NCBI GenBank assembly: GCA_016840315.1
Contig: JAEOSO010000006.1
Location: forward strand, 1 to 34,117
Reading direction: 5' to 3'
Source: Candidatus Borrarchaeota archaeon
GTDB taxonomy: Archaea; Asgardarchaeota; Sifarchaeia; Borrarchaeales; Borrarchaeaceae
DNA: 34,117 nucleotides
A program made the position numbers and the translations under genes. The notes beneath the pieces are model-generated. The model saw only the letters and a list, made by a program, of their open reading frames with translations, did not search any database and had not been told where the DNA came from. Position 1 is the stretch's first letter; every line of letters starts with the position of its first letter. Below are positions 1 through 34,117 of this stretch, in pieces.

Positions 1-244
1 GAATCTGTGCTGCCTTTTCTATGGCGTCATCAATGGGCACTTTTTTGAGTTTCCCATTTTCTCTTATCATTGGAGCTGTGATTCTGTGAGACACATCATT
101 GGCTGACATGAATTTTGCTGTGCCGAGGACACAGGCGTTTACAGTTTCCACAATTTTGCCTTTTTCTACATATATTTCAATATCGTCGCATAAACATCCA
201 CAAAAAGGACAGATGACGTCTTTTACAACAGTTTGTTTGCTCAT
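1..244 (-). CDS. fwdB: Formylmethanofuran dehydrogenase subunit B, N-terminal part (runs off left edge)
   Basis: This is the catalytic molybdo- or tungstopterin subunit of formylmethanofuran dehydrogenase, which reduces CO2 to formyl-methanofuran. Only the first 81 codons are in the window. The start is the ATG at 242-244 (minus strand), giving MSKQTVVKDVICPFCGCLCD. The CPFCGxLCDD motif near residue 12, followed by a Cys about 20 residues later (VNACVLG), is the typical N-terminal [4Fe-4S] site of FwdB/FmdB. No in-frame UGA lies in the visible part; the family's active-site Cys/Sec lies further on, outside the window. The gene follows fwdD in the same direction, but a 340-base repeat fills the gap between them, so its start is only 8 bases from that repeat. 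The ribosome site is weak. Confidence 0.88.
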   Translation of the reverse strand, partial: MSKQTVVKDVICPFCGCLCDDIEIYVEKGKIVETVNACVLGTAKFMSANDVSHRITAPMIRENGKLKKVPIDDAIEKAAQI

Positions 245-251
245 CTTTTGG

Positions 252-592
252 TTCACTGATCCCCCTCAAGGAAACCCCTGCCCTTGAGGGTGGGCAGGAA
301 TTGAGGGTGTTTTTCACTTGTACTAGGGTCTCTCCCCTTTTAAATATATGTTCTGGGATAGAGGTACGTGGTCTAAAGGCACACCTCTCGGAGAAGTGGA
401 AACGGTTAATGACCTCAAGAAGGATGAAGGAGGAAACTGGTATAGCCCGACTCTAGATGAGGATTACTGGGCTGGGCTGCGGTAAACACGCCCATATGGT
501 AGCGTGCGATGAGGTTGAAACTCTTCTGCAAAGAAGAGGACTGAGACCAAGTACAGCTACAAGCCTCACTGCTTTCGCGTGAGGTAGTTTAC
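252..592 (+). mobile_element. Structured palindromic repeat, copy A (IS200/IS605-like, stand-alone RNA candidate)
   Basis: One of two near-identical repeats (the other is 1141-1479); about 95% identical, and the last ~190 bases differ at a single position. It opens with an imperfect palindrome (perfect arms CCTGCCC 277-283 and GGGCAGG 292-298) and ends with a CCTCAC/GTGAGG hairpin (564-584) followed by TAGTTTAC, much like the right ends of archaeal tnpB (IS1341-type) elements. Between them are hairpins CACGC/GCGTG (487-506) and CTCTTCT-GCAA-AGAAGAG (521-538, GNRA-type loop). A TATA-like stretch (TTTTAAATATATG, 338-350) would start transcription near 372 and give a ~220-base RNA. No transposase gene is present. 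The repeat fills the fwdD-fwdB gap and ends five bases before the fwdD stop codon. Orientation is uncertain, since the opening palindrome also resembles the reverse complement of the IscB left end. The class assignment is inference; the repeat and the hairpins are seen directly. Confidence 0.6.
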
Positions 593-596
593 TTCC

Positions 597-1007
597 TCAC
601 TTTTTGAGCGGCATTATTTTTTTCATTAGTGCAGTTGGGGTTAGTACCTTCTCATTTAGAGCAACTTCAATGACGGCTTCGACCCCCTTGTAAGATGGCA
701 TTCCTGTTGAATCAGTCTCCGGATTGACTACCACGTTTGCGTATAGTCCCATTGGAATAAATATAATTCCTCTGTGTGGAGCTTGGGTTGATTCAATTCC
801 GCTTACTAATATTGCTCCATAATCAGTCTTAACTTTCACAGTATCGCCATCGTAAATTCCTAGTTCTTTCATGTCATCCGGATCGATATCACACACAGCC
901 GTGCTAAGAACGTAACCTCTAGTGAGTTTTTCACCCTCTAAACTGACTCCTTGCTCAATAGATCGACCGGTAAGGAGGGTGACCTTTTTTGACTTTTTCA
1001 TTCCCAT
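597..1007 (-). CDS. fwdD: Formylmethanofuran dehydrogenase subunit D
   Basis: A 136-residue molybdopterin-dinucleotide-binding beta-barrel subunit (MopB C-terminal domain type) that packs on FwdB and closes over the pterin cofactor. The signature region is DPDDMKELGIYDGDTVKV near residues 43-60, followed by a GIIFIPMGLYAN segment and a TDSTGMPSYKGVEA segment typical of FwdD/FmdD. Length matches the family. The start ATG at 1005-1007 has GGTGA just upstream; a second ATG two codons in is possible. It stops with TGA (597-599), showing that UGA is used as an ordinary stop in this genome. It is probably transcribed from the TATA box at 1120-1129 together with fwdB, through the intervening repeat A. 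No fwdC is visible in the window. Confidence 0.88.
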   Translation of the reverse strand: MGMKKSKKVTLLTGRSIEQGVSLEGEKLTRGYVLSTAVCDIDPDDMKELGIYDGDTVKVKTDYGAILVSGIESTQAPHRGIIFIPMGLYANVVVNPETDSTGMPSYKGVEAVIEVALNEKVLTPTALMKKIMPLKK

Positions 1008-1119
1008 CTCTTTTCACCATTTTCCTACTGGAAATTTAAGAGGATATCTTGAAAACCAATATAGATGAATATTAGATCTAATCAACGAATTTTCAAATAT
1101 TGATCTTTCACTTATATAG

Positions 1120-1129
1120 AATTTGAAAG
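1120..1129 (-). promoter_or_regulatory. TATA box for fwdD (minus strand)
   Basis: On the minus strand the bases read CTATATAAG, an archaeal-type TATA box. Transcription would begin near 1099, leaving a leader of about 90 bases before fwdD. Repeat B begins only about 12 bases upstream of the box, at 1141. Confidence 0.45.
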
Positions 1130-1140
1130 TTGTCGAAACT

Positions 1141-1479
1141 TTCATTGATCTCCTCAAGGAAGCCCCTGTCCCTTAGGGTGGGGGGAATTGAGGGTGTTTT
1201 TCACTTGTACTAGAGTCTCTCCACTTTTAAATATATGTTCTGGGATATAGGTAAGTGGTCTCAAGGCACACCTCTCGTAGAAGTGGAAACGGTTAATGAC
1301 CTCAGGAAGGATGAAGGAGTAAACTGGTATAGCCCGACTCTAGATGAGGATTACTGGGCTGGGCTGCGGTAAACACGCCCATGTGGTAGCGTGCGATGAG
1401 GTTGAAACTCTTCTGCAAAGAAGAGGACTGAGACCAAGTACAGCTACAAGCCTCACTGCTTTCGCGTGAGGTAGTTTAC
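1141..1479 (+). mobile_element. Structured palindromic repeat, copy B
   Basis: Second copy of the repeat at 252-592, in the same orientation and 339 bases long. After the opening palindrome (1163-1184) I count about nine substitutions relative to copy A and no indel. All three 3' hairpins are intact, and the one change in the 3' half (CCATATGG to CCATGTGG) falls in a hairpin loop. The TATA-like stretch (ACTTTTAAATATATG, ending at 1237) is kept. It is preceded by TTGAT (1145-1149), the same pentamer used as target by ISDra2; copy A has CTGAT there. A 45-codon open frame (1235-1372) is open in both copies, but its ATG lies inside the TATA-like stretch, so I do not call it a gene. Confidence 0.6.
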
Positions 1480-1855
1480 TCATCTTTCCATTTAAATTTT
1501 GCTGATTTTAATGTTGTGAATGATACATTTAGAATCTATTGAAAAGAGTCAGTTGATTTTCAAGATGAGAGGCTGAATGTTGTTTTCCATAAATAAAAAT
1601 ATCTTGTTTTTAAGCTAAAGTAGAATTTTTGCCAAAAACACCAGATAAAAAAGAGCACGTGCTTACTAATACCATGTGATGAAAAGTTCAAAGGAGATAA
1701 AGGGAACAGACACTAGATAAACTATATATAACCACTTTATGTATTTCAATGATCTAGTGTCTCAAAATTCATCTCTTGCTGACCCTGTGATCTACTTGAA
1801 CCCTCATCCTATTCTACTAAAGCGGCTGAATGTAAAAATTATAAAGGTAAATGCG
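1480..1855. other. Non-coding A/T-rich spacer
   Basis: No convincing gene on either strand. The only structure seen is the inverted repeat around a TATA-like run described separately at 1708-1762. A copy of TTTCAATGA, the motif that flanks the right end of both IscB elements, occurs at 1744-1752. Confidence 0.5.
1708..1762. promoter_or_regulatory. TATA-like run enclosed by an 11-base perfect inverted repeat
   Basis: AGACACTAGAT at 1708-1718 is matched by ATCTAGTGTCT at 1752-1762. The 33-base interior contains ACTATATATAACC (1721-1733), which reads as a TATA box on both strands. The arrangement resembles an operator around a promoter. The nearest genes are the ferredoxin at 2388 (plus) and fwdD at 1007 (minus), both now separated from it by repeats. 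Confidence 0.35.
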
Positions 1856-2293
1856 TGACATCCTCCCCAGCCTTTCGGATGGGGCTTCCAGCTTTCCATT
1901 GTAGTTCTCGCTCCCTCACGGGAGGCGACGCTTCGCCACGTTCACTACAGGTATGGGCTTACGGAAGCTTACCAGGTTGCACACGCTGCTCACCCTTATC
2001 CTGCCCCTTCTTTATCTGCCTGCAGAATGCTATTGATCTTTTACCTGTCTGTCTGACAGGTTAGCACACTGCACACAATAAGGGGATTCTCTTGCCACGC
2101 TGGATAAGACCTCATGCACGGGCTTCCTCACGTTTAGCCCTGTCACTTACTGACTGGTCGCTTACAGGAGGATATACCTCCACCCAGTCGGGCATTACGG
2201 GTACACTCGCCGTACCATCTATAGGTTTCCAAAAAACTATAAAAAGCCATCGGCTTTCATCCCCTCCCTCTCAGAAGGGGACTTCCCGCCGAT
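1856..2293 (-). mobile_element. Palindrome-bounded non-coding element C (degenerate IS200/IS605-like remnant)
   Basis: On the minus strand this segment ends in GGAAGCCCC...GGGGAGGATGTCA, the layout of right ends found after archaeal tnpB genes (palindrome 1865-1884). The other end is a double palindrome: ATCGGC (2249-2254) pairs with GCCGAT (2288-2293) around TCCCCT/AGGGGA (2260-2281). The interior is rich in hairpins: CTCCC/GGGAG near 1912-1925, ACCTGTC/GACAGGT near 2042-2060 and GGAGG/CCTCC near 2167-2181. A short minus-strand frame next to the right end (PVRERELQWKAGSP) looks to me like a tnpB C-terminus, but it is too short to prove. Short plus-strand open frames here look spurious. Most likely it is a decayed transposon keeping its structured 3' RNA. 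Confidence 0.45.
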
Positions 2294-2387
2294 AAAGTTA
2301 AATATTCAAAAACTGGTTAAAGGACAGTTGATCGCCTCACTTATAGGTGATTATCGGCTGATTCCTATGATCTTGAGGGATAATATC

Positions 2388-2621
2388 ATGCCTTACGAAA
2401 TTATTATTAATGAAAGGCTGTGTCATGGGTGTAATGACTGTGTTATTGCATGTCCTAAGACCGTATTATGTAGAGATGATCCTGAGAATATGATAATTAT
2501 TGTAAAGTCAGGAAAGGCTCGTATTATGAAATCTGAGTTATGTGATGGATGCGGAATGTGTATTGAGGCATGTCCTGTCAGGGCAGTAAGAATAATTGTC
2601 CCTGCACAAACTGAGGGGTGA
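2388..2621 (+). CDS. Two-cluster ferredoxin, FwdG-like
   Basis: A 77-residue ferredoxin with two complete C-x2-C-x2-C-x3-CP motifs (CHGCNDCVIACP near residues 12-23 and CDGCGMCIEACP near 52-63), so it should carry two [4Fe-4S] clusters. The ATG at 2388 is preferred over an upstream start at 2328 because it sits just after TTGAGGGATA and begins at the normal family N-terminus (MPYEIII). It lies 6 bases before the polyferredoxin gene and upstream of hdrA, so it probably passes electrons between the Hdr and Fwd modules, as FwdG does in methanogens. It could equally be a ferredoxin subunit of the Hdr complex; the name rests on gene context. Confidence 0.8.
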   Translation: MPYEIIINERLCHGCNDCVIACPKTVLCRDDPENMIIIVKSGKARIMKSELCDGCGMCIEACPVRAVRIIVPAQTEG

Positions 2622-2627
2622 TGCATT

Positions 2628-3401
2628 ATGCTACCTTTAGTACGAAAAACAGAGGATCCTGATACGGTCACAGCAGAATTCAAACTGTTGACCGTTGATT
2701 TAAAGCTTCATTATGATAAGAATCGTTGTACTGGATGTGGAACCTGTATTTTAGTTTGCCCCAAAAGCGCTATTGAGAGAGGACCTGTAGGCGCTGCAAT
2801 AAAAAAGTCTGGAGATATTGAATGCCCTCCAGCAATCTTGATCGACGAAAATAAGTGTGTTTACTGTGGTACATGCTCTTATATGTGTCCCTTTTTCGCT
2901 TTGAAGTTAGAAATAAATGGGGAGCAGAAAAATTTACTTGCTGAAAACAAAGCGGTTCCACCATTACCATCAGAGTTTGTAGACTGTGAAAGAAAAGGAA
3001 TCAAGGCACGAAAATTATTCAAGGGCAAAATAAAAATCTACCCCGAGAACTGCCCCGGAGGATGTAGCACATGCGCTGACATTTGTCCCACTGGAGCAAT
3101 CTATGTTCCAATCCCTAAAGAGGGCGGAGAAAGAACACCACGAATTGCGCTAGATGAGGAAAAATGTATCTATTGTGGGGCATGTGTCAATGCTTGTCCA
3201 ACGAAATGTACAATAATGAGAGATGAAGATCAGTGCCTCTTTGAAACTGAATGTCCTATTGTCTGCGTGAATGAATGTCCTATTGAATTACAGCGTGAAG
3301 TCATTTATGATGAAGAAGGGGAATATACGCAATTTTGGCTTGACATAGTAGCGAAATTAAGATCTCCCCTTAAATTCTACGAAAGAATCGAAACTAAGTA
3401 A
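2628..3401 (+). CDS. fwdF: Polyferredoxin, FwdF-like
   Basis: A 257-residue soluble iron-sulfur protein. Four cluster motifs are clear: CTGCGTCILVCP, CVYCGTCSYMCP, CPGGCSTCADICP (with one extra spacer residue) and CIYCGACVNACP. Further cysteines near the C-terminus (ECPIVCVNECP) could bind another cluster in an unusual way. Methanogen FwdF has eight clusters in roughly 350 residues, so this is a shorter relative; it can be viewed as one half of that duplicated protein. The start ATG follows GAGGGGTGA. It is in tight order with the small ferredoxin upstream and hdrA 37 bases downstream, which fits an electron wire from HdrA to formylmethanofuran dehydrogenase. The gene symbol is tentative. Confidence 0.75.
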   Translation: MLPLVRKTEDPDTVTAEFKLLTVDLKLHYDKNRCTGCGTCILVCPKSAIERGPVGAAIKKSGDIECPPAILIDENKCVYCGTCSYMCPFFALKLEINGEQKNLLAENKAVPPLPSEFVDCERKGIKARKLFKGKIKIYPENCPGGCSTCADICPTGAIYVPIPKEGGERTPRIALDEEKCIYCGACVNACPTKCTIMRDEDQCLFETECPIVCVNECPIELQREVIYDEEGEYTQFWLDIVAKLRSPLKFYERIETK

Positions 3402-3438
3402 TGAAACTATCAAAGAACATTATGCCACTTTGGAGGTG

Positions 3439-5454
3439 GTGATTAGAACGTCAGAAGAAAAATCTTCTTTAGAAGAAGAAATTCGCATTGGAGTTTTCGT
3501 TTGTGAGTGAGGCTTCCAAATCGCTGCTTATGTCGATGTTCCAACATTGACCGAATATGCTTCAACTTTGCCGAATGTTGCCACTTCAGTAAACAATCTG
3601 TCTCTATGTACAACCGCTGGTGCAGATCTCATAAAAGATAAAATAGTTGTCTATAATTTAAACCGAATTGTTGTTGCTTCCTGTACCCCTAAGACCCATG
3701 AACCTGTTTTCAGAGCCGTGCTCAAGGAACTCGGGATGAGTCCCAGTTATCTTGAATTTGTGAATGTCAGAGAACACGTGGCTTCCGTTCACATGGAAGA
3801 ACCAGAGGATGCTTTAGAAAAAGCAAAAGCGTTACTGCGGGCAGGCGTAGCTCGCGCTGCCACACTTGAGGACGTTCCTCGAAAGGTAGTCGCTGTAAAG
3901 CCGACAGCTCTAGTAATCGGCGGTGGCATCGGAGGATTATCCGCAGCGTTGAACCTAGGTGATGAGGGATTCCAAGTCTATCTGGTTGAAAAAGCGCCCA
4001 GCGTTGGTGGACACATGGCGGGTTTGGATAGAACTTATCCTACAGATGATTGTAGCATCTGAATTCTCGGTCCGGTAATGCTTGAAGTTGACAGACATCC
4101 AAACGTTGAAGTGATGAGTTATTCGGAAGTAAAAAGTGTTTCTGGTGTGATCGGAGACTTCACCGTAATGGTTGAACATAAGCCTAGATATATTGACGAT
4201 GTAAAGTGCAATGGCTGTGGAAACTGCTCAACTGTATGTCCTGTTTACGCTCCTAACGAGTTTGACTGCAATATTGGACCAAGAAAAGCGATCTATAAAC
4301 CATTTGCTCAGGCTGTTCCTAACATCGTTACAATCGATATGGATCACTGCATAAAATGTCGCCTTTGTGTTAAAGCTTGCGAATTAGAAGCAATCAACTT
4401 TGATCAACGACCTAAAGTCACAGAATTGCATATAGGAACAATAATCGTTGCCACTGGATTTGAAGAATATAAGCCGTACGGTATCTATGGCTACGGAGAA
4501 TATGAAAACGTTATAACGCAGAATGAATTCGAGCGCTTATTAGCACCGAATGGACCTACCTTAGGACATTTACGTAGGATTTCCGATGACAAAGCACCGA
4601 AACACATTGCAGTGCTACAATGCGTCGGATCTCGGGATCGAACAAAGAATTTACACTGTTCGGGATACTGTTGCATGGTTGGCATCAAGAACGCGAAATT
4701 GGCAAAGCTGCATGATCCTGATACTGAAATAACAGTTTGTTACATGGATATAAGAGCCGCTGGAAAAGACTTAGAGGAGTACTATACAAGGTCTAGAAAG
4801 CATAAAATCAAGTATTTACGAGGCAACGTTTCAGAGGTAGCAGAAGATCCAGAAACAAAGAATCTAATTCTAACAGTTGAAGACACTTTATCGAATCAGA
4901 TTAAGACGATCGAGGCAGATTTAGTAATTCTTTCTGCAGCTATGGTACCTGGAGAGGGTACGGTGGACATCGCCAATCTCTTGAAACTTGAGAGAAGTCC
5001 AGACGGCTTTATCAAGGAATTCCATAGCCGATTATCACCGATTGACACAAAAGTTCCAGGAATTTACCTGGCAGGCGCCTGTCAAGGCCCAAAATCGGTC
5101 GCCGAAACAGTAGCCTCAGCAAAAGGAGCTGCAGCAGCCGCATCGGGCCCGCTGATTACGCGCAAATACGAGATGGAGTTAATCAAAGCGATTGTAGACG
5201 ATGAACGATGCTCAAGTTGTACGCTTTGTGTCCTTTCATGTCCGTATGATGCTATAACTATGGATGAATCTGGTATCGCGAAAGTAAACGAAGTTGGATG
5301 TAGAGGCTGTGGCACCTGCAGTAGCGTTTGCCTGTCTAGTGCTATCACACTTAGATACTACAGAGATGGGCAATTAGAAGCATATATTGATGCATTATTG
5401 GCACAGGACGTTGTAACAGAAAAAGTCGCTGCGGAGGAAGAAGCAGGAGGTTAG
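3439..5454 (+). CDS. hdrA: Heterodisulfide reductase subunit A, two selenocysteines
   Basis: HdrA is the FAD- and iron-sulfur-containing bifurcating subunit of the Hdr complex. The reading frame is continuous from GTG 3439 to TAG 5452-5454 (671 residues, normal length) if UGA 3508-3510 and UGA 4060-4062 are read as selenocysteine. The first replaces the second Cys of the N-terminal FVCxC-G motif (FVCEUGF, residue 24); the second replaces the second Cys of the CSxC motif (DDCSIUILGP, residue 208). The remainder is intact: FAD loop VIGGGIGG near 159, ferredoxin clusters from Cys257 and Cys304, the CVGSRD...CSGYCC region, and a C-terminal ferredoxin pair from Cys591 and Cys621. GTG 3439 (or 3436) is the only sensible start near the GGAGG, although spacing is tight. 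mvhD follows after 4 bases. A double nonsense pseudogene is unlikely because both UGAs sit exactly on conserved Cys positions. Confidence 0.93.
3508..3510 (+). other. UGA read as selenocysteine, HdrA residue 24
   Basis: In-frame TGA at the position of the second cysteine in the HdrA N-terminal motif (V-C-E-U-G). Family members have V-C-x-C-G here. The frame continues in perfect register afterwards. Confidence 0.85.
4060..4062 (+). other. UGA read as selenocysteine, HdrA residue 208
   Basis: In-frame TGA at the second cysteine of the D-C-S-x-C-I-L motif beside the FAD domain (CSIUILGP). Methanococcal HdrA is known to have selenocysteine in this motif. Confidence 0.9.
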
Positions 5455-5458
5455 AACA

Positions 5459-5911
5459 ATGGTTCAGGAACAAAAAGTTGAGGCAAAAGAATTCGTACCT
5501 CAGATAGTAGCCTTCGTTTGCTGGAAATGAGGATATGGAGCCGCAGATATAGCAGGAGTCGCAAGAATACAATACCCTGCAACAGTTAAACCGATACGGA
5601 TTCCTTGTGCTGGACGAGTATCTCCTGATCTTATTATCAGGGCATTACGGAAAGGCGCAGACGCTGTATTAGTTGTCGGATGATATCCTGGAGAGTGTGA
5701 CTACGAAATCGGCAATATCGTTGCAGAAAAGCAGATTAACTATCTGAAAAACTTGGCTAAATTAATTGGTTTAGACGAACGTCGCATTCAAATGAGATGG
5801 TGTTCCGCTGCTGAAGGGGAACGATTTGCAAAGATGGCGATAGAAGTGACAAACGAAATCCAAAAATTAGGACCTAATCCACTAAAAAACCGACCTGCTG
5901 CGAAAGAATGA
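5459..5911 (+). CDS. mvhD: MvhD/VhuD-type [2Fe-2S] electron-transfer subunit, two selenocysteines
   Basis: MvhD (VhuD) links a hydrogenase or formate dehydrogenase to HdrA through a [2Fe-2S] cluster. The ATG at 5459 follows GCAGGAGG; reading UGA 5528-5530 (residue 24) and 5681-5683 (residue 75) as selenocysteine gives a normal 150-residue protein. The family motif F-x-C-x-W-C-x-Y-x-GAD appears as FVCWKUGYGAAD, and the motif A-G-C-H-P-G-D-C appears as VGUYPGEC. The middle PCAGRV motif and the closing SAAEGERFA motif are intact. I take TGA 5909-5911 as the real stop because it falls at the usual family length; reading through would add a tail unlike the family. The gene is 4 bases after hdrA, so the two are surely co-transcribed and probably translationally coupled. 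No hydrogenase large or small subunit is visible here. Confidence 0.93.
5528..5530 (+). other. UGA read as selenocysteine, MvhD residue 24
   Basis: In-frame TGA in F-V-C-W-K-U-G-Y, at the second cysteine of the conserved N-terminal Cys pair of MvhD. Confidence 0.9.
5681..5683 (+). other. UGA read as selenocysteine, MvhD residue 75
   Basis: In-frame TGA in V-V-G-U-Y-P-G-E-C, at the first cysteine of the conserved C-x-P-G-D/E-C motif of MvhD. Confidence 0.9.
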
Positions 5912-5913
5912 TA

Positions 5914-5961
5914 CTCATGGAGAAACTTAAGCCATGAGTTAACGCCCCTGCGAGGGGAGCG
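5914..5961 (+). promoter_or_regulatory. Two hairpins after mvhD, candidate SECIS location
   Basis: Archaeal selenocysteine insertion elements usually lie in the 3' untranslated region. Directly after the mvhD stop there is a perfect 7-base stem (CTCATGG 5914-5920, CCATGAG 5932-5938, loop AGAAACTTAAG), then a compact 5-base stem (CCCCT 5945-5949, AGGGG 5953-5957, loop GCG) extended by CG pairs around an unpaired AG. Neither clearly shows the canonical GAA/A internal loop under a short G-C stem, so the assignment rests mostly on position. Confidence 0.3.
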
Positions 5962-5999
5962 GCAGATCTATCAATTCTTTCAGGAGAGTTTACATCCAA

Positions 6000-7199
6000 A
6001 TGGAAATCGGAGAATTCTTCGCTGTAAGACCAAAAGAAGGTCTTGAAGAGCTTATGTCCCTTGATATTCGTTTTGGGAATGGTGCAATTCAGGCGATAAT
6101 GAGTTTTATGTTAAAAAATCAAATAGTAGACACCTTTTTATCATTTCAGGAACGAAAGGATCACTTTACTTTAAAACCCGTTCTTGTAGAAGAACCGAAA
6201 GAAATTTTTGATATTTCTCTTTCTCAATTTATTGCTTACAACTTACCTAACATTGATTCTGTTTCTAAGTATGTTGCCTCTAAACTCAATGGGGCAAAAG
6301 ACAAAAAAATAGGGGTTATTGCGCGGCCATGCGATATTAGAGCTTTCATAGAACTGGCAAAACGCGAACAAGTTTCAATTGATAATCTCTTTGTGATTGG
6401 ACTCGAATGTATAGGTCGAATAGACGCTAAGCTCCTTAAAAAAGTGCTTAAAAAAGCTGAAATCGACCTTGAAAGTGTAGTTAATGAGAAAATAAATGAT
6501 GGAAATCTTATATTAGAATTTAATGATGGAACGACACAAAGTTTCAAATTAGGCGAAGAAATTGATATCAGAAGTTACTGTAATCAATGCCCTGAGAAGG
6601 TTCCAAAAGAAAATGTTGCTGATTTAACATTCTGGATTGATCATCCTCTAGAAGGAAATGAAGAGATTTTTGAAATTCGTTCTGCTGAGGGTCAAGAAGT
6701 ATTAGAAAAAGCAGCAACTGAAGTAATAGAAGCAGAAATTCTTTCTGATGAGGATGTACAGCAACTCACAGATTATATTACCTCCTTAGAACAAACTGCG
6801 CTTGAATTACAAGAGGCAGAATTCCAAAAGCTGGATGAAATGACGGATGAAGAGCGCTTTGATTACATTATTTCTAACTTTGAAGAATGCACTTCGTGCA
6901 TGATGTGTATCCGTGCATGCCCTATATGTTACTGCAAAGACTGTAACGTTATACGAAGAAGAAAGGAATTAGATCCTATTATGATTAATCTAACTCGGCT
7001 ATCACATATTGGTGATACATGTGTCGCGTGTGGAAAATGTTCGGAAGTGTGTCCCAAGTCAATCCCACTCTGCATTATATCAAAGAAATTAGTAGAAGAT
7101 TCAAAAGAACTCTGGCCTGGCCACAAGCCTGGTCACAATATAGAGGAAATTCCTCCAAGATCTTGGAAGGGAATGAAAGCAGCAAGTAGTGCTGAATGA
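6000..7199 (+). CDS. F420-reducing hydrogenase / formate dehydrogenase beta-subunit-like iron-sulfur flavoprotein
   Basis: A 399-residue protein of the FrhB/FdhB family. Members bind FAD and [4Fe-4S] clusters and pass electrons between F420 or a formate dehydrogenase and other carriers. The N-terminal domain has the family motif GVIARPCDIRAF near 101-112, then NLFVIGLECIG and a SYCNQCPEK site. The C-terminal ferredoxin region has CTSCMMCIRACPICYCKDC from Cys297, the CPICYC signature typical of FdhB-like proteins, and a second CVACGKCSEVCPKS motif. The start ATG follows CAGGAG with acceptable spacing. Its place between mvhD and the HdrBC-like gene suggests it is the electron-input module of the Hdr complex. 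The true donor (F420, formate or NADH) cannot be read from sequence, and no FdhA is visible. Confidence 0.8.
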   Translation: MEIGEFFAVRPKEGLEELMSLDIRFGNGAIQAIMSFMLKNQIVDTFLSFQERKDHFTLKPVLVEEPKEIFDISLSQFIAYNLPNIDSVSKYVASKLNGAKDKKIGVIARPCDIRAFIELAKREQVSIDNLFVIGLECIGRIDAKLLKKVLKKAEIDLESVVNEKINDGNLILEFNDGTTQSFKLGEEIDIRSYCNQCPEKVPKENVADLTFWIDHPLEGNEEIFEIRSAEGQEVLEKAATEVIEAEILSDEDVQQLTDYITSLEQTALELQEAEFQKLDEMTDEERFDYIISNFEECTSCMMCIRACPICYCKDCNVIRRRKELDPIMINLTRLSHIGDTCVACGKCSEVCPKSIPLCIISKKLVEDSKELWPGHKPGHNIEEIPPRSWKGMKAASSAE

Positions 7200-7253
7200 T
7201 AATAAATTGATTCAGAATACTCGATAAACAATCATCATTTATGAGGGTGTAAC

Positions 7254-8405
7254 TTGCAAAAAAGTATGACGGCTGAAGACATAGTTGACTACTGCTATCA
7301 ATGTGGAAAATGTTCAGGAAAATGTCCACTTGGGCATGTTATGAAATCACCTAGAGTCCTGATCCAAGAAATCCTTTTAGGAGAGGATGTAGCAAATTCT
7401 AAAGATATTTGGCGATGTCTAACGTGCAATGAGTGCACAGTTCCTGAGTGTCCAATGTCTATTAATTTTGCTGAATTCATTAGGACAGTACGTACCAATG
7501 CGGTGCGTGAGGGCTATTTAAACTTCAGAGAAACACATCACGAAATTTTTAAAACTGCAACCAGATTGATGGCAAATCCTGATATCAAGCCAAACAAATT
7601 GCTTAACTGGCCAGAGGATGCCAAAATCAGTAAGGAAGGAGAAACTGCTCTCTTTGTTGGTTGTTTAGAGTTTTTTGATAATGTTAGTTATTTTGATGAC
7701 ATGGGTACCAATTATGGTTCAATCTCACCAGACGCTGTCAGAATACTCAACGAATTGGGAGAAATCCCTGTAGTCCTTGAGGACGAGAAATGCTGTGGAC
7801 ATGACGTTTTATGGTCTGGCGATGAAGAAACCTTTCAAAAATTGGCAGAATACAATACAGTTGCCTTTAAGAAAGCTAATGTGAAACGCATTGTGACTAC
7901 CTGCGCAGAATGTTACCGCACGTTAGCCATAGATTATCCGAATTATGTTCCCGATTTTGATTTTGAAATTATTCATCTTTCTGAATTTCTTGCCAAGAAA
8001 ATTGATGAAGGACAATTAGAATTTCCGAGACATTTCAACAGAGTGGTAACCTATCATGATCCATGTCGGCTCGGAAGGCACATGGGTGTCTACGATGCCC
8101 CAAGGAAAGTGATGGAGAACATCCCAGGTCTTACCTTACAAGAGATGAAGAAGAGTAAAGAAAAAGCGCTCTGTTGTGGTGTCAGTTCTTGGCTTAACTG
8201 TGATGATTACGCAAAGGCGATACGAGTAGATAGACTTACCGATGCACAGAACACAGGAGCACAAATATTAGTAAACACATGCCCCAAGTGTGAGATGCAT
8301 TTTAACTGCCTTAAATGCGAAAAGGGAGAGGACAAACCTTTGGATTTCACAAAAATTGAAGTAATGGACTTTGTAACACTTGTTGCAAAAGCTTTAGGTT
8401 TTTAG
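7254..8405 (+). CDS. HdrC-HdrB fusion (HdrD-like heterodisulfide reductase subunit)
   Basis: A 383-residue protein combining an HdrC-type ferredoxin domain and an HdrB-type catalytic domain. The N-terminus has Cys14, 17, 20, 24 (CYQCGKCSGKCP) and Cys55, 58, 61, 66 (CLTCNECTVPECP) for two [4Fe-4S] clusters. The rest contains two complete CCG domains: CCG at 180-182 with downstream TCAEC, and CCG at 307-309 with downstream TCPKC. In HdrB these ligate the two non-cubane [4Fe-4S] clusters that cleave the disulfide. The TTG start at 7254 fits GAGGGTG better than the ATG at 7266. The gene is flanked by the FdhB-like and HdrA-like genes (11-base gap to the latter). The natural disulfide or other acceptor in a non-methanogen is unknown. 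Confidence 0.87.
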   Translation: MQKSMTAEDIVDYCYQCGKCSGKCPLGHVMKSPRVLIQEILLGEDVANSKDIWRCLTCNECTVPECPMSINFAEFIRTVRTNAVREGYLNFRETHHEIFKTATRLMANPDIKPNKLLNWPEDAKISKEGETALFVGCLEFFDNVSYFDDMGTNYGSISPDAVRILNELGEIPVVLEDEKCCGHDVLWSGDEETFQKLAEYNTVAFKKANVKRIVTTCAECYRTLAIDYPNYVPDFDFEIIHLSEFLAKKIDEGQLEFPRHFNRVVTYHDPCRLGRHMGVYDAPRKVMENIPGLTLQEMKKSKEKALCCGVSSWLNCDDYAKAIRVDRLTDAQNTGAQILVNTCPKCEMHFNCLKCEKGEDKPLDFTKIEVMDFVTLVAKALGF

Positions 8406-8416
8406 GAGGCTCATAT

Positions 8417-9970
8417 ATGGCTAGCCGTCTCAACGAGTCAAATAATGCGGTCTTGGTAATTGGTGGTGGCATTGCAGGTATCCAGTCATCACTGGATCTT
8501 GCAAAATTAGGTTTTAAAACCTACCTCGTTGAAAAACGCCCTAATGTTGGAGGCGGGATGACACAACTTGATAAATTGTATCCAACAATGGAAGACTCGC
8601 TTTATTACCTCACTCCTCTTTTTGGTGATCTATTAGAGAATCCAAATATCGAACTCCTTACATATTCTGAGGTAACAAATGTCACAGGATCTGCAGGCAA
8701 CTTTCAGATAACTATTTTAAAGCACCCTCGTTTTGTTGAAGGAGCAAAATGTGACGCTTGTGACACATGCGCCACTGTTTGTCCCATGGTAGCTGTAGAT
8801 AATGATTTTAACGTTGGTCTTGGTAGAAGAAAAGCTGCTTATACACCCTTTACTCAAGCAGTGCCAAAAACTTATGTGATCGACAAAGATATTTGTTTAT
8901 ACTTCAATGCCAATAAAATGTGTAAAAGTTGCCAAATACTCTGTCCAAAAGGTGCTATTGACTTTGATCAGAAGCCAGTTGAGACTCAAGTCGATGTTAA
9001 TGCAATAATCATCGCAACAGGTGTGTCACGGCATGATGACACAATTCTCTCAAAGTTTGGTTATGATTTTGAAAACATACTAACGGCTTTGGAATTTGAA
9101 AGAATTCTAACTCCGAATGGACCTACAGAGGGGCAAATAGTTAGAATCTCTGATAGACAGACTCCTGAAAGCATTGCATTCATTACCTTAGACTCATCAA
9201 CATCACAAAAAGCGGGTGCAATAAAACAGGCTATTCGTGTCAAAGAAAAAAATCCTAATATCGAATGCTCCGTTCTTATGAATGGAACTTTAGAAAATGA
9301 GGTGTTTGCCAAATTCATTCAAAGGTCAATAGAAGACGGTGTCAGTTATATTGATGGAAGCATTTCTGCAGTAGAAGAAGATCCAGACAGTAAAGATTTG
9401 GTCATCCAATACGAAGATAAAACAAAAGAAACTAATGAAATAAAAGTTAATACGGCTGTTCTCTTTGATAAGTTGCTTCCCTCTGAAGATATGACCCAAT
9501 TGGCTTCCGTTTTAGGTTTAAAACTGAATAAAAAAGGGTTTTTCGTTAAGAAATCGAAATCAGAACCCCTTGAAACAAAAAATCCTGGAATCTTTGTAAT
9601 AGGCGATGATCTGCAACAGGAAAGCATTATTGCAGCGATGACAGATGTCAATGCTGTCGTATCAAAAATTGTTTCGCAATTTGCACCACCGGAATTATGG
9701 ACACCAAAAGCATTCGTTGAAACAGAATACTGTATTGGTTGCGGATATTGTAGAGAAGCATGTCCCTTCTATGCTATTAGTCTCCAGGTAGTAGAACTAG
9801 AGTTACCTGTGGTGGAGGTGGTTGGCATCTCACTTAAAACAAGAAAAGCGCAGGTACATGAGAGCCTTTGTAGAGGTTGCGGAATCTGCGTTTCAGAATG
9901 TCCTGTTCAAGCTATCAGATATGGTGATCCAGAAACATTGGAGCAGGTAATCTCTGCTCTTACTGAATAG
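8417..9970 (+). CDS. Divergent HdrA-like flavoprotein lacking key cysteines
   Basis: A 517-residue HdrA relative that lacks the N-terminal HdrA domain and starts directly at the FAD-binding fold (VIGGGIAG, residues 14-21). It keeps the inserted ferredoxin (Cys112, 115, 118, 122 and Cys160, 169, 172, 176) and the C-terminal ferredoxin pair (from Cys439 and Cys485). It has lost two conserved sites: the DCSxC motif reads EDSLYY (Cys replaced by Asp60 and the Cys/Sec position by Tyr63), and the CVGSRD...CSxxCC region is replaced by a cysteine-free ITLDSSTSQKAG stretch. The start ATG lies after GGAGGC. It may form an asymmetric dimer with the Sec-containing HdrA, acting as an electron wire and not as a bifurcating centre; that role is inference. 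Confidence 0.82.
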   Translation: MASRLNESNNAVLVIGGGIAGIQSSLDLAKLGFKTYLVEKRPNVGGGMTQLDKLYPTMEDSLYYLTPLFGDLLENPNIELLTYSEVTNVTGSAGNFQITILKHPRFVEGAKCDACDTCATVCPMVAVDNDFNVGLGRRKAAYTPFTQAVPKTYVIDKDICLYFNANKMCKSCQILCPKGAIDFDQKPVETQVDVNAIIIATGVSRHDDTILSKFGYDFENILTALEFERILTPNGPTEGQIVRISDRQTPESIAFITLDSSTSQKAGAIKQAIRVKEKNPNIECSVLMNGTLENEVFAKFIQRSIEDGVSYIDGSISAVEEDPDSKDLVIQYEDKTKETNEIKVNTAVLFDKLLPSEDMTQLASVLGLKLNKKGFFVKKSKSEPLETKNPGIFVIGDDLQQESIIAAMTDVNAVVSKIVSQFAPPELWTPKAFVETEYCIGCGYCREACPFYAISLQVVELELPVVEVVGISLKTRKAQVHESLCRGCGICVSECPVQAIRYGDPETLEQVISALTE

Positions 9971-10072
9971 TTTAAAATTGATGTTCAAAATCTGACATAA
10001 TGGAAAAATTAAAAGAAAAAGGCTAAGATCGTATATTCGAAATCAATCTTATCCAAATGCAATCAAAAAAAA

Positions 10073-11803
10073 GTGGTGACATTGACAAATCTATTAATCA
10101 AAAATGGTACAGTTTTTGACCCAATTAACAATATTGATGGCGAAAAAATAGATATCGCTATCAGAGACGGAAAAATCGTGGAAAAGGCTGACTCTAACGC
10201 TAGAGTCATAGACGCATCAAAAATGATTGTTATGCCTGGTGGCGTTGACCTTCATGCACATATTGCAGGCAGCAAAGTAAACGCAGGGCGTCTCTTTAGA
10301 CCGGAAGACCATCGATACGAGGCTTATGCACGTACAGCAACGACTCGTGCCGGTGTGGGGCATTCCGTTCCGTCAACATTCACGGCTGGCTATCGATACG
10401 CAAATATGGGTTATACAACAGTAGTAGAGCCCGCGGTTCCACCCCTCAAAGCTAGGCATACCCACGAGGAGTTGAGAGACACTCCAATAATTGATAAAGC
10501 ATGTTTCCCTCTTTTTGGAAACAATTGGTATGTCTTAGAATGTATAGCAAATGATGACCTTGATATGTTATCAGCCTATATTGCTTGGATGCTAAAATCA
10601 ACAAAAGGATATGCTATCAAAATCGTAAATCCTGGCGGTAGTGAAGCTTGGTCATGGGGCAAAAATGTTGGTGCATTAGATGATCCAGTTCCTAGTTTCA
10701 ATGTTACTCCAAGACAAATTATCCAATATTTAGCTAAAGCAAACGAAAAATTAGGACTTCCTCATCCAATCCATCTCCACACTGTGAAACTTGGACAACC
10801 GGGTAACTTTGATGTGACTATAGAGACAATGGAAGCGTTAAAGGGTATTAAAGTAGCAGGAAATGGAAATGGAGGACGCACGGAAGTTCTTCATATGACA
10901 CATCTTCAATTTCACTCTTACGGTGGAAAAGGTTGGAAAGACTTCAGATCAGCTGCAGCCGATGTCGCTGATTATCTGAACAAAAATGCTCACGTAAGTT
11001 TTGATCTCGGTCAGATCATCTTCGGAGATACCACTACAATGACCGCCGACGGACCTATGGAATATCGCCTGTATAAATTAACGCACAACAAGTGGTTGAA
11101 TGGTGACGTTGAATTAGAATGCGGTTCAGGTGTGGTGCCTTTTAAATATTCCAGAAAGAATCCAGTGAATGCAATCCAGTTTACGATTGGTCTCGAATAC
11201 GCATTACTTATTGAAAATCCATGGCGAGTAGTTCTAACAACTGACCATCCTAATGGAGGTCCATTTACTACATATCCTGGAGTTATCTCTTGGCTTATGA
11301 GCAAAAAAGCACGTGACTACCTGTTAAAGACTTCTCATAAAAAGGCAACTAGCGCTAGCACATTAAGTGATATTGACAGAGAATTGACCTTCAATGAAAT
11401 TGCAATAATGACGCGAGCAGCCGCTGCAAGATTATTAGGCTTAAAGAATAAAGGACATCTCGGAATTGGAGCAGATGCTGATATAGCTGTCTATAATTTT
11501 GATCCAGCATTAAATCCCAGTGACAATCATGTTGCTATACAAAAAGCATTCTCTAATACTGCGTATACTATTAAAGAAGGCAAAGTAGTAGCAAAAGATG
11601 GAGAAATCTTAGCATCACCAGAAGGAAGAACCTTCTGGCTAGACCTAAAGATTCCAGAGGAGTTAGAATTTGCATTATTGCCAGTCTTACAAGAAAAATT
11701 CCGGAGTTACTACACAATTCAACTCAGCAATTATCCGGTACAACTAGAGTATCTACCTCGCTCTACACCAATTGAAATGGATGTCACAGAAAATTTTAGT
11801 TAA
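10073..11803 (+). CDS. fwdA: Formylmethanofuran dehydrogenase subunit A
   Basis: FwdA is the amidohydrolase-type subunit that condenses formate, made by FwdB, with methanofuran at a binuclear zinc site. The 576-residue length matches the family. The amidohydrolase start motif VDLHAHIAG (His61, His63) is present, followed by PLFGNNWYVLE, HPIHLHTVKLG, GRTEVLHMTHLQFHSYGG and the characteristic TTDHPNGGPFTTYP metal and active-site segment near residues 387-400. A C-terminal composite domain (GHLGIGADADIAVYNF) completes the fold. The start is GTG at 10073 or 10076, with no strong ribosome site. About 100 bases separate it from the HdrA-like gene; it could be co-transcribed. A T-rich tract follows the stop. 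The split of fwdA from fwdDB is unusual compared with methanogen operons. Confidence 0.93.
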   Translation: MVTLTNLLIKNGTVFDPINNIDGEKIDIAIRDGKIVEKADSNARVIDASKMIVMPGGVDLHAHIAGSKVNAGRLFRPEDHRYEAYARTATTRAGVGHSVPSTFTAGYRYANMGYTTVVEPAVPPLKARHTHEELRDTPIIDKACFPLFGNNWYVLECIANDDLDMLSAYIAWMLKSTKGYAIKIVNPGGSEAWSWGKNVGALDDPVPSFNVTPRQIIQYLAKANEKLGLPHPIHLHTVKLGQPGNFDVTIETMEALKGIKVAGNGNGGRTEVLHMTHLQFHSYGGKGWKDFRSAAADVADYLNKNAHVSFDLGQIIFGDTTTMTADGPMEYRLYKLTHNKWLNGDVELECGSGVVPFKYSRKNPVNAIQFTIGLEYALLIENPWRVVLTTDHPNGGPFTTYPGVISWLMSKKARDYLLKTSHKKATSASTLSDIDRELTFNEIAIMTRAAAARLLGLKNKGHLGIGADADIAVYNFDPALNPSDNHVAIQKAFSNTAYTIKEGKVVAKDGEILASPEGRTFWLDLKIPEELEFALLPVLQEKFRSYYTIQLSNYPVQLEYLPRSTPIEMDVTENFS

Positions 11804-11830
11804 AATCTTTCATCTCCCACAAGCGTCTGT

Positions 11831-11848
11831 ACCTTCTTTTTGTTTTTA
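11831..11848 (+). terminator. T-rich terminator after fwdA
   Basis: Plus-strand ACCTTCTTTTTGTTTTTA about 30 bases after the fwdA stop. Archaeal transcription commonly ends on such oligo-T tracts. Confidence 0.4.
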
Positions 11849-11875
11849 AGAGACTTCGAGAATTATTTTTAATTC

Positions 11876-11883
11876 TTTATATA
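11876..11883 (+). promoter_or_regulatory. TATA box upstream of the kinase-like gene
   Basis: TTTATATA within AATTCTTTATATATTGC. The predicted start is near 11906, giving a leader of about 85-100 bases. Confidence 0.45.
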
Positions 11884-11991
11884 TTGCACATTATGCAGAT
11901 ACTGATTTTTAAATGAATTTTTTGAAAGAAAACAAGAGAAACGCAGAAAACATTAATGAAATGTTTATCGCTTATTTTGAAATTTTGAGAT

Positions 11992-12978
11992 ATGGGTGTG
12001 TTCATGGGTTGGATACCGCTCTCAAGTGTGAAGCCATTTGAGATGGATCGCGCTACAAGACAACGACTTTATTTTGGGCTTGGAGAATTCCCACCATTAA
12101 ATATAGTAAATCCCAAAGATGTGGAAAACTATCTGCAATGGCATCCTAAATTGATAAACAACGAGAAGCTCATATCAGTAACAGAAGTCTATGGATATTA
12201 CCCTGATCTCTACGAGCACTGGTCGCGGAACAAAGTCTACCTTATAGAATTTTTAACTGAGGGTCTCCCTATAAGTAATTCGTACGATTTGGGAAGCAGT
12301 TTGGATCTCGTAAAGGAAAATGTAGTTGGAAAGATTGTAGACCCCGACGTTGGTATCCACGAACGCTCTGTTCAAACAAAATTATTTGAAAGTGGTTTCC
12401 CCGTACCCGAACCAAGAGGGTTATCGCTTCCTACAACCGCTGAAGATGAAGAAATCTTAAGACGTGCGAAACCTAAATCTGTGCTTTGGATGGACTTCGT
12501 GGAATCTAAATATACTTTTGAAAAGTATATGCTCTACCTATGTGTCGGAGAGGAAAAGGTTAATTCCAAATCATTCCAAAGAATAGCAGACCTAATTGCG
12601 GCGATGTGGGATCTCGATGTAGCTCATGGTGATCTAAAAGGGGAGCATATTTTACAAACGAATAAAGATAGATGGGTAATCATCGACCTTGGAGAAGCGA
12701 AAGAAGATGAGTATGCCGCCCGTGTGAATGATTTATACATCTTAATCACTGATACGACCGTTTTTGTAGAGCGTCACTTACGATCAAGGAAATTAGATGA
12801 GGAATCGTTCACTCATGCCCTGTCCGATTTGAGCGATGTGTTAACTTTATTCCTAGAACAAATTAGTTCTTCTGTTCAGCAAACGTTGTTAAATGATGTA
12901 TTTCAGAAAATTTACCGCGAAGCGCACGTGCTTTCAAATGGCTTTCGCAATATCATTGCCTCAGCCTTCCCGAAGTGA
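11992..12978 (+). CDS. Kinase-like protein (RIO/Bud32/lipopolysaccharide-kinase-like fold)
   Basis: A 328-residue protein with the core of an atypical protein-kinase fold. The catalytic loop is HGDLKGEHIL at 212-221 (Asp214 would be the catalytic base), and IIDLGEA around Asp232 stands for the metal-binding DFG motif. Upstream, GKIVDPDVGIHERSVQTKLFESGFPVPEP looks like the nucleotide-binding lobe, and VLWMDFVE the hinge. The N-terminal 100 residues match nothing I recognise. Start: ATG 11992 or ATG 12004. It has its own TATA box and precedes the glucoamylase gene by 162 bases, so joint function is possible (for example sugar phosphorylation), but the substrate cannot be read from sequence. Confidence 0.65.
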   Translation: MGVFMGWIPLSSVKPFEMDRATRQRLYFGLGEFPPLNIVNPKDVENYLQWHPKLINNEKLISVTEVYGYYPDLYEHWSRNKVYLIEFLTEGLPISNSYDLGSSLDLVKENVVGKIVDPDVGIHERSVQTKLFESGFPVPEPRGLSLPTTAEDEEILRRAKPKSVLWMDFVESKYTFEKYMLYLCVGEEKVNSKSFQRIADLIAAMWDLDVAHGDLKGEHILQTNKDRWVIIDLGEAKEDEYAARVNDLYILITDTTVFVERHLRSRKLDEESFTHALSDLSDVLTLFLEQISSSVQQTLLNDVFQKIYREAHVLSNGFRNIIASAFPK

Positions 12979-13140
12979 CCAATTCCATTATCACAATTTC
13001 TCGTTTTTTGCCATTTCACTTCATATTTCTTCACGTCTAAGAAAGAGTCTTCTTCTTGAATTATCCTTTTTACGAGAAATAATAAAAATGATGATTACGT
13101 TGCCTACTCAGGAAAGATCACAAGGCAAGGATGAGAAAGA

Positions 13141-15009
13141 ATGAAAACGATGGTGCTAGGTAATTCACTACTAACGGTTACGATTAACGAAAATGCCGAC
13201 ATTGCTGAAATGTATTTTCCGTATGTGGGACTCTACCAGTTGGTAGATAAGATGTATATGGGAGTCTGGGAGAAATCAAATGGTATTAATTGGCTTAAGG
13301 ATTCGCATAACTGGACTGTTTCTCAGGCCTATATAGACGATTCTCAGATTGGGGTAACTCATGCGATAAACAAACATGATATAAGCCTAACGATAAGAGA
13401 TTTCGTATATCCTTATCTCCCGATCTTTGTACGAGATATTATCATTGAGAGCCCTAACCAACGGGATATTAAACTATTCAGTTATCATGATATACATTTT
13501 ACGGGTATGGCGATTCCTGATTCAGCTGTTTATGATAAAAAGATTAAAAGTATCGTACATTACGAACTTTCAAATTATATCCTAATCGGAAGTATCCCAC
13601 ACTTCACTCAGCTAGCATGTGGTCGCGCCGATTTTAAAGGTTTGCGCGGTACTTTTGTAGACGCTGAGGATGGTGATCTATCAGGCTGCACGGCCTCACA
13701 TGGACCAGTAGATTCCGCAATAGGCGTCAACGTGAGTTTAGATCCTCAAAAAAGTCCATTTTCACGGGTTTCATTGTTCTTTTGTGCGGGACAAGGATAT
13801 CATGCGGCGAACAACGCTCGAAAAGTTGTTCACGATAAAACAATTGATAAATTGTACGATGAGACCTTCGTCTTTTGGAATCGATGGTTAAAGAATGCAA
13901 GAGATTCAGCAAATGCTGAAAATGTAACTGACGAACGGCTTAAGAAACTTTTTAACGTTTCAGTGTTAATCACGGCTTTAATGTGTGATCATCATACAGG
14001 TTCGATTATTGCCTCTCCTGATGCAGACATTATGAGATATGGCGGAGATACCTATCTCTATTGCTGGCCGAGAGATGCTGCTTTTGTAGTCAAGGGATTC
14101 GATTCAATCTCACAATTTTCCCTATCTCGCAAATTCTTTGATTTCTGCATAAAGACTCTAGGGTTAGGTGGCTATTGGCTTCATAGATATTGTCCTGACG
14201 GGTCATTTGGACCTACTTGGCATGAATACCCATTTATACAGGTTGACCAGACCGGTAGCGTCCTGTTTGCGCTTGACAGTCATTGCAGAGCATTATCGGA
14301 TTTGGAATATCTTAGAAACCACAAATTGTGGGAAATGATAAAAGGTGCAGCAGAATTTCTTATGAGGTGGAGAGATGAAGAAACAAGGCTGCCAAAACCT
14401 ATAAGCTACGACCTCTGGGAGGAAAGAACAGGAATCTTCACCTATTCTTCTTCGGCAGTATATGGCGGACTTTTAGGAGCGTCTAGAATTGCCCATAATC
14501 TTGGAAAACTGGATTTTTCAAAACGTTGGCATAAAGGAGCAGAGGAGATAAAAGAAGCAATACAGAGATTTCTCTGGAATCCGAAAATCCAGAGATTCAG
14601 AAGATCTATTAAGCCAGAAGATGATACTGTCGATTCATCATTATTTGGCATTTGGTTTTTTGATGTTCTCCCGCCTTCTGATGGTCGCGTGCGTTCCACC
14701 ATGAAAGCAATTGAAGATCATCTTTTGAAAGAACATGGAGTTTGCAGGTATCAAGGTGATACTTATCAAGGTCACATGAACCCTTGGATTATTTGCACGT
14801 TGTTCCTCGCGGAATATTATCTCTGGATTAATGAGACAGAAAAAGCTCTTAAATTGTTTCATCTAGTTGCAGATAATGCTTTAGAGACCTATCTACTTCC
14901 AGAACAAGTTGATTCTAAAGGAACGCCATTAAGTGTTGTGCCTTTAACATGGTCACATTCTCAGTATTTGATCGCCTTTAAGCAGTTGGCAAAGCAATTG
15001 GCAAAATAA
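13141..15009 (+). CDS. GH15 family glucoamylase-like glycoside hydrolase
   Basis: A 622-residue protein of the prokaryotic GH15 type: an N-terminal beta-sandwich (about residues 1-260) followed by an (alpha/alpha)6 barrel. Barrel landmarks are YLYCWPRDAAFV near 302, GYWLHRYCPDGSFGPTWHE and QVDQTGSVLFAL. The expected catalytic pair is present as the Glu in YDLWEER (Glu427/428, general acid) and Glu588 in LLPEQVD (general base). There is no signal peptide, so it probably acts on internal alpha-glucans or trehalose. The ATG start is preceded by GGATGAGAAAG. Close relatives hydrolyse starch-type oligosaccharides, glucodextran or trehalose; the exact substrate is not determinable here. Confidence 0.85.
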   Translation: MKTMVLGNSLLTVTINENADIAEMYFPYVGLYQLVDKMYMGVWEKSNGINWLKDSHNWTVSQAYIDDSQIGVTHAINKHDISLTIRDFVYPYLPIFVRDIIIESPNQRDIKLFSYHDIHFTGMAIPDSAVYDKKIKSIVHYELSNYILIGSIPHFTQLACGRADFKGLRGTFVDAEDGDLSGCTASHGPVDSAIGVNVSLDPQKSPFSRVSLFFCAGQGYHAANNARKVVHDKTIDKLYDETFVFWNRWLKNARDSANAENVTDERLKKLFNVSVLITALMCDHHTGSIIASPDADIMRYGGDTYLYCWPRDAAFVVKGFDSISQFSLSRKFFDFCIKTLGLGGYWLHRYCPDGSFGPTWHEYPFIQVDQTGSVLFALDSHCRALSDLEYLRNHKLWEMIKGAAEFLMRWRDEETRLPKPISYDLWEERTGIFTYSSSAVYGGLLGASRIAHNLGKLDFSKRWHKGAEEIKEAIQRFLWNPKIQRFRRSIKPEDDTVDSSLFGIWFFDVLPPSDGRVRSTMKAIEDHLLKEHGVCRYQGDTYQGHMNPWIICTLFLAEYYLWINETEKALKLFHLVADNALETYLLPEQVDSKGTPLSVVPLTWSHSQYLIAFKQLAKQLAK

Positions 15010-15040
15010 TTTATCGGATTGTGTTACGCTGAAGTAATTA

Positions 15041-15065
15041 AAAAAGGAACTCTCTCTAGGAGAGA
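15041..15065 (-). terminator. Hairpin plus T-tract terminator for the minus-strand gene
   Basis: On the minus strand a TCTCTC/GAGAGA stem (arms at 15060-15065 and 15051-15056) is followed by GTTCCTTTTTT. It lies 8 bases beyond the stop of the 450-residue gene, in the convergent gap with the glucoamylase gene. Confidence 0.45.
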
Positions 15066-15072
15066 TTTAATC

Positions 15073-16425
15073 CTATGCTTGGACTTGTCGTATCATATAT
15101 CTTTGAATGAACCTGTAGAAGAAGAAGCTTGCAGGTGATGAAAAGAAACGAAACAATTTTTTACCGAGTGGAGACTTCTCAGGATACGCCCAATCCCATA
15201 GAGTTTTGTGGAAAAGTGTATCAATTGCACTCGGGACAGCTATCTTCGCCCAAACACTTAGATCAGCAAATTTTTTAATTGCATCCAAACCAAAATACTT
15301 GTCTTGGTCTTCAAAACTCATCTTTTTCAAAAGGTCGACCCGAACTTCCATTTTGGAGATATATAATTCTAATTGTTCCATCATTTGTATGTCTTCTTCT
15401 GAAAAAATTGCTTGTGTTAACTCTTCTTTCCTAAATTCACTTAACTCATTGTCCTGAAGAAAAATTGGCGTCCGCCAGAGGATGTCCTCAAATTTATTAA
15501 GTTGCAAAAGCTCATTCCACGTAGCGGTGCGGTTAAACTTTTTTGCAATCCAATTTCTAAAGAAATAATAATTTTTCTTAAGTTTATACTTGAATTTTCC
15601 TCTTTCCTTTATTTTCTCCTGTAGTCTCCTGTCAAGATCAAATATCTGATTCATATATATATCCAGATCTATTTCTAAACCCTTTAATTCATCTGACTCC
15701 AAGAAGTAGAATTCGTAATAGCGTTTGGCATCAAAGGGAGAATGTGGTCTCAATATCCCTGTTAATCGTCGAGAGAATCTTGCTAAGCCATCAACGAATA
15801 AACGTACGAAAGTAGACGAACTGACTATTTTTGTATATACCTTTTCGAAGTGGACACGAGTTGTAAGCTCAGAGGGTTTTAACAACCCCATGGCATGATC
15901 TCCTGGTTGGAGAAAAACTTCACATCCTTTTACGGCATCTTCTAATTTTTTATGTTTTCCAAGGTCATCTTTCATAAGAACAGGGAATCCATGAGCTGCT
16001 GTATTCAAGAAATAATAATTTTTTAAGTTACCTGCTGCTGGATAAACCTGAAAGATTACTCTCTCAAGGTCGCCTGGGTGATCTGCATCCACAACACCTT
16101 GTACGGACAGACCTTTTGAGAAGGCAAGGAATGTGTACATTACATACCTTTCTTCGATCTTAAGGCCAGGTAATTTTAGCAGAAATCCTATCATTTCTGA
16201 AAGGCCTTTTTCTTTAGCCCATTCGTGAGTCATTATTAGATATTTCTGTCTCTCTAAGTCCGATTGAATAAACTTGAATAGTTCTAACGTATCTCTTTCA
16301 GCAATGATATTCTCCAGTTTTTGGTAAAGCTCGTCATAAGTTGTTTCATATTTCTCTACTACCGTATCCCTACTTTTCTCTTCATATTTTAGTTCTCTCT
16401 CGGTGATTGCTACTTTCATCTTCAA
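15073..16425 (-). CDS. Unrecognised protein, 450 residues
   Basis: I do not recognise this protein. It is charged, largely helical in appearance, with no signal peptide and no cysteine clusters. The N-terminal ~60 residues (many Glu, Lys and Arg) could form a coiled coil. A central part (VQGVVDADHPGDLERVIF through AAHGFPVLMKDDLGKHKK) looks like a folded domain, and residues about 235-300 contain a second likely coiled coil rich in Lys and Arg. The C-terminal 60 residues are aromatic and basic (LFRFFSSPASFFFYRF), perhaps a membrane-attached amphipathic tail. Start ATG at 16423-16425, with GAGGG upstream and its own TATA box at 16459-16466. It is divergent from cdhC and convergent with the glucoamylase gene. 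Confidence 0.7.
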   Translation of the reverse strand: MKMKVAITERELKYEEKSRDTVVEKYETTYDELYQKLENIIAERDTLELFKFIQSDLERQKYLIMTHEWAKEKGLSEMIGFLLKLPGLKIEERYVMYTFLAFSKGLSVQGVVDADHPGDLERVIFQVYPAAGNLKNYYFLNTAAHGFPVLMKDDLGKHKKLEDAVKGCEVFLQPGDHAMGLLKPSELTTRVHFEKVYTKIVSSSTFVRLFVDGLARFSRRLTGILRPHSPFDAKRYYEFYFLESDELKGLEIDLDIYMNQIFDLDRRLQEKIKERGKFKYKLKKNYYFFRNWIAKKFNRTATWNELLQLNKFEDILWRTPIFLQDNELSEFRKEELTQAIFSEEDIQMMEQLELYISKMEVRVDLLKKMSFEDQDKYFGLDAIKKFADLSVWAKIAVPSAIDTLFHKTLWDWAYPEKSPLGKKLFRFFSSPASFFFYRFIQRYMIRQVQA

Positions 16426-16458
16426 TTTTTTTCCCTCTAAATGGGAGTAATTTGCGTC

Positions 16459-16466
16459 TATATATT
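16459..16466 (-). promoter_or_regulatory. TATA box for the 450-residue gene (minus strand)
   Basis: The minus strand reads AATATATA within TGATAATATATAGACG. Expected start near 16436, giving a leader of about 10 bases. Confidence 0.45.
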
Positions 16467-16670
16467 ATCACAAAAAGTAATAAGAACTTTGCATATATTC
16501 ATCTCTTATTATCATATAAGCCTGTCTTATAACTCAAAGAAGTGTACTCTTCATAGTGTTTACTGATTTTTACCGCTTCTCTCGTTTTTGTATCACATCT
16601 ATAAGATTTACGGACACTGTCATGATCAATTATGATAATTAATAAACAAAAAAATAAAAGCCTACAAAAC

Positions 16671-16678
16671 TTATAAAG
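16671..16678 (+). promoter_or_regulatory. TATA box of the cdhCDE operon
   Basis: TTATAAAG within CAAAACTTATAAAGGC, preceded by an A-rich stretch that could serve as the BRE. The expected start is near 16700, leaving a leader of about 130 bases before cdhC. The rest of the 16426-16827 gap upstream of this box is A/T-rich with no gene seen. Confidence 0.5.
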
Positions 16679-16686
16679 GCATGTAA

Positions 16687-16732
16687 GCTATGCAAACCCG
16701 TCGATGTTATCAACCAAATAACATTGCATAGC
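16687..16732 (+). promoter_or_regulatory. Nested inverted repeat at the cdhC transcription start
   Basis: Outer arms GCTATGCA (16687-16694) and TGCATAGC (16725-16732) are perfect complements. Inner arms ATGTTAT (16704-16710) and ATAACAT (16718-16724) are also perfect, with loop CAACCAA. The two stems stack on the 3' side, leaving a 9-base bulge (AACCCGTCG) on the 5' side. It overlaps the predicted start site, so it may act as an operator in DNA or as a 5' RNA element. Confidence 0.45.
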
Positions 16733-16742
16733 AAACTACCGC

Positions 16743-16785
16743 AGAGAAGATTATTTTCTCAACCTTCTCTCTCCCGTGTAGGGAG
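16743..16785 (+). promoter_or_regulatory. Tandem hairpins in the cdhC leader
   Basis: AGAGAAG (16743-16749) pairs with CTTCTCT (16764-16770). Directly after it CTCCC (16771-16775) pairs with GGGAG (16781-16785) around the loop GTGTA. Both lie in the predicted 5' untranslated leader. Confidence 0.35.
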
Positions 16786-16827
16786 TTAGAAGTTTCTTAT
16801 TAATCACCAAAAGGAAGAGGTGGAAAA

Positions 16828-18252
16828 ATGAGCTTTGAAGATATGCCCGTTGAAGTAGGCGTTATCTATGAAGGAGAACGGGTTAGAAAGGCGCAAATGT
16901 ATGCCGAATTTGGTGGTCCTAAAGTCACTGAAAAATTCGAGCTGTGTCGAGCGAAGACGCTGGACGAAATCGAAGATATGAAAGTAATCATAGAAGGTCC
17001 AGACATCTCGGAATTAGAGGAAGGGAAAAGTTATCCGCTGGGAGTGATTGCAGAAGTATCAGGAGAGCAAATAGAAGAAGAACTTGAAGGTGTCTTTGAG
17101 AGGAGACTTCATGAGTTCAATAATTACATTCAGGGCTGGATGCACCTTAATCAAAGATACGATATTTGGATGCGTCTGAGCAAAGATTCTTTTAACAAAG
17201 GTTTAAACACATTTCAAGTTGTTGGCACAATTCTTATGCGACTTTACAAGGCAGAATTACCTATTATCGAAAAAATTCAGATGCGGTTCATTACTGACCC
17301 AGAAGCAATAAAGCCGTACTATGAAGAGGCATTACAGATCTATGAGGCGAGAGACGCTAGAGCGCGAGCACTCAGCGATGATGACGTAGAAGAATTCTAT
17401 GGATGTGTTCTGTGTCAATCTTTTGCACCCAGTCACTGCTGTGTCATCACGCCACAAAGAATGGCTTTGTGTGGAGCTATTTCATGGTTTGATGCACGTG
17501 CATCTGCAAGAATTGATCCCAAAGGTCCAAATTTCAAAATCGACAAAGGCGAAGTCATTGATGCCTTTAAGGGCGAATATGAGGGAGCAAATGAAGCCCT
17601 CAAAGAGAAATCTCTTGGTGAAGTAACCCGCGTGTTCTTACATACGATGTTCGAGCTCCCACACACAAGTTGCGGATGTTTTGAGGCAATTGCGTTCTAC
17701 ATTCCAGAAGTGGATGGAATTGCTCTTGCACACAGAGATTTCCGTGGTCCTACTGTTAACGGCTTAGCTTTTTCGACCATGGCGACATCCGTCGGTGGTG
17801 GACTGCAAACCGAAGGTTTTCTTGGAATATCAATTGAATACATGAGATCACCAAAGTTCCTTCAAGCAGATGGAGGCTGGGAACGTATTGTTTGGATGCC
17901 TGCAGACGTAAAAGAGCGCGTAAAGGACGGAATACCAGAGGAACTCTTTGACAAAATTGCAACAGACGCTGACACAATGTCAGTAGATGACTTAAAAGGC
18001 TTTTTGAAAGAGAAACAACATCCCATAAGTGAAAGATGGGCTGAAGAAGAGGCTGAAGAAGCAATCGAAGCCGCAGCAGAAGAAGGATCACCAATGATGC
18101 CATATCCAACGTCGCAACCTATTCAAATGTCTAGCATGAACATACCCCTCACGGGAGCAGGACAAGACATGATAACTTTGACATTGAAGGGTGTCAAGAT
18201 CTTTGCAGAGAAAGCAATCATAAAAAGAACAAAAGGAAAGAAGGGAAAGTAA
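16828..18252 (+). CDS. cdhC: Acetyl-CoA synthase catalytic subunit (ACDS beta)
   Basis: CdhC carries the Ni-Ni-[4Fe-4S] A-cluster that joins a methyl group, CO and CoA into acetyl-CoA. All six A-cluster cysteines are present: Cys193, 196, 205, 215, 282 and 284. Their spacing (3, 9, 10, 67, 2) equals that of the bacterial enzyme as I recall it. The motif regions are GCVLCQSFAPSHCCV, MALCGAISW and HTSCGCFEA. The 474-residue length is the archaeal form without the N-terminal CODH-binding domain of bacterial AcsB. Residues about 395-430 are an acidic linker before a short C-terminal basic segment. The ATG follows GGAAGAGGTGG. cdhD starts one base after its stop. No CO dehydrogenase genes (cdhA, cdhB) lie upstream in the window. 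Confidence 0.95.
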   Translation: MSFEDMPVEVGVIYEGERVRKAQMYAEFGGPKVTEKFELCRAKTLDEIEDMKVIIEGPDISELEEGKSYPLGVIAEVSGEQIEEELEGVFERRLHEFNNYIQGWMHLNQRYDIWMRLSKDSFNKGLNTFQVVGTILMRLYKAELPIIEKIQMRFITDPEAIKPYYEEALQIYEARDARARALSDDDVEEFYGCVLCQSFAPSHCCVITPQRMALCGAISWFDARASARIDPKGPNFKIDKGEVIDAFKGEYEGANEALKEKSLGEVTRVFLHTMFELPHTSCGCFEAIAFYIPEVDGIALAHRDFRGPTVNGLAFSTMATSVGGGLQTEGFLGISIEYMRSPKFLQADGGWERIVWMPADVKERVKDGIPEELFDKIATDADTMSVDDLKGFLKEKQHPISERWAEEEAEEAIEAAAEEGSPMMPYPTSQPIQMSSMNIPLTGAGQDMITLTLKGVKIFAEKAIIKRTKGKKGK

Positions 18253-18253
18253 G

Positions 18254-19471
18254 ATGGCAGAAACACCAGAACCATTTAAAAGACTACTCGCACTTCTCAG
18301 TGAAGTTGAAGAGATCGAATTAGAAAATTTTAAGCTTGAGGCAGAAGAATTAACTCTATCACTTACTCGCGCAATGATGCCAGCGATAATGCCTGCTATG
18401 CCGGCACCAGAAATGGCAAAACCTGGATTACCGACATTGCCAGCATTTCAGGAAGTGGAATTCAAATCTCCAGCCATAGAATACCCTGGAGAAATCGTTG
18501 AGGTACAACTTGGCGCAACAAAGTCTGAGGGTGGAACACGGGAATACGTAGTGAAACTTGGCGGTCAAAAAATCATGCCATTCTATCGCTTTCTTGGCCC
18601 AACGCCGAATCCTCCAGTAGTTTCGCTTGACGTCTTCGACATGCCTCTTAAACTTGCAAAAGCTGTTCGCTCCAACATAGAGGATGTCATGGAAGATCCA
18701 GCAGAATGGGCGAAAAGATGCATTAATAAATTCGGAGCAGATATGGTTACGATTCATTTGATCTCAACCGATCCCTATATCAAAGACACACCCGTCAAAG
18801 AGGCTGCAAAAGTTGTTGAAGATGTTCTACAAGCAGTGAAATGCCCGATAATTATTGGAGGTTCTGGAAACAAAGATAAGGATCCAGAAGTATTAACTAA
18901 GGCGGCAGAAGTTGCTGAAGGCGAGCAGGTATTGATTAATAGCGCAGATTTGCATACCTACAAGCCAGTTGTTGAAGCCGCGAAGAAGTATGGCCATATC
19001 GTACTCAGTTGGACACAACTGGACATAAACAATCAAAAAAAGCTTAATACTTTGATCATGGATGAAGGCTTCCCTAGAGAAAGAATGATTATTGATCCGA
19101 CCACGGCTTCACTAGGATACGGTTTAGAGTATACCTATTCAATTATGGAAAGAATACGCCTTGCAGCACTCAAGGGAGATGAAATACTTCAGATGCCTAT
19201 GAGTTCTGGTACTACCAACGCTTGGGGAGCTCGAGAAGCGTTTCTTAGTAATAAGAAATGTAATGAATTAGGTCTCCCATGGGGCGATGTGGCCTTAAGA
19301 GGTCCTATGTGGGAGACTCTGTCTGCTATGTCCGTGATGTTAGCTGGGGCAGATCTTCTGATGATGATGCATCCAGGCGCAGTTGCTGGCTTTAAAGCAC
19401 TTGTGAAGGCATTTACAGACGATACATCCAGAGATATGCCACCAATTGGAAACTGGGTGACAATGAAGTGA
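18254..19471 (+). CDS. cdhD: Corrinoid iron-sulfur protein small subunit (ACDS delta)
   Basis: CdhD forms a TIM-barrel heterodimer with CdhE. Together they carry the methyl group on a cobamide between tetrahydromethanopterin and CdhC. The 405-residue length matches the family. Recognisable segments are the Met/Pro-rich N-terminal linker (residues about 37-62), FYRFLGPTPNPPVVSLDVFD, CPIIIGGSGNKDKDPEVL near 197-215, ERMIIDPTTASLGYGLEYTY near 277-296 and DLLMMMHPGAVAGFKALV near the end. The gene begins right after the cdhC stop and ends with TGA at 19469-19471. The IscB element starts directly after that stop, which separates cdhD from its partner cdhE. Confidence 0.94.
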   Translation: MAETPEPFKRLLALLSEVEEIELENFKLEAEELTLSLTRAMMPAIMPAMPAPEMAKPGLPTLPAFQEVEFKSPAIEYPGEIVEVQLGATKSEGGTREYVVKLGGQKIMPFYRFLGPTPNPPVVSLDVFDMPLKLAKAVRSNIEDVMEDPAEWAKRCINKFGADMVTIHLISTDPYIKDTPVKEAAKVVEDVLQAVKCPIIIGGSGNKDKDPEVLTKAAEVAEGEQVLINSADLHTYKPVVEAAKKYGHIVLSWTQLDINNQKKLNTLIMDEGFPRERMIIDPTTASLGYGLEYTYSIMERIRLAALKGDEILQMPMSSGTTNAWGAREAFLSNKKCNELGLPWGDVALRGPMWETLSAMSVMLAGADLLMMMHPGAVAGFKALVKAFTDDTSRDMPPIGNWVTMK

Positions 19472-19482
19472 GGGGTCAATTA

Positions 19483-19744
19483 CCCCACCCTAAAGGGACG
19501 GGGCTTGTTTCGTGAGGAGCAAGAGTAATTAGTTGATTAGCCTAAGAGAGGTCAGGTATATGACGATATCTACGTTATCAGCAGAGTTAAAGAACACACC
19601 AAGGGATGCTTCTCTAGTCCCTTGCTCTGTAAATGGTGGTTTAAACAGAGAGGAAACTCTCAGTGATCATCATAGAGTACTGACTGATAACTTTGGCGAA
19701 GAGAACCTACCTACTTTAAAGCGATTTAAAGGAGGCGATAGGAC
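19483..19744 (+). ncRNA. Omega-RNA (HEARO-type) guide scaffold of IscB
   Basis: IscB nucleases use an RNA encoded directly upstream of the gene. This gene-free stretch of about 260 bases starts with a palindrome (CCCC-A-CCCT, then AGGG-AC-GGGG and GCTTG) like the 5' end of HEARO RNAs. It continues through an AATGGTGGTTTAAACAGAG segment and ends with AAGGAGGCGATAGG just before the TTG of iscB, which resembles the end of known omega-RNAs and also serves as ribosome site. The guide would be encoded just upstream of the left palindrome, at the 3' end of cdhD. The assignment is by position and motif memory; no folding was run. Confidence 0.7.
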
Positions 19745-20950
19745 TTGAGAGTACCTATCTATGTGTTAAACATGAGAGAGCAACCTCTCATGCCTACCAC
19801 GCAACGCACAGGAAAGAAGTTATTACACGAAGGAAAGGCAAAAGTTGTTCAGAGATGTCCTTTTACCATTCAGTTGAACTATGCCACTGGAGAAACTAAG
19901 CAACCGATTAAACTCGGAGTGGATATAGGATATACGAACATTGGATTTAGTGCCAAGACTGATAAGTTAGAGGTCATCAGCGGGACGCTGGCCTTACGCA
20001 AGGACGTCTCTAAAAAGATAGAAGAAAGATGGATGTATCGTAGAACTCGTAGAGGCAGATTAGGGTATCGACCTCCTAGATTTAATAACCGAACTTGCCC
20101 TGAAGGATGGTTAGCCCCTAGTACTCAGCACAGGTTAGATTCTCATATTCGATTAGTCAACAATAAACTTAAAACGCTACTACCGATAACCTACAAAAAG
20201 GTAGAAGTAGCCAATTTCGACGCTCAAAAAATACAGAACCCAGAAATTAAAGGAGTAGAATATCAGCGAGGCACACTTCAGGGCTACGAAGTGAGAGAGT
20301 ATCTGTTAGACAAGTGGGGACGTAAATGTGCCTATTGTGGTAAAACAAACGTCCCTTTAGAAGTAGAGCATATTATACCTAAAAGTAGAGGTGGAACGAA
20401 CAGAGTGTCTAATTTGACATTAGCATGTAAAAAATGTAATTTAAAGAAAGGAGAAAAGACAGCAGAAGAGTTTGGTTATCCTACCATCCAGCAACAGGCA
20501 AAGAAATCACTTAGAGCACCTACCTGTATAAATAGCATTCGTTGGAGGATAGTGGAGCAATTAGCAGCAGAGCATACTTACGGATACGTCACCAAATACG
20601 AGCGTAACAAATTAGGGTTGGAAAAGTCGCATATCAACGATGCGTTTGTCATTGCTGGAGGAACGAATCAAGAACGATGCCGAGCGTATGAAGTTATTCA
20701 AGTGAGGCGTAATAATCGTTCTTTGCAGAAGAATAGAAAAGGGTTTAAGCCGTCTGTTAGGAGACAGCGATACGAATTACAACCTTATGACCTTGTAAAA
20801 TATAACAATAGAACGTATAGAGTAAAGGGAGTTCATTGTCTTGGAAAACGGGTTATTTTAAAAAATGTTAATGGAAAAGACAAAAGTGTAGCTATCAAAA
20901 AAGTGGAGTTGATTAAATATGGAAAAGGGTTATTATTCAACTTATGTTAG
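19745..20950 (+). CDS. iscB: IscB RNA-guided nuclease (HNH + RuvC)
   Basis: A 401-residue protein of the Cas9-ancestor family. In order: the PLMP motif (residues 14-17); RuvC-I with LGVDIGYTNIGFSA (Asp60); the Arg-rich bridge helix RRTRRGRLGYRPPRF; RuvC-II around KKVEVANFDAQ; an HNH domain CAYCGKTN...EVEHIIPKSRGG...CKKCNLKKG (His209, with four zinc-type cysteines); RuvC-III HINDAFVIAG; and a basic C-terminal domain. All catalytic motifs are intact, so it is probably active. The TTG start is set by AAGGAGG 9 bases before it and by the normal IscB N-terminus (MRVP). No transposase gene is present. The surrounding cdh operon is on the same strand, so iscB can be read from the cdhC promoter. Confidence 0.94.
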   Translation: MRVPIYVLNMREQPLMPTTQRTGKKLLHEGKAKVVQRCPFTIQLNYATGETKQPIKLGVDIGYTNIGFSAKTDKLEVISGTLALRKDVSKKIEERWMYRRTRRGRLGYRPPRFNNRTCPEGWLAPSTQHRLDSHIRLVNNKLKTLLPITYKKVEVANFDAQKIQNPEIKGVEYQRGTLQGYEVREYLLDKWGRKCAYCGKTNVPLEVEHIIPKSRGGTNRVSNLTLACKKCNLKKGEKTAEEFGYPTIQQQAKKSLRAPTCINSIRWRIVEQLAAEHTYGYVTKYERNKLGLEKSHINDAFVIAGGTNQERCRAYEVIQVRRNNRSLQKNRKGFKPSVRRQRYELQPYDLVKYNNRTYRVKGVHCLGKRVILKNVNGKDKSVAIKKVELIKYGKGLLFNLC

Positions 20951-20956
20951 CTTCTA

Positions 20957-21001
20957 CGCCTCTTTCCTCTCCACCTTAAAAGGAAGGAGTCTCCAGAGGC
21001 G
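20957..21001 (+). repeat. Right-end hairpin of the IscB element, covering the cdhE ribosome site
   Basis: CGCCTCT (20957-20963) pairs with AGAGGCG (20995-21001). Inside it CTCC/GGAG and CCTT/AAGG form a second stem (20969-20989). The same structure is present at the second copy (33782-33830), including one compensatory C-G to T-A change. The 3' arm (GAGGCG) is also the best ribosome site for cdhE. Confidence 0.6.
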
Positions 21002-21007
21002 ATTTCA

Positions 21008-22420
21008 ATGAGCAAAAGATTGAAACCTTTAGATATTTTCAAATATCTACCGAAAACAAACTGCAAGATTTGTGGCGAAGAAACATGCATGGCGTTCGCC
21101 ATGAAACTAATTGAACGAGAAACCGAACTAGCTTTGTGCACTCCTCTTTTCGATGAATCGAAATACCAAGAAAACAAAGATACTTTAATTGTGATGTTGC
21201 GACCACCAGTTCAACCAGTTAAAATTGGTACTGGTGAAAAATCGGTTATTGTTGGTGGTGAGGAAGTAGTATATAGACACGAGTTAACCTTTTACAACGA
21301 AACAAGGATTTTTATTGATGTACACGATGAAATGGACTCAAAGGAACTGACTGAACGTGTAAATTTTGTAGACGAATATACTGTATTCAGAATTGGTGTG
21401 CACCTTAAACTCAATGGAATTGCAGTGCGATCTGTTTCAAATGATCCTGCTAAATTTGCAAAAACTGTTGAAGAAATCCTCAAACTAGCAGATTTGCCTC
21501 TTGTCCTGTGTACGTTTGATCCTAAAATAATGAAAGCGGGTCTAGATGCCGCAAAGGGTAAGCGGCCTCTCATCTATGCAGCAACAGTTACAAATTGGGA
21601 AGATATTGCGAAACTAGCGATGGAGTATAATTGTCCTGTTGCAGTCTTTTCGACCGATCTAACAACATTGAATTCCATAGCAATTACACTTCAAAAAGCA
21701 GGAATTGACGAACTCGTACTCGATCCTGGCACTTACTTCGGTGAAAATATTGGGGCTACATTAAATAATTACACCCTGCTCAGAGTAGCTGCAATTGAAG
21801 CAGGTGCAGAAAGCGTTGGATTTCCATTAATGGGAGTCCCAGCTACAGTTTACTTAGAAGGTGATAAAGGTACTGAATCTGCATGGAATGAAACAATTGT
21901 TGGATCAATGTTGATTGATCGATTCGCAAGCATGTTGATTGTTCACAATGTGGAGCTTTGGTCACTGTTAGCGTTATTAACCTTGCGACAGACGATTTAC
22001 ACTGATCCGCGAATTCATCCCGCCGTGGACGCTGGTCTAATCAAAATTGGAAATCCAGGCGTGGACTCACCAGTGTTCCTTACAACAAACTTTGCCTTGA
22101 CATTCTACACTGTAAAAACAGATCTTGAGCAGGCAGCTATAGATAGTTGGTTATTAACCGTGGATACTGAAGGTATTGGTGTAGAAAGTGCAGTAGCTGG
22201 CGGACAACTCAATGCAGGCGCAGTAGCAGATTTGATTAAGGAGACGGGTCTTGAAGAGAAAGTGAAGCATAGAAAACTTATCATTCCCGGTATGGCCGCT
22301 CGTATCAGTGGAGAGACAGAAGATAGTACCGGGGGTTGGCAGATTTTGGTAGGACCGCGCGATTCATCTGCGATTCCCAAGTTTTTAAAACAGAACTGGG
22401 AAGCTGAGGCTACCGCCTAA
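21008..22420 (+). CDS. cdhE: Corrinoid iron-sulfur protein large subunit (ACDS gamma)
   Basis: CdhE binds the cobamide and a low-potential [4Fe-4S] cluster that keeps it reduced. The N-terminal cluster motif is Cys19, 22, 27 and 44 (C-x2-C-x4-C-x16-C, in TNCKICGEETCMAFA). The TIM-barrel part (e.g. LVLCTFDPKIMKAGLDAA, ELVLDPGTYFGENIGA) and the C-terminal cobamide-binding Rossmann part (WLLTVDTEGIGVESAVAGGQ, ending in RISGETEDSTGGWQILVGPRD) are complete. The 470-residue length matches the family. The start ATG overlaps the 3' boundary of the IscB element, so translation depends on sequence inside or next to that element. A pyrimidine-rich terminator follows. Confidence 0.94.
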   Translation: MSKRLKPLDIFKYLPKTNCKICGEETCMAFAMKLIERETELALCTPLFDESKYQENKDTLIVMLRPPVQPVKIGTGEKSVIVGGEEVVYRHELTFYNETRIFIDVHDEMDSKELTERVNFVDEYTVFRIGVHLKLNGIAVRSVSNDPAKFAKTVEEILKLADLPLVLCTFDPKIMKAGLDAAKGKRPLIYAATVTNWEDIAKLAMEYNCPVAVFSTDLTTLNSIAITLQKAGIDELVLDPGTYFGENIGATLNNYTLLRVAAIEAGAESVGFPLMGVPATVYLEGDKGTESAWNETIVGSMLIDRFASMLIVHNVELWSLLALLTLRQTIYTDPRIHPAVDAGLIKIGNPGVDSPVFLTTNFALTFYTVKTDLEQAAIDSWLLTVDTEGIGVESAVAGGQLNAGAVADLIKETGLEEKVKHRKLIIPGMAARISGETEDSTGGWQILVGPRDSSAIPKFLKQNWEAEATA

Positions 22421-22422
22421 AT

Positions 22423-22456
22423 TTCTTTTTTACTTTTTCCTTTCTCTTTTCTCTCT
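22423..22456 (+). terminator. Pyrimidine/T-rich terminator after cdhE
   Basis: Starting two bases after the stop codon there are T-runs separated by C (TTCTTTTTTACTTTTTCC and onward), a typical archaeal oligo-T stop. Confidence 0.5.
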
Positions 22457-22536
22457 ATATTTCTCAACATGATTTCCTGATAGAAAAGGTTTTTTAATAC
22501 TATTTTCAAGTAGGCTAGAGAACTCTTCGATCCTTA

Positions 22537-22544
22537 TTTATAAA
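22537..22544 (+). promoter_or_regulatory. TATA box upstream of the glycosyltransferase genes
   Basis: TTTATAAA within CCTTATTTATAAAAAAGG. Expected start near 22567, about 65 bases before the first gene. Confidence 0.4.
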
Positions 22545-22633
22545 AAAGGGCACATCTTCGTTACTCATCGTCCAAATATCTTTTTAATCAATATCAAGAA
22601 CTACTTTAAAGCCAGAAAAACTCAAGAAGTTCG

Positions 22634-24151
22634 ATGCATATGGATTTTGTTAATATGCTAAGAATATATTTGGAGCGATTGGCAAGTACGATAGATAATC
22701 GAGTTTTTAGCGAAGATCCTACTTCCAGATCGCTATATAGACTCATACAACAGGCAATGGCGTTGATATCAAGACACATTGATAAGATAGGATATGTACT
22801 CATTCCTATTTTGGCGTTTGCGTTGCGTTTATACAATTATGCTATAATTCCTTCCCCTATTGCAACGACAGATGAATATGCATTTGCCTGGTGTGGGTGG
22901 AGTCTTATTCATGGACAAAAGCCTACTTCATGGTCACTGTTACCTGCATATACCAGATGGCAACCTGTAGAATGGCGTGGAATTTCTTTTAGAATCGTTT
23001 CGCCTTGGTTTGATCATCCACCGCTATTTTGTCTTGTAGTTGGTGTTGCTGCTACCATAGGTGGAGCGCCAACTATGTTTGATTGTGCTTTAGAATTCAT
23101 GAGGATTCCTTCAATTTTGTTTGGAACTCTATCTACAGTATTAGTCTATTCTCTTGGAAGTCGTCTATACAACAAAGGAATAGGTATGGTCTCAGCAGTA
23201 CTTTATGCAACGGTTCCAGTTATCGTAATTACAAACCGCCTTGCAGTAGCCGAGAATATGTTAACCGTTCTTTTGTTACTTGCCATCTATGCTACATTAC
23301 AATATATTGAGGACAACGAAACAAAATATTTAATTATAATACTTATTAGTGCACCGAGTGCTATTCTAGCAAAACTTCCAGGCGTATCAGTTACAATCAT
23401 TGTATCTATCATTCTGTTTGCTTATAATTATAGAAAAGAAAGTCTATATGTCATTTTAAGCGGGATTCTAGCAATTTTAGGTTATTTATTGTATGGATTG
23501 TTGTTAGATTGGAATCTATTTGTTGCAGTAAACACCATACAAAGCGAAAGATTTACTCTACATTATAAATTCTTTTTTGATATCCTAACACTGGGATCGT
23601 CTGTTACATATACTTGGATAGATGGATGGATAATTTGGAGCTGGTTTGCTTTACTATATGCAAGTACCAAAGACAAAAAACAAATATTGTCGATAGGTGC
23701 AGGGATGTACATAATAACAATCATTTTATCAGCAGGATTTTTCGCCTACTACTGGTATATCTTCCCATTATTCCCATTTTTTTGTTTAGCATGTGGTAAA
23801 TATATTAACGATTTAATAAAGCACCCCAATATCATTTTTTTTCTTCTCTTCTTCGTCACTGCATGGTTGTTTATTTTTTTAGGAATTTACAGCGAAATCT
23901 TTCATTTCATACGTATTCGAACAATTTATGTTTCGATAGCACGTTTAATTCTAAGTGGCCTTTTCGGAGTGTATGTTTTACACTTTGTTCTTCGTGGTAG
24001 GCGAACAAGGGCGGTTTGTTCTACGGTCACGGTGCTTCTATTTTCGGTGTTTATACTAGTAAACATCTTTGTGGTTATTTATGCGCACGAGGTTTTGCCT
24101 TTACTTGATGAACTGTCGAGAAAGATTTTTACGTATTATGAATTACGTTAA
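22634..24151 (+). CDS. ArnT/PMT-type GT-C membrane glycosyltransferase
   Basis: A 505-residue integral membrane protein with roughly 10-12 hydrophobic segments after a ~55-residue soluble N-terminus. The first luminal loop has the GT-C acidic motif TTDEYAFAW (Asp80, Glu81), followed by SPWFDHPPLF (DHPP at 127-130), a combination typical of the ArnT / dolichyl-phosphate-mannose transferase group (GT39/GT83). Such enzymes move a sugar from a polyprenyl phosphate to a lipid or protein outside the membrane. Start ATG at 22634 or 22640. It begins a run of three similar genes, suggesting a surface glycan pathway. Sugar and acceptor are unknown. Confidence 0.8.
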   Translation: MHMDFVNMLRIYLERLASTIDNRVFSEDPTSRSLYRLIQQAMALISRHIDKIGYVLIPILAFALRLYNYAIIPSPIATTDEYAFAWCGWSLIHGQKPTSWSLLPAYTRWQPVEWRGISFRIVSPWFDHPPLFCLVVGVAATIGGAPTMFDCALEFMRIPSILFGTLSTVLVYSLGSRLYNKGIGMVSAVLYATVPVIVITNRLAVAENMLTVLLLLAIYATLQYIEDNETKYLIIILISAPSAILAKLPGVSVTIIVSIILFAYNYRKESLYVILSGILAILGYLLYGLLLDWNLFVAVNTIQSERFTLHYKFFFDILTLGSSVTYTWIDGWIIWSWFALLYASTKDKKQILSIGAGMYIITIILSAGFFAYYWYIFPLFPFFCLACGKYINDLIKHPNIIFFLLFFVTAWLFIFLGIYSEIFHFIRIRTIYVSIARLILSGLFGVYVLHFVLRGRRTRAVCSTVTVLLFSVFILVNIFVVIYAHEVLPLLDELSRKIFTYYELR

Positions 24152-24218
24152 ACAAATTCTATGAAAAGGAAGCCAGAAAAGAAAGCCGTAACAAAGAGAA
24201 CAGTCACTAAAAGTTAAA

Positions 24219-25853
24219 GTGATGCATTTGACGTTCTTTGAAGAATTAGTAGTTCAAATAGAGAAGACCTGGGCAAATGTGACTTCAAAAGATATTTCTA
24301 GATTGTTATTTCTTTTTACTTTGATCTTATGCATGATTTTGGGATTAGATAATGGAATGCTTTTCTCAAGCGATGCGTATGCATATTTTTATATGACCGA
24401 ACTTATTTCTGAGAAACAGCAACTCTTTTCCACAGATCCAATCCCGTTTTTTCTGGAACTAAACGGCTTATATTATTCCCCTTATCCTTTAGGCTATTCG
24501 CTATTAGGTGTTCCCTTTTACTTAGCTTTCGAGTTTTCATCTGGATCGCCGATATTGGGACTCCGATTCACAAATATGATAATTTTTTCGTTCAGCGTTT
24601 ATTTTACCAACGAATTCGCTAACGATTTGAAAAATAAAGCACTTGGACTTCTCTCATCACTCGTCTTTATTTTTGGTACATTTGCTATTGAACATGTACT
24701 CCATATCTGGTCTCATATTCCATCGATGTTTTTCGTTCTGCTAGCAATTAGGTATCTGATTCTTTATGAGAGGCAAGGTAATGAAAAATATCTCTACATA
24801 TCGTCGCTTTCGAGTGGCGCTGCGTTTTGGATTCGCTATTTCAATATTATTTTAGCGATTTTAATCCTACTTTATCTCATAATAAAATATAGTAGACAGA
24901 TTGGAGTTTATCTTAGCTTTACTGGCATTTTTTTAAGTATAATATCGCCTACTTTACTTTATCACCAAATCAGTTTTGGAAACGCATTTATAACTCCCTA
25001 TGCTTATCACGCCTTACCTTATGATATTCGATTTCTTCGATATACCATATGGTATATGCTTATCGAATATCATCCCTACCCTAAGGCATTCACACCTGCC
25101 GCTTATTTTCATTCATCGCTTTTGGAGTCTTCACCAATTTTGATATTATCTCTATACGGTTTTTATCTTCTTTATAGGCAAAACAAAGAATTTGTTCTAA
25201 TAGTAGGTGCGCATTTTTGGATAATTGTATTGATTTACGGAATATTTGAAGCCTGGGACGGCGGATGGTGTCTCAGTATGCGACATTTGACAGATACATT
25301 ACCCTTCTTGTCAATAGCAACGGGTAGATATATTCAGCACCAAATGAGAAAATTACAAAATTACAAACTTATTGCGATCTCGATGATTATGGGCGTCTTC
25401 CTGATCACGTTCCTGTTTTGGATCTTAATGGCGACAAAATTCTATCAAACAATCGTTATAACCAAGAGGGTTGCAGTTAATCAGATAAGCCGATTTATCG
25501 GCTTATCTATAGCGAGTTTTATGAGCGTGCTTCTTTTTGTTCACATAAAGAAAAAAGAAAGAATCGAGCAAATTCTAATAATATCTTTGTTAGCCCTTGT
25601 TTTGCTAGCGGTTGCGTGGGCATTTTTTTTGAATGTAGGATTAAACACTGTCATGTGGACGAGTGGAGGTAATCGAGTGCTCCCAACTGTTGACTGGATA
25701 GTCGCACTCTTGAAGTTGCCAGGCTATGATGACAGCTATACACATCCCGTAACTCACTATCCGCTATACCTTAGCCTCTTTTTAACCACTCTAGCGTTTT
25801 TCGTACTTAATATAATCTATCTTACTCGAATTAAGCCATTGATAAAACAATAA
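24219..25853 (+). CDS. GT-C-like polytopic membrane glycosyltransferase
   Basis: A 544-residue membrane protein with about 11-13 hydrophobic segments. The first external loop carries FSSDAYAYFYM (a D-x-Y acidic site) and YSPYPLGYSLLGVPFY, a pattern seen in GT-C family proteins that use lipid-linked sugars. ATG 24222 is preferred over the GTG 24219 just before it. A 67-base gap separates it from the preceding glycosyltransferase gene and 46 bases from the next. I cannot assign a substrate; it may act in S-layer or N-glycan assembly. It is more weakly matched to ArnT than its upstream neighbour. Confidence 0.65.
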   Translation: MMHLTFFEELVVQIEKTWANVTSKDISRLLFLFTLILCMILGLDNGMLFSSDAYAYFYMTELISEKQQLFSTDPIPFFLELNGLYYSPYPLGYSLLGVPFYLAFEFSSGSPILGLRFTNMIIFSFSVYFTNEFANDLKNKALGLLSSLVFIFGTFAIEHVLHIWSHIPSMFFVLLAIRYLILYERQGNEKYLYISSLSSGAAFWIRYFNIILAILILLYLIIKYSRQIGVYLSFTGIFLSIISPTLLYHQISFGNAFITPYAYHALPYDIRFLRYTIWYMLIEYHPYPKAFTPAAYFHSSLLESSPILILSLYGFYLLYRQNKEFVLIVGAHFWIIVLIYGIFEAWDGGWCLSMRHLTDTLPFLSIATGRYIQHQMRKLQNYKLIAISMIMGVFLITFLFWILMATKFYQTIVITKRVAVNQISRFIGLSIASFMSVLLFVHIKKKERIEQILIISLLALVLLAVAWAFFLNVGLNTVMWTSGGNRVLPTVDWIVALLKLPGYDDSYTHPVTHYPLYLSLFLTTLAFFVLNIIYLTRIKPLIKQ

Positions 25854-25899
25854 CTAATATATTATTGTAAAAAACAGTAATTAGCTTTAGATATGCATA

Positions 25900-27795
25900 T
25901 TGACGATGTATTCCTACAAGGCATGGATTTGCGGAAGCTGTGAACAAATGATAAATTTGTTACTTCTTAGAGATTTTGGATATATCTCCCTTTTCCTTGC
26001 CTTTGCTCTTTCAGGAATCTTGATTTACTCGATCGTATTCCCAAAAGTGCAGTTATTTGAAAAACTCATCTTAGGTACTGCGCTTAGTTTTGTACTTATG
26101 ATCTATATCGGATTTATAGTCTCTTATGTTGCTAGTTTTGAAAAAATACCTGTAATCATCTCCAATGTTGCTTTAATTGTAGTTCTTGTGATATTATTCA
26201 TTTTTTTTGACGTTCGCAATTCTTACAACAATTTAATTAAGAGGGGGTTATTCAGTCTTATAAAAAAAGTTGTGGAAAATAAATGGGTGTTTTTAATCGT
26301 TTTTTTGAGTGTTATTTTTCGAATTGGGCCAATGCTTTTTTCAGAATTGCCCCTAGGGGATGACACAACGTTTCATGTATTGGTCGCAAAATTAATAATA
26401 GATTCGAAAGAAATCCCTATTACTTTAGAACCTTATGAGCCAATATCAATTAATTATCCCTTAGGTGCCCATATTATACTCGCAAGCTTTAGTATAGTGA
26501 GCGAAAAAGCAGTATACATTGTATTCAAGTTCTTGATACTTCTTTTTGGCGTACTTTCTGTTTGCGCAGTATATGTTTTAGGAAAGCAGGTTTTTAAAAA
26601 GAAAATAATTGCACTGTACGCCATGTTTTCTTATAGTATGTTACCTTTTCTTGGAGGCTTAGGCTATTATGAATGGGGTGGTCTCCCAAATGAAATCTCG
26701 ATGTTTTTTCTTTTAGTAATTGTAGTTGTTTTTCTTAGAGAGACAAATGAGTTAAAAAAGGCAGTTTTATGCGGTATATTAACGAGTGGGGTTATCTTAG
26801 TCCATCATTTATCTGCTTTTGTCCTCTTTGTTGTTTTTATAACCTTTGGAGTCATCACTTCATTTGCTCAAAGATCAATTTCACCTGATCTTAGAAGTTT
26901 TGGAAAATTCTTAGGCATTGCGATCCTCATCTCATTTTTTTATCTATTTACTACATTAACTAGGTTCTCAGAGTTCAGTCAGACTACCGTTTTTAATTTT
27001 TGGGAAGATTTCAACTTCATGGTCAGGTGGACATTCTCAATAGGTGTGTTTTTCACATTTTTTTCACTAATTGGGGTTGGAAAAGTAATTATCAACATTT
27101 CAGAGAAACACACTCGGGAGGAAAAATTTACCTTGACGTGGATAGCGTCGTTACTCCTTGCTTTTGCTATGACTGATAGAGTTTTTCGTTTCGTGAAATT
27201 CTTTCAAACTGGAAGTTTGTATACAGTGGCATTTGTTCCATCGCGCTTCATGACAGATATGATCTATCCATTATCTGTTTTCTCGGGCATGGGCTTGTTT
27301 TTGACAGTAGGAAAGCTACGGAGTTTTGTTAAGCAGAATATGAAATCGTTAACTATACACAGACTTTTACTTTTACTCTTCTTTGTGGCCATAATAAGTG
27401 AGCCAATGTTTTTTCTTCAAAATGGAATCTCTCATGCCCGTTCTTCAGAGATAAATTTCGACGCAATATATTGGATAGATATTAATACTCCCCAAAATGC
27501 GCTGATCGTTAATGAGGGGCGAGAAGGAATATGGATACCCTATCTAACTGGACGAGAGGTAACAAAAACATTTCTACCAAACTCGGAAAACATATTTGAT
27601 AAGTACATCGTAGCAAAAAAGGAATTACACAATCTACTGATTTACGATTCTGAGAATGATAATATCCCTCAGATCGTCGAGAACTGGGACCGCCCGCTTT
27701 TTATTTATTCTCCGAAAGGAATTCATTCTGAATATTTCGAAGAGGTATATCGGGGACAGCAAGCAATCGTCTATAGAATCATAACTGAGGTATGA
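25900..27795 (+). CDS. Large polytopic membrane protein, GT-C / oligosaccharyltransferase-like
   Basis: A 631-residue membrane protein with about 12-13 hydrophobic segments and a soluble C-terminal domain of about 130 residues. The external loop LPLGDDTTFHVLVAKLI followed by NYPLGAHIILASF matches the acidic-loop layout of GT-C enzymes. The C-terminal domain begins with DINTPQNALIVNEGREGIWIPYLTG, the kind of segment found in archaeal AglB-like and related membrane proteins. The start is uncertain: TTG 25900, ATG 25906 or ATG 25948. The TGA stop is 3 bases before a 38-codon gene. Its general design matches the minus-strand proteins at 28081 and 31547, which also end in soluble domains. Confidence 0.65.
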   Translation: MTMYSYKAWICGSCEQMINLLLLRDFGYISLFLAFALSGILIYSIVFPKVQLFEKLILGTALSFVLMIYIGFIVSYVASFEKIPVIISNVALIVVLVILFIFFDVRNSYNNLIKRGLFSLIKKVVENKWVFLIVFLSVIFRIGPMLFSELPLGDDTTFHVLVAKLIIDSKEIPITLEPYEPISINYPLGAHIILASFSIVSEKAVYIVFKFLILLFGVLSVCAVYVLGKQVFKKKIIALYAMFSYSMLPFLGGLGYYEWGGLPNEISMFFLLVIVVVFLRETNELKKAVLCGILTSGVILVHHLSAFVLFVVFITFGVITSFAQRSISPDLRSFGKFLGIAILISFFYLFTTLTRFSEFSQTTVFNFWEDFNFMVRWTFSIGVFFTFFSLIGVGKVIINISEKHTREEKFTLTWIASLLLAFAMTDRVFRFVKFFQTGSLYTVAFVPSRFMTDMIYPLSVFSGMGLFLTVGKLRSFVKQNMKSLTIHRLLLLLFFVAIISEPMFFLQNGISHARSSEINFDAIYWIDINTPQNALIVNEGREGIWIPYLTGREVTKTFLPNSENIFDKYIVAKKELHNLLIYDSENDNIPQIVENWDRPLFIYSPKGIHSEYFEEVYRGQQAIVYRIITEV

Positions 27796-27798
27796 ATT

Positions 27799-27915
27799 AT
27801 GCTGGATGACAGAGAATTCAAATACATCATCTATCTATTGTTTATAGTTATAGGCATCTGTATCGCTGGAGATTTAATATTTCTTGTGTTAAGAAGTCTT
27901 AAATACATTATTTAG
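27799..27915 (+). CDS. Small single-span membrane protein, 38 residues
   Basis: ATG at 27799 to TAG at 27915. The product begins MLDDREFKYIIYLLFIV and continues with a hydrophobic stretch to a basic tail (LRSLKYII). It predicts one membrane helix with an acidic N-terminus. It starts 3 bases after the stop of the 631-residue membrane protein, so translational coupling is likely. AATTATG precedes it, with no independent ribosome site. It may be a small accessory subunit; chance cannot be excluded at this length. Confidence 0.45.
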   Translation: MLDDREFKYIIYLLFIVIGICIAGDLIFLVLRSLKYII

Positions 27916-28080
27916 CCAATAAAAATGCCAGATGGACGCACACGTTTAGAACACTGCTCTTAAAAGTAACCTAAATTAGTTAATCTTAGATTGATTTCTT
28001 CTTCATTTGTTTAATAAGTTAGTCATAAGAACCTTTTCGGTTGATACGAGATCTAATATTTTTTGCAGTTCTTGTTAAAG

Positions 28081-30120
28081 TCATCTAAGTTGGAAAATCC
28101 ACACATTATTTTGCATGTAAATACAATCGTAATTAACTTCGTCAAAGAGATCTGGAACAAGTTGCTGACGGCTAAAAATAGTCTTAGCGCCAATGTATAT
28201 ATGAGTAATACCTTGTTTTTTCATGAGTGAAAGCGCAAGAGGATCATTTGGATTTTCAAGCATTAATGGAATAACTGTATCACCGAAAATTTCGTTTTCC
28301 ATATAAATTCTCTCATTTTGATTGATAAAAAGCGGACTCACTCTTCTTTGAGTAAAAGCGGGTATCCATTGACCCGCGTCAGCGTACGTCACAAAAAATG
28401 TAGCATCATATGAGATATTCTCCCTAATCCAAAGAAATGCTTCGTAATCAGCATCTGTCACTGCAGATAATTCTCTGTTTTCTATCATGAAGTTCCATTG
28501 ATAATATGCTCCCACAGATGTCCAAGTAATGATCAAGACAATTGTTAGGGGGATTATGCTGCCTAAAAAGACTGTCTTAATGCTTAGTTTTTTGATAGTA
28601 GTCAATTTCTGAATCTTTGTTCTATGAAATAATAGAAGAAGTTGAATGACGCTAAATAATCCATATCCTGCTAGAATTGAGAGTGGTAACGTTAATCCAA
28701 GGAGAAATCTGTCTGGAAGAAAATTATACCATTGCGGAAATTGAATAAAGAAAAGACCATAAGGACCGTTTACAATGAAAAAAGACTGAAACGTAATCCA
28801 AGATAGAAGGAATCCTACTTTATTCCACTTACGAGTAAATATAAGTGATAAAACGCCAATAATGGCAAAAAGCACAACGCGAGTACTTATCCATTGTCTT
28901 ACAAGGTATAATAAATATGTTATTACGGATGGCTTCAATGATATAAGTGCCCAAATATGTTCTGGTCGTATGATTTGTTTTACCATCCAAAAGGGGGCCT
29001 GTTGTTCGATTATAAACATCTGCATCTCGGGAGACGAAGGGTAAAGTAAAAGTTTGTACATTGAGAGTAATCCAATAAAAGATGAAAGAATGAAAAGTAT
29101 CAAAACGTCACGAAAACGTTGAAAACTCCAATATTTCACTAGAAGGTATAATAAAAATGGTGCAGCACATCCAATTATAACAATCGTATCTAAAGGATGC
29201 ATACTAATGAGTCCACCCAGTAGCAATGCACCAACTAAGATTCGATCTAGATGAGACTTATAATTCTCGTAATAGAAAAAATATTTGATGAGAACGCCTA
29301 ATGTTGTCAGGCTGACGAAGTATGCAGCAAGTCCTACATTACCTCCCCAACCAAAGAAGCGCAACGGGTTATTGCTGATAAATGCTACAAAAAACGATGT
29401 CAGAAGTGCAATATTTTTATTATTGAAAAGATGGTTTGATAAATAGAAGATTGCCAAAGTAATGAGTGCACTATACACGTTAGTAATAATTAAAACGCTT
29501 TGCACGACAGAAATTGTAGTCAAAAAGTGAATATAAGCACAAATTCCATGAAACATTAGAAAGTACATGATTGGCGAATCAGTATATCCTTTAGGAGCAT
29601 ATACACCCCATACTTCTGGAAATCCATGGTTTTCTACTATCAGCTGAGTGAAAAGTACATGCATTTTAGGGTCATCAGCAGGTGGAGCATATAGCCCTAA
29701 AAGCGGATATAAACGTATAATTAATGAAACTCCAAAAATAGTCCAATAAAGTATTAAGAAAAGTATCTTGTGCTTATGCTTCCGTAATTGTGAAATAGAA
29801 ATAGATTCAAAGAGTTCCACAAATTTTATGGATGTCCAATTAAATTGTGACATACGAACTATCAGAAATATAGCGAAGAAGAGAATGGCACTCCAAAAGT
29901 TGAGTAAATGGAAGATACTCAAAAAGGAAATAATAATCGGTGTTATAACCGTACCTAAGGCAAGAGCAAGAGGGAATCGCATATTATATTGATCTTCTAG
30001 CAAATTACTTCTAAGAACGCGAGAAAAAAAAAGGAGAAAGGTATCGCCAACGCAGAATAAGTAGATAAGTAGTATTGGAACCATGATAAGAAGCGTTTGG
30101 ATGGTTACAAAAGAGCTCAA
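28081..30120 (-). CDS. Large polytopic membrane protein, GT-C-like
   Basis: A 679-residue membrane protein with about 13 hydrophobic segments and a soluble C-terminal domain of about 130 residues. The first large loop has YAPPADDPKMHVLFTQLIVENHGFP (an acidic DD site) and then a TDSPIMYFLMF segment, consistent with a GT-C glycosyltransferase fold. The C-terminal part (AFLWIRENISYDATFFVTYADAGQWIPAFTQRRV) is like that of the 25900 protein. The TTG start is supported by AGGATGA a few bases upstream. It lies 34 bases after the endonuclease Q gene on the same strand. No substrate can be assigned. Confidence 0.65.
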   Translation of the reverse strand: MSSFVTIQTLLIMVPILLIYLFCVGDTFLLFFSRVLRSNLLEDQYNMRFPLALALGTVITPIIISFLSIFHLLNFWSAILFFAIFLIVRMSQFNWTSIKFVELFESISISQLRKHKHKILFLILYWTIFGVSLIIRLYPLLGLYAPPADDPKMHVLFTQLIVENHGFPEVWGVYAPKGYTDSPIMYFLMFHGICAYIHFLTTISVVQSVLIITNVYSALITLAIFYLSNHLFNNKNIALLTSFFVAFISNNPLRFFGWGGNVGLAAYFVSLTTLGVLIKYFFYYENYKSHLDRILVGALLLGGLISMHPLDTIVIIGCAAPFLLYLLVKYWSFQRFRDVLILFILSSFIGLLSMYKLLLYPSSPEMQMFIIEQQAPFWMVKQIIRPEHIWALISLKPSVITYLLYLVRQWISTRVVLFAIIGVLSLIFTRKWNKVGFLLSWITFQSFFIVNGPYGLFFIQFPQWYNFLPDRFLLGLTLPLSILAGYGLFSVIQLLLLFHRTKIQKLTTIKKLSIKTVFLGSIIPLTIVLIITWTSVGAYYQWNFMIENRELSAVTDADYEAFLWIRENISYDATFFVTYADAGQWIPAFTQRRVSPLFINQNERIYMENEIFGDTVIPLMLENPNDPLALSLMKKQGITHIYIGAKTIFSRQQLVPDLFDEVNYDCIYMQNNVWIFQLR

Positions 30121-30154
30121 TGTCTATCATCCTATTTTGTTTCATTTGATTAAA

Positions 30155-31492
30155 TTATTTAAACTCATCTAGGCTCATTTGTTGAGTTTTTTCAGGCATT
30201 TGCGGTGGAGGGACGTAATCAAGGACATTATTTGTATCTGACATCCCATCAAGTACTAATCGACCGTATTCTCCATCATATCCTGGGGAAACCTGCACTT
30301 GGCATTGACGAACTTTTAAGATAGTGTCTGCAATTTCTGTTGTTGTCACCTTTAGCAGTTCGTCAAGCGAAGTATTCAGTAAAACCTCAAATTCATTGCC
30401 GAATGAATTTATTAATTCCTGATATTCTGACCAAACACCCTGCGCATATAAAGTGACAATACCTTTTGCTGTGGCAATGATTTCCGAAAGTGGAATCAAA
30501 GTCTTAAAATCTTGGGCGTTTAGTGGTTTATATCCCTCTTCTCGATCAGCCAGTTCTTCAACACGGTGAAGGACTCCAATAGTGAACGATTTATTACAAA
30601 TGGGGCATAAGCATTCAGTCCTGCCAATAGCATGTGAAGGATGCATTCTAACACCTTGTTCATGTTCCAGTTTTTTCTTATCTTTATAGTAAATCCGTCC
30701 TTTCCTGTGCCCATCGTACTGATATTTCCCGTAAGCTGGATTCACTTCAATCGTCATAGGAAATTTTGTGGTATTTTTTTTTCGTATAGCATCAATTAAA
30801 TTGGAATAGGTCATTTCATCAATATCAAATACGTTTACTTCTCGCCCGATACGCCATGGCCAAGGAGAATGACAGTCGCTATTGCTAACAAGAATATAAT
30901 CATCTAATTCTGATATTCTCCAGTTCATGGGAAGATCCGAGGAAAGCCCCGTTTCAAGTGCATGAATCTTCTGAATTTTATCTTGATAGCAATCTTTAAG
31001 TGAATTAAAGCCACGCGCACCTAAAACGGAAAAGTATGTTGTCCAAATATGTGCTGGAATGCATTCAATATCCTTATCAACTTCATTCATTATTTCAATT
31101 AATTCGGCAGGTGTCATTCTAAGATTTGGACGCCCATCAGAAGCTAATTTTCCAAACTTAGACAGGTCATCATTTAATTGAGAAGCAACTTCAAAATTTG
31201 GGACAAGAAGAAGGTGGTGAATCTGTTTACTTTTTCCTTCATATTCAAAAACGGTATTGACTTCTCCTGTCAAAATAAACCGCATATTGTTAAAGGAAAA
31301 TAGATTGCTGCCTTCAGTCGAAGTCAATTTTTCTTTTAATTCAGTAAACCAATCCGGATGAGTTATATCTCCCGTTCCAATCAAGTTTAAACCTTTAAGA
31401 GGTCCGTAACGAGCTAGGTGTTCTAAGTCCATTTTTTTTGAGGTGCCACCAGAATATTTTGAATGAATATGAAAATCAACAAAGAAAACCAA
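30155..31492 (-). CDS. Endonuclease Q (PHP-domain DNA repair nuclease) with C-terminal PCNA-binding motif
   Basis: EndoQ cuts DNA 5' of deaminated bases (uracil, hypoxanthine, xanthine) and abasic sites. The 445-residue protein begins with the PHP metal motif DFHIHSKYS (His8, His10), then LIGTGDITHPDW, ECIPAHIWTTYFSVLG and VSNSDCHSPWPWRIG, all EndoQ-like. A zinc site CLCPICNKSF and the very conserved IGVLHRVEELADRE follow. The last residues, QMSLDEF (438-444), fit an archaeal PIP box for docking on the sliding clamp. The TTG start is chosen because it yields the normal N-terminus; an upstream start is not available. It sits between two large membrane-protein genes on the same strand, an unrelated context. 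Confidence 0.9.
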   Translation of the reverse strand: MVFFVDFHIHSKYSGGTSKKMDLEHLARYGPLKGLNLIGTGDITHPDWFTELKEKLTSTEGSNLFSFNNMRFILTGEVNTVFEYEGKSKQIHHLLLVPNFEVASQLNDDLSKFGKLASDGRPNLRMTPAELIEIMNEVDKDIECIPAHIWTTYFSVLGARGFNSLKDCYQDKIQKIHALETGLSSDLPMNWRISELDDYILVSNSDCHSPWPWRIGREVNVFDIDEMTYSNLIDAIRKKNTTKFPMTIEVNPAYGKYQYDGHRKGRIYYKDKKKLEHEQGVRMHPSHAIGRTECLCPICNKSFTIGVLHRVEELADREEGYKPLNAQDFKTLIPLSEIIATAKGIVTLYAQGVWSEYQELINSFGNEFEVLLNTSLDELLKVTTTEIADTILKVRQCQVQVSPGYDGEYGRLVLDGMSDTNNVLDYVPPPQMPEKTQQMSLDEFK

Positions 31493-31546
31493 GTAAAGAT
31501 CGCTCCATTATTTCCATCATTAATTTTCTTTGTTGTGTAACTTGCT

Positions 31547-33673
31547 TTAAAAATTTTTAAGACGGACTTGAATTTGTTTAAAATACTCAGGTTTGAAATA
31601 ACCAATACAGCAGATCAATAACGCGAACATTGAAAGGAAAATTGGAATGATTCGCTGCCAAACGGGATAAGTATAGAATAATCGAATCTCAAATATCATA
31701 GTATCTGAACCTATAGATAACAGCATAAATCCAATTTCACTCTTTTTTAATTCCACATTGTTTTCAGTAGTCTCTGCTTGCCAATAAGGAAAGTGTACTT
31801 CCTTTACTAGAAGTTCTATGTTTTGCGTAGTTTTTTCTACTTTTATCACAATTGTGTTAGGATGCGGACGTTCATAAGTTATGTCTGCTTTTCCTTTTTT
31901 AATGTCTATGAAGGATATATTTTTAGAGTTTTCATAGAGATATAGGGAATCTATGTGAAGTACAAGTCGAAATTGAAAGGGTTGAATTAACTGGAGTTTA
32001 TCTTCGTCACCAATGAGAACCCATTTAATTCCATACAACGAAGCATGTTGAAGCAAGTATTCATAGACCCATTCTTCTGAGGAAATTAACTCATTAATAT
32101 TATATGACGTAAGATTTTGAAAAGGATAGAGAAAACGGGCTTGCGGAAACCAGCCATCAATTAAAGGCTTATTTGTATAATATGGAAGCGAATAAATCCA
32201 TGATGGACTGTGTATAGAGAGAATCCGTCCATAAGCATCTGAGTCCTGTAAATACGTGATAAGTGATTGTGGAATTTCTTGATTCTTTTGAAAGATATCT
32301 TCAACATAGAGCATCCCTCCTTGTCCATATCTCGGTTGTATAAAGGGAACGACAAAAGAAAAGGAGAGGATAGTTAGTAGCAAGGATAATGCTAGTTTAT
32401 TTGATAATGAAACGGAATGATAGGATTCCTTAAGAAATTTTATTAAGAAAAGAAACATTCGAGCACCAAGCAGCGAAACAGGGATTGAGGCGTACAGCAT
32501 AAATCGTAAGATATCTAACGTTTGGCTCAAGGGAAAAATGGCAAAAAGGATAGCACGAGGACCAAGCGTCAACCAAAAAAAAATTACAAACCAACTGGCA
32601 TTAAAGACTGTATTAATATCAAGATTAAGCGAAGATTCTGTGAATTGGGGGAGCAAATAGATTAGCAGTAAGAAGGTAATGCAGATGAGAAAAAGCAATA
32701 AGTGCTTTATTGTCACAGTAAACCCACTGCCTAAAAAGGCGTATAAAGTATAAGAGATGATAATTGCAACGAATACAAAGGCCAATAATATTCTAACGCT
32801 ATTTCCTTTTTTTGAAGACAGCATATAAAAGAAAATCAGCAAAAGTAACCCCATGCTTAACATAATATGAGACAAACCAATCATAGAGATGTAAAATCTA
32901 AGAAGAAATTTTAGTGCCAGAATTGGCATTGCTGGATTAAAAAATTGACCATAATAGCTAATATTTGCAATAAAAGGTAGTATCCATACTGCACCAATGA
33001 CTAAAGCAGCCAGAGTTACTAAAAATAAAAGTCGAACGATGATAAGGCGGCGAGAACGCACGATTTCGAATATCGAAAATAATGATATTAAGAAAAATCC
33101 AATAAACGCACTTAGATGGTGTATTAAAATTAGAAGCCCCATTATAAGGGCTGGGATCGTAAAAGAACCATTTTTTTTGTACGAATGAATGAAAGTTCCC
33201 AAGGCGAAACAAACCAAGGGAAATGCAATGACATTCGGATATCTTCCGTAAAATAACAAGTTCATAATGAAAACTGGAGAAACACCTAAAAGAAAAGCGG
33301 CTAATAATGATTCCTTTTCATTGAAGTTAAGGTTTGTTGCAAGAAAATAAACACTTGAAGGCGTTACAGAGAAGAAAATAATGGAAATGATTTTCAGTGA
33401 GAGAATAGGGTTATTCAGGGATAAAACTGCTGCCATGTAATAACTTAATGGTGGATAAAAAAGGAGAAATGGATAACCGCCATACCACGCATGACACCAA
33501 GGCGAAGATAAGCCATATTTCGAGAGGTGTAGTATCTTAAAAAGATGACTATTGGTATCAACACCACCGGGTATCCCCGGGGTGAGTATCCATGTAGATA
33601 TTGCAAAGAAATAGAGCGAAACGAAGAATAGCCAAAAATATCTCTTTCCTAGGGAAATAAAGCGCCCCTTCAT
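31547..33673 (-). CDS. Polytopic membrane protein of the 6-pyruvoyl-tetrahydropterin-synthase-related / GT-C-like type
   Basis: A 708-residue membrane protein with about 12-14 hydrophobic segments. The N-terminal loop PGGVDTNSHLFKILHLSKYG followed by WYGGYPFLLFYPPLSYY resembles the membrane family annotated as '6-pyruvoyl-tetrahydropterin synthase related', which despite its name looks like a GT-C glycosyltransferase scaffold. A large external domain (about residues 440-680) contains GRILSIHSPSWIYSLPYYTNKPLIDGWFPQ, and a last membrane helix lies near the C-terminus. The ATG has AGGTG upstream and a TATA box at 33725-33734. It leads a minus-strand run with endonuclease Q and the 679-residue protein. 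The activity is inferred from fold similarity only. Confidence 0.65.
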   Translation of the reverse strand: MKGRFISLGKRYFWLFFVSLYFFAISTWILTPGIPGGVDTNSHLFKILHLSKYGLSSPWCHAWYGGYPFLLFYPPLSYYMAAVLSLNNPILSLKIISIIFFSVTPSSVYFLATNLNFNEKESLLAAFLLGVSPVFIMNLLFYGRYPNVIAFPLVCFALGTFIHSYKKNGSFTIPALIMGLLILIHHLSAFIGFFLISLFSIFEIVRSRRLIIVRLLFLVTLAALVIGAVWILPFIANISYYGQFFNPAMPILALKFLLRFYISMIGLSHIMLSMGLLLLIFFYMLSSKKGNSVRILLAFVFVAIIISYTLYAFLGSGFTVTIKHLLLFLICITFLLLIYLLPQFTESSLNLDINTVFNASWFVIFFWLTLGPRAILFAIFPLSQTLDILRFMLYASIPVSLLGARMFLFLIKFLKESYHSVSLSNKLALSLLLTILSFSFVVPFIQPRYGQGGMLYVEDIFQKNQEIPQSLITYLQDSDAYGRILSIHSPSWIYSLPYYTNKPLIDGWFPQARFLYPFQNLTSYNINELISSEEWVYEYLLQHASLYGIKWVLIGDEDKLQLIQPFQFRLVLHIDSLYLYENSKNISFIDIKKGKADITYERPHPNTIVIKVEKTTQNIELLVKEVHFPYWQAETTENNVELKKSEIGFMLLSIGSDTMIFEIRLFYTYPVWQRIIPIFLSMFALLICCIGYFKPEYFKQIQVRLKNF

Positions 33674-33724
33674 TTAACAATGCACCTGTCTTGTAGATGA
33701 AAACTCCTGTCAAGAATTGAAGAA

Positions 33725-33734
33725 CATATAAAAG
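33725..33734 (-). promoter_or_regulatory. TATA box for the minus-strand membrane-protein run
   Basis: The minus strand reads CTTTTATATG within AACTTTTATATGTTC. Expected start near 33704, about 30 bases before the gene. Confidence 0.4.
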
Positions 33735-33774
33735 TTAGTAATATTTGTGGAGGATATAAACCTGAAATGAAAAT

Positions 33775-33834
33775 TCATTGAAATGTCTCTGGAGACTCCT
33801 TCCTTTTAAGGTGGAGAAGAAAGAGGCATTTAGA
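33775..33834 (-). repeat. Right end of the second IscB element
   Basis: On the minus strand this matches the 3' flank of the first iscB: the palindrome with CTCC/GGAG and CCTT/AAGG arms, an outer AATGCCTCT/AGAGACATT stem (33822-33830 with 33782-33790, one mismatch), and then TTTCAATGA (33775-33783). Confidence 0.65.
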
Positions 33835-34117
33835 CTAACATAAGTTGAATAATAACCCTTTTCCATATTTTACCAACTCCACGTTTTTAATGGCGACACT
33901 TGGATTTTTTCCTTTAGGATTTTCCAACACAACCCGTTTTCCGTAGCAATGGACGCCTTTTACTCTATATGTTCTATTATTATACTTGACCAGGTCATAA
34001 GGTTGCAACTGGTATTTCTGTCTCCTAATAGATGGTTTGAATCCTTTTCTGTTCTTCTGTAGCGAACGATTATTGCGTCTCACTTGAATCACCTCATAAG
34101 GTCTGCAGCGTTCTTGG
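33835..34117 (-). CDS. iscB: IscB, C-terminal part of a second copy (runs off right edge)
   Basis: The last 93 codons of another iscB, from QERCRPYEVIQVRR to the same GKGLLFNLC end as the first copy. I count 13 differences in 93 residues (about 86% identity), so this is a diverged relative and not a fresh duplicate. The catalytic domains lie outside the window, so its integrity cannot be judged. It reads toward the minus-strand membrane-protein gene, whose promoter begins about 40 bases past its right end. Confidence 0.88.
   Translation of the reverse strand, partial: QERCRPYEVIQVRRNNRSLQKNRKGFKPSIRRQKYQLQPYDLVKYNNRTYRVKGVHCYGKRVVLENPKGKNPSVAIKNVELVKYGKGLLFNLC

Follow-up and report, generated by a model that had tools for sequence, protein, structure and literature searches.

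An hdrA–mvhD selenocysteine gene pair in a Borrarchaeum-type Asgard archaeon with a SECIS element whose core UGA is also the mvhD stop codon

Organization of the hdrA–mvhD locus

The analysed stretch of DNA (the window, 34,117 nt) carries the adjacent genes hdrA and mvhD, which are separated by a gap of 4 nt and together contain four in-frame UGA codons, followed by a SECIS element that begins within mvhD and extends past its stop codon (Table 1). The short gap and the gene order suggest that hdrA and mvhD are cotranscribed. Downstream of mvhD lies a gene for an FrhB-like F420 subunit, followed by Hdr subunit genes, and neither MvhA nor MvhG is seen among the ORFs of the window. The name MvhD presumes a hydrogenase partner, where the downstream genes appear to provide FrhB-like and Hdr subunits instead. 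The FrhB-like gene (6000-7199, +) ends in UGA followed by in-frame UAA UAA, at a place where relatives end directly in UAA.

A fusion of HdrA and MvhD through UAG 5452 read as pyrrolysine was considered and rejected, as mvhD lies in another frame. Both in the window and in every other member of the genus, hdrA stops at UAG, notwithstanding the pyrrolysyl-tRNA synthetase genes present in two congeners (G001:C7:142596-143312 and G003:C65:7896-8612). Genuine fusions occur elsewhere: at loci L018 (genome G038) and L040 (G056), hdrA and frhD form one open frame, placing every Sec codon and the SECIS-core stop within a single gene.

Table 1. Features of the hdrA–mvhD locus, in window coordinates
Feature	Position	Strand	Description or basis
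hdrA selenoprotein gene	3439..5454	+	GTG start, UAG stop 5452-5454, two in-frame UGA (predicted Sec)
hdrA first Sec UGA, VCEU motif	3508..3510	+	Cys in aligned 5odc_A and 9sfi_A
hdrA second Sec UGA, DDCSIU motif	4060..4062	+	Cys in 5odc_A, non-standard X in 9sfi_A
mvhD/frhD/vhuD (FlpD family) selenoprotein gene	5459..5911	+	150 aa, two predicted Sec codons, UGA stop
U24 of mvhD, CWKU motif	UGA 5528..5530	+	Frame reading, phylum conservation, solved homologues
U75 of mvhD, VGUYPGEC motif	UGA 5681..5683	+	Frame reading, phylum conservation, solved homologues
mvhD terminator UGA	5909..5911	+	Same UGA as in the SECIS core (AUGA 5908-5911)
Eukaryotic-like SECIS, three-way junction, 71 nt	5895..5965	+	Held-out covariance model, MFE fold
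SECIS lower stem	5895-5901/5959-5965	+	Start inside mvhD CDS
SECIS core	AUGA 5908-5911 opposite AA 5941-5942	+	
SECIS upper stem	5913-5920/5932-5939	+	8 bp plus one U-U mismatch
SECIS apical loop AGAAACUUAAG	5921-5931	+	11 nt, A-rich
SECIS extra 3' hairpin CCCCU-GCG-AGGGG	5945..5957	+	

Selenocysteine codons of MvhD and HdrA

With UGA read as Sec, the mvhD frame encodes a product that matches the FlpD profile PF02662, the family of MvhD, FrhD and VhuD, across its entire length (positions 1-123 of 123, E 1.3e-44 in a profile search). As judged from the frame, a complete FlpD-family MvhD requires read-through at both UGA 5528 and UGA 5681. Alignment places U24 and U75 on Cys positions of the solved homologues 7bkb and 9sw2, and the Cys/Sec sites CxxC, C and CxxxxC are all present, with C21, U24, C50, U75 and C80 aligning to those homologues. 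Moreover, in PDB chain 9sfi_K precisely these two sites are occupied by the non-standard residue X. The upstream HdrA matches PDB HdrA chains over its full length (9sfi_A, E 1e-218).

All four members of the genus retain both mvhD UGAs, and frhD genes with two internal TGAs occur at more than 100 loci among 227 genomes of the Asgard phylum. Within the mvhD frame, differences at codon positions 1, 2 and 3 number 11, 9 and 53, as counted between the window genome and the congener G003, with the L016 comparison, misaligned by one codon, left out. Together, conservation in the genus, recurrence across the phylum and the third-position bias exclude sequencing error or chance as the source of the mvhD UGAs. 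A different frhD paralogue, with one Sec codon, is present in G003 (L201) and G001 (L202); its terminal UGA falls at a SECIS-like match of the covariance model described below, at about 29-30 bits.

The original prediction, made from the DNA of this locus, had proposed two Sec codons in MvhD and, counted together with HdrA, four recoded UGAs. Both proposals are borne out by the FlpD match running through the two mvhD UGAs and by the alignment of all four codons to Cys or X sites. Its placement of the mvhD terminator at 5909 likewise stands on the frame reading and on the C-terminal sequence NRPAAKE directly before the stop, which the closest relatives share. These relatives end at the same residue rather than in a longer C-terminus, and nothing points to translation stopping at 5528. 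An extension of MvhD beyond 5909 was dismissed, since the in-frame sequence that follows shows no conservation: it spans 44, 44 and 10 aa in three species and continues into the next gene in the fourth. The two Sec residues, assigned by that prediction to the [2Fe-2S] region of MvhD, may be ligands of such a cluster. The selenium-tuned redox chemistry also suggested for HdrA–MvhD is possible, and electrons would most likely pass the HdrA–MvhD junction of an electron-bifurcating Hdr complex.

A three-way-junction SECIS across the mvhD stop codon

The SECIS was identified with a covariance model trained on 32 relatives from which the window's genus had been excluded. This model scores the element at 36.2 bits (E 8.5e-6), while the next best match in the window reaches 10.8 bits; a second clear SECIS was not found in the window with this model, and a separate SECIS for hdrA is therefore not evident. 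Fold prediction gives a minimum free energy of -26.7 kcal/mol (z -3.5), with three helices meeting at the core, and the same three-helix fold is obtained for five of six other SECIS sequences tested. In the upper stem, two-sided compensatory changes are observed at 8/8 pairs among sites that had been selected by a pairing search. An Rfam scan returned no SECIS match, the Rfam families not covering this form. Two technical points bear on the comparison: a second sequence type, with an AUGUGU lower stem, is misaligned in an alignment of 53 SECIS that was not used for the model, and a simple pattern with AAA spacing misses some relatives, for example L018.

The element conforms to the Asgard eSECIS-like type I model, which is given in PMC11227280 as a GA_[G/A]A core, an upper stem of 7-15 bp and an apical loop of 8-20 nt; the corresponding features here are AUGA with AA, 8 bp and 11 nt. 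Additionally, a 3' hairpin emerges from the junction. A hairpin of at least 4 bp is found at this place in all 51 non-redundant Asgard frhD SECIS, and in 30 of these 51 it lies above the 95th percentile of the element's own shuffles. The hairpin sequences differ (CCCCU/AGGGG, ACCAU/AUGGU, CCUAU/AUAGG, AUGG/CCAU), and the loop almost always contains GC or GU.

Stop-codon usage across Asgard relatives

The mvhD stop UGA is the SECIS-core UGA in all four genus members. Across the phylum, UGA terminates 22 of 114 distinct Sec-frhD genes, a sample composed of the best matches to the window MvhD rather than a random draw. In 17 of these 22 the stop is the core UGA itself (16 assigned by script and L018 by eye), and these 17 genes span five genera and three families. 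The remaining UGA stops lie 4 nt before the core (two genes) or about 24 nt before it (two genes), and for one gene no SECIS was located. The stop of most relatives is UAG or UAA and stands at a different offset relative to the core (5, 13, 16, 22). At L092, L095, L108 and L118 the core precedes a UAA stop by 4 nt, so that the stop codon lies inside the upper stem.

Separate upstream hdrA genes end in UAA (57) or UAG (52) and never in UGA (0/109). Three rows scored as UGA derive from hdrA-frhD fusions, where the scan had ended at an frhD Sec codon, and are not separate hdrA genes. Background stop usage, drawn from twenty 20-kb stretches of Sec-frhD-bearing genomes of the phylum, includes UGA in 37/276 long ORFs. 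Relative to this background, the lack of UGA at hdrA ends gives a Fisher p of 3e-6, a nominal value since the species are related. These counts are in line with UGA being open to recoding at the end of hdrA, roughly 450 nt from the SECIS, but not within the SECIS.

The hdrA ends are strongly enriched in UAG (52/109, compared with 39/276 in the background), to a degree that exceeds what the absence of UGA alone would produce. A small ferredoxin-like gene (2328-2621, +), 3.3 kb upstream and ahead of hdrA, has a UGA stop in the window, where its counterparts in G001 and G003 have UAA. Its UGA stop may reflect a limited reach of the SECIS or of the transcript, or else other context matters.

Proposed decoding of UGA and alternative explanations

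The reading that best accounts for the locus, at a probability of about 0.88, is that hdrA and mvhD form a two-gene Sec unit with one SECIS, the core UGA of which doubles as the mvhD stop. Weighing against it are the UGA stop of the ferredoxin-like gene upstream and the gaps in the Sec machinery of the draft genome (PSTK, SelD and tRNA-Sec, see below). From its place at the mvhD terminus, the single eukaryotic-like SECIS would recode two UGAs in each gene by recruiting the Sec machinery to ribosomes at four distant codons, about 230 to 2,400 nt away. Because the SECIS starts within mvhD and the UGA that its core requires lies in the mvhD reading frame, this UGA would also act as the stop. A ribosome arriving at 5909 would presumably occupy and unwind the SECIS, at a distance shorter than that over which the element can act, and release factor would prevail. 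The original prediction had noted that the ribosome must distinguish the stop at 5909 from the recoded UGAs; the likely basis for this distinction is that the stop UGA belongs to the SECIS core.

Three other explanations were weighed. That hdrA and mvhD are pseudogenes, or that frameshifts or sequencing errors mimic UGA, might be suspected where two genes in a draft metagenome assembly contain four in-frame stops, but identical UGAs recur in independent assemblies of four species, and this conservation refutes it; with the third-position bias, a matching SECIS and over 100 homologous cases, the chance of such an artefact is negligible. Equally improbable is a general reassignment of UGA in the genome, for example to Trp or Cys. 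In-frame UGAs do exist, but several other genes of the window end in UGA, a stop usage that refutes reassignment; moreover, the in-frame UGAs fall at Cys/Sec sites, and Cys-containing paralogues of the same family in the genome lack internal UGA.

More serious, though still a minority view in our estimate, is that the overlap of stop and core merely economizes space and plays no part in discrimination, termination being set by other context. A UGA is needed in the core, which sits no more than about 25 nt from the end of the gene and sometimes falls in frame. The overlap is dispensable for function, given that the majority of relatives have a UAG or UAA stop elsewhere relative to the core. On the other side, UGA is missing at hdrA ends and, at frhD ends, occurs mainly inside the core or within 4 nt of it, as it should if the way UGA is read depends on where it lies relative to the SECIS.

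A broader form of the positional reading has about an even chance of being right: the Asgard hdrA-frhD SECIS would be a three-way-junction variant of the eukaryotic-like SECIS, with an additional 3' hairpin whose loop contains GC, acting as a self-limiting switch, with UGA purged at the hdrA terminator. If so, UGA would have been removed from the hdrA terminator, where the SECIS would recode it, while remaining usable as a stop inside the SECIS. In the gene pair described here, UGA would stand for Sec four times and for stop once, with one recoding element in sight, and the locus is thus suited to testing how distance from a SECIS decides the reading of UGA. The extra hairpin would be a candidate protein-binding site in lineages without SBP2.

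Relation to known systems

Asgard selenoprotein hdrA-frhD (hdrA-vhuD) pairs were reportedly described by Mariotti in 2016. The present locus shares with such pairs the same neighbours, the short gap and Sec in both genes, and differs in coming from another Borrarchaeum-type genome. Sec-containing HdrA and MvhD have been documented in Sifarchaeia (Sun 2021, PMC9723677), and Huang 2024 (PMC11227280) describes hdrA and frhD as always neighbours in Asgard archaea with a SECIS common to both. According to the same paper, which cites Mariotti 2016, stop UGAs of Lokiarchaeia often overlap AUGA. The comparison with lokiarchaeal VhuD recommended by the original prediction is a relevant one. One eukaryotic-like SECIS after frhD, the AUGA_AA core variant and the stop-UGA/AUGA overlap are likewise common to the published pairs. 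The locus is therefore a clear new example of a published pattern. In the available main texts on Asgard pairs, neither the lack of UGA stops in hdrA nor the extra 3' hairpin was found, and the word "hairpin" is absent from the main text of PMC11227280; both features represent modest additions relative to that material.

Other archaeal systems show partial likeness. VhuD of Methanococcales (hdrAU-vhuDGAUB operon) belongs to the same family as MvhD and lies beside a Sec-containing HdrA, whereas the methanogen SECIS has a GAA_A core, unlike the AUGA/AA core found here; in M. maripaludis, a SECIS of lokiarchaeal origin was not functional (PMC11881835). More than one Sec in archaeal FrhD/VhuD is noted in a review (PMC13188914). 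In the Hdr complex of PDB entries 9sfi and 9t1s, the delta subunit has X at both MvhD Sec sites, and of the two hdrA Sec sites the first is Cys and the second X in HdrA; the X residues probably represent Sec. Eukaryotic SECIS elements resemble the present one in their AUGA core, upper stem of 8-9 bp and A-rich apical loop about 11 nt from the core, but the present element differs in lying partly within the CDS and in its extra 3' hairpin. Archaea have no known SBP2 (PMC11881835, PMC9723677).

Host lineage and selenocysteine machinery

Among named organisms, the locus is most closely related to those of Candidatus Borrarchaeum yapensis, Ca. B. weybense and Ca. Sifarchaeum marinoarchaea, and the genome belongs to the Asgard genus Borrarchaeum/Sifarchaeum of the class Sifarchaeia. 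SepSecS is present in the window genome (TIGR03531, E 1.7e-149). Three congeners carry a Sec-containing SelD above cut-off, as well as a PSTK-like gene at E about 1e-55, below cut-off. In the window's own draft genome, which is 77% complete, PSTK gave no match and SelD-like matches fall below cut-off. No Rfam match for tRNA-Sec above cut-off was obtained in the genus, which fits the unusual tRNA-Sec reported for the Sifarchaeia MAG lw60_2018_gm2_56 (PMC9723677); locus L157 of the present analysis comes from this same isolate.

Farther along the window, an IscB-type gene with RRXRR and HNH domains (19475-20950, +) is preceded by a HEARO/omega RNA (RF02033, 138.8 bits), and a second IscB-like sequence, a C-terminal fragment, occupies the end of the window (33835-34116, -).
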